NCBI RefSeq assembly: GCF_913055835.1
Contig: NZ_CAJXKQ010000003.1
Span: 1-64,000, forward strand
DNA from: an uncultured Marinobacter sp.
GTDB taxonomy: Bacteria > Pseudomonadota > Gammaproteobacteria > Pseudomonadales > Oleiphilaceae
Direction of reading: 5' to 3'
Length of the DNA stretch: 64,000 nucleotides
Of the stretch, positions 1-64,000 are shown piece by piece. The position numbers and the translations under genes are program-made. Below the pieces are notes generated by a model. It saw only the letters and a program-made list of their open reading frames with translations. It was not told the DNA's origin and did no database searches. Position 1 is the first letter of the stretch; each line of letters opens with the position of its first letter.

Positions 1-551
1 TTCTGGTCATCAGACACCTCGTTTATGGTGGCGATATTACCACCTACGTTGGTGTCCGGAATCATTGAACCACTACAGGGATAGATTTCACACCGTACTT
101 AAAGATCCTTCTGACGCCGTACAATAACGTGCGGATTGCGGATCGACTTGTCGTCCTAACGGACGGTGATCAGCAGACTACTAAATCAAAGTTTTCTTCG
201 TCTCCTGGGTTAAGGAGGAAATGGGCGCTTATAAAACATGGAATTAAGCTGAGAGCGAGCGAGGCCTTGCAGGTTCAAATAAATACGTTTTCGCTCGAAA
301 CAGAACTCGTAAGGGCCGGAAATAAAGACATTCTGAAACAAGTCTATCTCTCTTTCCATCCCAGGTCCGAAAAGAAATGGGAGGAAGCTGTGGGGAAAGA
401 GGGCAGGGAACAAGCCAAGGAAATTCAAAGTCTATTTGATGACACCCCCAAAGGGGATTTTGCCCAAGTTTTATCAGAGGAAATATTGGCGGCTGAAACC
501 TTTTGCGTGCCCGAATACCTTCGCAAAGCGATTGAGGCTATAGCAGAATGA
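1..551 (+). pseudogene. C-terminal TOPRIM part of an OLD-family (GajA-like) nuclease, frame broken, 5' end outside window
   Basis: From position 69 the frame is open to the TGA at 549-551. It reads GIDFTPYLKIL and then RLVVLTDGD, the acidic DxD motif of a TOPRIM nuclease domain as found after the ATPase domain of OLD/GajA proteins. An in-frame TGA lies at 66-68. The same frame before it (YGGDITTYVGV) also looks like the family, and the +1 frame between about 63 and 80 reads EPLQG, so two small compensating indels could explain the break. An intact family member has several hundred residues, with an ABC-type ATPase first; that part would lie left of the window. A GTG at 129 could start a 140-residue remnant. 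The 3' end overlaps the helicase gene by 4 bp (ATGA). Whether the lesion is real or a sequencing error cannot be told from here. Confidence 0.5.
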
Positions 552-2293
552 CGAACACGCTGGACTTTAGCATCGAACAAAACGATATCGTAAACCATGA
601 GGGTTCTGCATTTGTTGAGGCTTGTCCAGGAGCGGGCAAGACTCGCGTTCTCATTGGACGAGCGTCCATGCTTCGAGAGAATGACAATCATACTCGCGGT
701 GTCGCGTTTCTTTCATTCACTAACGCTGCTGTCCACGAACTTGAGCATCGCCTTCGCGCGGGAGGTTTAATTCGTAGTCCTGTATTCCCCGACTTTATCG
801 GAACCTTCGACAGCTTCCTTTGGCATCACCTGGTTGCGCCATTTGGAGTGAAGGGCAGCCAGGAGCAGCCAAGCCTGATCCCTGATTTGGACGACGTCCT
901 GGTTGCCCCTTTCCCAAAGGCCCAGCCGCTGCCACTTTCTTGCTTCTGTCCGTCAGCTGGAGAGATCATAGGTGCAGCCGCTGGAAGCCAAGGTTTCAAT
1001 ATTGCTCAAAAAAAAAGCACTATAATCAAAGCCTATGAGACCACTGCTGCGAGGATAAGGGAACGACATTCTAGTCAAGCATTATTAAGCTATAACAGTG
1101 CTCGCCGAGAGGCGTTAGAGCGAATTCAGGATTCGTTAACTGGTCCCGTAATCGGAGCTGCTCTGCAATGCAGATTCCGCGAAATAATCGTTGATGAAGC
1201 ACAAGATTGTAATCCAGATGACCTGATGATTATTTCTTGGCTGAAGTCTTTTGGTATTCCTTTAAAGGTTATGTGTGACCCTCACCAAGCCATATACCGG
1301 TTTCGCGGAGGAGTTACAGATCACCTCCTTGAATTTTCCGAAGAATTCTCGGTCTCTGACCGCAAACAACTAACCGGCAATTTCCGCTCATCGCCTAACG
1401 TGTGTAAAGCAACGGTTCAGTTTCAGGCTAAAGCGACACGAGGTCAATCCAGCAATCCCCTAGGCCCTTTGAGAGAGGATCAGACACCGGTTTTAATTCT
1501 GTCTTACAGCGGCAAATCAGTCCCTTCTTCAATTGGAGATAGATATGTAAGTCACCTGCAGCAGAAGGGGATGGAGACCCGTTACGGTATAGTCATCGCA
1601 GCAACAAAAGCGAGTGCTCATGCTGCCGTAGGCAATTCAAAACCAGTTAAAAAAAGAGACAAGGTAGTTTGTCTCGCTGAGGCAGTCGTAGGTTTCCGCT
1701 TAGCTACGACTTTTCACGAATCGAAAGCAATTTTACAAGAAGTGCACCAGATCGTATTGGAGCTTGAAGGTAAACTCGCGGATATTTCCTATCACGAATA
1801 CGTTAAGGCATCAGAAATCGACGAAATCTCTTGGCGTCCAAGAATTCTTCGCTTACTTGAAGGCTTACAATTTAATCCGAGGATACATCTGGACGCCCGA
1901 TCTTGGCATGGTCATATAAAGAGTTATCTATCGAGTGAAATAGAGATCGAAGATGGGGTTTCCATTTCACAAAAATTGAGATGGAACGCAGAACTCGATT
2001 CAGTATTGAGAACGCCACAAGAAAAAGATGTTAAGGCAAAAACGATTCATTCTGTCAAAGGAAAGGAGTTTCCTTCAGTTTGTGTTGTAACCACAGCTCA
2101 GACGTTGAAGGGGATTTTGGACTTTTTAGAAAATGGAGAGCCGAGAAATAAGTCCGAAGAAGCTCGTAAATTGTATGTTGCTGTTTCTAGGGCACAAAAA
2201 TTTCTAGTGATTGCAGCTCCGAAGAGTCAGGCCACAAGGTTGAAGCAACACCTCGGGCAATCAGGTACAGAGGTCGATTTTGAAGAAGTCTGA
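548..2293 (+). CDS. gajB: UvrD/Rep-like superfamily 1 helicase (GajB-like)
   Basis: A 581-residue SF1 helicase with the expected motifs in order: Walker A ACPGAGKT (about residues 25-32), motif Ia FLSFTNAA, motif Ib GTFDSF, Walker B VDEAQD (about 215-220), motif III DPHQAIYRFRGG, motif IV LTGNFRSS, motif V KTIHSVKGKEF and motif VI YVAVSRAQK. It is shorter than UvrD or RecB, as Gabija GajB proteins are. Its ATG overlaps the stop of the upstream TOPRIM gene, implying translational coupling. In Gabija, GajA is a sequence-specific nicking nuclease controlled by nucleotide levels and GajB is thought to sense DNA ends and use nucleotides. The gene is visibly more AT-rich than those after 2800, suggesting transfer. 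It could instead belong to another OLD-helicase pair; the family assignment is more certain than the system name. Confidence 0.7.
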   Translation: MTNTLDFSIEQNDIVNHEGSAFVEACPGAGKTRVLIGRASMLRENDNHTRGVAFLSFTNAAVHELEHRLRAGGLIRSPVFPDFIGTFDSFLWHHLVAPFGVKGSQEQPSLIPDLDDVLVAPFPKAQPLPLSCFCPSAGEIIGAAAGSQGFNIAQKKSTIIKAYETTAARIRERHSSQALLSYNSARREALERIQDSLTGPVIGAALQCRFREIIVDEAQDCNPDDLMIISWLKSFGIPLKVMCDPHQAIYRFRGGVTDHLLEFSEEFSVSDRKQLTGNFRSSPNVCKATVQFQAKATRGQSSNPLGPLREDQTPVLILSYSGKSVPSSIGDRYVSHLQQKGMETRYGIVIAATKASAHAAVGNSKPVKKRDKVVCLAEAVVGFRLATTFHESKAILQEVHQIVLELEGKLADISYHEYVKASEIDEISWRPRILRLLEGLQFNPRIHLDARSWHGHIKSYLSSEIEIEDGVSISQKLRWNAELDSVLRTPQEKDVKAKTIHSVKGKEFPSVCVVTTAQTLKGILDFLENGEPRNKSEEARKLYVAVSRAQKFLVIAAPKSQATRLKQHLGQSGTEVDFEEV

Positions 2294-2823
2294 AACAGTA
2301 GAGCTGACGGATCTTCGCTTACAAGCATGCTATTCGAAATTATATTCAGGTCCAGACCTTGCCATTCCACATCCATAATTTTATTGAGTCAGCGTTACAA
2401 CGAGCTTGAGAATAAGACTTGGCATTACCAACCGGCGCTTATTTTTTCAGACGGCTCGCTAAGTAACCACAGTAATTCCATAGAGCGATCCCCATTCAAG
2501 CGCAAAGGGGCTCCACGCATCCTCAGTCTTGAACATCCGAAAAGTATTACTGAAAGAAATCACGAAAACACCAGAGAATCATAGCTATAGGCGAGTGGAC
2601 GACGAATTTAGTACTTCCTGTGAAAATTTAGCACTTGTTGTGGTGATTCTTTAGCACTTTCTGTGGTCGTCCAAATTGAACCGAATGATTGACCTTTGAG
2701 CAAAGAATACTGCGCATAATGTATATTATGTTAAATCCGGCATAGACACACTCAAGTTCAATCCCATAAAGTCGTTACACTCCAAACGCCCAACTCACCC
2801 ATCCGGCTCTCAGGTGTTTTCCA
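2294..2823. other. Intergenic region of about 530 bp at the edge of the AT-rich island
   Basis: No convincing gene. An 85-codon open frame at 2327-2584 has no ribosome binding site, no recognisable domain and looks like chance. The right half holds three direct repeats (2607-2665). Base composition changes from AT-rich to GC-rich across this stretch, so a recombination boundary probably lies here. No integrase, transposase or tRNA is visible. Confidence 0.6.
2607..2665 (+). repeat. Three direct 16-bp repeats
   Basis: Copies at 2607-2622 (TTTAGTACTTCCTGTG), 2627-2642 (TTTAGCACTTGTTGTG) and 2650-2665 (TTTAGCACTTTCTGTG), starting 20 and 23 bp apart, about two DNA turns. Helically phased short repeats are typical of transposase binding arrays at the ends of IS21- or Tn7-type elements, or of an operator array. 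No transposase is seen, so this may be the end of a decayed or trans-mobilised element. The function is inferred; the repeats are directly visible. Confidence 0.6.
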
Positions 2824-3660
2824 ATGAAGTGGTTCCGGTTGTCTCTGGTTTCCGTATTGCTCTGTTCTGTGGCAGCCGTTCATGCCGCGGCGGATCAGGA
2901 AACTATTCGGATCACCACGGGCCACTGGCCTCCATATATTGATGAGGAGCGTCCGGGTGGCGGCTTTCTGGCGCAGATTATCCGTGAGGCTTTCGCCGCC
3001 GAGGACATTCAGGTGGAGTTTTCGTTTTTCCCCTGGTCCCGGGCGCTTGCTTTGGTCAAATCCCGGGAGTACCAGGCTTCGGCTGTCTGGTCATGCACTG
3101 CCGACCGGAAACGCGAATTTCTCTATTCCGCGCCGATTCTGCCCTATCAGTATGTGTTTTATCATCGCCGGGAGATGCCATTTGATTGGGATTCCCTGTC
3201 AGATCTGGCGGGCATGAATGTGGGGCTTACCCAGGATTACAGCTATGGGGAGACGCTCAGCGGTGCCATCGAGAGTGGACTGGTAGACGCCGACGTCACC
3301 ACTTCCGATCTGGCCAACTTTCGAAAGCTCCTGCTTGAGCGCATTGATCTGTTTCCGATGGATCCGGTGGTTGGTGAAGCAATGATCGCCGAACAGCTCG
3401 GGCCGACCGCCAGGGACAGATTGGAATTCCATCCCCATCCCTTGAGGAGTGCTCTCTATCATCTCCCGTTTTCGCGGGATGATCCCGAGGCGGGTCGACT
3501 CAAGCGGGCTTTCGATCGTGGCCTGGCAAAACTGCGTGAGAGCGGTCGCTACCGGGAGATCATCCAGAATGCCCTGGAAGCTCACAGTTCCTCGGCGGCG
3601 GCCGCAATATTGGAAGAAAAGCTGGTGAACTGGGATGAGAATCCGGGTTCCTGTGGCTAG
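2824..3660 (+). CDS. Periplasmic solute-binding protein, family 3 (amino-acid type)
   Basis: 278 residues with a clear signal peptide (MKWFRLSLVSVLLCSVAAVHA, cut near residue 22). The mature protein begins ETIRITTGHWPPYIDE and continues with GGGFLAQIIREAF and FFPWSRAL, the usual layout of the extracellular solute-binding family 3. Proteins of this kind bind polar amino acids or small organic ligands in the periplasm. No ABC permease or ATPase gene is next to it, so it is an orphan; it may act as a ligand sensor or work with a transporter elsewhere. The substrate cannot be told. Its stop overlaps the convergent gene by 4 bp. Confidence 0.8.
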   Translation: MKWFRLSLVSVLLCSVAAVHAAADQETIRITTGHWPPYIDEERPGGGFLAQIIREAFAAEDIQVEFSFFPWSRALALVKSREYQASAVWSCTADRKREFLYSAPILPYQYVFYHRREMPFDWDSLSDLAGMNVGLTQDYSYGETLSGAIESGLVDADVTTSDLANFRKLLLERIDLFPMDPVVGEAMIAEQLGPTARDRLEFHPHPLRSALYHLPFSRDDPEAGRLKRAFDRGLAKLRESGRYREIIQNALEAHSSSAAAAILEEKLVNWDENPGSCG

Positions 3661-4286
3661 GAATCCGTGTCGGTTTCCTCAACCACATTCTCCACGTGGC
3701 TCTTTGCCAGCTCTTCCAGGGTCATGTATTCACATTCCTTTTCGGCCTTAAACGAGTCCGCGGAATCAATAAGAATATTGTCATCGCGCATAAATCGGCG
3801 CCCCAGCAGCGCCGGATAGGAAAACTTGCCGCGGTCTGTCAGTGAAAACTGCGTGGTATGTGTGGTTCCGGCAATGCAGAAATCCATCATCACCACGTAG
3901 CGCTTTTGGGATGGCGCACCTTTGCGTTTGATCAAAACGGTTCGCTCAACCGGTCTTTCAAATTCGAGGATCACATCTTCATGGTCCAGCTCGCCTTGTG
4001 TAGGTTGATCCTCATGGTCACCAAGCGGGATCTGGAAGCTGACCCATTCCTCGCCGTCGCGCTCAAAGCCCTCAATGTTTACCGCGTGCAGAGACGACGT
4101 TTTGGCGCCTGTATCGAGTCGCGCCTTCAGCCTCAGGTTGGTATCTTTCATGACTACCCATTCAACATAGCCAAGGGTTTCCGGCGGTCGCTGCTGATTA
4201 TTGTTGGCATCGGTCTCTGCGGAAACCACCATCGCAGACGGCAAAACCAGTGCCGCAGCCAACAACGCCATCTTAACAAACCTCAT
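3657..4286 (-). CDS. Secreted RimK-type retropepsin-like protein (putative ATP-dependent zinc protease family)
   Basis: 209 residues with a signal peptide (ends near SAMVVSAE). The body has RLDTGAKTSSLHA, the DTGA aspartic-protease-like motif of the RimK-associated family formerly called ATP-dependent zinc proteases, followed by FERDGEEWVSFQIP and a late LLGRRFM segment. Retropepsin fold and a hydrolase role are known or proposed for the family; activity here is inferred. A strong GGAGG site lies within the end of the upstream acpH gene, and the start overlaps the acpH stop (ATGA), so the two are translationally coupled. The signal peptide suggests a periplasmic form, unlike cytoplasmic members found beside rimK. 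Confidence 0.75.
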   Translation of the reverse strand: MRFVKMALLAAALVLPSAMVVSAETDANNNQQRPPETLGYVEWVVMKDTNLRLKARLDTGAKTSSLHAVNIEGFERDGEEWVSFQIPLGDHEDQPTQGELDHEDVILEFERPVERTVLIKRKGAPSQKRYVVMMDFCIAGTTHTTQFSLTDRGKFSYPALLGRRFMRDDNILIDSADSFKAEKECEYMTLEELAKSHVENVVEETDTDS

Positions 4287-4858
4287 TCAATACCTCCTGC
4301 AAATACCTGTAAATCCGGGAAAAACGATAAAAATCTGTGCTCAAGCTCCTCATGGTTTGCACGAATTTCTGTAATCATGCCGGCGAATTCGTTCCTGAAG
4401 CGTATGCGCCCTGCAACCCGATCCAGTGCGTAGCCGATGTTCTCGAGGTCTTTGTAGGCTCCGAACCAGTCGTTCCACACCATCCTTCGGGTCACCCGGG
4501 CCATTTTTTCCGGCATCAGATGTTCTTTTTTCTGAAGTTCGTCATAGATACGGCCAATAAAGGCCTCACGTTCAATGTCGCTGAACCGGCTCCAGTGCTT
4601 GAGCAAAAAATGATCGTAGAGAATATCGAGTGCAACGCCGGCGAATCGTCGCCGTTGAGTAGAGAACACCTGCTTGCTGGCCAGCACGTCGGGGTGCTGG
4701 TCGGTGAAGCTGTCAACGGCGCGGTGGTGGCGAACGCCCTGCTTCACTGCATCCGGGAGTGCCGAGAGATCGACACCCCGGGTAAAGTCACCGAGGATGC
4801 TTCCCACCCTTGCTTCGGGTGAGTCCGGCGCGAGAAATACATGGGCCAGATGGTTCAA
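4283..4858 (-). CDS. acpH: Acyl carrier protein phosphodiesterase (AcpH, DUF479)
   Basis: 191 residues, the usual size for AcpH. It begins MNHLAHVFLAPDSPEARVG and contains GDFTRGVDLSALP, VRHHRAVDSFTDQHP and FAGVALDILYDHFL, the His/Asp-rich motifs of the HD-like acyl-carrier-protein hydrolase family. The enzyme removes 4'-phosphopantetheine from holo-ACP to give apo-ACP. It is the first gene of a two-gene unit with the retropepsin-like gene downstream. Confidence 0.85.
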   Translation of the reverse strand: MNHLAHVFLAPDSPEARVGSILGDFTRGVDLSALPDAVKQGVRHHRAVDSFTDQHPDVLASKQVFSTQRRRFAGVALDILYDHFLLKHWSRFSDIEREAFIGRIYDELQKKEHLMPEKMARVTRRMVWNDWFGAYKDLENIGYALDRVAGRIRFRNEFAGMITEIRANHEELEHRFLSFFPDLQVFAGGIE

Positions 4859-4881
4859 ACAGTCTCCCCGGTGGCCTGGTT

Positions 4882-5424
4882 TCAGAAATTGAATTGAATG
4901 CCGACGCCCAGACCATCGATTTCGGCATCACCATCTTCATAGTAACGCATGTATTCAAGGTTGCCGGACAGGTTGGGCGCAAACTCCATATTCATGCCGA
5001 TGCCATAGGACACATCCGTTTCGTCCTCCGTCGCTGTTCCCAGGACGGACGAAGCCTCGATTTCGACTCTGGTAAAGCCGAGGATAGCGTACGGCGTAAT
5101 CGGCGATTCGTTGGCCAGATTAAACGTGGCGTAGCCTCCGAAGAAGTTATCCAGTGAATAGTCGACCCCGCCGATGCGCTCATCGTCCACTCCGAAACCA
5201 CCCCGGGCTTCAATTCCCAGGTACGGCGTCGCCATCGCACCAACCTTGGCAGAAAGGGTGCCTACATCGGCGTCTGCGTTACCGCTTTCGAGATTCACAA
5301 AGGTGTAGTTCAGGCCTGTGTAAAGACCGCCAACGCCAGATTTGTACATGTCCTGAGCAGAAGTTGTCCCTGCAGCAGCCAGGCCGGTAGCAAAAACAAC
5401 GGCAATCGAACGTGCGTGTTTCAT
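4882..5424 (-). CDS. Outer-membrane beta-barrel protein (porin-like)
   Basis: 180 residues with a signal peptide (MKHARSIAVVFATGLAAAG, cut after TSAQ). The mature part alternates aromatic and small residues in short strands (GLYTGLNYTFVNLE, FFGGYATFNLA, GIGMNMEFAP) and ends in phenylalanine (GVGIQFNF), as expected for a BamA-inserted barrel of about eight strands. It resembles small OmpA/OmpW-like barrels without a peptidoglycan-binding domain. The ATG is preceded by AAGGAGAT, a strong ribosome binding site. Precise role unknown. Confidence 0.75.
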   Translation of the reverse strand: MKHARSIAVVFATGLAAAGTTSAQDMYKSGVGGLYTGLNYTFVNLESGNADADVGTLSAKVGAMATPYLGIEARGGFGVDDERIGGVDYSLDNFFGGYATFNLANESPITPYAILGFTRVEIEASSVLGTATEDETDVSYGIGMNMEFAPNLSGNLEYMRYYEDGDAEIDGLGVGIQFNF

Positions 5425-5570
5425 CTTGGTATCTCCTTAACCGAATCATTCGGTGTACATCGCTGAACTTGCATCAGGCTCACGAAATTTTCCATGAGAA
5501 AGATCCGCATTTACGTGTTATTTACACCGATTTAATTCGCCGGTAATTTCAGCATTCACGGGGTGTTACC

Positions 5571-7088
5571 TTGCGGAAGCCCCAACCCACAGGTATTCTG
5601 ACGCCGTCTCCCGCTATAAGCTGGCTCGAGCATCCATTGAGAAATCTCTACCCCGTTATTTTTATTGTCAGCGTCATGTTCGTGCTTTTGAGCATCTTCA
5701 TGACACTGCCTGTCATTTTGCTTGCGGGCTCCGAAACGCCGAATGCCATGGCGTTTGCGGAATCGGCCGCTATTGTCTGTGGCCTGGGAATCCTCGGGAT
5801 GGCCGCTACCTACAGCAAACCACGGGATCTGAAGCCCCGTTACATGTTTGTGCTTACGGTATCGTCCTGGTTCATCATTGCGCTCTTTTCGTCTCTTCCT
5901 TTCTACCTCAGCGACCTTGGAATTTCCGCCGCTGACGCTTTCTTCGAAGGCACGTCGGGTATCACAACCACGGGCGCAACCGTCCTCAGTGGCCTGGACG
6001 ACATGGATCGGGATCTGCTGATCTGGCGATCGATTCTGCAATGGATCGGAGGCATCGGGATCATCGGTATGTTCGTTGCGGTGCTTCCGTTTCTTCGCGT
6101 CGGTGGTATGCGCTTGTTCGCCACAGAGTCCTCCGAGTGGACGGATAAAGCGCTGCCGAGAATGAAAACCCTCAGCCGTGGCCTACTTGTGGTTTATCTG
6201 GTGTTCTCGGTCATAGCGGTGGTTACCTACTACTTCTCCGGCATGACGCTCTTCGATGCCTTTAACCATGGTCTCACCAGCATTGCCACCGGCGGCTTCT
6301 CCACGTCGGATCTTTCCATGGGCAAGTTCAATGATCTGATCCTCATGGAAGCCACGCTGTTCATGATTATCGGCAGCCTGCCCTTTTTCCTTTTTGTACG
6401 CGAGATGCACGGCCAGCACGGTGTCCTGTTCAGAGACCAGCAGGTTCGGCTGTTCCTGGCAATCCTGTTCTTCGTGCCCCTGCTGCTGACGCTCTATCGC
6501 TGGATGGTGTCACCCGTACCCTTTGACCCCATTCACAACTACGCGGCCACCCTGTTTAACGTAACCTCCGTGGTGACCACCACGGGGTATGCGTCCGAGG
6601 ATTATTCAGCCTGGGGCCCGCTGGCGTTTGTCCTGTTCTTCTTCCTCATGTTCGTGGGCGGCTGTTCCGGTTCCACCGCCGGCGGCATGAAGATTTTCCG
6701 GTTCCAGCTTTCTCTGATCATTCTGCGGGAACAGTTGATGCGACTCCTGCACCCCCGTGCCGTGCTTACCCGGAACTATAATGGTCGGGCAGTGAGCGAT
6801 GAGATCATCTCATCCATGATTGCCTATACCTTTATTTTCCTGCTCTGCCTCCTCTTGATCACAGTGGCCCTGGCTGCAATGCAGCTGGATTTTGTGACAG
6901 CCCTGTCAGGCGCCCTCACCTCGCTGACCAATGTGGGGCCGGGGCTGGGTGACATTATTGGTCCGGCAGGCAACTTCGGGCCTCTGCCCGATGCTGCCAA
7001 ATGGGTGCTGTCGGTGGGCATGCTGATGGGGCGCCTTGAGATCCTGAGCGTTGTAATCGTACTTTCGCCGGCGTTCTGGCGGAGCTGA
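5571..7088 (+). CDS. trkH: Trk-type potassium uptake protein TrkH
   Basis: 505 residues, about ten to twelve membrane helices. The four pore loops of the SKT family are visible: GTSGITTTGATVLSG, HGLTSIATGGFSTSD, NVTSVVTTTGYASED and ALTSLTNVGPGLGD, each with the filter glycine. The C-terminus LMGRLEILSVVIVLSPAFWRS is typical of TrkH. It carries potassium inward at the inner membrane, normally with the NAD-binding subunit TrkA, which is not in this window. The start is a TTG at 5571 with a weak upstream site; no better start precedes the conserved N-terminus. Convergent with the glucan phosphorylase gene 3 bp away. Confidence 0.9.
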   Translation: MRKPQPTGILTPSPAISWLEHPLRNLYPVIFIVSVMFVLLSIFMTLPVILLAGSETPNAMAFAESAAIVCGLGILGMAATYSKPRDLKPRYMFVLTVSSWFIIALFSSLPFYLSDLGISAADAFFEGTSGITTTGATVLSGLDDMDRDLLIWRSILQWIGGIGIIGMFVAVLPFLRVGGMRLFATESSEWTDKALPRMKTLSRGLLVVYLVFSVIAVVTYYFSGMTLFDAFNHGLTSIATGGFSTSDLSMGKFNDLILMEATLFMIIGSLPFFLFVREMHGQHGVLFRDQQVRLFLAILFFVPLLLTLYRWMVSPVPFDPIHNYAATLFNVTSVVTTTGYASEDYSAWGPLAFVLFFFLMFVGGCSGSTAGGMKIFRFQLSLIILREQLMRLLHPRAVLTRNYNGRAVSDEIISSMIAYTFIFLLCLLLITVALAAMQLDFVTALSGALTSLTNVGPGLGDIIGPAGNFGPLPDAAKWVLSVGMLMGRLEILSVVIVLSPAFWRS

Positions 7089-7091
7089 GGA

Positions 7092-9626
7092 TTATTTCAG
7101 CCAGAGGATGGCCGGGTTCTCGAGGGGAAGGTTCAGCCGCTCATCCCGTACGCGAAGACGGGGCGTGTAGTGTCCTTCGGGCCTTGTGGGCACCGTGCAT
7201 TCGTAAAGACAGGTGTGGGCGGATCCACTGAGCGGATGCTTCATTTGCATGGCGGCTACGGTTCTTGGCCCGAACTCTGATGGTTCCGCCACCAGTTCCA
7301 CCGCTATGCGCTGCTCATCAATCCCGTCAAGATAGACTTCGACAGTGTAGATCTGGCCTTCCGGGCTTTCGCTCCCGTTAAAACTGTTGAATCGCAGTCG
7401 GGGCCAATGCTGTGCTATTGCCCTGGATTCCTGCAGCATCTCCGTCGCGGTATCACAGCTGCGATACCGGCCTTTTTCGGTCATGGGAAGGTAGAGCTTT
7501 TCGACGTACTCACGAACCATGCGGTTGGCGGAGTAAGCCGCTGTCAACTGATCCATGCTGGCTCGCATCCGGTTCAGCCACTGCCGGGGAATGCCTTCGC
7601 CATCCACGTCGTAGAAGCTCGGAACCACCTCGTTTTCAAGCAGATCAAACAGCTCGTTTGCGTCCGAGAGGTCGTGGTCATGGTTGTTGGAACCACTCAG
7701 TTCATCAAAGGTGGCGCCGGGTCGAATGGCCCAGCCCACGTCCTTGTTCCAGGCTTCCGCCCACCAGCCGTCGTACTGGGACAGGTTCAGCCCACCGTTT
7801 ACCAGCACCTTCATGCCACTGGTGCCACAGGCCTCCCAGGGGTGTCTCGGACAGTTCAGCCAGACATCCACCCCCTGGATCAGCTGATTGGCTACGCCCA
7901 GATCGTAGTCTTCAATGAACACGACCTTGCCTTCCACATCCGGTCGCCTTGAAAACGCTTTCCACTGGCGGATAATGTCCTTTCCGGGCTTATCGTAGGG
8001 GTGGGCCTTGCCGGCGAGAACAATCTGGACAGGGCGATCCCTGCTTGCCAGGAGCTTGAGCAGCCGGTCCTGATCCTTGAGTAAAAGGTCCGGTCGTTTG
8101 TATTCGGTAAAACGCCGGGCGAAGCCCAGGGTCAGGGTTTCATGGTCGAGTAATAGACCGCAGGCGGCAGAGTGATCAAAGCCCGGATTCTGCTCGCAAT
8201 GCTGGCTTGAGAGCCGTCTGCGCAAATAACTGATCAGCCGGGCCCGCTGCAGGCGTCTCATTTCCCACAAGGCCTCATCGGTGATATCCGTCATTGGGCA
8301 GGACTTCATGAGTGGGCGGCGCCACCGGTCCTTACCGCAGGCCTGGGTCCAGATAGCGTCGGATTCCGGGGAGTCCCAGCTTGGCGTGTGAATGCCATTG
8401 GTCACATAGTCTGCTGGAATGTCCTCGGCAGGCCACCGGGGAAAGAAAGGCTGAAAAATGGTCTGGGTAACCTTCTGGTGGATCCGGCTGACCCCGTTAA
8501 ACCGGCCGCTCATGTTCAGGGCCAGTAGCGCCATATTGAGTTTCGGGCTTCCGGGCTGATTGCCTGTGTCACCGTTTTCGCTTCCCAAAGCCATGAGCTG
8601 GTCGATGTCCAGTTCCCGCCCATCAAGCCATGGCGCAAGGTACAGGCGAAGCAGCGAGCGGGAGAAATGGTCAAAGCCGGAGGCCACCGAGGTGTGCGTG
8701 GTAAACAGGTTGGTTGCCCTGGTTGCGGTACGGGCAACCTGGAAATCGCTGTTGTGCTGATCTTGCCAACTGAAGGCTCGCTCAACCAGTGCCAGGGCGC
8801 AATGGCCCTCGTTGAGATGGCACAGGGCGGGTTTTCGTCCCAGCTGTTCGAGCAGTCGCCAACCACCGATTCCCAGCACCATTTCCTGTTGCAGGCGTTT
8901 TTCCGGGTCGCCGGTGTAAAGCTCGCTGGTAATCCCGCGGTCGCCGGGTTCATTGCGCGGATCGTTACTATCGAGCAGTAGCAATTCGCACCGGCCCACT
9001 TGTGCTTTCCAGGCGCGCAGGCGTACGTGCCTCCCGGGGAAAGGCACAACCACCCTCACCCACTGGCCTTCATCATCCCTGAGGGGGGAAACCGGCAGCA
9101 TCGTCGGGTCGTTGTAGGGGTAAAACTCGAGCTGTTCACCATCGGTACTGATGGCCTGGCGGAAATAACCCTGCTGGTAAAGAAGGCCCACGGCTACCAC
9201 GGGGACACCCAGATCGCTCGAGGCCTTGAGGAAATCCCCGGCAAGTACCCCCAGTCCACCGCTATAAAGCGGCAGAGATTCGCTCAGCCCGTACTCCATG
9301 CAGAAGTAGGCGACGCCCTCACCCAGATCCCCGGGGCATTCCGAGGTATACCAGGTATCGGCCTCGATAAACTGACTGTGCGCCGACATCTGATCAAGGT
9401 AGCGCTTCCGGAAATCCGGATCGGCAGCCAGCTCTTCCAGCCTGTCGCCGGATACACTGTTCAGCACCAGCCAGGCGTTCCGGGTGGTGTCCCAGATTTC
9501 TTCATCAAGGGCACGCCACAGATCATCTGTGCCATGGTGCCAGGTCCATCGCAGGTCCAATGCCAGCTTAAACAGCCCATTCAGGGATTCCGGCAAGGAC
9601 CGCGTGGTGTAGGCTGCCAGCGTCAA
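7092..9626 (-). CDS. glgP: Alpha-glucan phosphorylase (GT35), first copy
   Basis: 844 residues, the short alpha-glucan phosphorylase type. Visible motifs are PLYSGGLGVLAGDFLKASSD, LNEGHCALALVERA, RFTEYKRPDLLL and ACGTSGMKVLVNGGLNLSQ, the last holding the lysine that binds pyridoxal phosphate. The enzyme releases glucose-1-phosphate from glycogen or maltodextrin chain ends in the cytoplasm. It is the last gene of the left arm glgC-GH57-malQ-pilZ-glgP. The start is a TTG at 9624-9626 preceded by GGAG; no ATG is better placed. A second phosphorylase lies at 18239-20794; the two are clearly diverged paralogues rather than a recent duplication. Confidence 0.9.
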   Translation of the reverse strand: MTLAAYTTRSLPESLNGLFKLALDLRWTWHHGTDDLWRALDEEIWDTTRNAWLVLNSVSGDRLEELAADPDFRKRYLDQMSAHSQFIEADTWYTSECPGDLGEGVAYFCMEYGLSESLPLYSGGLGVLAGDFLKASSDLGVPVVAVGLLYQQGYFRQAISTDGEQLEFYPYNDPTMLPVSPLRDDEGQWVRVVVPFPGRHVRLRAWKAQVGRCELLLLDSNDPRNEPGDRGITSELYTGDPEKRLQQEMVLGIGGWRLLEQLGRKPALCHLNEGHCALALVERAFSWQDQHNSDFQVARTATRATNLFTTHTSVASGFDHFSRSLLRLYLAPWLDGRELDIDQLMALGSENGDTGNQPGSPKLNMALLALNMSGRFNGVSRIHQKVTQTIFQPFFPRWPAEDIPADYVTNGIHTPSWDSPESDAIWTQACGKDRWRRPLMKSCPMTDITDEALWEMRRLQRARLISYLRRRLSSQHCEQNPGFDHSAACGLLLDHETLTLGFARRFTEYKRPDLLLKDQDRLLKLLASRDRPVQIVLAGKAHPYDKPGKDIIRQWKAFSRRPDVEGKVVFIEDYDLGVANQLIQGVDVWLNCPRHPWEACGTSGMKVLVNGGLNLSQYDGWWAEAWNKDVGWAIRPGATFDELSGSNNHDHDLSDANELFDLLENEVVPSFYDVDGEGIPRQWLNRMRASMDQLTAAYSANRMVREYVEKLYLPMTEKGRYRSCDTATEMLQESRAIAQHWPRLRFNSFNGSESPEGQIYTVEVYLDGIDEQRIAVELVAEPSEFGPRTVAAMQMKHPLSGSAHTCLYECTVPTRPEGHYTPRLRVRDERLNLPLENPAILWLK

Positions 9627-9656
9627 GTTTGAGCTCCGATCAGGGTGGTCGGTTTA

Positions 9657-9701
9657 TCAGCGAGCGGTCACTACGGCAACCTTACCTTTCAGTCGTTCCA
9701 T
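9657..9701 (-). CDS. 14-residue open frame, possible leader peptide or fossil of a dehydrogenase gene
   Basis: On the minus strand GGGAGAACTTTC precedes an ATG that opens MERLKGKVAVVTAR and two stops (TGA TAA). The ribosome binding site is good. The peptide matches the typical first residues of short-chain dehydrogenases (xxLxGKVAVVTG) up to the point where the Rossmann glycine motif should begin. It may be the scar of a deleted SDR gene, a short leader between pilZ and glgP, or chance. It lies 21 bp after the pilZ stop. Its translation is not proven. Confidence 0.3.
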   Translation of the reverse strand: MERLKGKVAVVTAR

Positions 9702-9721
9702 GAAAGTTCTCCCTGTTGTTT

Positions 9722-10084
9722 CTAATAGGCTTGCTGGCGCCGAACCGGAAAATAGTTAACGGGCATATGATGACTTTTTAACCAGTGGATCAGTGATGAG
9801 ATGGTGAAACCATCGTTTTCAACGCCCTCAAAATCGACCCCAATCCCCTTGTCGGATTTTCTCACCACATGGGCCTTAAGGCGACGGAACCGCTTTTCCT
9901 GGGTGTCAGGAAAACGGAATTCCAGTTCTACGGTCTGGTTTAACTGAACGTCGGTGTAGTCAGTGGCAATAAACAGCCCACGTTTGGAGGCATCGCGGAT
10001 CTGTCCGGTGGCCACCGGCATCCCGCGTTTGTAGACCAACAGGCCAAGCTTTCCCTGTACGCGTTTACTGAGTCTGTGTTCCAT
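9722..10084 (-). CDS. PilZ-domain protein in the glycogen operon
   Basis: 120 residues forming one PilZ domain. The N-terminus has HRLSKRVQGKL, a basic segment in the place of the RxxxR motif, and IRDASKRGLFIAT matches the second motif (D/NxSxxG). VELEFRFPD and GIGVDFEGV fit the barrel strands. PilZ domains bind cyclic di-GMP. It lies between malQ (99 bp upstream) and glgP in the same orientation, which suggests that glycogen breakdown or storage is tied to cyclic di-GMP; that link is inferred from position only. Confidence 0.8.
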   Translation of the reverse strand: MEHRLSKRVQGKLGLLVYKRGMPVATGQIRDASKRGLFIATDYTDVQLNQTVELEFRFPDTQEKRFRRLKAHVVRKSDKGIGVDFEGVENDGFTISSLIHWLKSHHMPVNYFPVRRQQAY

Positions 10085-10183
10085 GTTCCCCCCTCGAGAC
10101 TCGTCCGGAACGCAATTGTTAGTACTGCCTGTATTTTATATCGAAGGTTCGGGGGCGCCTCTTTGATTCTGATCAAAATTTGG

Positions 10184-11677
10184 TCAGTCTTGGCGGAGGC
10201 GTCCATGCCGCTTTATCGCTTCGGCAACTCGGTTGGACAGGTCCTCCTCGGAAAAATTCCAGTCCAGTTGCCAGATCCAGTTATTTGTAACCGTGCCCGG
10301 TGTATTGAATCTCGCCTCTGTTCCCAGCCCCAGGAAATCCTGCATGGGTACCACAGCCAGAGAGCAGACAGACCGGAAAGCGGCCTCAATCACCGGCCAG
10401 GGCATGCCGTCACCGTTGGTTCCCAGATAGTTATCCACATAGCGCCGGGTGTGATCATCCAGGCTTCGGTACCAGCCCAGCGTGGTGTCGTTATCGTGGG
10501 TACCGGTGTAGACAAGGTCGCGGCTATGGTGGTTGTGCAGTAAGTGGGGATTGTCAGGGCTGCCATCAAAACCGAACTGCATCACGGTCATCCCCGGCAA
10601 CTGGAACCGCTTACGAAGCTCTTCCACATCGTCACTGATGATTCCCAGGTTTTCGGCGACAAGGGGCAAGTCCGGGAACCGGTTGAAGCAGGCCTGTAGA
10701 AAATGGTCGGCTGGGCCGGGAACCCAATAGCCGTACCTGGGTTCCGGCGTACCCGCCGGAATTTCCCAGTAGGCCTGCAGGCCGCGAAAATGATCAATCC
10801 TGATCAGGTCAAACATATGGCGTTGGCTTTCGAGGCGTTCCAACCACCACTGGTAGCCAGCTTCCGCCATGGCCTGCCAGTTGTAGAGCGGATTTCCCCA
10901 GTGCTGGCCGTCCGGGGAAAAGTAATCCGGAGGAACACCGGCAACAACCGTGGGCTCGCCGTGGGCATCGAGTTTGAACAAATGCCGGTTGGCCCAGACA
11001 TCGGCGCTGTCGTGGGCAACAAAAATAGGAATATCACCGAACAACAGGATGCCCCTGCTTCTCGCGTAGTCGCGCATTGCCTGCCACTGGTGATGAAACA
11101 GGAACTGCTCGAAGCGTATCCTGGCCACCCGCGACTGGTGTTGCTGAGTAAATGCCTGTAGTGCTTCTGGATCGCGATCTCTCAGCGGCTGAGGCCAGTG
11201 AAGCCAGCCGGGGGATTCCTGAACCTCCCGAATGGCGACAAACAGGCAGAAGTCATCAAGCCAGTAATCATTCTTCGCCCGGAAGTTCTCGTAACCCGCC
11301 AGATCCAGACCCCGAAGGTTTTCTCCCCGGCCTTCGAAAAACCGCTGGGCGGCGATACTCAGGAGCTGTTCACGAGATTCTGCGATGGGCTGTGTCAGTT
11401 CTGTATCTGCCAGCAGGCCGGACTGAAGAAGTTCTGACAAGTCGATGAAATCCTGGTTGCCAGCGTGGGCGCTCAAAGACTGATAGGGTGAGAGATCCTG
11501 ATGGGTTGGGCCGAGGGGCAGCGTCTGCCATACGGTTATCCCGCTGGCGGCCATGAAATCGATGAAGCGGCGTGCACCGGCCCCCAGCACGCCCAGTGTG
11601 CCCGGCAGGCAGGTCGGATGCAGCAGTACGCCGGCCCTTCTGAGGCTGAACAGATCCTTGGTGTTCGTCAACGTCAT
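10184..11677 (-). CDS. malQ: 4-alpha-glucanotransferase (amylomaltase, GH77)
   Basis: 497 residues, normal for bacterial amylomaltase. It starts RRAGVLLHPTCLPGTLGVLG and has the expected SPYQSLSAHAGN, the catalytic segments IRIDHFRGLQAYW, PLVAENLG and YTGTHDNDTTLGWY, with acid and nucleophile residues present. The enzyme moves glucan chains between maltodextrins, preparing substrates for the phosphorylase. Its start overlaps the stop of the GH57 gene by 4 bp (ATGA), so translation is coupled. Confidence 0.93.
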   Translation of the reverse strand: MTLTNTKDLFSLRRAGVLLHPTCLPGTLGVLGAGARRFIDFMAASGITVWQTLPLGPTHQDLSPYQSLSAHAGNQDFIDLSELLQSGLLADTELTQPIAESREQLLSIAAQRFFEGRGENLRGLDLAGYENFRAKNDYWLDDFCLFVAIREVQESPGWLHWPQPLRDRDPEALQAFTQQHQSRVARIRFEQFLFHHQWQAMRDYARSRGILLFGDIPIFVAHDSADVWANRHLFKLDAHGEPTVVAGVPPDYFSPDGQHWGNPLYNWQAMAEAGYQWWLERLESQRHMFDLIRIDHFRGLQAYWEIPAGTPEPRYGYWVPGPADHFLQACFNRFPDLPLVAENLGIISDDVEELRKRFQLPGMTVMQFGFDGSPDNPHLLHNHHSRDLVYTGTHDNDTTLGWYRSLDDHTRRYVDNYLGTNGDGMPWPVIEAAFRSVCSLAVVPMQDFLGLGTEARFNTPGTVTNNWIWQLDWNFSEEDLSNRVAEAIKRHGRLRQD

Positions 11678-13401
11678 GCCGGATTATCCGCTTCGTGTCC
11701 CGGACGCATGGTTCCGCCACGGGCGGGTTCTCCGCTGCCCTGGCTGAGCTGCTGGAACACCAGCGGCGGCGCCGGGTAGTGGATCATGTCATACAGGTTC
11801 ACCAGGTGGCGCCGGTAAAGGTGCTCGAAATCGCTGACAATCTGAGCCGGGTTGTAGTCGCCAAACCACCAGAACCAGTCAGACCCTTCACAGATCGCCA
11901 GTTGCCGCATGGCGGCCTCTTTTTGCTCCGCGTTGAGGCTGCCGTTATCCATCACGCGGTCGAAGTGGATTTTCGCTTCGCACAGCAAATCCCAGGCGCG
12001 GTTCTTGTCGGGGTCACCAATCCAGGTTGAAAAGGTGCCGTAAATCCAGCTACCGGCGACCAGCTTTGGCAGGCGAACCGGCTCAGCAACCGGGTTCGCA
12101 ACCAGATCGCTGTAAGTGGTCAGTTTCAGTTTCGGATGGTTGGCAAGCACGCGATACAACTCGTCCAGAAAGTGAAACCCGTTTTCCGGGTAGTATTCCC
12201 AGGCATTTTCCCCATCCATGATCACGGAAATCACAGGCCGCGTTTTGCCTTTACCCTGCCCCGCGATGTTTTCCATGTGGTGAACCAGGTCGCCAACGGC
12301 ATCTTTGGCATGCCAGTCCGCGTAGGTGAACCCGATAAGGTCTGACAGGCCATCATCCCGAAAGAACACAGACGTGTCTGATTCACCGAAGGTGTAGGGC
12401 TGGTGAATACCGTAGTCCGGCAAGTCCGGGTTTTCTTTCCTGGCGTGGTTAAGACTGTTGTGGACTACGGAATCCCCGCTGGCAGTCCATCTGAACTGAT
12501 GGTCGTCTAGCAAGGCCAGGGTCGCCTGGCTGAGGCCGCCCTCGGAAGCCCAGCAACCCGAAGGAGTGACCCCGAAAAACCGCTGAAACACGGCTTTGCC
12601 CTGCTGTAGTTGCCAGGCCGCACGTGTTTCACCCTCCGGATACCGGCTATGCACTGGCAGTGCGATATCCGGCATGGCCTCGCGGGCAGACTCAAGGTCG
12701 ATCAGCAGAGGCAGCATGGCATGGGTATAGGGGCTTACGGACAGCTCAACCTGGCCTTTCTGGGCAAGGTGGCGGTAACGGGGGCCGATGCCGGATAACA
12801 CGTCAAAGATCACATCCAGGAGAGCCCTCCGGTCATCCATTGAAAAGCTATGGCCTTTTTCCTGAAGGCTCTGAATGCAATGGCTGTTACGGCGGATCGT
12901 CTCACCCATCCAGCCGAGGTGGTACCACACCAGCAGATCGGAAAGGAATCGGCTGGAAATGTACCTCTGAAGTTCCGGTTTCCCACGGTACACCTCGGCC
13001 AGTTCTGCCAGCCGTGCGTAGGCGGGATAGCGATTGACGATTCGCTCCCGGTTGGCGCGAAGGGATTTTTCCATCAACCCGAGGAACGCCGGTGTTCCGG
13101 TTTCTGGCAACTGCTCTGCTACCAGTGCGGCCAACAGAGGGTCGCCGATCTCGCCGGCGCCATGACGCCATTTCTCAATCTGTATCAGGTAGGTTTCAAT
13201 CTGCTCAAGCAGTACGGGGGCAAAGTTCACCACCGCCCTCGCCTCAGGATTCGCTTCAAGATGCGCCGCCATGTCACTGTAATCCTTGATGGTATGCAGG
13301 TACACCCAGGGAAACAGGAACTGATCAGTGCGCATGTCCTGATAAGACGGCTGGTGCATATGCCAGCACAAAACAACCGGGGTTCTGGAGTCAGAGGCCA
13401 T
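11674..13401 (-). CDS. Glycoside hydrolase family 57 protein
   Basis: 575 residues. The GH57 signatures are visible: [10 protein letters not shown] near the N-terminus, [12 protein letters not shown] with the expected nucleophile glutamate, and [15 protein letters not shown] with the acid aspartate. Family members act as alpha-amylases, 4-alpha-glucanotransferases, branching enzymes or amylopullulanases. There is no signal peptide, so it acts on intracellular glucan. No glgX debranching gene is in the locus, so this protein is a candidate debrancher or endo-acting enzyme; that is inference. It overlaps glgC by 11 bp upstream and malQ by 4 bp downstream. Confidence 0.85.
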
Positions 13402-14656
13402 GGGGATAATCCTGCCCGAGCATCTCGGGCGTGATCAGCACAATACCTTTGGGAGAAACATGAAACCGCTTGCGGTCCTCGGCGGCGTCGAAACCTATCC
13501 GCGTGCCTTCCGGAATACGGCATCCCCGATCAATCAGGGCATTGCGGATATGACAATGGCGACCCACCTCAACATCCGGATAGATAACCGAATCTGAAAT
13601 TTCGCTGAAGGAATGCACCATAACCTGGGAGAAAAGCAGGGAATGTTTCACCAGCGAACCGGAAACAATGCACCCGCCTGCCACCATGGAATCCACGGCC
13701 ATGCCGCGACGGTTATCGTCGTCGAACACAAACTTGGCCGGCGGAAGTTGCTCCTGGTAGGTCCATATCGGCCAGTGTGAATCGTAGAGGTTCAGCTCCG
13801 GGCTGATGCCGATGAGCTCAAGGTTTGCCTGCCAGAGAGCATCAACAGTACCAACGTCCCGCCAGTAGGCGGGTTTGTTCTCCACCGGGTTGCGGAACGG
13901 GAAAGCGACCACCCGCAGGCGCTTGATCACCGAAGGAATGATGTCCTTGCCAAAATCATGGGAGGAGTTGCCATCCATCTGATGGTCGCGCATTAATTCA
14001 TCAAACAGGACCTGGGTGCTGAACACATAGATACCCATGGATGCGAGTGCCTTCCCGGGTTGGCCGGGCATCGGCCTTGGCTGCTCGGGCTTTTCGACGA
14101 ATTCAGTGACTGTGAGTTCATCATCCACCGACATCACGCCGAATGCGGAGGCTTCCTCGAGCGGTACCTCGATACAGCCAACCGTGATATCGGCATCATT
14201 TTCCACGTGATGGGCCAGCATGGTGCCGTAATCCATCTTGTACACGTGGTCGCCAGCCAGAATCAGCACATACTCGGGCTGGTGGCTGCGAATGATATCG
14301 AGGTTCTGCAGTACGGCATCGGCGGTTCCCTCATACCAGGAGGTTTCGATGCGTTGCTGGGCCGGTAGCAGCTCGACAAATTCATCAAGTTCGCCCCTGA
14401 GGAATCCCCAGCCACGCTGGATATGGCGTATCAGGGAATGGGATTTGTACTGGGTAATAACGCCAACCTGGCCAATGCCCGAGTTAATGCAGTTGGAAAG
14501 TGGAAAATCGATGATGCGGAACTTTCCGCCGAAGGGCACCGCCGGCTTGGCGCGCCACTTGGTCAGATCGTGAAGGCGGGAGCCCCGCCCTCCGGCAAGA
14601 ACCAGTGCAAGAGTCTGACGAGTGAGACGACTGACGAAACGCTTGGCCGTTTGCAT
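13391..14656 (-). CDS. glgC: Glucose-1-phosphate adenylyltransferase
   Basis: 421 residues, the usual size. The N-terminus has [15 protein letters not shown] and [17 protein letters not shown], the nucleotide-binding and regulatory motifs; [10 protein letters not shown] holds the catalytic aspartate, and the C-terminal left-handed helix domain follows ([17 protein letters not shown]). The enzyme makes ADP-glucose, the committed step of glycogen synthesis. It is the first gene of the left arm and divergent from glgB, with 155 bp between the two starts. Confidence 0.95.
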
Positions 14657-14803
14657 AGCTGCTTCCCTGAAGAAAACCTTCCCTGTGACCGGTCGTTCAA
14701 CCGCAAGGGTTTGCCACGTTTTTGACGCCTTAAACTATATTAGAACACTAGCACGGAATTATGACGTAAACTTGTTTTGGGTCATTTTTTAAACAGGCCC
14801 GTT

Positions 14804-14824
14804 CGCGTCCAATGAACGGACGCG
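14804..14824 (+). promoter_or_regulatory. Hairpin enclosing the first possible glgB start codon
   Basis: CGCGTCC (14804-14810) and GGACGCG (14818-14824) form a perfect 7-bp stem. The 7-nt loop contains the ATG at 14812-14814. No Shine-Dalgarno sequence precedes that ATG. Either the structure limits initiation, or the true start is a later ATG (14827 or 14860) and the hairpin lies in the leader. Confidence 0.4.
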
Positions 14825-16746
14825 TAATGCGCTTCACCTGGTCAGGAACAGCACGGTCTATGGACAGCCCAACGCTCAGCGAATTCGACCTTCATCTCTT
14901 CGGCGAAGGCCGTCACTGGCACATCTACAACGTGCTGGGTGCCCATGTTTGCCGGAATAAAAACGCTGAAGGCGTTCGTTTCGCCGCCTGGGCGCCACAT
15001 GCCAGGGCGGTCAGCGTTGTCGGCGATTTCAACCACTGGAACGCAGGCACCCACCCCATGTCCCTGCATGCTGGAACCGGCGTCTGGTCCTGTTTTATTC
15101 CGGGCATTGGCACCGGCGCACTCTACAAATTTGCCATTACCACGGAAAAAGGCCATCACATCCTGAAAACCGACCCTTATGGGCAAGCGTTTGAACTGAG
15201 GCCCTCTACGGCTGCCAGGGTAACCGAGCGGGGCCATTTTGGCTGGAGCGATGGCGATTGGCTTGCAAGACGGGGCCGCTGGAACTGGCAGGACTCCCCC
15301 ATTTCGATCTACGAGGTCCATGCCGCCTCCTGGCGCCATCACGGATCCGGCCGTTGGCTGACCTATCGAGAGCTGGCGGACCAGCTGATTCCCTATGTCC
15401 TGGAGATGGGCTTTACCCACATTGAGCTTTTGCCCGTAACCGAACACCCCCTGGACGAATCCTGGGGTTACCAGACCACAGGCTACTACGCCCCGACGAG
15501 TCGTTTCGGTAGCCCTGACGATCTCCGTTACCTGGTGGACCAGTGCCACCGGCACAACATCGGCGTTATCCTGGACTGGGTGCCGGGGCACTTCCCTACC
15601 GATGAACACGCCCTGGCCCGGTTTGATGGCAGCGCGCTTTACGAACATGAAGACCCTCGCAAGGGGCGCCATCAGGACTGGGGCACACTCATCTACAACT
15701 ACGGCCGGCATGAGGTGCGGAACTTTCTGATCGGCAGTGCCCTGTTCTGGCTGGATGCCTTTCATATCGATGGGCTGCGGGTGGACGCCGTGGCCTCCAT
15801 GCTTTACCTCAATTATTCCCGCAAAGAGGGCGAATGGCTCCCCAACGAGTACGGCGGCCATGAAAACCTGGAAGCCATTGAGTTTCTGCGTGAACTGAAC
15901 CGGGTCTGTCAGAGCCGCTTTCCGGGAACCCTGGTTTGTGCCGAAGAATCCACCTCCTGGCCACGTGTAACCCGGCCACCGGAAATTGGCGGTCTTGGCT
16001 TCAACCTCAAATGGAACATGGGCTGGATGCACGACACCCTGGATTACCTGGCGCAGGACCCGGTTTACCGCCAGTACCATCACGACAAGCTGACCTTCGG
16101 CCTGTTGTATGCGTTTTCCGAGAATTTCCTGCTCCCCCTGTCCCACGACGAGGTAGTTCATGGCAAAGGCAGCCTGATCAACAAGATGTCCGGCGACGAA
16201 TGGCAGCAGCGGGCCAGTTTGCGGGTACTTTTCACCTATATGTTCTGCTATCCGGGCGCCAAATTGCTGTTTATGGGCGGTGAATTCGGTCAGCGTCGGG
16301 AATGGAGCGAATCCCGGGAGCTGGACTGGTCACTGTTGGAATATCCGGAGCACCAGGGCATCAAAAAGCTGGTGCAGGACCTGAACGGTGTTTACCGGCG
16401 GGAAGTCTCGCTGCACGGCGCCAGTTTCACCCCGGACGGCTTTGAATGGATCGATTGCCACGATTCGCCCCAGTCTGTGATCAGCTTTCTGCGAACCGCT
16501 AACGGGGAAACCTCGGTGATCGTGGTCAATTTTACCCCCATGCCCAGGCACCACTATCGAATCGGGCTGCCCCGGGGTGGCGATTGGCGGGAAATCTTTA
16601 ATTCTGACTCGGAGTATTACGGCGGCAGCAACCTCGGTAACCCTTATCCCATGGCCGCGGAAGAACAACACTGGATGAACCGCAACTGGTCACTGGAACT
16701 TACCCTGCCACCTCTGGGCGCCATTATCCTGAGGCCAGCGTTATGA
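14812..16746 (+). CDS. glgB: 1,4-alpha-glucan branching enzyme (GH13)
   Basis: Up to 644 residues. An early glycogen-binding module ([20 protein letters not shown]) precedes the GH13 barrel with [13 protein letters not shown] (nucleophile aspartate), CAEESTSWP (acid glutamate) and [13 protein letters not shown] (third acidic residue). It forms alpha-1,6 branches in glycogen. The start is uncertain: 14812 is the first ATG but sits in a hairpin loop without a ribosome binding site; 14860 ([10 protein letters not shown]) has AGGA upstream and begins just before the conserved [12 protein letters not shown]. The stop overlaps glgA by 4 bp (ATGA). Confidence 0.93.
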
Positions 16747-18206
16747 TCCGGGTTCTATTTGCCACCAGCGAGGTTTATCCGCTGGTGAAGACCGGCGGTC
16801 TTGCCGACGTCTCCGCCAGTTTGCCGGAGGCACTCTGCCGCCTGGAATACGATGTCCAGATACTGCTGCCAGGCTACCCGGATGCCGTCAAAGCGGCTCG
16901 CAAGGCGGGTTCGCGCAGAAAGGCTCGTTTTCAGCTGGGTCAGTACAATGTCAGCCTCTGGCAGACCAGGCTACCAGGTACGGCAGTAACCCTTTGGCTG
17001 GTAGACTGCCCCCCGCTTTTCGACCGGCCCGGCAACCCCTATAGAAACGAAGAAGGCAAAGACTGGTGGGACAACGCCCACCGGTTTGAACTGTTCGGCA
17101 AGGTGGGCGCCATGATCGCCATGGGCGAAGCGGGTGTGAACTGGAGGCCCGATCTGGTGCACTGTAATGACTGGCAAACGGGGCTGATCCCCGTGTTTCT
17201 CGAGGCCTATCAAGACCGCCCGGGCACTGTGTATACCATTCACAACCTCGCCTATCAGGGTCTGTTTTCCCATGAGACATTCCGTGCCCTGGGCCTGCCT
17301 GATTCACTCTGGAGCCTTGAGCAACTGGAATTCTACGGCCAGCTCTCGTTCATCAAAGGCGGACTGGCATTCAGTGACCGGATTACCACCGTAAGCCCCA
17401 CCTATGCCCGGGAAATCCAGACTCCGGAATTCGGCAATGGCCTTGATGGACTACTCCGGCATCGGCAACACGCCCTGACTGGCATTCTCAACGGCATTGA
17501 TTCCCGGGTCTGGAACCCTGAGACGGATCCGGAGCTGGTCTTTCACTATGGACGTGATCACCTGAAGAACAAGGCCCAGTGCCAGGCCAGCCTGCAACAG
17601 GAACTTGGGCTGGAGGTAAATGGCAGACCCCTCATGGGCTTTATTGGCCGATTGGTGGAACAGAAAGGCGTGGACTGGTTAGTGTCCGTGATGCCCATGT
17701 TGCTGGAACAAGGCTGCCAGTTTGCAATTCTTGGCTCTGGTGAAGAGCGTTATGAGGAACCCCTTAAACAACTTGCCAGGCAATGGCCGGGGCAGATGTC
17801 CCTCACCCTGGGCTACAACGAGGGGCTCTCCCATCGAATCACGGCGGGCTGCGATCTGTTCCTGATGCCCTCAAGGTTCGAGCCCTGCGGGCTTAACCAG
17901 ATGTACAGCCTCCGCTACGGCACCATTCCGGTGGTGCACGGTGTGGGAGGACTCTCCGATACGGTACAGGACCCCCAGGATGTTGGAATCGACAAGGCCA
18001 ACGGCTTCAAATTTACCGGCGCCAGTGCCGAGGCCCTCCTTGCCTCCATCAACCGGGCGCTGCAGGTTTTCGAGAAACGCAAACAGTGGCGGAGGTTGCA
18101 GGAAAACGGCATGGGGATCGATTATTCCTGGAAACAGCGGGCTCGCACCTATGGCGAACTGTATCAGCGCATTCTCAAAGAACGTGATCAACAAAAGCTT
18201 GACTAG
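16743..18206 (+). CDS. glgA: Glycogen synthase (ADP-glucose type, GT5)
   Basis: 487 residues, typical for Glg[17 protein letters not shown] near the N-terminus binds ADP-glucose; [37 protein letters not shown] and [20 protein letters not shown] follow in the expected order. It elongates alpha-1,4-glucan chains from ADP-glucose. It overlaps glgB by 4 bp and is followed after 32 bp by the second glgP, so glgB-glgA-glgP is one operon. Confidence 0.95.
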
Positions 18207-18238
18207 TGCGAGCGTTTGCCCGCCTGGAGGCAACCAAA

Positions 18239-20794
18239 ATGCATAAAGCAACTGAATTCCGACTTGAGGCCCACCCCCTGATTCCAGAGTCCCTGGAGCG
18301 GCTGGAAGAGCTCGCAAACGATCTGTTTTACAGCTGGGATCACGGGGTGCGCAGCCTGTTCGCGCGGATAGACCTTCGGCTCTGGCAAAAAGTAGAGCAC
18401 AACCCGAAGCTGTTCCTGCGACGTGTCGCCCAGGACCGGCTCGACGAAGCCTCGGAAGACCGGGCGTTTCTGGCCGAATATCGCCGGGTGCTGAGCAGCT
18501 ACGATGCCTATCTGGAGGCGGGCCCCGGCCCTGAGGTAACGGAGAAGCTCGACCCTGAGCAGGCCCTGGTTGCGTACTTTTGCGCTGAGTTCGGATTCCA
18601 CGAGAGTTTTCCGATCTATTCCGGAGGCCTGGGCATCCTGGCCGGCGATCACTGCAAGGCCGCCAGTGATCTCGCCTTGCCGTTTGTGGCTGTCGGGCTG
18701 TTGTACCAGCAGGGCTATTTTATTCAGAGCATTGACGCCCATGGCCAGCAGATTGCGCGCTATCAATCCCATTCCAGCGATGAACTGCCCATAACCCCAG
18801 TTGAACTCGACGGCCAGGTTTTGAAGGTATCCGTACCCTTCCCTGGTCGCGATGTGGTGGCTCGGGTCTGGGAGGCACGGGTGGGCCATATCCGGTTGTA
18901 CCTGCTGGACAGCAATACCGAGGAAAACAGTCCCGAGGACCAGAACCTAACGCTGCAGTTGTATGGTGGCGATGAATCCACGCGCATCAGCCAGGAAATG
19001 CTGCTTGGAATCGGTGGAACCCGGGTTCTGGAGGCGCTGAACCTCAAGCCGACCGTGTGGCACATCAACGAGGGGCATGCCGCGTTCCAGATCCTCGAAC
19101 GTTGCCGAAACACCATGATCAACTCGGAGCTTGGCTTTGAAGCAGCTCTGGAAGCCGTTGCCGGCGCAACGCTGTTTACCACCCACACACCCGTGCCTGC
19201 GGGCCACGACATTTTCCCCAGGGCACTGGTCCACCACGCCCTTGGTCGTTTTCTTGAAGAGGCTGGTCTGGATTTCGAGCAGGTGTTCGCCCTGGGCGCA
19301 AAGGATGGCGGTGACAGTTTCAATATGACCAGCCTGGGGCTGCGTGGCTCCCGCTACCACAACGGTGTCAGCCGTATTCACGGCGGCGTCGCTTCGCTGA
19401 TGGAGGGTGATATCTGGCCCCAGGTGCCTCCGGCAGAAAACCCCATCGGCTACATCACCAACGGTGTGCACGTGCCCACCTTCCTTGCGCCGGAATGGTC
19501 CAGCCTGTTTGATATTCAGGCCCCCACCTGGAAGAGCGAGCTGCGGAATCCGGATTTCTGGGAATTTATCGATCAGATCCCGGACTATCACTACTGGAGC
19601 GTACACAAGGCGCTGAAGCAGCAAATGGGCGAGTACATTGTCCGGCGTCTGAAACGCCAGCATAAACGCAATGGGACCGGCCACTCCGTAACTGACCGGA
19701 TGACCCGTCAGCTGATTTCCTCAGAAAAAGACACGCTGGTCATCGGCTTTGCCAGACGGTTTGCCACCTACAAGCGGGCGACGCTGATTTTTTCCGATCT
19801 GGAGCGGCTGGAACGCATTCTCACCAATCCGGACCGCCCCGTTGTGCTGGTTTTCGCCGGCAAGGCCCACCCGAAAGACAAACCCGGGCAACAGCTGATC
19901 AAGGTTATTCACGATCTGTCCATGCATCCTTCGCTGATGGGGCATCTGATCCTGCTGGAAGACTACGATCAGGCCATGGCCCGCCGGTTACTGAGTGGCG
20001 TGGATGTCTGGCTGAATACGCCCGAATACCCCAAGGAAGCCAGCGGTACCTCCGGTGAAAAAGCTGCCCTAAACGGCGCCCTGAATCTCAGTGTGCTTGA
20101 TGGCTGGTGGGGGGAAGGCTACGACGGCAAGAACGGCTGGGGCATCCCGCCCAGGGATACCGAGCTGGACCCGGAGTTCCGGAACGAAGAAGAAGCCAGG
20201 GACCTTATCGACCTGATCGAGTTTGAGGTGGTGCCTCTTTACTATGACCGCGCCTCCCAGGGGTTTTCCAAGGGCTGGGTCAAGCGCTCCAAGGCGTCAA
20301 TGAAATCCATAACCCCCCGGTTCAACGCCCAGCGGATGGTGATGGATTACGTGAATAATTATTATCATCCCGCCTCCAGTCAGGGCGCGCTTCTGATGGC
20401 CGACGGAGGCCGGGTCGCAACCGGTCTGGCAGACTGGAAAGCCAGGGTTCGACAGGCCTGGCCCGGTGTGGAACTATCGGTGGTCGGCTGCGTTAAATCC
20501 TCGTGTCCCCACGATGGGGCTGTGGAGCTTCGTGTTGAGGCGGCGCTCAATGGCCTGTCCGCAGAGGATGTTCGGGTGGAATGCCTGGTCAGCCCGGAGT
20601 GCACCGGAACTAACGGCAGCCCAGGCCCTGACAGTTTCTTGCTGGAGAAAGAGAGTGAAGCCGAGGGCCGAACCGTATTTTCCACCCAGGTTCAGCCGCC
20701 CTATCCTGGCTTACAGACCCTCAGGCTTCGGATGTATCCGTATCATGAATCCCTGACCCATCCGCTGGAAATGGGCGCCATGCTCTGGGTGTGA
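18239..20794 (+). CDS. glgP: Alpha-glucan phosphorylase (GT35), second copy
   Basis: 851 residues from the ATG at 18239. I prefer this start because GGAGG lies 8-13 bp upstream; an in-frame GTG at 18206 touches the glgA stop but would add eleven unconserved residues. Motifs: FPIYSGGLGILAGDHCKAAS, HINEGHAAFQILERC, RRFATYKRATLI and SGTSGEKAALNGALNLS, keeping the lysine for pyridoxal phosphate but with Glu before it where the first copy has Met. It belongs to the same subfamily as the copy at 7092-9626, yet sits with the synthesis genes, so the cell places one phosphorylase in each arm. Different regulation or chain-length preference is inference. Confidence 0.92.
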   Translation: MHKATEFRLEAHPLIPESLERLEELANDLFYSWDHGVRSLFARIDLRLWQKVEHNPKLFLRRVAQDRLDEASEDRAFLAEYRRVLSSYDAYLEAGPGPEVTEKLDPEQALVAYFCAEFGFHESFPIYSGGLGILAGDHCKAASDLALPFVAVGLLYQQGYFIQSIDAHGQQIARYQSHSSDELPITPVELDGQVLKVSVPFPGRDVVARVWEARVGHIRLYLLDSNTEENSPEDQNLTLQLYGGDESTRISQEMLLGIGGTRVLEALNLKPTVWHINEGHAAFQILERCRNTMINSELGFEAALEAVAGATLFTTHTPVPAGHDIFPRALVHHALGRFLEEAGLDFEQVFALGAKDGGDSFNMTSLGLRGSRYHNGVSRIHGGVASLMEGDIWPQVPPAENPIGYITNGVHVPTFLAPEWSSLFDIQAPTWKSELRNPDFWEFIDQIPDYHYWSVHKALKQQMGEYIVRRLKRQHKRNGTGHSVTDRMTRQLISSEKDTLVIGFARRFATYKRATLIFSDLERLERILTNPDRPVVLVFAGKAHPKDKPGQQLIKVIHDLSMHPSLMGHLILLEDYDQAMARRLLSGVDVWLNTPEYPKEASGTSGEKAALNGALNLSVLDGWWGEGYDGKNGWGIPPRDTELDPEFRNEEEARDLIDLIEFEVVPLYYDRASQGFSKGWVKRSKASMKSITPRFNAQRMVMDYVNNYYHPASSQGALLMADGGRVATGLADWKARVRQAWPGVELSVVGCVKSSCPHDGAVELRVEAALNGLSAEDVRVECLVSPECTGTNGSPGPDSFLLEKESEAEGRTVFSTQVQPPYPGLQTLRLRMYPYHESLTHPLEMGAMLWV

Positions 20795-20814
20795 CCCCGG
20801 GCATGGCTGAACCT

Positions 20815-21474
20815 TTAAAGCAGGTGGCGGCGAATAAAACGACCGATGTCCTGTATTTCCTCAAGGCACACACTGTGCTCCATGGGATAGGTCTGGTACG
20901 CGGGGTCGTAGCCCATTTCTCTCAGGGTTTCGACACTGCGCACACCCAGGGATTCCGGCACCATCGGATCGAAGGTTCCGTGATAGACATTGATTGGCAC
21001 ATCGGCATTAGCCTCCGAGCGCTGGACCGTCTTGGCCGTGGCAAAGTAGGTTGAAAGCGCCAGAATGCCGGCAAAGCGCTCCGGAAAGCTGAGCCCCAGT
21101 TCATAGGCTACTGCCCCGCCCTGGGAGAATCCGGCGATGATGATCCGGTTTGCCGGAACGCCCTTCTCTTTTTCACGCTCCACCAATCTGGCGACGGCAT
21201 CGGCAGAGGCCCGCAATTGTTCGGTATCCACCACCCTGTCAATATCCATGGCCTTGATGTCGTACCAGGCCGGCATGGACATCCCGCCATTGATGGTGAC
21301 TGGCAGGTTGGGCGCGTGGGGAAAGATGAACCTTATGGCGGCGTCTTCCGGCAGCCCCAGTTCCGGCACCACCGGTTCGAAGTCGTGGCCGCTGGCACCC
21401 AGACCATGAAGCCAGATGACGGCAGCGGTCGGGTTTTCTCCGGTTTCAATCTCGATGTACTTAAGATCCTGCAC
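20815..21474 (-). CDS. Alpha/beta hydrolase, phospholipase/carboxylesterase family
   Basis: 219 residues. Motifs of the acyl-protein-thioesterase-like esterase family are clear: VIWLHGLGASGHDFEPVV (oxyanion hole), FPHAPNLPVTINGG, IAGFSQGGAVAYELG (nucleophile serine in GFSQGG) and a late YPMEHSVCLEE with the catalytic histidine. Cytoplasmic, no signal peptide. It hydrolyses short-chain esters or thioesters; the physiological substrate is unknown. Convergent with glgP. Confidence 0.88.
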   Translation of the reverse strand: MQDLKYIEIETGENPTAAVIWLHGLGASGHDFEPVVPELGLPEDAAIRFIFPHAPNLPVTINGGMSMPAWYDIKAMDIDRVVDTEQLRASADAVARLVEREKEKGVPANRIIIAGFSQGGAVAYELGLSFPERFAGILALSTYFATAKTVQRSEANADVPINVYHGTFDPMVPESLGVRSVETLREMGYDPAYQTYPMEHSVCLEEIQDIGRFIRRHLL

Positions 21475-21507
21475 GGTTTACCTCTTGTCTGAAGTTTGAA
21501 GGCCGGC

Positions 21508-22734
21508 TTATTCGGAATGGCCGGATTTCGCGGCATTTGCTTCGAGTGCGGTGACCACCGGATTGGCATACATATCCAGCAGATAGGGCCTAATGGCCGG
21601 ATCACAGGCCTCCAGGCGCCGCTCCATCTCCGCCTCCGCAGCTTCCATCTCTGCAGGTGACCAGGTTTCGGCAGTGACCACCGAATCACTGACCGTATCG
21701 GGTGTGTCATGGGACTGGGGATGAAGGCCGCGTTGCTGGTAAGCCACCAGGTTGGACGCATGCAGGTGATAGTTCGCATGCATCTCGCGGTCTATACGGG
21801 TTGCCAGATCTTTCGGGTTGTCCGGTGATTCATGAATGGGCGCACCAAAGTGCACGTGCACGTGCCCCTTGAAACCAGTCAGTCCCTTCATGATCTGCTC
21901 GGTGTCCTCGCCCTCACGCTTGATGTATTTGCCGGTTCTGGCCCGGGTTTCCAGTTCCTGGGCTTTGTCGGCATCGCAGGGGTCGTACTCATAGGCGATG
22001 GAAACCGGCACGATATGCAGCCGGCTCATGGCCTCGCCAAAACTGAGCCCACTTTTCTTGCGGCTCATGTAAAACATCTTGATGATGGCCGGATCGGTGA
22101 AATCAAGGCCGTCCTTCGCCCGGCCCTCCCGCTGGGCGATCCAGATGCTGTGATTGGTATCGATGCTGTGGTTGATGAAGCCGGAGAGTGTGATGTAAGC
22201 ATCGCGCATCTCCCGGGGGCTGGTCATGCTACGGCGAACCACAAAACTCTTGTTAAGCCGCATCATTTCCGCAAACACCCGGTTAGCCAGGAGGTTGTCA
22301 CCGATCGCAATCCGGGTGGTGTGAAAACCGTTCTGAAACAGCAAGTAATTCACGACCATGGGGTCGAAAACTATGTCCCGATGGTTTGAGATAAACAGAT
22401 AGGCGCCATGTTTATCGAGGTTATCCAGGCCGCTGGTCGTGACTCGTGTGGTCGTGCTATCAACCAGCTCGCCCACGTAACCGGAAAGTCCCGCCTGCAG
22501 ATCGTCAACCCGGGTGTAGTGGCCAAAATGGCTGCTGAGCCAGCGACGGGTAAATACACGCAACATGGCCGGCGCCCAGCGAGCCAGAGTCGGAGACTTG
22601 AATCGACCGACCATATCCAGAAATTCCTGATCGTTGACCAGGCGGTTAATAGCAGCGCCGGTTTCTTCGTCCGAATACGGACGGATGGCATCAAATTCCT
22701 GCATGGAAGCCCTGTTATTATCTGTGTCTGTCAC
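21508..22734 (-). CDS. PlsC-type glycerolipid acyltransferase
   Basis: 408 residues. A PlsC domain is marked by FISNHRDIVFDPMVVNYLL (HxxxxD) and WIAQREGRAKDG, corresponding to the glycerol-phosphate-binding EGxR block. The regions on both sides are longer than in the 240-residue PlsC, resembling the GPAT-like family of hydrocarbon-degrading gammaproteobacteria. It probably acylates lysophosphatidate or another lipid acceptor at the inner membrane. Divergent from recQ. Confidence 0.8.
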   Translation of the reverse strand: MTDTDNNRASMQEFDAIRPYSDEETGAAINRLVNDQEFLDMVGRFKSPTLARWAPAMLRVFTRRWLSSHFGHYTRVDDLQAGLSGYVGELVDSTTTRVTTSGLDNLDKHGAYLFISNHRDIVFDPMVVNYLLFQNGFHTTRIAIGDNLLANRVFAEMMRLNKSFVVRRSMTSPREMRDAYITLSGFINHSIDTNHSIWIAQREGRAKDGLDFTDPAIIKMFYMSRKKSGLSFGEAMSRLHIVPVSIAYEYDPCDADKAQELETRARTGKYIKREGEDTEQIMKGLTGFKGHVHVHFGAPIHESPDNPKDLATRIDREMHANYHLHASNLVAYQQRGLHPQSHDTPDTVSDSVVTAETWSPAEMEAAEAEMERRLEACDPAIRPYLLDMYANPVVTALEANAAKSGHSE

Positions 22735-22840
22735 AATATGGCGTGAAACGGTGGTTTAAAAACGCGGTATTGTAGCGTTTCTTCCACTACTTTGCCTCCA
22801 TCCGGCAAACGGGTTTGCTGGTCAATGCTCCGGGTTAATC

Positions 22841-22849
22841 TGGTATCAT
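22841..22849 (+). promoter_or_regulatory. Possible extended -10 element upstream of recQ
   Basis: TGGTATCAT fits an extended -10 (TGnTATnnT) about 73 bp before the recQ ATG. No good -35 is present 17 bp upstream, which extended -10 promoters can tolerate. Weak, position-based call. Confidence 0.25.
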
Positions 22850-22921
22850 TGGCCACCGCGCCGACACCGGCATTTCACCCGTCTTAATACAGCGGCTCCA
22901 GGCCCAGAAACCGGTTACCCT

Positions 22922-24790
22922 ATGTATCTTGATCAGGATTTCGAACAGCTTTCCACCGAGCGCCCCACCACCTCGGGACGGGATCCGGAACAGGTGCTGC
23001 ACGAAGTTTTCGGTTATGAAGCGTTCCGGCCGCTGCAGGGTGACATCATCCGGGAAGTCTCGGAAGGACGGGACGCTCTGGTACTGATGCCCACGGGCGG
23101 CGGCAAATCCCTCTGCTATCAGGTACCGGCACTGGTGCGCTCCGGTACGGCGATTGTAATTTCGCCCCTGATTGCCCTGATGCAGGATCAGGTCGCCGCG
23201 CTGAAAGAGCTCGGTGTGCGAGCTGCATTCCTGAACTCCACCATGGATTTCGAGCAGGCCCGAGCCACCGAATATGCGCTGATGACCGGTGAGCTTGATC
23301 TGCTTTACTGTGCGCCGGAACGGCTGATACAGCCACGTACCATCGAACTGCTCCACGATGCCTCCATCTCGCTGTTCGCCATTGACGAGGCCCACTGCGT
23401 GTCCCAGTGGGGGCACGACTTCCGGTCCGATTACCTCCAGCTGAGCATGCTGGCCGAGCAGTTCCCCGGCGTCCCGCGCATTGCGCTGACGGCAACCGCC
23501 GATGAGCGCACCCGAAAAGAGATCGCGGAACGTCTTTCTTTGACCGAGGCACGTCACTTCGTCAGTGGCTTCGATCGCCCGAACATTCAGTATCGTATTG
23601 CACCAAAGACAAACGCAAACAAGCAGTTACTGGACTTTATTAAAGCCGAGCATGACGGTGATTGCGGCATCGTATACTGCCTGTCCCGTAACAAGGTGGA
23701 TGCCACCGCGAAAACCCTGGCCCAGAAAGGCTATACCGCTCTGCCCTATCATGCCGGACTGTCGTCAGAGCAACGCGCCCTTCACCAGGAACGTTTCCTG
23801 CGGGAAGACGGGGTGATTATCGTCGCCACCATCGCCTTCGGTATGGGTATTGATAAACCCGACGTGCGCTTTGTGGCTCACCTGGACCTGCCCAAGAGCC
23901 TTGAAGCCTACTACCAGGAAACCGGCCGTGCCGGACGGGACGGTAAGCCGTCTACCGCCTGGATGGTGTATGGCCTGCAGGATGTGATCAAACTGCGGCA
24001 AATGCTGGAGAGTTCCCAGGGCAACGACCACTTCAAGAGGGTGGAACGCCAGAAGCTCGACGCCATGCTGGGTCTGTGCGAGGTAACAAGTTGCCGTCGC
24101 CAGGTGTTGCTGCGTTATTTCGGGGACCAGCTCGAGCAACCCTGTGGTAATTGCGATACCTGCCTCAATCCGCCCGAGACCTGGGATGGAACCGTGGCCG
24201 TGCAGAAAGCCCTGTCCTGTGTATTCCGCACTGGCCAGCGTTTCGGCGTAACCTACCTGATTGATGTGCTTCGGGGCTCGGAAAACGAACGGATTCTGCA
24301 GTCCGGCCACCATCAGGTTTCCACCTACGGCATTGGCACCGAGCTTAGCGCCAACGAATGGAAATCCGTGTTCCGGCAACTGGTCGCCAACGGTTATCTC
24401 CGTGCTGATCCGGAGGGTTATGGCGCACTCCAGCTAACGGAGCAATGCCGCCCCCTGTTGCAGGGTCGGCAGACCATCGAGCTGCGCAAGGACCCGGTGG
24501 TCAAGAAGACCGCAGGCCGGGCCTCTGGTGGCCGATCCAGCAGCCCCGTGAAGGACCAGATTACCGACCAGGCCGGCTGGGACGCCCTGCGAGCCTGCCG
24601 CAAGGAATTGGCCGACAAACAGGGCGTGCCTCCCTACGTCATTTTTCACGACACGACCCTGTTCGGAATGCTTGAGCGCAAGCCGCGAACGCTGGATGAG
24701 CTGGCCGAGGTCAGCGGCGTGGGTGCTGCCAAACTCGAGAAGTACGGCGAGATATTCCTGGAGACCATTGCCGGCCTTGATCCCGCCTGA
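22922..24790 (+). CDS. recQ: ATP-dependent DNA helicase RecQ
   Basis: 622 residues, the usual RecQ length. Domains in order: DEAH helicase with [26 protein letters not shown] (Walker A) and [15 protein letters not shown]; second RecA domain with [13 protein letters not shown]-type motif and [12 protein letters not shown]; zinc site with CEVTSCRRQ and CGNCDTC; winged helix; HRDC domain at the C-terminus ([19 protein letters not shown]). It unwinds DNA 3' to 5' in recombinational repair. No LexA box was noticed upstream. Confidence 0.96.
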
Positions 24791-24793
24791 TCC

Positions 24794-25348
24794 TCAGGCC
24801 TCCGCTTTAAAGCCCTTCTTGCGCACCCGGTAATGGGCAATGGAGGTAGCCACATGGTTGCCCTCCTCATCCCTGAGTGTCCCTTCCAGGGTGAATTTGG
24901 CCCGGCCGGTTTCATCAGCGTCGGCAAGAATGCCCGCCACGGTTTCCGGCGGCAGCGTGAAATCCACGGTCACATCGCTGTTGGCCGGCTGCAGGAACTG
25001 CAGGGTCATTTCCTTGAGGATTGGCGTGTAAGCGGGGCCCAGGTCGAACAGGGTCAGGACGCCGCCCGGGATTTCAGCCACGAGAAAATACGCACCCGCG
25101 TAAAGACTTCCGAAGTGGTTCTTGTTCCCCTTCAGCCGGATTTTCGCCCGCACATAGCCAGGTCTCACTTCCTCAACACTGAAGTTGTTCCTCGGGGCAA
25201 AAGGGATGGACAAGCCAATGATCTTGTTCACCGCCGCATAACCACCGGTTTTCTTCAGCCAGGCCAGCGGGCTGGCCAATGTGGCCTTCGGGTCTGTGCT
25301 GGCCACCCATTGACCGGTAGCACCGATGAGATTGTCGATAATTGCCAT
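24794..25348 (-). CDS. DUF4442 hotdog-fold protein
   Basis: 184 residues. SLYAGAYFLVAEIPGG and PILKEMTLQFLQPANSDV fit the DUF4442 family, related to PaaI/YiiD-type hotdog thioesterases; a late HYRVRKKG strand closes the fold. Acyl-CoA thioesterase activity is plausible but unproven. Convergent with recQ, 3 bp away. Not linked to an obvious pathway here. Confidence 0.75.
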   Translation of the reverse strand: MAIIDNLIGATGQWVASTDPKATLASPLAWLKKTGGYAAVNKIIGLSIPFAPRNNFSVEEVRPGYVRAKIRLKGNKNHFGSLYAGAYFLVAEIPGGVLTLFDLGPAYTPILKEMTLQFLQPANSDVTVDFTLPPETVAGILADADETGRAKFTLEGTLRDEEGNHVATSIAHYRVRKKGFKAEA

Positions 25349-25536
25349 TATATCGCTCCGTTTTTTGGTCGAAGCCGATGATTACAACGGGCTCCGGCAG
25401 CCGCAAGAATCTTTTACAATTTTTTTGGACATTGTCCGGTTTATTTTTGAATTTGTGTTCTAAAGTGAGGGTTGCCCGTTTGAATCACGATTGCTAACCG
25501 GGCCAGCTTTTCCAGGATTAAGAAAGGATTTCTGAT

Positions 25537-26508
25537 TTGGAATGTTATCTGCCCGCTTTCGTGGCCTTCACCCGGTTCCGAAGACTGTTTCTGTGGCTGC
25601 CCGTGCTGGTTCTATGTCTTGCCGCAGCCTTCCTGCCAGCGCTTCCAGCCTTCGCGGCCGCAACGTCACCGACAGGCTCGCCGGAAGCGACCAGTCGAGA
25701 CTATCTGCTCTGGTACCGGAACTACGACAGCCCGGCTATCCGCGCGCTTGTCGAGCTTGCCTTGAAGAAAACCCCGGAATACGGCGGCTTCCGGATTATT
25801 CGAAGTGAGGAGCTAAGCCAGGGTCGGGTGCTTCGGGAACTGGCAGATGGCCAATCCCGCCTGGTTGATATTGCCAATGTAGCCACTTCGGCCGAGCGGG
25901 AAGAGTTTCTGACAGCAATTCCTTTCCCGGTTGATGGCGGCCTTCTGGGCTTTCGGGTCTGCGTGGTTTTACCGGAATCGTTACCGAAATTCGAAGGCAT
26001 CAAGAATCTCGATGACCTCCGAGCCAGTCAGATCTGGATCGGTCAGGGCTCACACTGGCCGGACACGCCCGTGCTGGAGGCAAATGGTATTCCGGTAGTT
26101 ACCCACTCCCGATACGAGATACTGTTCGGGATGCTCCGGAACGAACGCTTTGACTGTTTCGCCCGCGGTGTCAGTGAAGTCCTGTACGACCTGGAAATGG
26201 AGCAGGATCCGAACCTGGTGATCGAACCCAACCTGTTGATCGCCTACCCCATGCCTTCCTATCTGTTTGTCGGCCCCCACGATCAGGAGACCGCACATCG
26301 GCTGCAACTGGGCATTGAGCGTGCCATTCACGACGGGAGTTTCAGCAACTTCCTGAGGGCCTACTACGCCCGCGCCGTCAAGGATCTGAACCTGAATACG
26401 CGCACGGTGATCACGCTGGAAAATCCGTTTCTCAGCGAGGAATCGCGCTACGTAGGGCGCAGCACGCTGGAGAACCTGCGCCGACGCCTCGATCTTCTGA
26501 GCCGCTAG
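25537..26508 (+). CDS. Periplasmic solute-binding-like protein (orphan)
   Basis: 323 residues from a TTG start at 25537, with AAAGGA upstream. The signal sequence is long (FLWLPVLVLCLAAAFLPALPAFAAA). The mature part, with RALVELALKKTPEY, FRVCVVLP, NLDDLRASQIWIGQGSHWP and YEILFGMLRNERFDCFARG, looks like a family 3 type II binding fold with weak conservation. It has no transporter genes beside it but lies convergent to a chemoreceptor gene. Ligand unknown; it might be a sensor component rather than a transport subunit. Confidence 0.6.
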   Translation: MECYLPAFVAFTRFRRLFLWLPVLVLCLAAAFLPALPAFAAATSPTGSPEATSRDYLLWYRNYDSPAIRALVELALKKTPEYGGFRIIRSEELSQGRVLRELADGQSRLVDIANVATSAEREEFLTAIPFPVDGGLLGFRVCVVLPESLPKFEGIKNLDDLRASQIWIGQGSHWPDTPVLEANGIPVVTHSRYEILFGMLRNERFDCFARGVSEVLYDLEMEQDPNLVIEPNLLIAYPMPSYLFVGPHDQETAHRLQLGIERAIHDGSFSNFLRAYYARAVKDLNLNTRTVITLENPFLSEESRYVGRSTLENLRRRLDLLSR

Positions 26509-26517
26509 TCCGGTCCA

Positions 26518-28404
26518 CTAGACCCGGAATCGTGACACGTTCTGGTTCAGTGCCTTGCCGATGCTTTCAATCTGGCCGCTATAAACATCGTTTTCCGTCG
26601 CGGCAGCGGCTGCCTCCTGCCCCTGATCCGCAATTCGGGTAATCGACGAGTTCAGTTCTTCCGTCACCGAGGTCTGCTCTTCGGAGGCCGTGGCAATCTG
26701 CGATGTCATCTGACTGATGGAGGTGATCGCCTCGGCAATACGGTTGAGCGCTTCCATGGCGTCCTGGGCTTTCTCCATACTCACATTGGAAACCGCCGTG
26801 GAAGCCTTCATTACATCAACCGCATCGTTGGCACCTTTCTGCAGACGCTCGATCATGTTGTTGATTTCCTCGGTGCTGGACTGGGTGCGCTGCGCAAGGT
26901 TGCGCACCTCATCGGCGACTACCGCAAAGCCGCGCCCTGCCTCACCGGCCCGAGCGGCTTCAATGGCGGCGTTCAATGCAAGCAGATTGGTTTGCTCCGC
27001 AATCCCCTGAATTACCTCAAGCACGGTAGTGATAGAGGCAACGTCTTTGCCGAGCGTATCGATGACCTCAGCCGCGGCATTGATCTCCTTCGAGAGCTTC
27101 TGAACCGCATCCCGGGAGGCGGCCACGGTTTCAAGCGACGCACGACTGTCACCGTCGGCGGTATTGGCGGCATCTGCGGTTTGCTGTGCGTTCTGGGCAA
27201 TCTCTCCAGCGGCGGCCGACATCTCATTGATCGCGGTGGCAACCATATCGATCTCGGCCTGCTGGCTTTCGACGCTTGAACGGCTGGTGCTGGCGGTGTC
27301 CCTCAGGGAACTGACGTTCTGGCCCAGTTCCGCGCTGCCCTGCTGAACATCCCGGACCACAGTCTGGATATTCTCGACGAACTGGTTAAAGCTTCTGGCC
27401 AATTCCCCGAACTCATCTTTGGCACTGTCGTCCAGACGCTGGGTGAGATCCGCATCCCCGGTACCAATATCCGCCATGGCCGTGTTCAGACGCCGAACTG
27501 GCGCCATCAACACCTTTATGCCCAGGTGCAGAATCACCAGCGACACGATCAGGCCGATAACCGCCATGATCAGCCCGGTCATCCGCGCACTTTGCACCGG
27601 GGCGTTGATCTTGTCCGCATTCACAAAGGTACCCAGGTACCATTCCACGCCGCGGGCCTCACTGATCGGGTGGAAGCTGGCTTCCCAGTTTCCTTCATCA
27701 TTGGCGTATTCATGGGCGGATCCGTCGAAGTCGGGTTTGCCCCCGATCAATTCACTGATGTTCTTGCCAACAAGATTCTGCCTCGGGTGGAAAAGCACCG
27801 TGCCTTGTTCGTTGATCAGGGCTGCGTAACCGGTATCCGCCAGGGTCACGGTAGAAAGGGTTTTTGCGATAGCGCCCAGGCCGATATCTGCGCCTGCCAC
27901 GCCTTCGTATTCACCACGCTTCACAGGTGCGAGCGTGGAAATGATCATGTCGTTGGTGCTGGCATCCTGGTATGGCTCGGTAAACGATGCGCTTCCCAGG
28001 CGCATGGCCTTTTTGTACCAGGGGCGTTCACGGGGATCGTAATCATCCGGGAGTGTTGCGTCGGCCTCGGGGGATTTCATCAGCATGTAGCCATCGGTAC
28101 GACCGACATAAACATCCCGGAACCCGCCGCCGGTGGTGATCGCCTGCAAAACGACCCTGGCTTCGTCATCATTTTCCGCACTTTCCAGGGCTTTGGCAGT
28201 GGCTTCGGTCATCACCAGCCGGGTGTTGAGCCATTCGGCAATGCTTGAGGTGCTCTGTTGCACGGTGTCGTCGATCAGCGCGTCCACATAGGTTTTTGTG
28301 GTGTTCTGCAGCCGCAAATCGCCAGAGAGCGTAAAAGCCCCCATAACCAACAGCAACAGAATACCGAAAGCAGTCAGGAGCTTTTGCCCGAATGTCAGCT
28401 GCAC
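26518..28404 (-). CDS. Methyl-accepting chemotaxis protein with dCache sensor
   Basis: 628 residues. TM1 (about 8-28), a periplasmic double-Cache domain ([35 protein letters not shown]), TM2 ([18 protein letters not shown]), HAMP ([20 protein letters not shown]) and a cytoplasmic hairpin whose tip reads [20 protein letters not shown]. The sensor type usually binds amino acids, carboxylates or amines; the ligand is not predictable. No CheR-tethering pentapeptide at the C-terminus. Single gene, divergent from the GNAT-nitrilase gene. Confidence 0.93.
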
Positions 28405-28470
28405 AGTCGAATCCTCAGAAATAAAAATTGATATTCGTTAATGTGTCTTTCGGCCTGCAATGCGAAGTCT

Positions 28471-28478
28471 TTAGCGGC
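28471..28478 (-). promoter_or_regulatory. Possible FliA (sigma-28) -10 element for the chemoreceptor gene
   Basis: On the minus strand GCCGCTAA matches the flagellar sigma-28 -10 consensus GCCGATAA at 7 of 8 positions, about 67 bp before the start codon. A TAAA follows the usual -35 sense but with a 12-nt rather than 15-nt spacer, so the match is imperfect. Confidence 0.3.
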
Positions 28479-28553
28479 TTCTGTTAAACTTTTACGGTAT
28501 TAACGCAATTGCCGAGCGTGTCCTCACTCCATAACGAACGGGAGCCGAACTCA

Positions 28554-30074
28554 ATGGCCCATGAAGAACTGCACCTCAACCTCCGGAACCTGAAGCTTGA
28601 AGACTACGAGCAACTTCAAAAGCTTATGGACCGCGTTTACGACGATATCGGAGGCGCCTGGCCCAAGGAGACCATCAAGGCATTGGTGGAACAGTTCCCG
28701 GACGGGCAGATCTGCATTGAGGAAAGTGGCCAGCTTATCGCGGTAGCGCTGACGGTTTGCGTGAAATACGAGCGCTTCAGCAACCCGCACACCTACGACG
28801 ATCTTATCCTCCGGAACGAGAAGATCTGGCACAACGCCAATGGTGACTCCCTCTACGGGCTGGATGTCTTCATTCACCCGGACTATCGGGGCTACCGTCT
28901 GGGGCGTCGACTCTATGAAGCGCGGAAGGAACTCTGCCGTTCCATGAACCTGCGTGCCATTCTCGCGGGTGGCCGGATACCGAGTTACTTCAAATACGCC
29001 GAACAGTATTCTCCCGAGGAGTACATCCAGCGTGTGGATCGCAAGGAGATCTACGATCCGATCCTGAGTTTCCAGCTTTCCAACGATTTCCAGGTCACCC
29101 GGCTGATGCACAAGTACCTGCCAGAGGACGAAAAATCCCAGGGCTACGCCACCTTGCTGGAATGGCGGAACATTCTGTATACCCCGCCCTCGCCGGTTCT
29201 GAGCGTCAAGAAAACGCAGGTTAGGCTTGGTGCCGTACAGTGGCAGATGCGGGAATTCACCTCTGTTGAGGAAGTGCTCAAGCAGGTGGAGTACTTTGTG
29301 GATGCGCTGTCTGACTATAAAAGTGACTTCGCGATCTTCCCGGAATTTTTCAACGCGCCGCTGATGGGCCTCACCGACCAGATGGACCAGACCCGGGCCA
29401 TCCGCTTCCTGGCCGGATTCACCCAGCAGTTCCGCGAAGAAATGTCCGAAATGGCGGTGAGTTACAACATAAACATCATCACCGGCTCAATGCCGTTGAT
29501 CGAGAACGACCGGGTATACAACGTATCCTATCTCTGCCATCGGGATGGCCGCGTGGATGAACAGCGCAAGGTCCACATTACGCCCCATGAGCGTCGCGAC
29601 TGGGTTATTGAGGGCGGCAGCCAGTTTGAGGTTTTCGAAACCGATGCCGGCCGGGTCGCCATCATGATCTGTTACGACATCGAGTTTCCGGAGCTGGGCC
29701 GTATTGCTGCAAGCCAGGAAGTCGATATCATCATGGTGCCCTTCTGGACAGACACCAAAAACGGCTACCTTCGGGTTCGCCAATGCGCCCAGGCGCGGGC
29801 AATCGAAAACGAATGTTATGTCGTAATTACCGGGAGTGTTGGTAACCTGCCGAAAGTCGAGAACCTGGACGTCCAGTACGCCCAGTCATCCGTATTCTCG
29901 CCGTCGGATTTCGCCTTCCCCCATGATGCGGTGATGGCTGAAACAACACCCAATACGGAGATGATCATGTTCTCCGATATGGACCTGGAGAAATTGAAGC
30001 TGGTTCGCAACGAGGGGTCTGTCACCAACCTGAAAGATCGCCGCGTTGATATGTACGAGCTGAAAACGAAATAA
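28554..30074 (+). CDS. GNAT acetyltransferase fused to a carbon-nitrogen hydrolase (nitrilase superfamily)
   Basis: 506 residues from the ATG at 28554, chosen over an in-frame TTG at 28509 because GGGAG precedes it and MAHEELHLNLRNL begins the conserved part. Residues 1-210 are a GNAT domain (LDVFIHPDYRGYRLGRRLYE binds acetyl-CoA). Residues 225-506 are a nitrilase-type amidase with the Glu-Lys-Cys triad in FAIFPEFFNAP, RKVHITPHE and IMICYDIEFPEL. The fusion is a known architecture of unknown substrate; it could acylate an amine and hydrolyse an amide in one pathway. It stands alone. Confidence 0.9.
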   Translation: MAHEELHLNLRNLKLEDYEQLQKLMDRVYDDIGGAWPKETIKALVEQFPDGQICIEESGQLIAVALTVCVKYERFSNPHTYDDLILRNEKIWHNANGDSLYGLDVFIHPDYRGYRLGRRLYEARKELCRSMNLRAILAGGRIPSYFKYAEQYSPEEYIQRVDRKEIYDPILSFQLSNDFQVTRLMHKYLPEDEKSQGYATLLEWRNILYTPPSPVLSVKKTQVRLGAVQWQMREFTSVEEVLKQVEYFVDALSDYKSDFAIFPEFFNAPLMGLTDQMDQTRAIRFLAGFTQQFREEMSEMAVSYNINIITGSMPLIENDRVYNVSYLCHRDGRVDEQRKVHITPHERRDWVIEGGSQFEVFETDAGRVAIMICYDIEFPELGRIAASQEVDIIMVPFWTDTKNGYLRVRQCAQARAIENECYVVITGSVGNLPKVENLDVQYAQSSVFSPSDFAFPHDAVMAETTPNTEMIMFSDMDLEKLKLVRNEGSVTNLKDRRVDMYELKTK

Positions 30075-30075
30075 A

Positions 30076-30092
30076 CTGGCCCGATTGGCCAG
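30076..30092 (+). terminator. Hairpin just after the GNAT-nitrilase stop
   Basis: CTGGCC-CGATT-GGCCAG forms a 6-bp GC-rich stem two bases after the stop codon. No T-tract follows, so it is at best a weak intrinsic terminator or an mRNA 3'-end stabiliser. Confidence 0.35.
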
Positions 30093-30185
30093 GGTGAATT
30101 GTTAAAAAACTGCCTTAGCGGTTGTTCGTATGGCACTGATGGCGTTGCAAAACCAGAACCCAGTGTCTATTGTTTAATCAATATC

Positions 30186-30212
30186 CAGCCTGTCTCCCCA
30201 TGAGACAGGTTG
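30186..30212 (+). promoter_or_regulatory. Hairpin in the leader of the 132-residue gene
   Basis: CCTGTCTC (30189-30196), loop CCCAT, GAGACAGG (30202-30209); the stem extends to about 11 bp with one G-T pair. It ends 34 bp before the ATG at 30247 and lacks a T-tract, so an mRNA structure or dyad operator is more likely than a terminator. Confidence 0.4.
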
Positions 30213-30246
30213 CTGTGGATACGGAAATCATCAGAGAACCTGATTC

Positions 30247-30645
30247 ATGAACGAAGCATTGCCGGATCTTGTCGCCCGATTTCGAATCAGACAGGGCCTT
30301 TTCCGAAAGGAGCTTGTCGAAGCCGCTCTTTACGAACTGGACGGTTATGGGTGTGTGATGAAAACCGACAAGGTGTTCAACCCCGGCGACACCGTGGTAC
30401 TGGACCTGGTCGTGGATATGCCCTTCGACAAGATCCGTGCGGAAGGCCTGTCTGGTCTGGTGACCGAGCGCCGAAAACACTGCAGCAACTTCTTTTACTC
30501 CATCGATTTTGTGGAACTCGACTCCAACGGGAACTCCTCTCTGGCAGAAAAGCTCCGCAGAATCCGGGAAGTGGTATCCAAAAAGCAGTCACTCAAATCA
30601 CGTCGTTCCCCTGGCTCCATTTCCGGCTTCCGGCAAATGGCCTGA
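30247..30645 (+). CDS. Uncharacterised protein with a PilZ-like fold pattern
   Basis: 132 residues. The central part (GYGCVMKTDKVFNPGDTVVLDLVV, then GLSGLVTERRKH and FFYSIDFVELD) has the strand pattern of a PilZ barrel, but the RxxxR and D/NxSxxG motifs are absent, so cyclic di-GMP binding is doubtful. The C-terminal tail is basic (KKQSLKSRRSP). It lies 41 bp upstream of the coiled-coil gene in the same direction and may share its transcript. No function assigned. Confidence 0.55.
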   Translation: MNEALPDLVARFRIRQGLFRKELVEAALYELDGYGCVMKTDKVFNPGDTVVLDLVVDMPFDKIRAEGLSGLVTERRKHCSNFFYSIDFVELDSNGNSSLAEKLRRIREVVSKKQSLKSRRSPGSISGFRQMA

Positions 30646-30686
30646 TCCTGAATTTTCGTTGAAAACTGTCTGTAAGGAGACATTCC

Positions 30687-31370
30687 ATGGCAAAGAAAGC
30701 CAAACAGAACGTTGATAAGATCGTGAAGAAGGTCAACAAGGAGTTTGAAAAGACATCCGCCCAGATCGAAGGCCTGGTGAACGATGCGCTGAAGCAGTTC
30801 GACAGCCTGCAGAATCAGGTTCAGGAACCGGTGCGCAAGCTCCTTAAGGAAATTGACGAGCTTCGCGACCGTGAGATGAAGCGTTTCCACGAAGAGTTTG
30901 AACGCCGCCTTGAGGAATTCCACGAACTGCAGAGTAGCATTCTGGAGCGCCTGGGTGTGGCCTCGAAAGAAGCCGGTGAAGAGGTCAAGAAGCTCACAGA
31001 TGAAGTGAGCAAGGAAGCCAGCACGGCGGCCAAGAAGTCCGCTCCGAAAAAGAGCGCGAAAACGGCCTCCAAGTCAAAAGCCTCTGCCAGCAAGCCTGCT
31101 GCCAAAAAGCCAGCTGCTAAGAAGCCTGCTGCGAAGAAGCCCGCGGCCAGGAAAGCGCCCGCTGCCAAAGCCGCCAAGCCGGTTGATAAAAGCGACCTGA
31201 CCCTGGTTAAGGGTATTGGGCCGGCCACTGCAAAGAAGATGAAGGACGCGGGCATCACCTCCATCGACCAGATCGCCAACCCGTCTGCGGAAGACCAGGA
31301 AAAGCTGAAGGCCTTCTCTAACGTCAAGGGATATAGCCAATTTACCGCCGAAGCCAAGAAAATTAGCTAA
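30687..31370 (+). CDS. Coiled-coil protein with lysine/alanine repeats and a helix-hairpin-helix end
   Basis: 227 residues in three parts. Residues 1-110 are strongly helical and charged with a phasin-like look (FEKTSAQIEGLVNDALKQFD). Residues 115-165 are an Ala/Lys/Pro-rich tail resembling histone H1, with tandem AAKKP units. Residues 170-227 form a helix-hairpin-helix module (LVKGIGPATAKKMKDAGITS) as in DNA-binding or ribosomal-type HhH proteins. A DNA- or polymer-associated scaffold is plausible. Its TAA stop overlaps the next start (TAATG), coupling it to the SelD fusion. GGAG precedes the ATG. Function not known. Confidence 0.75.
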   Translation: MAKKAKQNVDKIVKKVNKEFEKTSAQIEGLVNDALKQFDSLQNQVQEPVRKLLKEIDELRDREMKRFHEEFERRLEEFHELQSSILERLGVASKEAGEEVKKLTDEVSKEASTAAKKSAPKKSAKTASKSKASASKPAAKKPAAKKPAAKKPAARKAPAAKAAKPVDKSDLTLVKGIGPATAKKMKDAGITSIDQIANPSAEDQEKLKAFSNVKGYSQFTAEAKKIS

Positions 31371-33646
31371 TGCGAACGCCTGACCAGCCTGTTTTACGGG
31401 ACATTGTCCTGATTGGCGGCGGGCACAGCCACGTCGGGGTACTGAAACGGTTCGCCATGAACCCGGTCCCCGGCGTGCGCCTGACCCTCATCTGCCGCGA
31501 CACCCACACCCCCTATTCCGGCATGCTGCCCGGCTACGTGGCCGGCCATTACAGCTACGACGATGTGCACATCGACCTGAGCCGTCTGGCCGAATACGCA
31601 GGCGCACGGTTCTATCGTGCCGAGGCCATGGGTATCGACCGGGATCGCAAGCGTGTTATCTGCCGTGGCCGTCCGGATGTGCCCTACGACATTCTGTCCA
31701 TCAACATTGGCTCGTCACCCAGGGTCAATGAGGTGGAGGGTGCCTCCGACCATGCGGTGCCGGTTAAACCCATCACCGGTTTCAATAACCGCTGGCTCGC
31801 CCTGCTCTCCCGGATTGAGAACCACGATGGGCCACTCACGGTTGCGGTGGTCGGAGCTGGCGCCGGTGGTGTGGAACTCACCCTGGCGATGCAGTTCCGC
31901 CTGAAGAACGAACTGAAGCAGCGCGGTAAAGACCCGAGCCAGCTCCATTTCCACCTCTTCGACGCTGCAGAGGAAATTCTCCCCACCCACAACCCGAAGG
32001 TTCGTGAGGTTTTCCGCAGGACGCTGGCGGAACGCGGCGTAAAGGTGCACCTCGGGTCTGCGGTGAGCAAGGTTCAGGAAGGGTTAATGGCCACCGAATC
32101 CGGTGAAACCCTGCAAACCGACGAAGTGCTCTGGGTGACCCGGGCCGGCGGGCCAGAGTGGTTGAAGGATACCGGCCTGGCGCTGGACGACGGGCTGTTC
32201 CTGCGAGTACGCGATACCCTGCAGGTAGAGAACGACGACAGCATTTTTGCTGCCGGTGACATTGCCAATGTACTGAACCACCCCCGCGAAAAAGCGGGCG
32301 TGTTTGCTGTGAGACAAGGCCCTCCCCTGGCCGACAATCTCAAGCGCCTGGCCACCGGAAAAGATCCGAAGGATTTCTACCCGCAGAAAAAGTGGCTGGC
32401 GTTAATCAGCACCGGCGATAAATACGCCGTCGCCTCCCGGGGCGACATGCAGTTTGACGGCGCCTGGGTCTGGCGCTGGAAGGACTGGATCGATCGCCGG
32501 TTCATGAAGAAATTCAATGATCTGCCTCCCATGGAGGAAGACGCCAAATTGCCGGATACCGCAGCGGCCCAGAACGCGGAGGAGGCCTCCCAGGCAATTT
32601 CGGCGGTGGCCATGCGTTGTGGTGGATGTGGAGCCAAGGTCGGCAGTACCGTTCTCTCCCGGGCTCTGGGTGAACTCAAACCCATCGAGCGGGACGATAT
32701 CCTCATCGGTCTTCACGCCCCGGATGATGCGGCCGTTCTGAAGGTACCGCCGGGCAAGGCCGTGGTACACACCGTGGATTTCTTCCGTGCCTTCATTGAT
32801 GACCCTTACATCTTCGGCAAGGTGGCGGCCAACCACAGCCTGGGTGACGTCTTTGCCATGGGTGCGGAGGCGCAGAGTGCCACGGCCGTGGCCACCGTGC
32901 CCTACGGCATTGAATCCAAGGTTGAGGACGTGGTTTACCAGATGATGTCCGGTGCCGTGGAAGTGTTGAACGAAGCCGGATGCGCGCTTGTGGGTGGCCA
33001 TACCGGCGAGGGCAAGGAACTTGCCCTGGGTTTTGCCGTGAACGGCCTGATCGACCCGGACGAGGTCATGAGCAAGGGCGGGCTGAAAGCCGGAGACGCT
33101 CTCATCCTTACCAAGCCCATAGGCACAGGTACCCTCTTTGCCGCCCACGCAAAGCTGGCCGCCAAAGGGCGATGGATTGATTCTGCCCTGGCCTCCATGA
33201 TCCAGTCCAACAAGGCGGCGGCAGACTGCCTCAGAAAGTTCGGCTCAAAAGCCTGTACCGACGTTACCGGGTTCGGCCTGCTCGGGCACCTGGTTGAAAT
33301 GACCAGGCCCTCGGGTGTGGATGCTGAGCTGGACCTTTCTGCGATTCCCATTCTGCCAGGCGCCGAGGAGACCGCTGCGGCAGGCATCCTCAGTTCACTG
33401 CAACCCGCAAACATCCGCTTGCGCCGCGGTATCCGGGATCAGGAAAAGTGGATCAATCACGCGCGGTACCCACTGATCTTTGACCCGCAAACGGCCGGAG
33501 GCCTGCTGGCGAGCGTTGCGGCAGACAAGGCCGAGGAGTGCGTTCGGGAACTGAAGTCGTTGGGCTATCCGCACACCGCCATCATCGGCCGCATAACCGC
33601 CCAGGATGAATCGGGGCCCATCGAGCCCATTTCCCTCCGGGATTAA
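31370..33646 (+). CDS. selD: Pyridine-nucleotide-disulfide oxidoreductase fused to selenide, water dikinase (SelD)
   Basis: 758 residues. Residues 1-380 form an FAD/NAD oxidoreductase of the NDH-2/sulfide-quinone type: LIGGGHSHVGVLKRFA, VAVVGAGAGGVELTLAMQ and IFAAGDIANV. Residues 410-758 are SelD with MRCGGCGAKVGS (catalytic cysteine, not selenocysteine), APDDAAVLKVP, GDVFAMGAEAQ and the glycine-rich ALVGGHTGEGKELALG. SelD makes selenophosphate from selenide and ATP; the fused oxidoreductase may supply reduced selenium. The fusion is known in bacteria. Its stop codon overlaps that of the convergent senB-like gene. No selenocysteine or selenouridine genes are seen nearby. Confidence 0.93.
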   Translation: MRTPDQPVLRDIVLIGGGHSHVGVLKRFAMNPVPGVRLTLICRDTHTPYSGMLPGYVAGHYSYDDVHIDLSRLAEYAGARFYRAEAMGIDRDRKRVICRGRPDVPYDILSINIGSSPRVNEVEGASDHAVPVKPITGFNNRWLALLSRIENHDGPLTVAVVGAGAGGVELTLAMQFRLKNELKQRGKDPSQLHFHLFDAAEEILPTHNPKVREVFRRTLAERGVKVHLGSAVSKVQEGLMATESGETLQTDEVLWVTRAGGPEWLKDTGLALDDGLFLRVRDTLQVENDDSIFAAGDIANVLNHPREKAGVFAVRQGPPLADNLKRLATGKDPKDFYPQKKWLALISTGDKYAVASRGDMQFDGAWVWRWKDWIDRRFMKKFNDLPPMEEDAKLPDTAAAQNAEEASQAISAVAMRCGGCGAKVGSTVLSRALGELKPIERDDILIGLHAPDDAAVLKVPPGKAVVHTVDFFRAFIDDPYIFGKVAANHSLGDVFAMGAEAQSATAVATVPYGIESKVEDVVYQMMSGAVEVLNEAGCALVGGHTGEGKELALGFAVNGLIDPDEVMSKGGLKAGDALILTKPIGTGTLFAAHAKLAAKGRWIDSALASMIQSNKAAADCLRKFGSKACTDVTGFGLLGHLVEMTRPSGVDAELDLSAIPILPGAEETAAAGILSSLQPANIRLRRGIRDQEKWINHARYPLIFDPQTAGGLLASVAADKAEECVRELKSLGYPHTAIIGRITAQDESGPIEPISLRD

Positions 33647-34647
33647 TGTCTCTGTAAACAGCGCTGCATTGCAAGGTGTAGCGCCTGTTCCAGGGATGCC
33701 TGTTCTTTTTCCGGCAGAAAACGCGCGGCCAAGCCGCCAACCTGCTTTTTGAGGGTGTCCAGAAACCCGGGTTCGGTCTCTGCGCGGTAGAGCAGATCGG
33801 CCAGAGCCTGCTCGTCCTCAACGGGAAAATATCCGGCATAGTCCCGCCCCAACAAGCCGACGTTTCCCGGGATGTCGGATGCCAACACCGGCAAGCCAGC
33901 CCGGCAGGCCTCGGAGACCACGTTTGCGCCACCCTCCATCACCGAGCTGATCACCATTACCTGGCTGTTTGCCATCAACTGCCGAGTGCTGGTTTTATCC
34001 AGCTCCCCTAGCCATCGAAAGCGTGGGTTTCCAGCCACTTCCTGTTCGGCCTTGTGGTGCCACTCTTCGTTGTGGGCCTTGCCGGCGCAAACAACCTGGA
34101 TCTGCGAGTCTTCCGGCAGCAATCGCGCAGCGTAGGCCGCCCGAAGAGAATCCTTTTCGTCCCGAAGATGGCCGATCACACAAACGCCGAATGTCTTTTC
34201 CGTTGTATCCGCTTGCGGCGCCGGAAAGGCTTCTGGCCCGTCAGCCGACTGGTAAAGCGTGACCAGCTTGCTGGCAAACCTGGCGGGTATGTCGTGCGCT
34301 ACCAGATCGTGCAGTCCGATAAGTGCATCGGCTATTTCCATGGAATACCGGGTATCTGCCGGGCACTCGTGCTGGTGGTGATAGATATCCGTACCTGTGA
34401 GGGCCACGATGAGGGGCTTTTCTGGCCAGGTTTCACTGAAACGCCGTATGGCATCGACACTTCGCCAGGCATGTAAAGCTATACAAGCATCGCAGGGTTC
34501 ACCGTGGTATTGAGTAACCACCTCGACCGAGTGCCCGGCAGTTTCCAGCAAAGCCTTCCACCGCTCCGCCGTTGCCCGGTTTCCTGCTTTCGAACCCGGC
34601 TGCGCCGGGGTGATCATTATGAGATGCATCGTGTCGGATCTGCCCAA
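33643..34647 (-). CDS. senB: SenB-like selenosugar synthase (family 1 glycosyltransferase)
   Basis: 334 residues with a GT-B glycosyltransferase layout: MHLIMITPAQPGSKAGNRAT at the N-terminus, ALTGTDIYHH, GVCVIGHLRDEKDS and, for sugar-nucleotide binding, SSVMEGGANVVSEACRAGLPV. The opening PAQPGSKAGNRAT and adjacency to SelD fit the SenB family, shown in selenoneine producers to join selenophosphate and a UDP-sugar into a selenosugar. SenA, which completes selenoneine, is not in the window. Assignment rests on recognised sequence and context, not on a search; a generic glycosyltransferase is the alternative. Confidence 0.72.
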   Translation of the reverse strand: MGRSDTMHLIMITPAQPGSKAGNRATAERWKALLETAGHSVEVVTQYHGEPCDACIALHAWRSVDAIRRFSETWPEKPLIVALTGTDIYHHQHECPADTRYSMEIADALIGLHDLVAHDIPARFASKLVTLYQSADGPEAFPAPQADTTEKTFGVCVIGHLRDEKDSLRAAYAARLLPEDSQIQVVCAGKAHNEEWHHKAEQEVAGNPRFRWLGELDKTSTRQLMANSQVMVISSVMEGGANVVSEACRAGLPVLASDIPGNVGLLGRDYAGYFPVEDEQALADLLYRAETEPGFLDTLKKQVGGLAARFLPEKEQASLEQALHLAMQRCLQRH

Positions 34648-34708
34648 GGTTGCTGATAAAAAGAGGCTCTCGGGTCTGAGCCGTTTAAACCCGCAAACCG
34701 TATAGCTG

Positions 34709-34737
34709 TTCAGAGTTAACGTAAATCAAGGTATCCT
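34709..34737 (+). promoter_or_regulatory. Candidate sigma-70 promoter for the selenium ABC operon
   Basis: TTCAGA (34709-34714) and TATCCT (34732-34737) are 17 bp apart, each matching 4 of 6 consensus bases. They lie about 70 bp upstream of the solute-binding gene, in the divergent region shared with senB. Confidence 0.3.
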
Positions 34738-34807
34738 GCGAGGCATCGAGAAGCGTTGACTTACCTCGTATTGAATCCCACACAGTCTGGCACAGTAAGG
34801 AACTCCA

Positions 34808-35683
34808 ATGGCCCTTAATCTTATACGGAAATTGATGTTTTCCAGCCTTTTTTGTTTCACCGCGGCAACCGCATCGGCTGAAACCTTCGTATTCACCGCC
34901 ATCCCCGATGAAGACGAAACCAAACTGGTCGAGCGATTCAAGGGTGTGGCCGACTATCTTTCCCAGGAACTGGACGTAGACGTGCGCTACATTCCGGTTA
35001 AATCCTACGCCGCGGCGGTCTCCGCATTCCGTAACAACCAGGTGCAACTGGCCTGGTTTGGCGGGCTATCCGGTGTACAGGCACGTCGACTGGTGCCCGG
35101 CTCCGAGGCCATTGCCCAGGGTGTGGAAGATGAAGCATTCCAGACCTATTTTATTGCCAATACCAGCACCGGCATCGAGCCTGCCGAAGAGCTGTCCGCG
35201 CTTGAAAGTGAATTGAAAGACAAAACCTTCACCTTCGGCTCCAAAGGTTCCACTTCCGGGCGTCTGATGCCCGAGTTCTACATCCGTGATGTGTTTGGTG
35301 CCCAGCCGGAGGATTTTTTCTCCCGCGTTGGGTTCAGCGGCAACCACACCCGCACCCTGCGCCTCGTTGAAGCCGGCACCTATCAGGTTGGCGCACTGAA
35401 CTTCCAGGTCTGGGAGAAAGAGCTTGCCGACGGCAACATCGACACCGACGCCGTTCAGGTAATCTGGGAAACCCCACCCTACCCGGACTACCAGTGGACT
35501 ATCCGCGGTGACGTCAACGAGCGGTTTGGAGACGGCTTCAAGGAGCGTGTAACCCAGGCTCTGCTGAACCTGGACGACCAGGCGTTGCTGGAAAGCTTCC
35601 CACGTTCCGGTTTCATTCCTGCATCCAACGACGACTACGAGCCCATTCGCAAGACAGCGGAAGAGATTGGAATCCTGGACTGA
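34808..35683 (+). CDS. Putative selenate/selenium ABC transporter, periplasmic binding protein
   Basis: 291 residues, PhnD-like. Signal peptide ends near ATASAE; the mature part has FTAIPDEDETKLVERF, YIPVKSYAAAVSAFRNNQ, AWFGGLSGVQARRLV and FGSKGSTSGRLMPE. These are features of the binding-protein group that recurs next to selD and is annotated as putative selenate transport. It stands first in a three-gene importer operon, with AAGGA before the start and a 1-bp overlap to the ATPase gene. The substrate is inferred from family and neighbours; phosphonate, selenite or another oxyanion remains possible. Confidence 0.82.
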   Translation: MALNLIRKLMFSSLFCFTAATASAETFVFTAIPDEDETKLVERFKGVADYLSQELDVDVRYIPVKSYAAAVSAFRNNQVQLAWFGGLSGVQARRLVPGSEAIAQGVEDEAFQTYFIANTSTGIEPAEELSALESELKDKTFTFGSKGSTSGRLMPEFYIRDVFGAQPEDFFSRVGFSGNHTRTLRLVEAGTYQVGALNFQVWEKELADGNIDTDAVQVIWETPPYPDYQWTIRGDVNERFGDGFKERVTQALLNLDDQALLESFPRSGFIPASNDDYEPIRKTAEEIGILD

Positions 35684-36333
35684 TGTCAGGGTTTGATCTT
35701 GCAGGTCTGACAGCCTCTTTCGGCGGTGAGCGGGTTATAGGCCCGCTCTCGTTGAGAGTTCAAAAGGGCGAACGGGTCGGGCTGGTTGGTAAAAGTGGTG
35801 CAGGAAAATCCACGCTGATCCGCCTGATTCATGAGCAGGTAAACCGGGAATCTTCTCTGGTTCCTCAGGATCTCGGGCTGGTTAACGCTCTGCCTGTGTT
35901 CCATAACGTTTTTATGGGCCAACTGGACAAACACGCTACCTGGTACAACACGCTCACGCTGATCCGTCCGTTCTCGAAGGATCGAGACGACGTGCGTGAG
36001 CTGTTGAGAACCCTGGGTATGGCAGAGAAATTCTGGTTGCCTACAGCCTCGCTATCGGGAGGCCAGCGTCAGCGTGTGGCCATTGCCCGTGCGGTATATC
36101 GTAATGCCCCGGTACTTCTGGCTGATGAGCCTATATCGGCCCTGGATGGTCCCATGGCACATCTGGTAATGGATCTGTTAAGGGAGCGGTTCCAGACCAG
36201 CGTTATTGCACTGCACGATGTCGACATGGCACTGCAGTACTGCAGCCGGATTGTCGGTATTCAGGATGGCCAGGTGGCCCTGGACGAATCCAGTGAGCGC
36301 CTGACTGCCACCGACGTAACGTCGCTGTACTAG
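35683..36333 (+). CDS. ABC transporter ATP-binding protein of the selenium importer
   Basis: 216 residues. Walker A GLVGKSGAGKSTLIRL, signature LSGGQRQRVAIARA and Walker B LLADEPISALDG are complete. It resembles PhnC-type ATPases but is shorter. Its ATG overlaps the TGA of the binding-protein gene, and the permease gene follows after 14 bp. It supplies energy for import. Confidence 0.88.
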   Translation: MSGFDLAGLTASFGGERVIGPLSLRVQKGERVGLVGKSGAGKSTLIRLIHEQVNRESSLVPQDLGLVNALPVFHNVFMGQLDKHATWYNTLTLIRPFSKDRDDVRELLRTLGMAEKFWLPTASLSGGQRQRVAIARAVYRNAPVLLADEPISALDGPMAHLVMDLLRERFQTSVIALHDVDMALQYCSRIVGIQDGQVALDESSERLTATDVTSLY

Positions 36334-36347
36334 GGAACGGCCTCTTC

Positions 36348-37814
36348 ATGCTTTCTTCCCCAACGGTCCGCACCAGCTTTATCTTTGTTGCCGTCGCCCT
36401 GATCGGCTTGCTATTCGCGGACATTGCAATCACGGCATCCAATCCGTGGCGAGACCTCGGTAACTTCTTCCTCGGGGTTGTAACGCCCAACTTTTTCAGC
36501 AGCGAGGGTCTGATGACCGCCCTGCTGAGAACGGTTGCCTTTGCTTTTGTCGGAGTAGCACTGGGAAGCGTTTGCGGTTTCCTGTTGTCGCTGATCTACC
36601 GTTTCCTACCGGTGCGCATTTTCTGTGCTTTTATAAGGGCTATTCACGAGCTCTTCTGGGCCCTTATCTTTCTGCAGTTTTTCGGCTTCCATCCGCTCAC
36701 CGGTGTGCTGGCAATCGCCATCCCTTATTCCGGGATCTTCGCCAAGGTGTATTCCGAAATCCTGGATGAAGCCGACCCCGAGCCAAGAAGACTCTTGCCT
36801 CCTGGCACCGGAACGATTGCGGCGTTTCTTTACACCCGGATTCCGGACTGCTGGGTCCAGCTTCGCACCTATACAGCCTATCGCCTGGAGTGTGGCCTAC
36901 GTTCAAGCGCCATTCTCGGGTTCGTAGGGCTGCCCACGCTGGGCTTCTATCTGGAATCCTCGTTCTCGCAGGGGCTCTATTCCGACGCGGGCGCAATGCT
37001 CATTCTGTTTTATGTACTGATCGCAACCATGCCTTTGTGGGTTAAGCCGAAGATCCTGCCCTTCTACATTGTGGGCGCGCCCTTCTTCCTTGGTGATGGC
37101 TTGCCCATTGTCTGGGGCAACGTTGAGCGTTTTTTCACAGAGGACATTGTCCCCAGTCCACTGCGTGATGGTGAGGGCCTTGCCGGGCTGATCCCCTGGT
37201 TCAACGATCTGATGATCAACCAGGCCATGCCCGGCATCTGGAATACCGTGATACTCACACAGATTGCGCTGGTGGCCACCGGTATCCTCACCCTGCTCGC
37301 TTTCCCGCTGATCTCCAACCACTTCGGTGGCCCGGTTCGGCGCACATCCGGCCATGTGTTTCTGGTTATTGCCCGTTCAACCCCGGAATACATCCTGGCC
37401 TATATTCTTCTGCAGCTCTGGGGGCCCTCGATGTTGCCTGCGGTGGTCGCGCTTGCGCTTCATAACGGCGGGATCATCGGTCATCTGATAGGCCGGCAGA
37501 CCAATGGCATTCGTCTGCGGCCAGACGCGCCAACCGGTTTCAACCGTTACAGCTGGGAACTTGTGCCGAGGATTTACCGGTCATTCCTGGCTTTCCTTTT
37601 CTATCGCTGGGAAATCATCATGCGGGAGACTGCCATTCTGGGCATTCTCGGGATCTACACCCTGGGCTTCTACGTCGACAGCGCGATCCAGAATATCCGT
37701 TTTGATCGCGCCATGGTGCTCATTCTGATAACCGCCCTGCTGAACATTGGCATCGACGCCCTCGGCCGCTACATTCGCCGCAAGCTGGCCCTTCAAACCA
37801 TGCCCACCTGTTAA
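36348..37814 (+). CDS. ABC importer permease with two fused membrane domains
   Basis: 488 residues, about twice a usual PhnE permease. Each half has several membrane helices and its own coupling region: SEILDEADPEPRRLLP in the first and RYSWELVPRIYRSF with IIMRETAILGILG in the second. The two halves share GFYLESS/GFYVDSA-type segments, so the gene is a PhnE-PhnE tandem fusion that can form the whole channel by itself. Last gene of the importer operon; a hairpin follows at 37819. Confidence 0.87.
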   Translation: MLSSPTVRTSFIFVAVALIGLLFADIAITASNPWRDLGNFFLGVVTPNFFSSEGLMTALLRTVAFAFVGVALGSVCGFLLSLIYRFLPVRIFCAFIRAIHELFWALIFLQFFGFHPLTGVLAIAIPYSGIFAKVYSEILDEADPEPRRLLPPGTGTIAAFLYTRIPDCWVQLRTYTAYRLECGLRSSAILGFVGLPTLGFYLESSFSQGLYSDAGAMLILFYVLIATMPLWVKPKILPFYIVGAPFFLGDGLPIVWGNVERFFTEDIVPSPLRDGEGLAGLIPWFNDLMINQAMPGIWNTVILTQIALVATGILTLLAFPLISNHFGGPVRRTSGHVFLVIARSTPEYILAYILLQLWGPSMLPAVVALALHNGGIIGHLIGRQTNGIRLRPDAPTGFNRYSWELVPRIYRSFLAFLFYRWEIIMRETAILGILGIYTLGFYVDSAIQNIRFDRAMVLILITALLNIGIDALGRYIRRKLALQTMPTC

Positions 37815-37818
37815 TCAG

Positions 37819-37849
37819 TGACGCTAAGGATCCGTTGCGATCCTCGTCA
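37819..37849 (+). terminator. Long hairpin after the selenium ABC operon
   Basis: TGACG-CTA-AGGATC-CGTTGC-GATCCT-CGTCA: a 6-bp inner and 5-bp outer stem joined by a 3-nt bulge, starting five bases after the stop. No clear T-tract follows, so termination may need Rho or the hairpin may only protect the mRNA. Confidence 0.4.
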
Positions 37850-37960
37850 CAGTTCCGTCATTTCAGTCAATCCGGGGCCCGTTAATGGCGACGGGTTAGC
37901 GGTATGAGCAGGATACATTCCGTTACACTCTGATCACTTTCTGCAACATTCAGAGTTCTG

Positions 37961-38575
37961 GTGATGATAGTTAACGGATTGATTGTGTTTATCCAGATGG
38001 GGCTTCTGGCCCTGCTTGTCCTGCTCGCCATAAGGATGATCACACTGGTGCGCACAGAGCCCCTGGCGGCGGGCCATCAGAAGGTCTGGCAAGGCAAACA
38101 GTCCGGTGAGTCTCATTCCCCAGAATTTACCGCTGGCACCTCAGAATGGCCTGTTGCAGTACGCAAACCGGTTGTCGATGCGGCCCCGGACCGTGCCGAG
38201 CTCATTACCCGGCTGCATATTCTGGCAGGGCTTCAGGAAAGGGATTGCCGTGTTAACGGCCTGGAACTGTCAACGGCGCCAGACGCCGTCAAGGCTTATG
38301 CCGCTGCCTGGCTCTATGGTGCCGGATGTGCCCTCAGCGATAAAAGCACCCGACACTCGACAGCGCTTGCCGGCATCGTTGCCCAGATTGCCAGTCGAAA
38401 AACCGGACTTCGCCAGCCGGAGGCGGTTCAGGCGATATCAACATTGACGGCCAGTACGGTTTTCCTGGCCTGCTTCAGGGCGGGATTGGAAGGGGCGGAA
38501 TTCTGGCGGTATAACCACTACGTACCGCCAACATCGAGTCTTTACGAGGCTATTACCGCTAACGCGTTTATTTAA
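37961..38575 (+). CDS. Uncharacterised membrane-anchored protein
   Basis: 204 residues starting with GTG at 37961 or ATG at 37964. One N-terminal membrane helix (VNGLIVFIQMGLLALLVLLAI) is followed by a polar linker and an alpha-helical domain (AYAAAWLYGAGCALSDKS, ALAGIVAQIASRKTG, LACFRAGLEGAEFW). No known domain recognised. It follows the selenium operon after 146 bp that include a hairpin, so it is probably transcribed separately. Ends 7 bp into the convergent gene. Confidence 0.6.
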   Translation: MMIVNGLIVFIQMGLLALLVLLAIRMITLVRTEPLAAGHQKVWQGKQSGESHSPEFTAGTSEWPVAVRKPVVDAAPDRAELITRLHILAGLQERDCRVNGLELSTAPDAVKAYAAAWLYGAGCALSDKSTRHSTALAGIVAQIASRKTGLRQPEAVQAISTLTASTVFLACFRAGLEGAEFWRYNHYVPPTSSLYEAITANAFI

Positions 38576-38882
38576 CGGCCTGTTTGGGTGCGGTTTCAAG
38601 CACCCAGTCGGTGCCCAGCGCCACAGGTTCGGCGTGATCCTGTTCGTCTGCACGGCTGCCGGTAATTTCGGGCCGGCTGAACCCGCCATCATCGGTATTG
38701 GCCATGCTGTCCACGTCTACCGAACGCACCACATAGGTCACGCCATCGGCCAGTACTTTGGCCCGATGCGTCAAGCCGAAGACAAACCGGCAGTAATCCA
38801 GCTTGAGCTGAATCAGATCCTGCTCGGCCTTGCGGATTTTTCGCAGCAGTACTTTCTGAACGCTATCTCCGTAATCCATCAC
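38568..38882 (-). CDS. Small uncharacterised protein
   Basis: 104 residues, soluble. The N-terminal 55 residues are conserved-looking and helical (VQKVLLRKIRKAEQDLIQLK, DYCRFVFGLTHRAKVLADG); the tail is acidic and low-complexity. No domain recognised. It lies downstream of and in the same direction as the 157-residue gene, separated by 81 bp. Confidence 0.55.
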   Translation of the reverse strand: MMDYGDSVQKVLLRKIRKAEQDLIQLKLDYCRFVFGLTHRAKVLADGVTYVVRSVDVDSMANTDDGGFSRPEITGSRADEQDHAEPVALGTDWVLETAPKQAVK

Positions 38883-38963
38883 GTTGTCCCTGGTAGTGGC
38901 GATAGAGTGATTTTACACAATCCCGGCCCTTTGTCAGCCGACTGGCCGCCAGATCCCGCGGGC

Positions 38964-39437
38964 TCAGTGGGGTTCGGCCTGAAAAACCAGCTTCACCGGG
39001 ATGCCTTCGATGGGCGCTTGCCCCTGCTGCAGATCGATGCGCCAGGTCATGGTGGCATCCACTGTACACAACGGCGCCGTGAACCGTGCCGAGTATTCGT
39101 TCCCGGTTCGGTTGCCCAGAGGCACCGGGTACTCGCCCATATACATGGATTCCCCCCGGAGCACCGCAAGAAAACGTTCGGGCCGCTGCGGCGTAACAAC
39201 CGTGAGGCGGTACTCAGTGCCCTGGGCACCCTCGCCCGCCTCACTGAGGCTGACTTCCCAATCCCCCGAGTTGTCTGACCACCGGCACGGGCCTTCCTGG
39301 AGCAGCTCGCACTGTTCGGTGGGTGCTGCGCTCTTGCCTTCCCGGCTTTTATCCGCATCCTCAAGCATGCCGGGGCCGAAAACAGCCACGGCAATAAGCC
39401 CCAGAATCAATCCTGCCACTGCAATAGCGCGTAACAT
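38964..39437 (-). CDS. Uncharacterised membrane-anchored periplasmic protein
   Basis: 157 residues from the ATG at 39435-39437. The open frame continues 160 codons upstream but that part overlaps the ABC gene on the other strand and is not protein-like, so it is excluded. One membrane segment (AIAVAGLILGLIAVAVFGPGML) precedes a periplasmic region with four cysteines (CELLQEGPCRW and two more) and beta-rich sequence (YRLTVVTPQRPERFLAVLRG). Function unknown. Divergent from the ABC exporter operon. Confidence 0.65.
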   Translation of the reverse strand: MLRAIAVAGLILGLIAVAVFGPGMLEDADKSREGKSAAPTEQCELLQEGPCRWSDNSGDWEVSLSEAGEGAQGTEYRLTVVTPQRPERFLAVLRGESMYMGEYPVPLGNRTGNEYSARFTAPLCTVDATMTWRIDLQQGQAPIEGIPVKLVFQAEPH

Positions 39438-39569
39438 AACGGCACCCCGAACAAACCTGCCGGGCATTATGGGGATTTCTCCCGCCAAGGCAAAGGTTTC
39501 TAAACTGGCGCCTGTCATGAGAAAATACCGCGCCTTCAATTCGACCCATTTTGACCACAGGACACGCCC

Positions 39570-40490
39570 GTGCAGCCGGATATCTCCGTTAAGCACCTGA
39601 GCAAGGTATATGGTGACGGTTTTCAGGCCCTGAAGAACATCAACCTGGAGATCCGCCGTGGCGAAATCTTCGCCCTGCTCGGCCCCAATGGCGCCGGCAA
39701 GACCACGCTCATCAGCATCATCTGCGGCATTGTCAATCTCTCTTCCGGCGAGGTAAAAGCGGCCGGCTACGACATTGTCAAAGATTACCGCAAAGCCCGC
39801 GAGACCATCGGCCTGGTGCCCCAGGAGCTGAACACCGATTCGTTCGAAACCGTCTGGGATGCCGTGTCCTTCAGCCGCGGCTTGTTTGGCAAGGCGCCAA
39901 AGCCGTCGCATATCCAAAAGGTGCTAAAAGACCTTTCCCTGTGGGACAAGCGCAACAACCGCATTATGTCCCTGTCCGGGGGCATGAAGCGGCGGGTGAT
40001 GATTGCCAAGGCGCTATCCCATGAACCGCAAATTCTGTTTCTGGATGAGCCAACCGCGGGCGTGGATGTCGAGCTGCGCCGTGACATGTGGGAGATGGTG
40101 CGCAAGCTCCGGGAAAGCGGTGTAACCATCATCCTCACTACCCACTACATTGAAGAAGCCGAGGAGATGGCGGACCGGATCGGGGTAATCCGGCAGGGTG
40201 AAATCATCTTGGTGGAGGACAAGACCCAGCTGATGACCAAACTGGGCAAGAAGGAGCTGCGCCTCCACCTGGCACAAAAGCTCGACAAGGTCCCGGGCGA
40301 GCTTACCCTGGAACCGGTGGAACTGTCCGAAGATGGCTACGAACTGATCTACACCTTCGATTCCCAACAGGAACAGGCCGGCGTTGCCAGGCTGCTTCGC
40401 ACTCTCGGGGATCTGGGAATCGAATACCGGGATCTGCAAACCCGGGAAAGCTCCCTTGAAGAGATTTTTGTCGGCCTGGTGCACGAGTAA
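39570..40490 (+). CDS. ABC-2 type exporter, ATP-binding protein
   Basis: 306 residues from a GTG start. Walker [16 protein letters not shown], signature [16 protein letters not shown], Walker [15 protein letters not shown] and a C-terminal extension, as in YadG/DrrA-type ATPases. It pairs with the permease gene 25 bp downstream. Such exporters move drugs, lipids or polysaccharide; the substrate is unknown. Confidence 0.88.
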
Positions 40491-40515
40491 GCCCGCCGGC
40501 CCAACGGAGAAAGGC

Positions 40516-41277
40516 ATGAACCTTTACGGTATCCGCGCAATCTACAAATTCGAAATGGCCCGCATGCGCCGCACGGTGATGCAGAGCGTGCTTTCGCCGG
40601 TGATATCCACCTGCCTGTATTTCGTGGTCTTCGGCTCCGCCATTGGCTCGCGTATGGGGGATATCGACAACATCGCCTATGGGGCTTACATCATCCCGGG
40701 GCTGGTAATGCTGTCCCTGCTGATGCAGAGCATTTCCAACGCTTCGTTTGGCATCTACATGCCCAAGTTTTCGGGCACCATCTATGAAGTCCTCTCGGCG
40801 CCGGTGTCCTATGTCGAGGTGGTTCTGGGTTACGTTGGCGCCGCTGCAACCAAGTCCGTGATCTTGGGGCTGATCATCCTGGCCACCGCGAAATTCTTCG
40901 TGGATTACGACGTGCTGCACCCTTTCTGGATGTTCTCCTTCCTGGTGCTGACCTCCATCACCTTCAGCCTGTTCGGGTTCATCATCGGAATCTGGGCGGA
41001 TGGGTTCGAGAAACTCCAGATTGTGCCGATGATGATCGTCACACCACTGGTGTTCCTCGGCGGCACCTTCTACTCCATCGATATGCTGCCGGACGTATGG
41101 CAGACCGTGAGCCTGTTCAACCCGGTGGTCTATCTGATCAGCGGCTTCCGCTGGGCGTTCTACGGTGTGTCAGACGTTCATGTGGGCATCAGCGTGGGCA
41201 TGACCCTGGTGTTCCTCACTGCTTGCATGGTGGGCATCTGGTGGATCTTCAAAACCGGCTACCGGTTGCGCTCGTGA
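40516..41277 (+). CDS. ABC-2 type exporter, permease
   Basis: 253 residues from the ATG at 40516, preceded by GGAGAAAGG; the open frame extends further upstream inside the ATPase gene but that part is not real. Six membrane helices with the ABC-2 motif region [16 protein letters not shown] and [15 protein letters not shown], close to YadH. Partner of the preceding ATPase. Its stop overlaps the GTG of the DUF192 gene. Confidence 0.9.
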
Positions 41278-41792
41278 AGGCAGCATCGGGAGGTTTTCGA
41301 GGGCTGAAAGTCTGGCTTATGCTGGCGTTCAGCTCGCTGATTTACGGGTGTTCTTCAGGCATCGCCGCACCGCAAGAGGGTCTGCCGGTTGTTGAAGCCT
41401 GTTTCGTGTCCGCAGCGAGCACAGTGCCGGTAAAACTGGAAGTGGCCAGTAGCGCCGACCAGCGCCAGAAGGGATTGATGGGCCGCACGTCTCTGGCGCC
41501 CTACGCCGGTATGCTGTTCGAGTACAGCGAGCTCAGGGAAGCCAGCCACGGCTTCTGGATGTACAAGACCCTGATTCCCCTGGACATCGCCTACCTGAAC
41601 CAGGACGGTGTGATTGGCAGCATCCGCCAGATGGTTCCCTGCGCCTCAGCCAGTGGCGCGGGCTGCCCCTCCTACCCCGCCGGCGTGCCTTTTATTCAGG
41701 CGGTGGAAATGAATGCCGGGTTTTTCCAGGAACACGGAATCGGGCAAGGTGACCGGCTTTACGTCGGAACAGACAATTGCCCGGAGCAATAA
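41274..41792 (+). CDS. DUF192 family lipoprotein
   Basis: 172 residues from a GTG at 41274 overlapping the permease stop (GTGA). The N-terminus [17 protein letters not shown] is a lipoprotein signal with a lipobox ending in cysteine. The remainder has [37 protein letters not shown] and [14 protein letters not shown], the hallmarks of DUF192. The family's role is unknown. The tight overlap with an exporter permease hints at joint expression. Confidence 0.85.
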
Positions 41793-41819
41793 GCCCCGGG
41801 TTCCTTCTATAAACCCGGT

Positions 41820-42611
41820 TCAGCTGTCTTTCCACTCCGGCTTTCGCTTCTCCAGAAACGCACAGATACCTTCCTGGGCATCGTTGGCCATCATGTTGTC
41901 GGCCATCACTTTCGATGTGTACTCGTAGGCATCTTCCAGCGGCATTTCCAGCTGCCGGTAGAAAGCTTCCTTGCCGATCTTCAGAGTGTGGCCAGACTTA
42001 TCGGCAATGGTGCGGGCCAGCTTGTAGACCATCTCGTCCAGGTGCTGCTCGTCGACGATCTGATTGACCAGCCCGATGCGTTCCGCCTTCACGGCACCGA
42101 TCATTTCACCGGTCAGCAGCATTTCCATGGCGTGCTTGCGGGACACATTGCGGGACAGTGCCACCATCGGCGTGGAACAGAACAGCCCGATGTTCACCCC
42201 GGGCGTGGCAAACCGCGCCGTATCTGCCGCTACAGCAAGGTCACAGCTGGCCACCAGCTGACAGCCTGCGGCGGTGGCAACACCCGCCACCCGGGCAATC
42301 ACCGGCCGGGGCAGGTTCACGATCTGCTGCATCACCTTGCTGCACTGGTTAAACAGCGCCAGCTGGAACTCATGGCTATCAAACTGCTCCCGCACTTCCC
42401 GAAGGTCGTGGCCGGCACAGAACACGTTGCCGTGGGCGGCCAGGACCACAACCCGGGTTTCCGTATCGGAGGCGATAATCTCCAGTTCTTCTGACAGCGC
42501 CTCCAGCATGGCCATGGAAAGGCTGTTTTTCTTCTCCGGCTGGTTCAGCGTGAGCGTGGTAATGCCATTCTCGCTGTACTTGTGCACCAGTTCTGCTGTT
42601 TGTTCGGTCAT
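41820..42611 (-). CDS. Crotonase-family protein (enoyl-CoA hydratase/isomerase)
   Basis: 263 residues with the crotonase fold: LAAHGNVFCAGHDLREV (first oxyanion segment), RVAGVATAAGCQLVASCDL and FATPGVNIGLFCSTPMVAL. The place usually occupied by the first hydratase glutamate (QPE in classic enzymes) reads PGV, while a Glu is kept in HAMEMLLTG. It may therefore be a non-hydratase member, resembling mitochondrial ECHDC3. Single gene, divergent from the microprotein gene. Confidence 0.8.
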   Translation of the reverse strand: MTEQTAELVHKYSENGITTLTLNQPEKKNSLSMAMLEALSEELEIIASDTETRVVVLAAHGNVFCAGHDLREVREQFDSHEFQLALFNQCSKVMQQIVNLPRPVIARVAGVATAAGCQLVASCDLAVAADTARFATPGVNIGLFCSTPMVALSRNVSRKHAMEMLLTGEMIGAVKAERIGLVNQIVDEQHLDEMVYKLARTIADKSGHTLKIGKEAFYRQLEMPLEDAYEYTSKVMADNMMANDAQEGICAFLEKRKPEWKDS

Positions 42612-42798
42612 GGGGACACTCCATTTTTAACGTTGCTGCACCGGGCAATCTGCAAACTTACCCAGAGTATTGCTGACTGCGTCTATACTGTCGAAGCGAC
42701 TTTTGTAGGATGCTCAGTTTTCAGGGCCTTGAGGTTGTTATCGCGATCTGCCGCCCATAGGCTGTTTGTATAAGCCTAAATGCAGAGAGGAAAAACGC

Positions 42799-42942
42799 AT
42801 GTCGAAATCGATAATCCTCAAAGCCATCTTTGCCATCGCGGTTATTGGCGGAGCCATCTTCATCATCATCAAAGACGAACCAGCAACACCAACTGGCGAC
42901 ATCAACAGCATCCAGCCGTTGCCAGAACAGGACAACCCTTAA
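42799..42942 (+). CDS. 47-residue single-helix membrane microprotein
   Basis: ATG at 42799 with GAGAGG upstream opens MSKSIILKAIFAIAVIGG, continues AIFIIIKDEPATPTGD and ends at TAA 42940-42942. One membrane helix (residues 5-24) with a short proline-rich tail, N-in or C-out orientation uncertain. Codon use is like neighbouring genes. No known family recognised. It precedes the DMT transporter gene by 38 bp and could be co-transcribed with it. Confidence 0.6.
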   Translation: MSKSIILKAIFAIAVIGGAIFIIIKDEPATPTGDINSIQPLPEQDNP

Positions 42943-42980
42943 GCTAAACCACAAACCACTCCGGAACAGGCGACCCCACA

Positions 42981-43859
42981 TTGCAGACAACCCGAATCAA
43001 AGGACTGACCATCGCCGCCCTCGGCGTGCTGTTTATCGTCCCGGATGCGCTGCTTGTGAAAATCACCTCCGTGGACCCGGTGGTGTTCCTGTTCTGGCGG
43101 GGCTTATTGCTGGCCCTCAGTTTCCTTGTGATCAACTGGGCCCGTTACCGTTCCCGGCTGGTGCCTGAAATCCGCAAATGCGGCCGTAAAGGGCTTTTCT
43201 GCGCCGGTGCCTTTGCTATCAGCACCCTGGGATTCGTGGTGGGCATGAAGAACACCGCTGCCGGCAATGTGCTGGTAATTCTCAACACCGCACCGGTTAT
43301 CGCCGCCGTTATTGCCTGGGCGGTCTGGAAGGAGACCCTGCCGCTGCGAACCTGGGTGGTCATCCTCCTGTGTGTGACCGGTGCCACCTTCATGGCCGTG
43401 GGAGAATTCGGCAAAGGTGACCCGCTGGGTCTGCTGATGGCGGTGGTTGCCGCCACGGCTCTGGCTTCCAATCTCAACGTTGCGCGCTCCAAACCCGACA
43501 GTGACATGAGCGTGATGCTCATGTTCGGAGCCCTGGTGCTGGCAGCCGTAGCCGCTGTGTTTGGTGGAGCCCAGATGCCATCGGGCCGGGACTTCTTCTT
43601 TATCGCCCTGCTCTGCCTCGTGTTCCTGCCAACCGCCTGCATTCTGATACAGATTGGCCCACGCTACATTCCGGCGGCAGAAGTCAGCCTGATGCTGCTT
43701 CTGGAGACCGTGCTCGGATCCTTCCTGGTGTGGTTGTTCCTGGGCGAAGTGCCGCCGAAGCTCAGCCTGGTGGGTGGTGTCATTGTGTTCTCGGCCCTGG
43801 CGGCGCACGGTTGGACGGAGGTCAGCCGATACCGCAAGGCGCGACTGGCAGTTGATTAA
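42981..43859 (+). CDS. EamA/DMT-family transporter
   Basis: 292 residues from a TTG start at 42981. Ten membrane helices in two EamA repeats: GVLFIVPDALLVKITSVDPV and FWRGLLLALSFLVI open the first, IQIGPRYIPAAEVSLMLLLE marks the second. DMT members export amino acids or metabolites; the substrate is unknown. Followed after 53 bp by a crotonase gene in the same direction. Confidence 0.87.
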   Translation: MQTTRIKGLTIAALGVLFIVPDALLVKITSVDPVVFLFWRGLLLALSFLVINWARYRSRLVPEIRKCGRKGLFCAGAFAISTLGFVVGMKNTAAGNVLVILNTAPVIAAVIAWAVWKETLPLRTWVVILLCVTGATFMAVGEFGKGDPLGLLMAVVAATALASNLNVARSKPDSDMSVMLMFGALVLAAVAAVFGGAQMPSGRDFFFIALLCLVFLPTACILIQIGPRYIPAAEVSLMLLLETVLGSFLVWLFLGEVPPKLSLVGGVIVFSALAAHGWTEVSRYRKARLAVD

Positions 43860-43912
43860 TCCGGTTCCCGCGCGCGAAGATACGCGCTGATCAAAAACAA
43901 GGAACCGCAAAC

Positions 43913-44716
43913 ATGACCACCGTACCCCAGCTCACCGACGCATTGCTCACCCTGGAAAACCGGGTAGCCACCCTCACCCTCAACCGTCACGACCTGCGCA
44001 ATGCGCTGACAGGCTCACACCTGATTGACGACATCGTGACCACCGCGGAATGGGTGAACCAGTGTGACGATGTGTCGGTACTGGTGATCACTGGGGCGGG
44101 CTCCGCCTTCAGCGCCGGCGGCAACATCCGGGACATGGCCAACCGCAGCGGCGATTTCGCCGGAGACGTGGCCGAATGCGCCGACCGTTACCGTAAAGGC
44201 ATTCAGCGCATTCCCCTGGCCCTCCAGAATGTGGAAGTGCCCATCATTGCCGCCGTAAATGGACCCGCCATTGGCGCCGGCTTCGATCTGGCCAACATGG
44301 CGGATATCCGCATTGCCTCGGAAAGCGCCAAGTTCGGCGAAACCTTCCTCAACCTGGGCATCATCCCCGGCGACGGCGGTGCCTGGTTCATGCAGCGCCT
44401 GATCGGCTACCAGCGCGCGTTCGAACTCACGCTCACCGGCCGTGTGATCGATGCCGCCGAGGCCAAGGAACTGGGTATTGTTCTGAAGGTGGTGCCAGCG
44501 GAAGAACTGCTGAACGCCGCAAACGCCATGGCCAACCGCATCGCCAGCCAACCACCGAAAGCCACGCGCCTGACCAAACGCCTGATGAAAATGGCGCCGA
44601 GAATGGAGCTGAAGGATTTCCTCGACGTGTGTGCGAACTTCCAGGGCATGTGCCATAACGAGCCAGAGCATCTGGAAGCGGTGAATAAAATGCTGGAGGC
44701 TATGTCGAAAAAATAG
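43913..44716 (+). CDS. Enoyl-CoA hydratase/isomerase family protein
   Basis: 267 residues. Crotonase signatures ITGAGSAFSAGGNIRDM and AAVNGPAIGAGFDLANMADI are present; the active-site strand reads FGETFLNLGIIPGDGGAWF, with Asp in PGDGG, a variant common in non-classical members. C-terminal helices LTKRLMKMAPRMELKDF follow. It acts on acyl-CoA substrates; exact reaction unknown. Its stop is directly followed by the tRNA on the other strand. Confidence 0.87.
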   Translation: MTTVPQLTDALLTLENRVATLTLNRHDLRNALTGSHLIDDIVTTAEWVNQCDDVSVLVITGAGSAFSAGGNIRDMANRSGDFAGDVAECADRYRKGIQRIPLALQNVEVPIIAAVNGPAIGAGFDLANMADIRIASESAKFGETFLNLGIIPGDGGAWFMQRLIGYQRAFELTLTGRVIDAAEAKELGIVLKVVPAEELLNAANAMANRIASQPPKATRLTKRLMKMAPRMELKDFLDVCANFQGMCHNEPEHLEAVNKMLEAMSKK

Positions 44717-44803
44717 TGGTGCTCCGGGCCGGAATCGAACCGGCACGACCGTGAGGTCGAGAGATTTTAAGTCTCTTGTGTCTACCAATTTCACCACCGG
44801 AGC
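44717..44803 (-). tRNA. tRNA-Leu (anticodon UAA)
   Basis: On the minus strand the 87-nt gene begins GCTCCGG and ends CCGGAGC-A-CCA, a perfect 7-bp acceptor with encoded CCA. D-loop GTGAAATTGGTAGACACA, anticodon arm AGAGA-CTTAAAA-TCTCT giving UAA, a long variable arm (CGACCTCACGGTCG) as required for class II leucine tRNA, and T-arm GCCGG-TTCGATT-CCGGC. Confidence 0.97.
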
Positions 44804-44879
44804 ATTCGGGGGGAGGTTCTGACGGGCAGAATTGTATAAGTCTGCGTGGGGTAACGCAATTCGGATTCTGCCCTCGCGC

Positions 44880-45521
44880 TCAGGCGGCTGGACTGGCCTT
44901 AGCGGGCTTGGTTGCCCTGCCCTTGTAGATGTATCCGGCGATTTTCGGCGCCTTGGGGATATAGAGGTTTTCCAGTTCCTGGATTTCGAAGCCGGCGTGT
45001 CGGATCAGGTCGGCGATGTGGCGGTTGAGGTGGCAGCCGCCGGCGAGCTTTTTCCAGCCGGGGGTGATGCGGTGCTGCCACTTGCGGGTACCGTCGTCGG
45101 GGGATTCGCCATGTTCCAGGAACAGCAGTTCACCGCCGGGCTTGAGTACCCGCCACATTTGCTGGAGGGCGGCCTGCCAATCGGGAATGGTGCACAGTGT
45201 GAAGGTGAGCAATACGGTGTCTACCGAGTGATCTTCCAGGGGAATTTTTTCGCCCGGCAAATCGAGCCACTCTACCTTCACGGGAGACCTTGCCAGATTG
45301 GGCTGGGCCTTGCGGCGCATGCCTTCTGAGGGCTCCAGGCCGTACACCATGTCTACCTGGTCTGAATTGTAGAACTCCATGTTGATGGCCGAGCCCATGC
45401 CGACTTCCAGTACCACTCCTTTGGCATGGGGAACTACCTGGCTACGAAGTTTCATCACCTGGCCCATGGAGCAAGCGCGGTCTATGATGTGTGGCAGTAT
45501 CCTGTCTTCGTAAAAGCTCAT
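44880..45521 (-). CDS. Class I SAM-dependent methyltransferase
   Basis: 213 residues from MSFYEDRILPHIID; an ATG four codons earlier (45533) is possible but has no ribosome binding site. VLEVGMGSAINMEFY is the SAM-binding loop, LDLPGEKIPLEDHSVDTVLLT the acidic strand region and MWRVLKPGGELLFLEHG the post-motif III. It resembles the small phospholipid- or quinone-type methyltransferases of the Methyltransf_11 group. Substrate unknown. An Anr-like box lies just upstream, shared with the divergent oxidase operon. Confidence 0.85.
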   Translation of the reverse strand: MSFYEDRILPHIIDRACSMGQVMKLRSQVVPHAKGVVLEVGMGSAINMEFYNSDQVDMVYGLEPSEGMRRKAQPNLARSPVKVEWLDLPGEKIPLEDHSVDTVLLTFTLCTIPDWQAALQQMWRVLKPGGELLFLEHGESPDDGTRKWQHRITPGWKKLAGGCHLNRHIADLIRHAGFEIQELENLYIPKAPKIAGYIYKGRATKPAKASPAA

Positions 45522-45535
45522 TGGTTTACCCATAC

Positions 45536-45549
45536 TTGTTTTAAATCAA
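45536..45549. promoter_or_regulatory. Anr/FNR-type box between methyltransferase and cydAB
   Basis: TTGTT-TTAA-ATCAA matches the FNR/Anr consensus TTGAT-N4-ATCAA at 9 of 10 positions. A possible -10 for cydA (TATCGG, 45569-45574) lies near the spacing of a class II activator. Anr control of the cyanide-insensitive oxidase is known in Pseudomonas; here it is inferred. Confidence 0.5.
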
Positions 45550-45652
45550 GGGGTGCGACAAAACGCCCTATCGGGTTTAACGCCATGTTTAGTAGCATGG
45601 TAATCATCTGCCGGTAATAACAACACAACAAAATGAGCTAAGGCAGCGGCTG

Positions 45653-45678
45653 AACGGGTTCGCAGGGCCCGTTTTTTT
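45653..45678 (+). terminator. Terminator-like hairpin in the cydAB leader
   Basis: AACGGG (45653-45658), loop, CCCGTT (45668-45673) followed by further T residues to 45678. It has the form of an intrinsic terminator but stands only 27 bp before the cydA start, so it may be an attenuator or end a short leader RNA. Confidence 0.6.
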
Positions 45679-45704
45679 GATGTGACCGTTACCGGAGGGT
45701 TCCC

Positions 45705-47147
45705 ATGGAACTTGATCCTCTCATCTTATCGCGAATCCAGTTCGCGTTTGTGGTGTCATTTCACGCCATTTTTCCGGTGTTTACCATCGGCCTTGCTTCC
45801 TACATCGCGGTACTCGAGGGCCTGGCCTTCAAAACCGAAAATCCAGTGTGGGTGAAGCTCTCTGCCTTCTGGACCAAGGTGTTTGCCGTGGTTTTCGGCA
45901 TGGGGGTGGTGTCGGGCATCGTGATGTCGTTCCAGTTCGGAACCAACTGGAGTAACTTCGCCCAGGCCTCGGCCAACTTCCTCGGGCCGATGCTCAGCTA
46001 CGAAGTGGTTACCGCATTTTTCCTTGAGGCCGCTTTCCTCGGTGTGCTGTTGTTTGGGCGGGACAAGGTTCCGGCCGGTATCCACTTGCTGGCAGCAATC
46101 ATGGTGGCGACAGGCACGTTCATTTCCTCTTTCTGGATCCTCTCTGCCAATAGCTGGATGCACACGCCTGCGGGTACCGAGTTGAGGGAAGGCGTTTTCT
46201 ACGTAACGTCCTGGAGTGAGGCCATATTCAATCCTTCATTCCCTTACCGGTTCAGCCATATGGTTTTGGCCTCGTTCCTGACCGGCGGCTTTGTGGTGGC
46301 AGGCGTCAGTGCCTGGTACCTGCTGCTGGGTCGCGAAGTGGAGGCCAACAAGAAAGCCCTGTCCATGTGCCTGTGGCTGCTGCTGTTCATTGCTCCCACC
46401 CAGGCCGTAGTGGGTGATTTTCATGGCCTGAATACGCTGGAACACCAGCCGGTGAAGGTGTCAGCGATGGAAGGTAACTGGGAAACCTCCCGCAATGTGC
46501 CGTTGCTGCTGTTTGCCATTCCTGACCAGCAGAACCAGCAGAACCTGTTTGAGATCGGCATCCCAAGCCTGGCCAGTTTCATCCTTACGCACGAGTGGGA
46601 TGGTGAAGTGCCCGGGTTGAATGAAATCGCCGTCGATGAGCAGCCGCCGGTAGCGATTGTGTTCTGGTCGTTCCGGGTTATGGTGGGGATTGGTCTATTG
46701 ATGATTGCCTTCGCTGTAACCGGTCTGATCCTTCGGGCCGGCGGTCGCTACTGGCGTACCACCTGGTTCCTGCAGGGCATGCGATTCATGAGTGTTGCTC
46801 CCTTCATAGCGGTGTTGGCCGGTTGGTTTGTAACCGAAATCGGTAGGGCGCCCTGGCTGGTCTACGGACAGATGACCCAGGCCCAAGCACTTACCCCGTC
46901 TCTGACCGGCGGCATGGCGCTGTTTACGCTCATCGGCTATATCGTTGTTTACGCTCTGGTGTTCTCGGCCGGTGTCTATTACCTGATGCGGGTGTTGTAT
47001 GTGGGTCTCGAAGACCAGGATGAAGACGAACACGAGTCAGATCGGCCGAAGCGTCCGTTCTCCGCCGCACACGTGCCTTTCGAAATCGACCATAATTCCG
47101 ACGATACTGTTGGTACTGCCAAGCCCACACGCCAGGGAGGTCACTGA
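45705..47147 (+). CDS. cydA: Cytochrome bd-type quinol oxidase subunit I (CIO type)
   Basis: 480 residues. FAFVVSFHAIFPVFTIGLA holds a haem-ligand histidine, FSHMVLASFLTGGFVVAGV a second, and GDFHGLNTLEHQPVKVSAME is the quinol-site segment. The Q loop is short, as in cyanide-insensitive oxidases (CioA) rather than E. coli CydA, whose length is 522. It oxidises quinol and reduces oxygen at the inner membrane without proton pumping. GGAGG precedes the start. First gene of cydAB-cydDC. Confidence 0.95.
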   Translation: MELDPLILSRIQFAFVVSFHAIFPVFTIGLASYIAVLEGLAFKTENPVWVKLSAFWTKVFAVVFGMGVVSGIVMSFQFGTNWSNFAQASANFLGPMLSYEVVTAFFLEAAFLGVLLFGRDKVPAGIHLLAAIMVATGTFISSFWILSANSWMHTPAGTELREGVFYVTSWSEAIFNPSFPYRFSHMVLASFLTGGFVVAGVSAWYLLLGREVEANKKALSMCLWLLLFIAPTQAVVGDFHGLNTLEHQPVKVSAMEGNWETSRNVPLLLFAIPDQQNQQNLFEIGIPSLASFILTHEWDGEVPGLNEIAVDEQPPVAIVFWSFRVMVGIGLLMIAFAVTGLILRAGGRYWRTTWFLQGMRFMSVAPFIAVLAGWFVTEIGRAPWLVYGQMTQAQALTPSLTGGMALFTLIGYIVVYALVFSAGVYYLMRVLYVGLEDQDEDEHESDRPKRPFSAAHVPFEIDHNSDDTVGTAKPTRQGGH

Positions 47148-47149
47148 TT

Positions 47150-48151
47150 ATGGAACTGTTTGATCTGCCGCTTATCTGGGCATTCATTATCGGCTTCGGC
47201 ATCATCATGTATGTGCTGATGGACGGCTTCGACCTGGGCGTGGGGATTCTCTTCCCCTTCGCCCCGAATGAAGAAGCCAGGGACACCATGATGAACTCGG
47301 TGGCCCCGGTATGGGATGGCAATGAAACCTGGCTGGTGCTGGGTGGTGCCGGCCTTCTGGCGGCCTTCCCCATGGTGTATTCCATCTTCCTGCCCGCCCT
47401 CTACATTGGCGTGTTCCTGCTGCTGGCCGGGCTGATTTTCCGGGGCGTGGCGTTTGAGTTCCGGTTCAAGGCGCGTACTTCCCGCTACCTTTGGAACTGG
47501 GCCTTTGCCGGCGGCTCTACTGTCGCCTCCTTCGCTCAGGGTGCCGTGGTCGGCGCCTATATCCAGGGTTTCGAAACCGCTAACGGGGTCTATGTTGGCG
47601 GCGCACTGGACTGGCTCACGCCGTTTACGGTGCTGACGGGGCTGGGCATGCTGGCCGGCTACTCCCTGCTGGGTTCCACCTGGCTGATCCTGAAAACCGA
47701 GGGCTATCTGCAGCAGTGGGCTTACAAGATCACCCTGCCCTTGCTCCTGGCGGTTCTTGTGGTCTTTGGCATCATCGGTGTCTGGACGCCCTTTGTGGAT
47801 GACATGGTCCGTGAACGCTGGTTCTCCAACCTGACCATCATCTGGATTCTGCCGGTCCTGACACTGCTGTGCGCTATCCAGATTTACCGTTCAGTTCGTG
47901 ATCGCAAAGACGGCATGCCGTTCGTGGCCACCATGGGGCTGTTTATCACCACCTATCTGGGCCTGGTGGTCAGCCGTTGGCCCTATGTGGTTCCGCCGGA
48001 ATACACCCTCTGGGAGGCTGCGTCCGCCTACGAATCCCAGCTCTTCCTTTTGTTGGGCCTGCTGTTCGTGATCCCGATTGTTCTGGCCTACACGGCCTGG
48101 ACCTACTGGGTCTTCCGCGGCAAGGTGCGTGCCGGCGAGGGATACCACTAA
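47150..48151 (+). CDS. cydB: Cytochrome bd-type quinol oxidase subunit II
   Basis: 333 residues, eight to nine membrane helices. DLPLIWAFIIGFGIIMYVLM and DGFDLGVGILFPF at the N-terminus, NEVWDGNETWLVLGG-like WDGNETWLVLGGAGLLAAFP and FRGVAFEFRFKA are the standard CydB motifs. Partner of subunit I, 2 bp downstream. No small CydX-type gene was seen after it; the next gene starts directly after its stop. Confidence 0.95.
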   Translation: MELFDLPLIWAFIIGFGIIMYVLMDGFDLGVGILFPFAPNEEARDTMMNSVAPVWDGNETWLVLGGAGLLAAFPMVYSIFLPALYIGVFLLLAGLIFRGVAFEFRFKARTSRYLWNWAFAGGSTVASFAQGAVVGAYIQGFETANGVYVGGALDWLTPFTVLTGLGMLAGYSLLGSTWLILKTEGYLQQWAYKITLPLLLAVLVVFGIIGVWTPFVDDMVRERWFSNLTIIWILPVLTLLCAIQIYRSVRDRKDGMPFVATMGLFITTYLGLVVSRWPYVVPPEYTLWEAASAYESQLFLLLGLLFVIPIVLAYTAWTYWVFRGKVRAGEGYH

Positions 48152-49873
48152 GTGGCGGAGCCACAGGCCAAGGGTAGCGAGGGTGGCGAGAGGAATGCCT
48201 CCGCCACCGAACAGAAAGCCGTCAACGGATGGCTTGCAGACCTGGCCCGTGGCAGCCGCCTGTGGATTCGCGGCACCGTGGTTGCCGGCACCATTGCCGG
48301 CATTGCCACCATTATTCAGATGGTGCTCTTGGCCCGGATTATCCATCTGGGTGTGATTGACGAGGTCCCGGTTGCGGACCTCACTCCCCTCTTTCTAAGC
48401 CTGATTCTCGCGTTGGTTATTCGCGCCCTGGGCCAGGGATTCCAGACCCGGTTTGCGGCCCGTTGCAGCGAACAGGTTCGCCGCGATGCCCGTCGCCAGC
48501 TCCATAAGCACTGGCAGGCCACCGGACCGGTGGAACTGGGCCAGTCTTCGGCTGGCACCCTTGCCCGGGAATGGATTGACCACGTGGAAGCGCTGCACGG
48601 TTATTTCGCGCGGTTTCTGCCGCAGATGACCCTGTCGATGATTGTGCCGCTGCTGATTCTCGCCCTGGTGTTCTGGCTGGACTGGCTGGCCGGTATTTTT
48701 CTGCTGCTGTCTGCGCCGCTGATTCCGTTGTTCATGGCGTTGGTTGGCATGGGCGCGGAAAAGCTAAACCAGCAGCACTTTGAAACCATCAGCCGTCTGT
48801 CCGGCCAGTTCCTGGACAAGGTTCGCGGCCTGACCACCCTTCAATTGTTTGGCCAGACGGCAGGCGCAGCCGAGCTCATTCGCAAACGCTCCGATCACTA
48901 CCGGCGCGTTACCATGAAAACGCTGCGGGTCGCTTTTCTGTCTTCGGGGGTCCTGGAGTTCTTTGCCTCCGTGGCCATTGCCGTTATTGCCATCTACATC
49001 GGCTTTGGTTTGTTGGGATACATCACCTACGGCCCCTCCGAGGATCTGACCCTGTTTTCAGGCCTGCTGATTCTGTTGCTGGCTCCAGAGTTTTTCCAGC
49101 CGCTGCGAACACTCTCCCAGCATTACCATGATCGCGCAGCAGCGATGGGCGCAGGCACCGAGATTCTTGAACGGCTCGAATCCCCGGTGAACGTTGAGAA
49201 CACGACGGAAATCGCTCCCGTAGAGGGTGCGGACGACCGGATTGAGCTGCGTTCTGTCAGCAAAACCTTCCGGACGGATCAATCGGTGCTCCGGGATCTC
49301 ACACTGACCATTCGAAAAGCTGAAGTGATAGCCCTGACAGGCCCCTCCGGCGGCGGCAAATCCACCCTGCTCCATCTCCTGGCAGGTTTTCTGGCACCAG
49401 ACACTGGTGAGATGCACCTGTTCGGCGAGGCTCCGGGCAGCTTCCGGTTTGGCTGGCTGGGACAGAAAGGGTTTCTGGTTCAGGGCACCTGGGCCGATAA
49501 TCTCAGACTGACCACCCCTGATGCCTCGGATATTGCTATTGAAACCGCTCTGCGCAATGTCGGCCTCGGTTCTCTGCTCGACAGTCGCAAACAGGGGATT
49601 TACAGCCCGGTATCGGAGGAGGGCCAGGGGCTCTCCGGTGGTCAGGCCCGGCGGCTGAGTCTGGCCCGTATCTTTCTGGCGGATTACGACCTGATTCTGC
49701 TGGATGAGCCCACCGCAGGCCTGGACAGCGACAGTGAGGTGTTCGTGCTGGAGGCCCTGCATAAACTGGCGGTGGCTGGCAAAACCCTGATCTTCTCGAC
49801 CCACCACCAGGCCTTGCTGACCCTGGCAAACCGGGTGCTGTTGGTTTCCGACGGGGAGGTACGCGATGCGTGA
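48152..49873 (+). CDS. cydD: Thiol reductant ABC exporter subunit CydD
   Basis: 573 residues from a GTG directly after the cydB stop. Six membrane helices (GTVVAGTIAGIATIIQMVLL to the segment ending LLLAPEFFQPLRTL), then an ATPase with GPSGGGKSTLLHLL, LSGGQARRLSLARIF and LILLDEPTAGLD. With CydC it exports cysteine or glutathione to the periplasm and is needed for assembly of bd oxidase. It overlaps cydC by 8 bp. Confidence 0.93.
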   Translation: MAEPQAKGSEGGERNASATEQKAVNGWLADLARGSRLWIRGTVVAGTIAGIATIIQMVLLARIIHLGVIDEVPVADLTPLFLSLILALVIRALGQGFQTRFAARCSEQVRRDARRQLHKHWQATGPVELGQSSAGTLAREWIDHVEALHGYFARFLPQMTLSMIVPLLILALVFWLDWLAGIFLLLSAPLIPLFMALVGMGAEKLNQQHFETISRLSGQFLDKVRGLTTLQLFGQTAGAAELIRKRSDHYRRVTMKTLRVAFLSSGVLEFFASVAIAVIAIYIGFGLLGYITYGPSEDLTLFSGLLILLLAPEFFQPLRTLSQHYHDRAAAMGAGTEILERLESPVNVENTTEIAPVEGADDRIELRSVSKTFRTDQSVLRDLTLTIRKAEVIALTGPSGGGKSTLLHLLAGFLAPDTGEMHLFGEAPGSFRFGWLGQKGFLVQGTWADNLRLTTPDASDIAIETALRNVGLGSLLDSRKQGIYSPVSEEGQGLSGGQARRLSLARIFLADYDLILLDEPTAGLDSDSEVFVLEALHKLAVAGKTLIFSTHHQALLTLANRVLLVSDGEVRDA

Positions 49874-51482
49874 CCTGAAGCCGTGGCTGGACCTGATCTT
49901 CAAACGCCCGGGGCGCCTGGTTGTGGGCGGGTTTCTGATTCTCGCCACCCTGCTCTCCGGCATAGGCCTCTTGGCGGTTTCGGGCTGGTTTATTACCGAA
50001 ACCGCGCTGGTCGGCCTGCTGTTGGCCGCAGGCGTGGCGGCGACCATAAACCTGTACGTACCCGGCGGCGCCATCCGGTTTTTCGCCGTTTCCCGCACGG
50101 TGTTCCGGTACCTGGAGCGGGTCTACAACCACGATATCGTTCTGAGGCTGCTGACAGATATTCGCGTGGCTTTGTTCCAGCGCCTCTCACGCGCCAGCCG
50201 CGTTCGCCGTGGGGAGCTGAGCGGTGCCCAGTGGCTGTCCCGGCTCACCAGCGATGTGGATGCACTGGACACACTTTACCTGCGCCTGATCGCGCCTACG
50301 GCCCTTGCGTGCTTGGTAACGCTTCTGGTGGTGATTCTGGCTGCGGTTCTCTTCGATATCGGCACGGCGTTGCTGGTGGGACTGTTGCTGATTATTGCCC
50401 TGGTGATCGCCACCGCTGGGGTCTACCTGAGAACCTGGCGCCTGGCAGCCCGGCAAAGCGACCGGCAGGAAGAGTTGAGAACGGCGGTGATCGAACACAT
50501 CGAAGGTTTCCCCGAACTGACGGCGGCCGGGCGTACCGGTAAACATGCCGCCTGGCTGATGCGTCAGGCCCATCAGGTTACTTCGGAACAAGCGAAGGCC
50601 GATACCCGTGTAGGCTGGCATCTGGCCGGATCCCACCTGTTCGTCAACCTGTCTGCGGTTCTGGCGCTCTGGGCCGGCTTTGCGCTTTTCCAGTCGGGTT
50701 CGGTTTCCGGCCCGGTGCTTGTGTTAATGCCCATTGCCCTGCTCGGCCTCGCCGAGGTTTACGCCATGCTGCCCGATGCCTTCGGCAAGCTGGGCGCAAC
50801 CGTCGCATCCGCTGCACGATTGAACCGGGATTGTCGTGAAGAGGAGCAATCAGTAACAGCCACCGCCACAGTGTTGCCACCGAAAACGGCCCTTCTTGCC
50901 GACAATATTGCGGTAAAACATCCCGGATACGCGCCTTTGTTCACCCGGTTCAATCTGGAAATCGAGAACGGAGAACGCATTGGTATATTGGGTCATTCCG
51001 GCAGCGGGAAGTCTTCCCTGGCGGATGTACTCGCCGGCCTGCTGCCCACTGCCCAGGGTAGCCTGGCGCGAAAGGATTGCGTCTATCTCACCCAGAAAAC
51101 CGTGTTGTTTGAAGATACCCTCCGGGCCAACCTGTTACTGGGATCCCCTGAGGCCTCCGACACTGAACTCTGGAGCATTCTCGAGCAGATGGAGCTGGCT
51201 GAGCGCTTCGCCAGTGAACCGAATCAGCTCGATACCTGGCTGGGCAGCGCTGGCAGCCGACTCTCTGGCGGCGAGGCCCGGCGTGTGGCCCTGGCGCGGG
51301 TGTTATTGAACCCTGCGCCGCTGGTGATACTGGATGAGCCGTTTACCGGCCTGGATGCCGAAACCCGGGCGCGTGTCTCGAAACGGATGGAAACTCTTCT
51401 GGAAGGGAAAACCGTGGTTAGCCTGGCACACGGGCCGGATGCCCTTCCGGGCACCGACCGTGTGATTTATCTTAGCGTTTAG
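49866..51482 (+). CDS. cydC: Thiol reductant ABC exporter subunit CydC
   Basis: 538 residues. Transmembrane region (GRLVVGGFLILATLLSGIG, WFITETALVGLLLAAGVAA) followed by Walker A GHSGSGKSSLADVL, signature LSGGEARRVALAR and Walker B LVILDEPFTGLDAE. Forms a heterodimer with CydD. Last gene of the oxidase operon; its stop overlaps the convergent dehydrogenase gene by 4 bp. Confidence 0.93.
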   Translation: MRDLKPWLDLIFKRPGRLVVGGFLILATLLSGIGLLAVSGWFITETALVGLLLAAGVAATINLYVPGGAIRFFAVSRTVFRYLERVYNHDIVLRLLTDIRVALFQRLSRASRVRRGELSGAQWLSRLTSDVDALDTLYLRLIAPTALACLVTLLVVILAAVLFDIGTALLVGLLLIIALVIATAGVYLRTWRLAARQSDRQEELRTAVIEHIEGFPELTAAGRTGKHAAWLMRQAHQVTSEQAKADTRVGWHLAGSHLFVNLSAVLALWAGFALFQSGSVSGPVLVLMPIALLGLAEVYAMLPDAFGKLGATVASAARLNRDCREEEQSVTATATVLPPKTALLADNIAVKHPGYAPLFTRFNLEIENGERIGILGHSGSGKSSLADVLAGLLPTAQGSLARKDCVYLTQKTVLFEDTLRANLLLGSPEASDTELWSILEQMELAERFASEPNQLDTWLGSAGSRLSGGEARRVALARVLLNPAPLVILDEPFTGLDAETRARVSKRMETLLEGKTVVSLAHGPDALPGTDRVIYLSV

Positions 51483-52720
51483 CGGGTTTCCAGAACCTCA
51501 AAGGTCAGGCCCGCCTTGCTGGTGAGCCGGTCCATCAGCTTGCCGTCTAGCAACGAAGATGGTGTCCAGAACCCGCCGGGTTGATCCGCCGGAATGTCGA
51601 ACGCCAGGCACATGCCCGCTTCGCCCAGCATCTTGCCGGTGGAACCGTAGCCCGGGTCCTGGTCGCCGGTCACCTTGGTGATGATGGTTTTACCATCTTC
51701 CGTGCGACCTACGAACCGAAGGTCATAGAAACCGGCTTTCTGGGCTTCGGGGCTAGGGCCCTCGCCCGGCTTGGGCACGAACTTCTCTACCAGCCAGCGG
51801 GTAGGCTTGATCGCCGACGCCGTAAAGAAGGCTGCCAGCCCACCGGTGATGGCGTACGCGGCCAGACGGCCTTTGGTGCCACGGCCGGTCATCATGGCCT
51901 CGTCGTAGGTAAACTCCTTGCCGTAGCGAGCGTTCTGCAAGGCGTTGGAGCGATGCACCACCCTGGTATTGATGGCCCCCATCACGAACGGCGCCAGCCA
52001 GGCGTTGAAGGTCTTGTCGAACTCGGCACCCTTGAGACTCGGCTGACGGGTCTTGGAGCGATGGTCTGGCGGGCAGATGGAGAACGGATTGGCCAGTTCC
52101 TTGCGCAGTTTCGGATCCGCCGCCGCTTCCTTCGCCACGTTCATCATGGAGGCAACGGTTCCGCCGGAGAATTCGCCCTTGGCGGTTTTCACCCGCATAC
52201 GAACATCCCGGCATGGCGCGCCAAAGGTCTGCTCGGCCTGGTTCTGCAGGAACCACACCCCCATATCGGAGGGAATCGAGTCGAAGCCGCAGCAGTGAAC
52301 AATCCGCGCGCCGGAGGATTTGGCCTCCTCTTCGTAGCGTTCCACCATTTTGCGGATCCACTGTACTTCGCCCGTCAGGTCGCAGTAATCCGTGCCGCTG
52401 CGCACGCAAGCCTGTACCAGCGGCTCACCGTAAAGGGCATAGGGGCCGACGGTAGAAATGATCACCCGGGTTTGCTCGCACATGGTTTTCAGCGCGTTTT
52501 CATCGGAGGCATCAGCCAGAATGACCGGAATACCCTTGGCCTTGTCGCCAAGTTCGCCCTTCAGGGTGTTGAGCTTGCTCTCGGAGCGACCGGCAATCGC
52601 CCATTTCACCGATTGGCCCACTCCGTAGGTTTCGAGCAAGTAACGGGTAAGGATCTGGCCAACGAAGCTCGTGGCGCCGAACACCACCAGGTCATAGGCC
52701 GTTTCAGCGGATTTGGTCAT
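51479..52720 (-). CDS. Saccharopine dehydrogenase-like oxidoreductase (trans-acting enoyl reductase type)
   Basis: 413 residues. The N-terminal Rossmann motif DLVVFGATSFVGQILTRYLL and VISTVGPYALYGEPLVQACV are typical, as is CGFDSIPSDMGVWFLQNQA. A hydrophobic stretch near residue 300 (AYAITGGLAAFFTAS) suggests membrane contact, as in the lipid-linked members of mycobacteria and eukaryotic SCCPDH. NAD(P)-dependent reduction of a lipid substrate is a guess. Single gene. Confidence 0.83.
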   Translation of the reverse strand: MTKSAETAYDLVVFGATSFVGQILTRYLLETYGVGQSVKWAIAGRSESKLNTLKGELGDKAKGIPVILADASDENALKTMCEQTRVIISTVGPYALYGEPLVQACVRSGTDYCDLTGEVQWIRKMVERYEEEAKSSGARIVHCCGFDSIPSDMGVWFLQNQAEQTFGAPCRDVRMRVKTAKGEFSGGTVASMMNVAKEAAADPKLRKELANPFSICPPDHRSKTRQPSLKGAEFDKTFNAWLAPFVMGAINTRVVHRSNALQNARYGKEFTYDEAMMTGRGTKGRLAAYAITGGLAAFFTASAIKPTRWLVEKFVPKPGEGPSPEAQKAGFYDLRFVGRTEDGKTIITKVTGDQDPGYGSTGKMLGEAGMCLAFDIPADQPGGFWTPSSLLDGKLMDRLTSKAGLTFEVLETR

Positions 52721-52787
52721 TGCTCTTCCTTAGTCAGCTGTATTGAAAACGGGTTGATGGAAAATTGATCGGGTACTGGTACAGACG

Positions 52788-53204
52788 TTAACGAACTCCG
52801 ACGGGCGCTTTCGCCCCCATCAGGCGCATGAATGCGGCCACGCCCAGGCCCCAGAACCCGTTAAGAAGAAGTCCGCCTACCCAGGTCTGGGCAGACACAT
52901 CGAGCCCTTTCAGGGGAAATACCACCAGCATGGCGACTGCAGTGGGGCCTACTGCCCCTACAATGACATGCCCCAGCCAGAACTTCACCCCTGCGAGGCG
53001 TCCAAGAATCAGCCAGAGCACCATGCCCCACAGGCCGCCAAAGAACGCCAGGGATACAACTTGCGGAACGCCAAACGGTGGTACCGGAGACAGGTTAAAC
53101 GGCGCCGCCGGCACAATACCGCCCAGCCAGAACAGTGCGAACAGGCCCTGATGAAACACCAGGGTTGCGAGAAAACCACTTGCAAACGCCTTGAACCAAA
53201 CCAT
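52788..53204 (-). CDS. Uncharacterised small membrane protein
   Basis: 138 residues from the ATG at 53202-53204 (AGAGGA upstream); an earlier in-frame ATG would add 24 unlikely residues. Four hydrophobic helices (AFASGFLATLVFHQGLFALFW, VVSLAFFGGLWGMVLWLIL, HVIVGAVGPTAVAMLVVF, WVGGLLLNGFWGLGVAAFMR). Glycine-rich and without charged residues inside the helices. No assigned function. Confidence 0.65.
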   Translation of the reverse strand: MVWFKAFASGFLATLVFHQGLFALFWLGGIVPAAPFNLSPVPPFGVPQVVSLAFFGGLWGMVLWLILGRLAGVKFWLGHVIVGAVGPTAVAMLVVFPLKGLDVSAQTWVGGLLLNGFWGLGVAAFMRLMGAKAPVGVR

Positions 53205-53411
53205 GAACAATCCTCTGTTGGTATGAATAATTGGCCTTAACTCGTTGATTCTGCGTAGCTCATTTAACAACTGCAACCGATCTTAACAGTTTTGAGCGCC
53301 CGTTCTACTTTCCTGACCGCGCCCTTGAATCCGTCGTCACGGCCAATCGTTTGTCACACTTCCTGGTGCACACTGCGAGCCAGTGCACGAAACGATTTCC
53401 GGAGGTTCGAA

Positions 53412-53741
53412 TTGATCACCTTTTTACTGGTATTGAGCATCCTGCTTGTCCTGTTCAGCGTTTTTGTTTGCTGGCAGGTTCTTGAACAACGCAAAGTGAT
53501 CGCGCGAATGATGGAGAACGACGATATCGCAGATTCCGAGCAGGAACCGGAGCTGGTTATTACGCTGCGGGTGCTGGATCCGATTGCCCTGGCGAAGCGG
53601 GAATCGCGCTCTGCGCGCGTGCTGGCTGACAAACTGCCCGTCATGGTCCGCAAGATGGTGTATCAGGAAGTGATGAAAGAGCTCGAAGCTGAGATGACAG
53701 AACGTGAAATAGACGTGGACATGCAGATCGAATATCGATGA
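53412..53741 (+). CDS. Uncharacterised single-helix membrane protein
   Basis: 109 residues from a TTG at 53412, chosen because GGAGG lies 6 bp upstream. One N-terminal membrane helix (ITFLLVLSILLVLFSVFVCW), then a charged cytoplasmic or periplasmic region with VITLRVLDPIALAKRESRSA and a helical, acidic end. No known domain. Probably one transcript with the 157-residue gene 34 bp downstream. Confidence 0.65.
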   Translation: MITFLLVLSILLVLFSVFVCWQVLEQRKVIARMMENDDIADSEQEPELVITLRVLDPIALAKRESRSARVLADKLPVMVRKMVYQEVMKELEAEMTEREIDVDMQIEYR

Positions 53742-53775
53742 GTACGGCGTTCGGGATGTTTTTGGGGAGTGCAGG

Positions 53776-54249
53776 ATGATGACTACGGTAATCGTTGCCT
53801 TGCTGCTGCTAGCCTTGAGCGGGTTCTGCGTTGCCTACTGGCAACTGCTGCTCTGCCGACGTGAGGCCCGGATTCTGAATTCTCATCGGATGGCGGCTCA
53901 CAGCGCTATCCAGAAGAGCCGGATGGACCTGCTGGAAGTGAGAAATCGTGCCCGACTGTTGGAGGATTCCGTCTCTGGCGGTGCCAGCGCAGTGGAGAAA
54001 CTCCACAAGGCGATCTCAAATACCACGTTCGGGCTGATTGATCTGGTCTCAAGGGATGAGGAGTTCCGGCAGACGGCCCGTAAAGCGCGGGCCACCCATG
54101 ACCAGACCAGCCAGCAGATCTACCGAACCGTGCGCACCACCAACAAGGCGCTGCATATCCTTGCCGACACCCTGATCATTGGCAAAGCTGAAAAGCGGCT
54201 CGCGTCCCGCAAGCGCGGAAAGGCTGAGGGCTCTAACGGCGCTGAATGA
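53776..54249 (+). CDS. Uncharacterised membrane-anchored coiled-coil protein
   Basis: 157 residues. An N-terminal membrane helix (TTVIVALLLLALSGFCVAYW) is followed by long amphipathic helices (IQKSRMDLLEVRNRARLLED and ARKARATHDQTSQQIYRT) and a basic C-terminus (KRLASRKRGKAEG). Possibly a scaffold or envelope protein. Its stop lies 10 bp before the convergent rlmA stop. Confidence 0.65.
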   Translation: MMTTVIVALLLLALSGFCVAYWQLLLCRREARILNSHRMAAHSAIQKSRMDLLEVRNRARLLEDSVSGGASAVEKLHKAISNTTFGLIDLVSRDEEFRQTARKARATHDQTSQQIYRTVRTTNKALHILADTLIIGKAEKRLASRKRGKAEGSNGAE

Positions 54250-54259
54250 ATCTCGGCGG

Positions 54260-55099
54260 TCAGGCTTTTTCCAGACGCTTCAGAACCACGTCGACGGTCA
54301 CTTCCAGTGAGTCGAGCGCCGAGGCCTTCTCAAGACCTTCGGAGGTGGCCCGGTACAGATGGGGCGTCATTGCGAGGAGATCAGCAATACTGTTCTGGTC
54401 TGGAAGAGTCAGCGGGAAACGTACCACGGTTGAATCCAGGTGCCGAAAGCCTTCGGGGGCTGCACTCTCAGCGTCTGCCGGCGGCTTAAGCTCCGGATAG
54501 ATGATTTCCCGCAACTCCCGCAGATGATCCGCACCGGAATCCACCTGGATTATCTGCCCGCCGGGCTTGAGCACCCGGGAAAATTCGCCGTAGACCGGGA
54601 AACCAAACAGGCACAGCACCAGATCCAGTGATTCCGGCAGAACCGGCAGGTTTGCGTTGCTGCCAACAACCCACCGCGTCCGTTTGTCCTGTTTGGCCGC
54701 TGCCAGCACCGCCCATTTCGAAATATCGACGCCAATCATCGAAAGATCTGTGTCGCCGGCCAGGCTTGCCAGGTGCCGGAGGTAATAGCCTTCTCCGCAA
54801 CCGGCGTCCAGTACCGAGCCCGTCCCGTCATTCGTCAGCGATTTGAGTGCCCGATCGCTAACCGCTTCTGCGATTTTTGTGTAGAAGCCGGCATTCAGGA
54901 ACCGCTGTCTGGCGGCGACCATTTCCTTGCTGTCACCCGGGTCCAGGGTGCGTTTCTTCTGAACCGGTAAGAGATTCACATAGCCCTGCCGGGCAACATC
55001 AAAACTGTGCCCATTCTCGCACCGCCAGGTCTTTTCACTGGGGGTAAGCGGGCAACCATCTAGTGGGCAGGCTAATGCATCAAACGGCATCGTCGTCAT
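54260..55099 (-). CDS. rlmA: 23S rRNA (guanine-745-N1)-methyltransferase
   Basis: 279 residues. The N-terminal zinc finger ACPLDGCPL with CENGHSFDVARQGYVNLL is diagnostic for RlmA; GSVLDAGCGEGYYLRHLA is the SAM-binding motif, and VLCLFGFPVYGEFSRVLKPGG follows. It methylates G745 of 23S rRNA. Single gene. Confidence 0.9.
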   Translation of the reverse strand: MTTMPFDALACPLDGCPLTPSEKTWRCENGHSFDVARQGYVNLLPVQKKRTLDPGDSKEMVAARQRFLNAGFYTKIAEAVSDRALKSLTNDGTGSVLDAGCGEGYYLRHLASLAGDTDLSMIGVDISKWAVLAAAKQDKRTRWVVGSNANLPVLPESLDLVLCLFGFPVYGEFSRVLKPGGQIIQVDSGADHLRELREIIYPELKPPADAESAAPEGFRHLDSTVVRFPLTLPDQNSIADLLAMTPHLYRATSEGLEKASALDSLEVTVDVVLKRLEKA

Positions 55100-55166
55100 G
55101 GTTCGTGTATCCGGTTCAACAGTCGGGGCCGGGTATCATGGCAGGTATTCTGGTTTCACCCAACGC

Positions 55167-55190
55167 AAAAGGCACCCGAAGGTGCCTTTT
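55167..55190 (-). terminator. Intrinsic terminator after etfA
   Basis: AAAAGGCACC-CGAA-GGTGCCTTTT: a perfect 10-bp inverted repeat, symmetric so that it also ends in T residues on the minus strand, 19 bp after the etfA stop. Confidence 0.8.
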
Positions 55191-55208
55191 CTCAAGCCAA
55201 CCAGAAAG

Positions 55209-56150
55209 TTACAAAACTTTCTTCAGCTCTTCTTCAAACTGCGGAACCGCTTCGAACAGGTCCGCTACCAGGCCGTAATCGGCAACCTGGAAGATCGGCG
55301 CTTCTTCATCCTTGTTGATCGCAACGATCACCTTGGAGTCAGACATACCGGCCAGGTGCTGGATGGCGCCGGAAATACCTACGGCAACGTACAGCTGCGG
55401 GGCAACAATCTTGCCGGTCTGGCCAACCTGCATGTCGTTCGGTACGAAACCGGCGTCGACAGCGGCGCGGGATGCACCAACGGCGGCACCCAGCAGATCA
55501 GCAACCTGCTCCAGCATCTTGAAGTTATCGCCGTTCTGCATGCCTCGGCCACCGGAGATTACGATACCGGCGCTGGCCAGGTCCGGACGGTCAGACTCGG
55601 CCTTCTGCTCGCTCACGAAGGAAGACAGGCCTGCGTCTTTAACCACATCAACCTGCTCAACAGAAGCGGAACCGCCTTCAGCGGCAACCGGATCGAACGC
55701 GGTCGGACGAACGGTAACAACCTTGATGCTGTCGCTGGATTTCACGGTAGCGATGGCATTACCGGCGTAGATCGGACGAACGAAGGTGTCTTCGGACTCA
55801 ACGCGCATGATGTCAGACACCTGGGCAACGTCCAGCAGCGCAGCAACGCGCGGCATGAAGTCCTTACCGGTGGTGCCGGCGGCGGCCAGGATGTGGCTGT
55901 AGCCCTTGCCTACTTCGGCGACCAGCTCACCCAGGTTTTCACCCAGGAAGTGACCATAAGCAGCGTTATCGGCAACCAGTACCTTGTTAACGCCTTCGGC
56001 CTTGGCAGCTGCTTCAGCAACGGCCCCACAGTTCTCACCGGCAACCAGTACGTCGATGTCTCCGCCGATGGCCTTGGCAGCCGCTACAACATTCAGGGTA
56101 GCCTGTTTCAGGCTGCTGTTGTCATGTTCAGCAATTACAAGGATGCTCAT
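55209..56150 (-). CDS. etfA: Electron transfer flavoprotein alpha subunit
   Basis: 313 residues. N-terminal LVIAEHDNSSLKQATLNVV, then the FAD-binding C-terminal part with LVVGASRAAVDAG-like GAAVGASRAAVDAGFVP, YVAVGISGAIQHLAGM and VIVAINKDEEAPIFQVADYG. It carries FAD and passes electrons from acyl-CoA dehydrogenases to ETF-quinone oxidoreductase. Adjacent to etfB with no gap; together they form the etfBA operon. Confidence 0.96.
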   Translation of the reverse strand: MSILVIAEHDNSSLKQATLNVVAAAKAIGGDIDVLVAGENCGAVAEAAAKAEGVNKVLVADNAAYGHFLGENLGELVAEVGKGYSHILAAAGTTGKDFMPRVAALLDVAQVSDIMRVESEDTFVRPIYAGNAIATVKSSDSIKVVTVRPTAFDPVAAEGGSASVEQVDVVKDAGLSSFVSEQKAESDRPDLASAGIVISGGRGMQNGDNFKMLEQVADLLGAAVGASRAAVDAGFVPNDMQVGQTGKIVAPQLYVAVGISGAIQHLAGMSDSKVIVAINKDEEAPIFQVADYGLVADLFEAVPQFEEELKKVL

Positions 56151-56900
56151 TTAGATCACCTTCGCTTCGTTCTTCAGTTTATCGACCAGCTCGGCAACGT
56201 CGGCCACCTTCACACCCGCCTGACGGGAAGCAGGCGCTTCAACCTTCAGGGTGGAAAGGCGCGGAGCGATGTCGACACCCAGATCGGCCGGGCTCATGTT
56301 GTCCAGCGGCTTCTTCTTCGCCTTCATGATGTTCGGCAGAGAAGCGTAGCGCGGCTCGTTGAGACGCAGGTCGGTAGTAACAACCGCAGGCAGATTCAGG
56401 GCAACGGTCATCAGACCACCGTCGATCTCACGGGTTACGTTAACCTTGTCGCCCTCAACAACCACTTCGGAAGCGAAAGTGCCCTGACCCATGCCGGTCA
56501 GCGCGGCCAGCATCTGGCCGGTCTGGTTGTTGTCGGAATCGATGGACTGCTTGCCAAGAATAACCAGCTTTGGCTCTTCCTTCTCAACAACAGCCTTGAG
56601 CAGCTTGGCCGCTTCGAGAGACTGAACCTCCTCGTCGGTTTCGACGTGGATACCACGGTCAGCACCCAGAGCCAGCGCAGTACGGATCTGCTCCTGGGAG
56701 GCCTTCGGTCCGATGGATACCACCACGATTTCACTGGCAACACCCTTCTCTTTCAGGCGAACGGCTTCTTCAACCGCGATTTCGCAGAACGGGTTCATTG
56801 CCATCTTGACGTTGGCGAGGTCAACACCGGTGTTGTCCGGCTTGACGCGCACCTTTACGTTGTAGTCGATTACTCGTTTTACAGCGACCAGAACCTTCAT
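56151..56900 (-). CDS. etfB: Electron transfer flavoprotein beta subunit
   Basis: 249 residues. [19 protein letters not shown] opens the protein, and [19 protein letters not shown] is the ETF-beta signature; [19 protein letters not shown] belongs to the AMP-binding part. First gene of etfBA, divergent from the ETF-QO gene across a 417-bp region with a PsrA-like operator. Confidence 0.96.
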
Positions 56901-57148
56901 AGATTCCTCGTTCTTCTACGATGGGTTTATGACTTGCAGTCCTCGCGCAGAGCCTGCCGAAATTCAATGCGCACTAATGATGGAGGCAACACTCAGCAGA
57001 ATCAATAGCCTCAAACGACGCGCCAGGACTGAACTTTCAGCCAATTCCCCGGTATTGACCGGGGACGGCAATGAGACGATACTAGATTTCGACTCAAAAC
57101 ACACGATGTTTCAGTGTGCTCTTACAATGCCAAAGGACAGAGCGAATT

Positions 57149-57168
57149 TCAAACAAACGTTTGTTTGA
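57149..57168. promoter_or_regulatory. Perfect 20-bp palindrome, PsrA-type operator
   Basis: TCAAACAAACGTTTGTTTGA is identical on both strands. Its core fits the PsrA site G/CAAAC(N2-4)GTTTG/C. PsrA is a TetR-type, fatty-acid-responsive repressor that controls beta-oxidation and ETF genes in pseudomonads. It lies between etfBA and ETF-QO, 150 bp before the latter's start. Confidence 0.75.
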
Positions 57169-57188
57169 TTCTTCAAATACGGTATCCT
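57161..57188 (+). promoter_or_regulatory. Candidate promoter for ETF-QO overlapping the palindrome
   Basis: TTGTTT (57161-57166) and TATCCT (57183-57188) with a 16-bp spacer. The -35 lies inside the palindrome, so a bound repressor would block RNA polymerase. Confidence 0.4.
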
Positions 57189-57317
57189 TTTGGTTATGCA
57201 AGCCGGGACAAACGGCTTGGGGCGGTCGTCTACAAGCGGTTTTACCGGTAAGATGGCGGCCAGAATAATTGGCCTGCGGGCATATAATTCCCATTAAAGA
57301 TGTTTGAGGAGACCAAC

Positions 57318-58970
57318 GTGGAACGCGAATCGATGGAATTTGATGTTCTGATCGTCGGCGGCGGCCCGGCGGGCCTGTCGGCAGCATGCCGTGTCATGCA
57401 GCTGGCGCAGGAAGCTGGCGAGGAACTCACCGTATGCGTGGTAGAAAAAGGTTCTGAGATCGGCGCGCACATTCTGGCCGGTACCGTATTCGAGCCCACT
57501 GCCCTCAACGAACTCTTCCCGGACTGGAAAGAGAAAGGCGCTCCGCTGAACACCCCGGTTACCCGCGACGACATTTTCCTGCTGAAGAACCAGGAAAGCG
57601 CCACCAAGATCCCCAATGCGTTTGTGCCCAAGAACATGCACAACCATGGCAACTACATCATCAGCCTGGGCAACCTGTGCCGCTGGCTGGCCGAACAGGC
57701 CGAGCAGCTCGGCGTAGAGGTCTATCCCGGCTTTGCCGCCTCCGAGACCATCGTTGAGGATGGCCAGGTGAAAGGCATTATTACCGGCGATATGGGCGTT
57801 GCCCGTGACGGTTCCGAGAAAGACGGCTACATGCCGGGCATGGAACTGCGTGCCAAGTACACCCTCTTTACCGAAGGCTGCCGTGGTCACCTGGGCAAGC
57901 GCCTGATCAACGAGTTCAACCTGGATGAAGGCAAGGATCCCCAGCACTACGGTATCGGTATCAAGGAGCTGTGGGACATTGATCCGGCCAAACACGAGCC
58001 GGGCCTGGTTGTTCATACTACCGGCTGGCCGCTGAAGGAGACCGGCTCCACCGGTGGTTCCTTCCTGTATCACCTGGAGAATGGCCAGGTCTACGTGGGC
58101 CTGATTACCGATCTGTCCTACAGCAACCCGCACCTGAGCCCGTTCGAGGAATTCCAGCGTCTGAAGCTGCACCCGGAGATCAAGAAACACCTGGAAGGCG
58201 GCAAGCGCGTTTCCTATGGCGCCCGTGCCATCACCAAAGGCGGCTACAACGCCCTGCCCAAGATGAGCTTCCCGGGCGGTCTGCTGCTGGGCTGTGACGC
58301 CGGCACCCTGAATGGCTCCAAGATCAAGGGCTCCCACACCGCCATGAAATCCGGCATGCTGGGTGCAGAAGCGGTTTTCGAGGCGCTCAAGGACGGCAAG
58401 AGCGGTGAAGAAATCACCAGCTTCCAGAAGAAGTTCGAAGACAGCTGGCTGTTCAAGGAGCTGTACGCCGAGCGTAACTTCGGTCCCGCCATGCACAAGT
58501 TCGGTAACGTGGTTGGCGGTGCTATCGCCTTCTTCGAGCAGAACATCCTGCGTGGCAGCCTGCCGATCACCTTCCACGATACCACTCCGGACTACGCCAC
58601 CCTGAAGCCGGCGGCCGAGTGCAAGAAGGTGACCTATCCGAAACCGGATAACACGCTGACCTTCGATCGTCTGTCCTCGGTGTTCATTTCCAACACCAAC
58701 CATGAGGAAGACCAGCCGGTACACCTGAAGCTGACCGATCCGGAGCTTCCGATTCGCGATAACCTTCCGAAATACGACGAGCCTGCGCAGCGTTACTGCC
58801 CTGCTGGTGTGTATGAAGTTGTCGAGAAGGATGATGGCAGCGGCAAGCGCTTCCAGATCAACGCCCAAAACTGTGTTCACTGCAAGACCTGCGATATCAA
58901 GGATCCTGCCCAGAACATTACCTGGGTGACGCCGGAAGGCGGCGGTGGACCGAATTATCCGAATATGTAA
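57318..58970 (+). CDS. Electron transfer flavoprotein-ubiquinone oxidoreductase
   Basis: 550 residues from the GTG at 57318, preceded by GAGGAG six bases away; an in-frame ATG at 57300 lies upstream of that site and would add six residues. FDVLIVGGGPAGLSAACRVM binds FAD; GCDAGTLNGSKIKGSHTAMK is a family motif; the C-terminal 4Fe-4S domain uses RYCPAGVYE and NCVHCKTCDIKDP. It passes electrons from ETF to the quinone pool at the inner membrane. Confidence 0.95.
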   Translation: MERESMEFDVLIVGGGPAGLSAACRVMQLAQEAGEELTVCVVEKGSEIGAHILAGTVFEPTALNELFPDWKEKGAPLNTPVTRDDIFLLKNQESATKIPNAFVPKNMHNHGNYIISLGNLCRWLAEQAEQLGVEVYPGFAASETIVEDGQVKGIITGDMGVARDGSEKDGYMPGMELRAKYTLFTEGCRGHLGKRLINEFNLDEGKDPQHYGIGIKELWDIDPAKHEPGLVVHTTGWPLKETGSTGGSFLYHLENGQVYVGLITDLSYSNPHLSPFEEFQRLKLHPEIKKHLEGGKRVSYGARAITKGGYNALPKMSFPGGLLLGCDAGTLNGSKIKGSHTAMKSGMLGAEAVFEALKDGKSGEEITSFQKKFEDSWLFKELYAERNFGPAMHKFGNVVGGAIAFFEQNILRGSLPITFHDTTPDYATLKPAAECKKVTYPKPDNTLTFDRLSSVFISNTNHEEDQPVHLKLTDPELPIRDNLPKYDEPAQRYCPAGVYEVVEKDDGSGKRFQINAQNCVHCKTCDIKDPAQNITWVTPEGGGGPNYPNM

Positions 58971-58988
58971 GTTCGGATTCCGGTGATA

Positions 58989-59017
58989 AAAACGGCCCCT
59001 CGCGGGCCGTTTTTTTT
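58989..59017 (+). terminator. Intrinsic terminator after ETF-QO
   Basis: AAAACGGCCC (58989-58998), loop CTCGC, GGGCCGTTTT (59004-59013), then a T-run to 59017. Starts about 20 bp after the stop codon. Confidence 0.9.
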
Positions 59018-59028
59018 GGATTCGGATT

Positions 59029-59316
59029 GTCGGATTACGGCTTCGCCTAATCCGATCTACCGGTTTGACGTGCGCTTGGGGTGGTTTTTGTCGTCGGATT
59101 ACGGCTTCGCCTAATCCGACCTACTGGTTTGACGTGCGCTTGGGGTGGTTTTTGTTGTCGGATTACGGCTTCGCCTAATCCGACCTACTGGTTTGAAGTG
59201 CGCTTGGGGTGGTTTTTGTTGTCGGATTACGGCTGCGCCTAATCCGACCTACGGGGTTGGGGTGAGGCTTCGAAGTGTGTTTTTGTAGGTCGGATTAGGC
59301 GCAGCCGTAATCCGAC
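59029..59316 (+). repeat. 64-bp tandem REP-like repeats with an inverted end copy
   Basis: Three full units begin at 59029, 59093 and 59157, exactly 64 bp apart, and a fourth partial unit at 59221. Each opens with a palindromic core, GTCGGATTACGGC ... GCCTAATCCGAC, followed by a spacer containing GTGCGCTTGGGGTGG. At 59285-59316 an inverted copy of the fourth core occurs, giving a perfect 32-bp stem with a 32-nt loop. Cores of this type are REP elements spread over many gammaproteobacterial genomes, often mobilised by RAYT transposases. They lie between two terminators. Confidence 0.9.
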
Positions 59317-59334
59317 ACGATTATCTCCGGGCAT

Positions 59335-59362
59335 AAAAAAACGGCTCCCTCGGGAGCCGTTC
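59335..59362 (-). terminator. Intrinsic terminator after slyD
   Basis: On the minus strand ACGGCTCCC-GA-GGGAGCCGT is followed by a T-run (59335-59340). It begins 24 bp after the slyD stop codon. Confidence 0.88.
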
Positions 59363-59383
59363 TTCGTTGCGCTTCAGAAAAGC

Positions 59384-59845
59384 TTAGTGAGCGTGGCCGT
59401 GCTCTTGCTCTTCTTCAGTCGCGTCGCGAGCCTCTACCACTTCTACGTCGAAGTGCAGAGTCTGGCCGGCGAGCGGATGGTTGGCGTCGATGGTGACGGT
59501 TTCGTCGCCAACTTCAACCACGCGAACAACCTGGGGGCCGCCCGGGGTTTGCGCCTGGAACTGCATGCCCGGCTCGATGGTATCAACGCCTTCAAATGCA
59601 GAACGCGGAACCGGCTGGATCAGCTCTTCGTTAACTTCGCCGTAGCCTTCAGCAGGTTCTACAGAAACCTTAACCTGATCGCCTGCGTTCTTTTCGTTCA
59701 GTGCACTTTCCAGTCCACCGATAATGTTCTGTGCACCTTCCAGGTAAGACAGAGGCTCACGACCTTCTACACGGGAGGAGTCAAGCTGCTCTCCCTGATC
59801 GTTGGTGAGCGTGTAATGGATGGTGACAACACGAGGTTGGGCCAT
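59384..59845 (-). CDS. slyD: FKBP-type peptidyl-prolyl cis-trans isomerase SlyD-like
   Basis: 153 residues. The FKBP half domains (VTIHYTLTNDQGEQLDSS and PLSYLEGAQNIIGGLESAL) flank the insert-in-flap domain (GYGEVNEELIQPVPRSAF, then VTIDANHPLAGQTLHFDVEV), as in SlyD and FkpB. The short His-containing tail EEEQEHGHAH suggests modest metal binding, as in SlyD but without its long His-rich tail. A cytoplasmic folding chaperone. AAGGAGATC precedes the ATG. Confidence 0.88.
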   Translation of the reverse strand: MAQPRVVTIHYTLTNDQGEQLDSSRVEGREPLSYLEGAQNIIGGLESALNEKNAGDQVKVSVEPAEGYGEVNEELIQPVPRSAFEGVDTIEPGMQFQAQTPGGPQVVRVVEVGDETVTIDANHPLAGQTLHFDVEVVEARDATEEEQEHGHAH

Positions 59846-60043
59846 GTGATCTCCTTGCGTGTCGCAATGACTGTTTAATTGATTTAGGCAATCGAAAGTG
59901 ATCGTGAACAGCCAGACTGCACAGAGGGACTAACGACCACCGGGCCTCGTTAGAGAGCCAGGCTCATAACAAGTATGAAAACACAGTTTAACAACTGAGT
60001 TAGTGCGTTTTCTACCGTAATTCTGGGGCCGCGGTACGGGTTT

Positions 60044-60610
60044 TCAACCACCCTTCCCGATTTTGTAGAAAATTCCGTGACTAAAAACGCCCAGAACCGG
60101 ATGGCCGTCCTCGTTTCGCTCCACCACATGCTCCGCCAGGTCATAATAGGCCGCGGTTACCAGTCGGGCTTCGACCCCGTGGCGTACCTGTACGACGGGA
60201 CGCGGTTCCTCGGAGCCCGGATAGGTTCCAACTTCCAGAGGATGGTGTTGGCCAATCTCCAGCGTCTCGCCCACGTTGGTGGTCAATGAGATGACCTGCC
60301 TGTCGCCTTCTCCGGTTACCTGGAGCGAATGGGCAAGCAGCGGCGTATCCTCAACCTGAATCCGCCATTTTTCAACGGGCGTCACCAGGTAGTAGTCGCC
60401 ATCCTCTTCCCGGCGGAGAATGGTGGAGAACAGCCTCACTATTGCTTCGCGAGCCATGGGCTCGCCCTTGAAGATCCACTGGCCGTCCCGGCTGATACGA
60501 AGATCCATATCGCCGGACAGCTCCGGGTTCCACTGATCAATTGGCGGGTTACCGGGTTTTTTCACGGTTTCCTCCACCTGTTTAGCAAGATTTTCCGGAT
60601 TCATGCTCAT
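60044..60610 (-). CDS. DUF1285 family protein
   Basis: 188 residues. The conserved core is DMDLRISRDGQWIFKGEPM, REAIVRLFSTILRREEDGDYYL, VTPVEKWRIQVEDTPLLAHS and VRHGVEARLVTAAYYDLAEH, typical of DUF1285. The family's role is unknown. Two ATG codons, two codons apart (60610 and 60604), are possible starts. It is the last gene of a run with radical SAM upstream, 24 bp away. Confidence 0.85.
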   Translation of the reverse strand: MSMNPENLAKQVEETVKKPGNPPIDQWNPELSGDMDLRISRDGQWIFKGEPMAREAIVRLFSTILRREEDGDYYLVTPVEKWRIQVEDTPLLAHSLQVTGEGDRQVISLTTNVGETLEIGQHHPLEVGTYPGSEEPRPVVQVRHGVEARLVTAAYYDLAEHVVERNEDGHPVLGVFSHGIFYKIGKGG

Positions 60611-60634
60611 AACCGTGGCTCCCGGTTCAATGAT

Positions 60635-61531
60635 TTACAACCCGCGCATCCACTCCGCACGAAGCGGCGCTGCGCCCGGATTGGTGATAGCCAGGTTAAC
60701 CTGGTCCAGCATTTTCTGCTTGTCGCGACCAAGGGTCCCTTTCAGCACCAGGTAGTTGGAGGCGTGATCGCTGCGGAAGATGGTTTTGTCGAGTTCAAGG
60801 TGCTCAAGGAAAAGCCGAATTTCTTCGAAAAGCCCCTGCTGGGAGAGTGGGGTGAAATCATCACCGAAGCCCTCCCGAAAACGCTCCTCCCCCTGGGGAA
60901 AACTGACCACGAGCGTGGACAGATAATCCGGCTGGGTCTCGTTGCAGAGTGTCGCGGTATTGATCGCGTGCTGGCGCGAGAGGCTCTCACCTCCGAGCCC
61001 GTTCAGCACCATCACGGAACTGGTCAGGCCGGCCTCCCGAATCTTCACCAGCGCCGAGCGGGTGGATTCCCAGGTTTCGCCCTTGTTGACGCGGCGCAGA
61101 ACCTCGTCGTCACCGGATTCCATGCCAACATACAGAATCTGCAAGCCGGCTTCTTTCAACTGGGCCAGCTCCTCCACGGATTTCTTTGCAAGATTGCGGG
61201 GCAGACAGTAACTGGACACCCGCTGGAGGTCCGGAAACGCCTCACGTAGCTGCGTGAGAATCTCCAGCAGACGACGGGTAGGCAACACCATGGCATCGCC
61301 ATCCGCCAGGAACACCCGGCGCACGCCACCCAGGCTACGGGCGGCGTTCTGGATATCCTTGAGCACGTCATCAGGCTTGCGGGCCCGGAATTTCTTCTGC
61401 GGTTGGGTATACATCTCGCAGAAGGTGCATTTGTTCCAGGAGCAGCCGTTGGTCACCGGCAGTATCAGTGACTTGGCTTCACTGGGTGGCCGGAACACCG
61501 GCTCCACGTAGTCAATCGGAAAGCTGTACAT
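60635..61531 (-). CDS. Radical SAM protein
   Basis: 298 residues. The iron-sulfur motif NGCSWNKCTFCEMYTQPQ (CxxxCxxC) is followed by FLADGDAMVLP and ILYVGMESGDDEVLRRVNKG, which fit the radical SAM/elongator-like barrel. No accessory cluster motif is seen at the C-terminus. The family is widespread, substrate unknown. The gene is close to the DUF1285 gene, likely one transcript. Confidence 0.87.
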   Translation of the reverse strand: MYSFPIDYVEPVFRPPSEAKSLILPVTNGCSWNKCTFCEMYTQPQKKFRARKPDDVLKDIQNAARSLGGVRRVFLADGDAMVLPTRRLLEILTQLREAFPDLQRVSSYCLPRNLAKKSVEELAQLKEAGLQILYVGMESGDDEVLRRVNKGETWESTRSALVKIREAGLTSSVMVLNGLGGESLSRQHAINTATLCNETQPDYLSTLVVSFPQGEERFREGFGDDFTPLSQQGLFEEIRLFLEHLELDKTIFRSDHASNYLVLKGTLGRDKQKMLDQVNLAITNPGAAPLRAEWMRGL

Positions 61532-61576
61532 AGTCAGGCTCGAATTGGAGGATTCACAAATCGGTAAACGGAAGTA

Positions 61577-62026
61577 TCAGGGCAGAAACTGCGCTTTCAA
61601 GTCTGCGCAGCCCGGGCCAACCACCGGCATATCAAGCATCACAGCCTGGGAGGTCATGAACGGGATGCCCCGGCGGTGGGCGTCTACCAGGAGGGTTGCC
61701 AGGCCGCCGACCAGGGGCATGTGGGAGACAATCATCAATGGCGAATCGTGATACTCAATAAGCGCATCGAGACATTCGCCGGGATCGTCATCCGGAGTGA
61801 TGAACATCTTTTCCTCAACGGGGCAATTGAGGATCTCGGAGACAATGGCAGCCGTTTGCCGGGCCCGCACATACGGGCTGCTCCAGATCAGTTTTGGCCG
61901 CCAGGGCGACTCGGCGATGCGGGCAGCAACCTCGGCAACGCCCAGCCGGCCGGATTCGGTCAGTTCACGCTCCTGATCCAGGGTATGCCAGCCAGCTTCG
62001 CCGTGACGCATGATGAGCAGTTGCAA
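61577..62026 (-). CDS. sixA: Phosphohistidine phosphatase SixA
   Basis: 149 residues. MQLLIMRHGEAGWHTLD carries the RHG phosphatase motif, KLIWSSPYVRARQTAAIV the second conserved region, and IVSHMPLVGGLATLLV the late histidine. In E. coli it removes phosphate from phosphohistidine proteins such as PtsN-pathway partners and ArcB. It lies between radical SAM and gpsA genes, in the same direction. Confidence 0.88.
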   Translation of the reverse strand: MQLLIMRHGEAGWHTLDQERELTESGRLGVAEVAARIAESPWRPKLIWSSPYVRARQTAAIVSEILNCPVEEKMFITPDDDPGECLDALIEYHDSPLMIVSHMPLVGGLATLLVDAHRRGIPFMTSQAVMLDMPVVGPGCADLKAQFLP

Positions 62027-62069
62027 AGACCTTCTCCTTGTAGACCCTCTAAGGCGTTTCCGGGCAGTT

Positions 62070-63137
62070 CTACTGGCTGATGGTACGCGGCAATATGAAC
62101 TCTACGTCGGAATTCTGGACCGACATCATCAGGCTGTTGATCACCGCCTTGATTGACGCATTATCGTAAAGGATTTCGTAAAGCCCGCGAACCAGCGGCA
62201 TGTAGATGCCAATCGCCTCGGCCTTCTCCTTGACCAGCTTCAGGGTATAGATACCTTCTGCAACCTGCCCAAGATCTGCAACGGCGTCGTCCAGCTTCTG
62301 GCCCTGCCCAACGGCAAAGCCCACTCGGAAGTTACGGCTCTTGGACGAGGTGCAGGTGACTATCAGGTCGCCAACACCCGCCAGCCCCATAAAGGTCATC
62401 GGGTTGGCACCGAGGCTGACGGCAAACCGGCTCATTTCTGCAAGGCCCCGGGTAATCAGCATGGCCTTGGCGTTCTCCCCCATCTCCAGGGCCGATGCGA
62501 GGCCGGCGACAATCGCGTAAATATTCTTCAGCGCCCCGGCAAGTTCCACGCCATACACATCGACATTGGCGTAAACCCGGAAGTACTCGCAGCCCAGCAG
62601 ATCCTGAACGGCGCGGCGCACATCCGGATCCTTGGCCGCAATAACGGTGGCAGTCAGGTCGCGGTTTACAATTTCTCCCGCCAGATTGGGGCCACTGAGA
62701 ACGCCAATCCGACAGCGGGGAATTTCTTCCTGGAGAATCTCGCTCATCAGCTTGAAGCCGTGCTCTTCAATGCCTTTGGTCAGGCTGATAACAATCTGGT
62801 CATCGCGGAATTTATCGCAGTTTTCACGGATTACGGCCCGAAAGGCCTTGCTGGGAATGGCGACGAACACGATTTCAGCCTTGCTGACCGCATCCGCAAG
62901 ATCGGTGGTGGGCTGGATATCTCCGGCCAGCTCAATGCCTGGCATATAGCGGCTGTTAATGCGGGTGGTGCGGATTTCCTCGGCCTGGGCCTCACCGCGC
63001 ATCCAGAAGTGCACACGGTGACCGTTCTCACCCAGCACCTTCGCCATGGCGGTGCCAAAGCTGCCACCGCCCAGAACCGCTACATCATGCACCGGTCCGC
63101 GTGCCTCAGTATCGCGAGGCGTCGATTGTTCAGACAT
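62070..63137 (-). CDS. gpsA: NAD(P)-dependent glycerol-3-phosphate dehydrogenase
   Basis: 355 residues, with about 18 extra N-terminal residues compared with E. coli. VAVLGGGSFGTAMAKVLGEN binds NAD(P); SLTKGIEEHGFKLMSEILQ, VLSGPNLAGEIVNRDLTA and GALKNIYAIVAGLASALEMG with its catalytic lysine follow. It makes sn-glycerol-3-phosphate for phospholipid synthesis. An internal start at VHDVAVLGGG cannot be excluded, but no better ATG is present. Confidence 0.95.
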   Translation of the reverse strand: MSEQSTPRDTEARGPVHDVAVLGGGSFGTAMAKVLGENGHRVHFWMRGEAQAEEIRTTRINSRYMPGIELAGDIQPTTDLADAVSKAEIVFVAIPSKAFRAVIRENCDKFRDDQIVISLTKGIEEHGFKLMSEILQEEIPRCRIGVLSGPNLAGEIVNRDLTATVIAAKDPDVRRAVQDLLGCEYFRVYANVDVYGVELAGALKNIYAIVAGLASALEMGENAKAMLITRGLAEMSRFAVSLGANPMTFMGLAGVGDLIVTCTSSKSRNFRVGFAVGQGQKLDDAVADLGQVAEGIYTLKLVKEKAEAIGIYMPLVRGLYEILYDNASIKAVINSLMMSVQNSDVEFILPRTISQ

Positions 63138-63200
63138 AGTTCTTCCGTTTGTCAGATCGGGTGTGAAACCGGCTGCGCCGCGCTCAAAAGGCAGGAGGCG

Positions 63201-63692
63201 TTAACCGGGCTCTTCGCATTCCAGAGCGCGCACCAGATTCTTGAATTCTTCCCTGTTTCGGTTGTTCAGGCCCATCAGCACCTTGTGGGCATCGAGAACC
63301 TTATCCCGAACCTGCTGTTCGCTGGCCCTGAGTACAGGTATTTCTTCAAGCTCTTCAATACGGGACGCGGGTTCTCGGACAATAATGAAAATCTTGTCGA
63401 AGCCCATGGAAGTGATAATGCGGGTAATGTCAGGGTTGGTCGAAATCAGCGTGGGCAGGAAATGGCTCTGTTTCTGGGCTGCCATGGCTATTTTCGCCAG
63501 CAGACCGAGCGTGGTGCTGTCGATGATCTCGGTTTCGGTCAGATCGACCACCACGGTTTTGAACTGTGGGTCCTGGGTGATGGACTCAACCAGATTGTCC
63601 AGCGTCGAACACAGGTTCAGCCGGATTTCCCCGATAAACTTCAGGACATAAATGCCCTGTTTTTCAGCTTGCAGGATCTTGTAACCAGCCAT
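63201..63692 (-). CDS. STAS-domain protein (anti-sigma factor antagonist type)
   Basis: 163 residues. VYVLKFIGEIRLNLCSTLD and VVVDLTETEIIDSTTLGLLA are the STAS core, with Ser/Thr in the IDSTTLG phosphorylation position. A C-terminal helical extension of about 50 residues follows (VLDAHKVLMGLNNRNREEFK). It sits directly downstream of a PP2C-type phosphatase gene, so the phosphatase may dephosphorylate it, as in RsbU-RsbV or HsbR-HsbA partner switches. The kinase/anti-sigma partner is not in the window. Confidence 0.85.
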   Translation of the reverse strand: MAGYKILQAEKQGIYVLKFIGEIRLNLCSTLDNLVESITQDPQFKTVVVDLTETEIIDSTTLGLLAKIAMAAQKQSHFLPTLISTNPDITRIITSMGFDKIFIIVREPASRIEELEEIPVLRASEQQVRDKVLDAHKVLMGLNNRNREEFKNLVRALECEEPG

Positions 63693-63706
63693 GTTTCACA
63701 CTGCCA

Positions 63707-64000
63707 CTATTTCGACGGGGTGTTATCTGATCCGTTTATGGTATCAGTTACCGACACGATAGCGATATCGTCCGGCAGCTCTGTGATCTGATCGAGGTTC
63801 AGAGCCTCGCTCAGAGAGGCGATAGTGTGACGACCTCCTGATACGAGTTCAAGTAGTGTCCGCTCCTTTTCATCCAGACCTTTTTCGCGGATAACCTCCA
63901 GAATTCCATCCGAAAACAGGGTCAGGTGGAAAGGCTTGTTCAGGGGTACTTCGTACACCTCCCACTCCGGGGTCTCAAAAAGCCCCACCGGCAGCCCGCT
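63707..64000 (-). CDS. PP2C/RsbU-type serine phosphatase, C-terminal part (runs off the right edge)
   Basis: The visible 97 residues, SGLPVGLFETPEWEVYEV through to the stop, hold LTLFSDGILEVIREKG and LPDDIAIVSVTDT, the late metal-binding motifs of a SpoIIE/RsbU-type PP2C domain. The N-terminus, probably a response-regulator receiver, lies beyond 64000. Its stop is 14 bp before the STAS gene start, implying one operon. Confidence 0.8.
   Translation of the reverse strand, partial: SGLPVGLFETPEWEVYEVPLNKPFHLTLFSDGILEVIREKGLDEKERTLLELVSGGRHTIASLSEALNLDQITELPDDIAIVSVTDTINGSDNTPSK

Follow-up and report, generated by a model that had tools for sequence, protein, structure and literature searches.

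The selD-senB-importer locus of this Marinobacter genome very probably forms one half of an ovoselenol pathway, the half that supplies selenium and attaches it to a sugar; the remaining enzymes, OvsA and an OvsM-type methyltransferase, are predicted on two other contigs. The kind of pathway is known, and ovoselenol is the product that the encoded enzymes point to. The selenosugar made by SenB is probably a step toward this known antioxidant, and not a new selenium sugar product.

A selenium locus built of separate modules

The window, which is the whole stretch of 64,000 nucleotides that was analysed, lies on contig C3 of a genome (G000) of 4.09 Mb in 60 contigs, with an estimated completeness of 94.5%. 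The following genes form the locus:

31370..33646, + strand: Ndh-type FAD oxidoreductase-SelD (selenide, water dikinase) fusion (TIGR03169, TIGR00476)
33643..34647, - strand: SenB, selenosugar synthase, convergent with selD (TIGR04348; active-site residues of the solved SenB)
34808..35683, + strand: periplasmic oxyanion-binding protein of the importer (TIGR04553)
35683..36333, + strand: ABC ATPase of the importer (PhnC-like, 165 bits, below the cut-off of 266; the order binding protein-ATPase-permease is the same in relatives)
36348..37814, + strand: permease of the importer, 488 amino acids (PhnE-like, 193 bits in two matched stretches, below the cut-off of 217; kept in relatives)

A previous inspection of the DNA letters (the sequence-only reading) had described a SelD fusion, a SenB-like enzyme and an importer, and all three were found at the positions it gave. 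The convergence of selD and senB was likewise borne out, their stop codons overlapping on opposite strands within 33643-33646. The ORF starting at 30687 encodes a coiled-coil/HHH protein that matched no selenium family among the NCBIfam models. A GNAT acetyltransferase-nitrilase fusion is encoded at 28509-30074 of the window, and is kept upstream of the locus in relatives both with and without SenB.

The locus was compared across 120 Marinobacter genomes, an even sample from a larger group; as all belong to one genus, the counts are not independent. SenB scored above its cut-off in 104 of them, and in these senB lies beside selD in 92 cases and beside the importer in 103, an arrangement that is more than chance. 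Together with the family scores, this adjacency upholds the earlier proposal that SelD, SenB and the importer form one selenium module.

The backbone order in the genus is GNAT-nitrilase, small ORF, HHH protein, fusion selD, senB (reversed) and importer, with senB between selD and the importer in all 91 genomes in which the three genes are close together. Seven genomes lacking SenB (G012, G020, G050, G074, G080, G094 and G113) have selD and the importer directly adjacent and in the same direction, separated by 239-344 bases between the matched parts, and four others (G004, G026, G063 and G097) have the two apart. Moreover, twelve SenB-bearing genomes carry no fusion beside SenB and a stand-alone selD elsewhere; in the seven of these that were read, senB is adjoined by the HHH gene or, in G043, by the small ORF. 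Such varied layouts indicate that three separate modules, selD, senB and the importer, share one site, with SenB as an optional cassette. Convergence with overlapping stops appears to have arisen through insertion or loss of senB in a selD-importer pair.

SenB carries the active-site residues of the solved enzyme

The protein encoded at 33643-34647 scored 412 bits with the NCBIfam model TIGR04348 (cut-off 300) and aligned to the solved SenB of Variovorax with 178 bits. Residues N20, T23, H58, R61, T83, T85, Q131, R155, K158, E231 and E239 of the solved enzyme are all identical here, the departures being V157 (E here) and H235 (N here). As described in the available part of PMC10891094, K158 is catalytic, N20, T23 and E231 contact the donor, and H58, R61, T83, T85 and R155 form the selenophosphate pocket. 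Thus checked against a characterised SenB, the glycosyltransferase was confirmed as a member of that family, and an ordinary GT4 enzyme was rejected on the basis of the TIGR04348 score and the shared active-site residues. These residues support a predicted transfer of selenium from selenophosphate to a UDP-sugar. The closest named relatives of the protein are from Marinobacter, at 63-85% identity.

A predicted OvsA on another contig

OvsA joins selenium from a selenosugar to histidine. A candidate for this step emerged from a search of the genome with the NCBIfam SenA model (NF041186), which matches a protein of contig C27 (G000:C27:39611-40981; L011:8611-9981) with 428 bits, just above the cut-off of 420. 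When aligned to solved proteins, the C27 protein scored 658 bits with OvsA (8u41; named 'selenoxide synthase OvsA' in the PDB), 186 bits with EgtB (4x8b) and 175 bits with SenA (8k5i), the identities being 62.6% to OvsA, 32.3% to EgtB and 38.2% to SenA. When 65 proteins were placed in a tree, the solved OvsA fell into one clade, supported at 100/100, with 32 Marinobacter rows, among them the C27 protein. Apart from it stood 21 class-wide SenA-model matches, a protein of Marinobacter G057 and the solved SenA (support 81/93), while a SenA-type row from G337 was unplaced; a long-branch warning for this tree (EgtB, G226 and others) does not bear on the OvsA clade.

The residues agree with the tree. 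The OvsA chains 8u41 and 8ux5 differ in the alignments at three positions, and 8ux5 is, we infer, a designed variant of OvsA. All 33 rows of the OvsA clade, including the C27 protein, have the 8u41 letters M, Q and A at these positions, and the other 32 rows (23 of the SenA clade, 8 of EgtB and the unplaced G337) all have Y, then N or T, then Y, F or W. From the scores against solved proteins, the clade and the M/Q/A residues, the C27 enzyme is, to judge by its sequence, OvsA, the selenoxide synthase of ovoselenol. Its identity as SenA was rejected in spite of its passing NF041186, as it falls outside the SenA clade and has OvsA-type residues. The NCBIfam SenA model overcalls, since proteins in the score band of OvsA exceed its cut-off in 97 of the 120 Marinobacter genomes and would be labelled as selenoneine synthase.

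A gene for a DASS-type anion symporter was observed just upstream of ovsA (e.g. L011:6680-8548; L151, L153, L154) at 14 of 33 OvsA loci, a count in which all four loci with wide flanks were positive and most loci offered a 1.5 kb flank only. This symporter may help to transport selenium or the product.

A methyltransferase and the proposed pathway

The gene at G000:C4:37219-37974 encodes a methyltransferase of the OvoA C-terminal family that stands alone, with 251 amino acids and no fused domain (TIGR04345, 313 bits; cut-off 170). Such a gene lies at most 200 bp from ovsA in 33 of the 98 Marinobacter genomes that have both, though not in this one, and for that reason we marked it as OvsM. A profile search of this genome found no OvoA-type fused protein, which leaves OvsA as the sole candidate partner observed for the methyltransferase. 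EgtD gave no match at E 0.001 in the same genome, and an egtD above the cut-off is absent from 87 of the 101 Marinobacter genomes with an OvsA-band match; consequently, the hercynine needed for selenoneine is not accounted for. As neither an OvoA-type protein nor EgtD was matched, this gene set does not naturally suggest ovothiol or selenoneine, although at 94.5% completeness the missing egtD, like a missing selA (see below), could be a gap.

In the pathway that we propose, the ABC importer would take in an inorganic selenium oxyanion, and the FAD domain of the fusion would help to reduce the selenium or deliver electrons. The SelD domain would convert selenide to selenophosphate, from which SenB would move selenium onto a UDP-sugar. 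From this selenosugar, the OvsA encoded on C27 would transfer selenium to the histidine imidazole, after which the OvsM-type methyltransferase encoded on C4 would give ovoselenol.

The biosynthesis of ovoselenol by OvsA and OvsM, with SenB and SelD, was reportedly described by Kayrouz et al. (2024, Nat Chem 16:1868). The present genome has the same components, namely an OvsA at the identity given above and with the M/Q/A residues, an OvsM-type methyltransferase, SenB and SelD, but differs in that their genes are split over three contigs. A layout split over three places is unusual for a pathway of this kind, and the lack of linkage between senB and ovsA in this genome counts against the ovoselenol reading. 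The case shows that the genes of such a pathway may lie far apart, and a reading confined to the window then misses the end product.

SenB and OvsA occur together

A full-length match in the OvsA band (412-449 bits) was found in 101 of the 120 Marinobacter genomes, every one of them SenB-bearing: 101 of 104 genomes with SenB against 0 of 16 without it (Fisher p = 3e-17, a value that ignores relatedness). These 101 genomes comprise the 97 above the SenA cut-off and four just below it (G018, G066, G086 and G114); 32 of the proteins were verified by tree and residues, and the other 69 were assigned by score alone. Restricting the comparison to genomes with a completeness of 90% or more and a contamination of 5% or less gave 92 of 93 with SenB and 0 of 13 without. 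The best SenA-model matches of the SenB-less genomes were EgtB-like in four genomes (321-359 bits) and OvoA-like or absent in the rest. These counts place a probable ovoselenol pathway in the bulk of a common marine genus.

Three SenB-bearing genomes had no intact OvsA. One is G116, which is 72% complete. In the other two, G055 (L176) and G100 (L175), ovsA is present as two pieces in different frames, through either true breakage or an assembly error.

A stand-alone methyltransferase, defined as an open frame of less than 400 amino acids, was present in 100 of the 104 genomes with SenB and in 1 of the 16 without it (G091, 58% complete); under this definition the entry of G013 (324 amino acids) and the surplus ones in G009 and G032 may represent OvoA fragments. 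The four SenB-bearing genomes lacking it (G035, G051, G101 and G116) each encode a fused methyltransferase of the OvoA type.

In a class-wide sample SenB was found in 23 of 369 genomes, all 23 of which also had a SenA-band match (at least 461 bits, 22 genomes) or an OvsA-band match. One of them, G337, has both, and its senB lies beside a fusion selD about 15 kb from ovsA on the same contig.

The importer and its substrate

The binding protein encoded at 34808-35683 scored 429 bits with TIGR04553, a 'putative selenate' model with a cut-off of 250. The importer had been called one of the putative selenate type, and that call stands as far as the model cut-off goes; the label itself is only a putative family name, and the phosphate- and phosphite-binding protein PhnD1 passes as well. 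Indeed, the closest solved proteins are PhnD1 of Synechococcus (7s6g, 44.8% identity) and of Prochlorococcus (5lq5, 41.3%), both of which exceed the cut-off, with 334 and 295 bits. The seven direct anion contacts of 7s6g (Y44, S124, T125, S126, H156, D203 and Y204) are identical in our binding protein and shared by 34 of the 36 proteins aligned, the other two having N in place of D203. Differences from the picocyanobacterial proteins lie in the linkage to selD and senB and in the second shell, where our protein has S for T65 and G for S123 of 7s6g. The latter position is occupied by G in the Marinobacter rows, by T in the plasmid rows from Paracoccaceae and Roseobacteraceae, by N in 5lq5 and by S in Aeromonas.

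Binding measurements on picocyanobacterial PhnD1 showed phosphite, phosphate and, for the most part, methylphosphonate as ligands (PMC10284923). The binding was tighter for phosphite than for phosphate, which its authors left unexplained as the cells have no known genes for phosphite use, and selenium goes unmentioned in the available part of that study. The importer could therefore carry phosphate, phosphite or another phosphorus anion and be unrelated to selenium, since its closest solved relatives pass the family model and share its contacts. The four SenB-less genomes in which importer and selD lie apart are in line with this, as are plasmid neighbourhoods: 16 plasmid records carry a relative, and among the ten neighbourhoods read, six showed no selenium gene within 7 kb and a seventh had no annotation. 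Against it stand the adjacency to senB in all but one of the 104 SenB-bearing genomes and to selD in seven SenB-less ones, together with the remaining three neighbourhoods, all on Paracoccus plasmids with one arrangement, in which the importer is divergent from a formate dehydrogenase (fdn) operon ending in fdhE and selA, a different user of selenium. An importer of phosphorus is thus a doubtful reading, but one that keeps appreciable weight. As the contacts equal those of PhnD1 and PhnD1 passes TIGR04553, the sequence of the importer cannot separate selenium from phosphorus, and it is the gene linkage that favours selenium.

Across the genus, the importer scored above its cut-off in 116 of the 120 genomes, comprising all 104 with SenB and 12 of the 16 without it, so that it tracks the use of selenium in general more than SenB. 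No paper on point that connects this importer with selenium turned up in a literature search, and the candidate selenium transport genes in the available part of PMC5322559 (YedE) are other than this importer.

A bolder proposition, which we consider unlikely at present, is that the TIGR04553/PhnD1 group as a whole carries selenite. It draws on the importer staying with selD, with or without senB, in Marinobacter, and adjoining the selA-fdn operon in Paracoccus. The PhnD1-type pocket, gripping three oxygens trigonally, would fit selenite as well as phosphite. If the proposition were true, marine picocyanobacterial PhnD1 would turn out to import selenite and to have been assayed with the wrong element. 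The substrate of this widespread importer family comes down to a simple binding question. In Aeromonas, the unannotated match (H16) showed only a binding protein, an ABC ATPase and a permease by comparison with the window proteins.

The SelD fusion and the users of its selenophosphate

The fusion at 31370-33646 scored 513 bits with TIGR03169 (Nterm_to_SelD; cut-off 310) and 303 bits with TIGR00476 (selD; cut-off 125) of NCBIfam, and its closest solved SelD is 3u0o (173 bits). The identity described by TIGR04369, 'fusion_not_SelD', was rejected, the score being 479 bits against a cut-off of 700. A CxxC motif (C417, C420) lies in the active-site loop of the SelD domain and is present in all 19 fusions aligned. 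The FAD domain has two cysteines only, C42 and C98, so widely spaced that nothing points to a redox disulfide within this domain. The CxxC motif is known from marine Ndh-SelD fusions (PMC2398784), whose domain order and motif are the same as here; no difference was found, and the part of that paper available mentions neither SenB nor the importer. In the available part of another paper (PMC5029168), Prochlorococcus W7-W9 are listed with an orphan SelD and an ABC ATPase is noted near some orphan selD genes.

Within the window, SenB had appeared as the visible user of selenophosphate. The genome also encodes MnmH (G000:C16:4670-5659, 358 bits; cut-off 219.75), so that SenB is not the sole likely user. 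Regarding the two genes that the sequence-only reading had set against a selenosugar, mnmH is present and selA gave no match in this genome; among the 120 Marinobacter genomes selA was found in 9. A SelD supplying selenocysteine was rejected for this lack of a selA match. As mnmH is present and a single selD-model match exceeds the cut-off, one SelD most likely serves both SenB and MnmH, which it would feed for 2-selenouridine in tRNA.

The locus might then be mainly a general selenium supply for MnmH, with SenB as a passenger. In agreement with this, mnmH scores above its cut-off in 119 of the 120 genomes (15 of the 16 without SenB), and selD and the importer stay adjacent in the seven SenB-less genomes listed above. 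The close tracking of OvsA by SenB in the genus argues that SenB is no passenger, and we regard this reading as improbable; a supply role for MnmH is in itself compatible with the ovoselenol reading, not opposed to it. G058, a genome 82% complete, has mnmH, and neither selD nor the importer scored above cut-off in it.

Other end products

A selenosugar had been suggested as the product of the locus, and SenB is indeed promiscuous, making several selenosugars in vitro according to the available part of PMC10891094. Moreover, senB adjoins neither ovsA nor senA in this genome, and G116 has SenB without an OvsA-band match, though it is an incomplete genome. The suggestion does not hold up well against the OvsA and OvsM-type enzymes encoded elsewhere in the genome. 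SenB lacking an intact partner is limited to 3 of the 104 Marinobacter genomes (two with ovsA pieces, one incomplete) and is absent among the 23 class-wide genomes, and this rarity speaks against a selenosugar as end product, so that a pathway ending at SenB, with no further step, is very improbable.

The sequence-only reading had also allowed for selenoneine, should senA lie elsewhere, and the genome was searched accordingly, the SenA-model match proving to be OvsA and egtD not being found. The biosynthesis of selenoneine through senABC was reportedly described by Kayrouz et al. (2022, Nature 610:199). The SenB family with its active site and a selD beside senB are the same here, but the genome has no SenA-clade enzyme and no egtD match. 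A literature search for Marinobacter with selenoneine found nothing. Selenoneine as the product is the least probable of the readings, since the C27 enzyme, for all its 428 bits with NF041186 and the presence in a relative (G057) of SenA-clade and OvsA-clade enzymes plus egtD, sits in the OvsA clade with OvsA residues, in a genome where egtD was unmatched.

That relative, G057, encodes its SenA-clade enzyme at G057:C8:423193-424485 and its OvsA-clade enzyme at G057:C6:270107-271438 (L152, L153), and also has selA; it may make two selenium antioxidants, to judge from these genes. Finally, on the 25 kb plasmid pMPOP01 of Methylorubrum populi BJ001 (L164), which carries senA and senB, a gene for an IS6-family transposase was observed directly beside senA.
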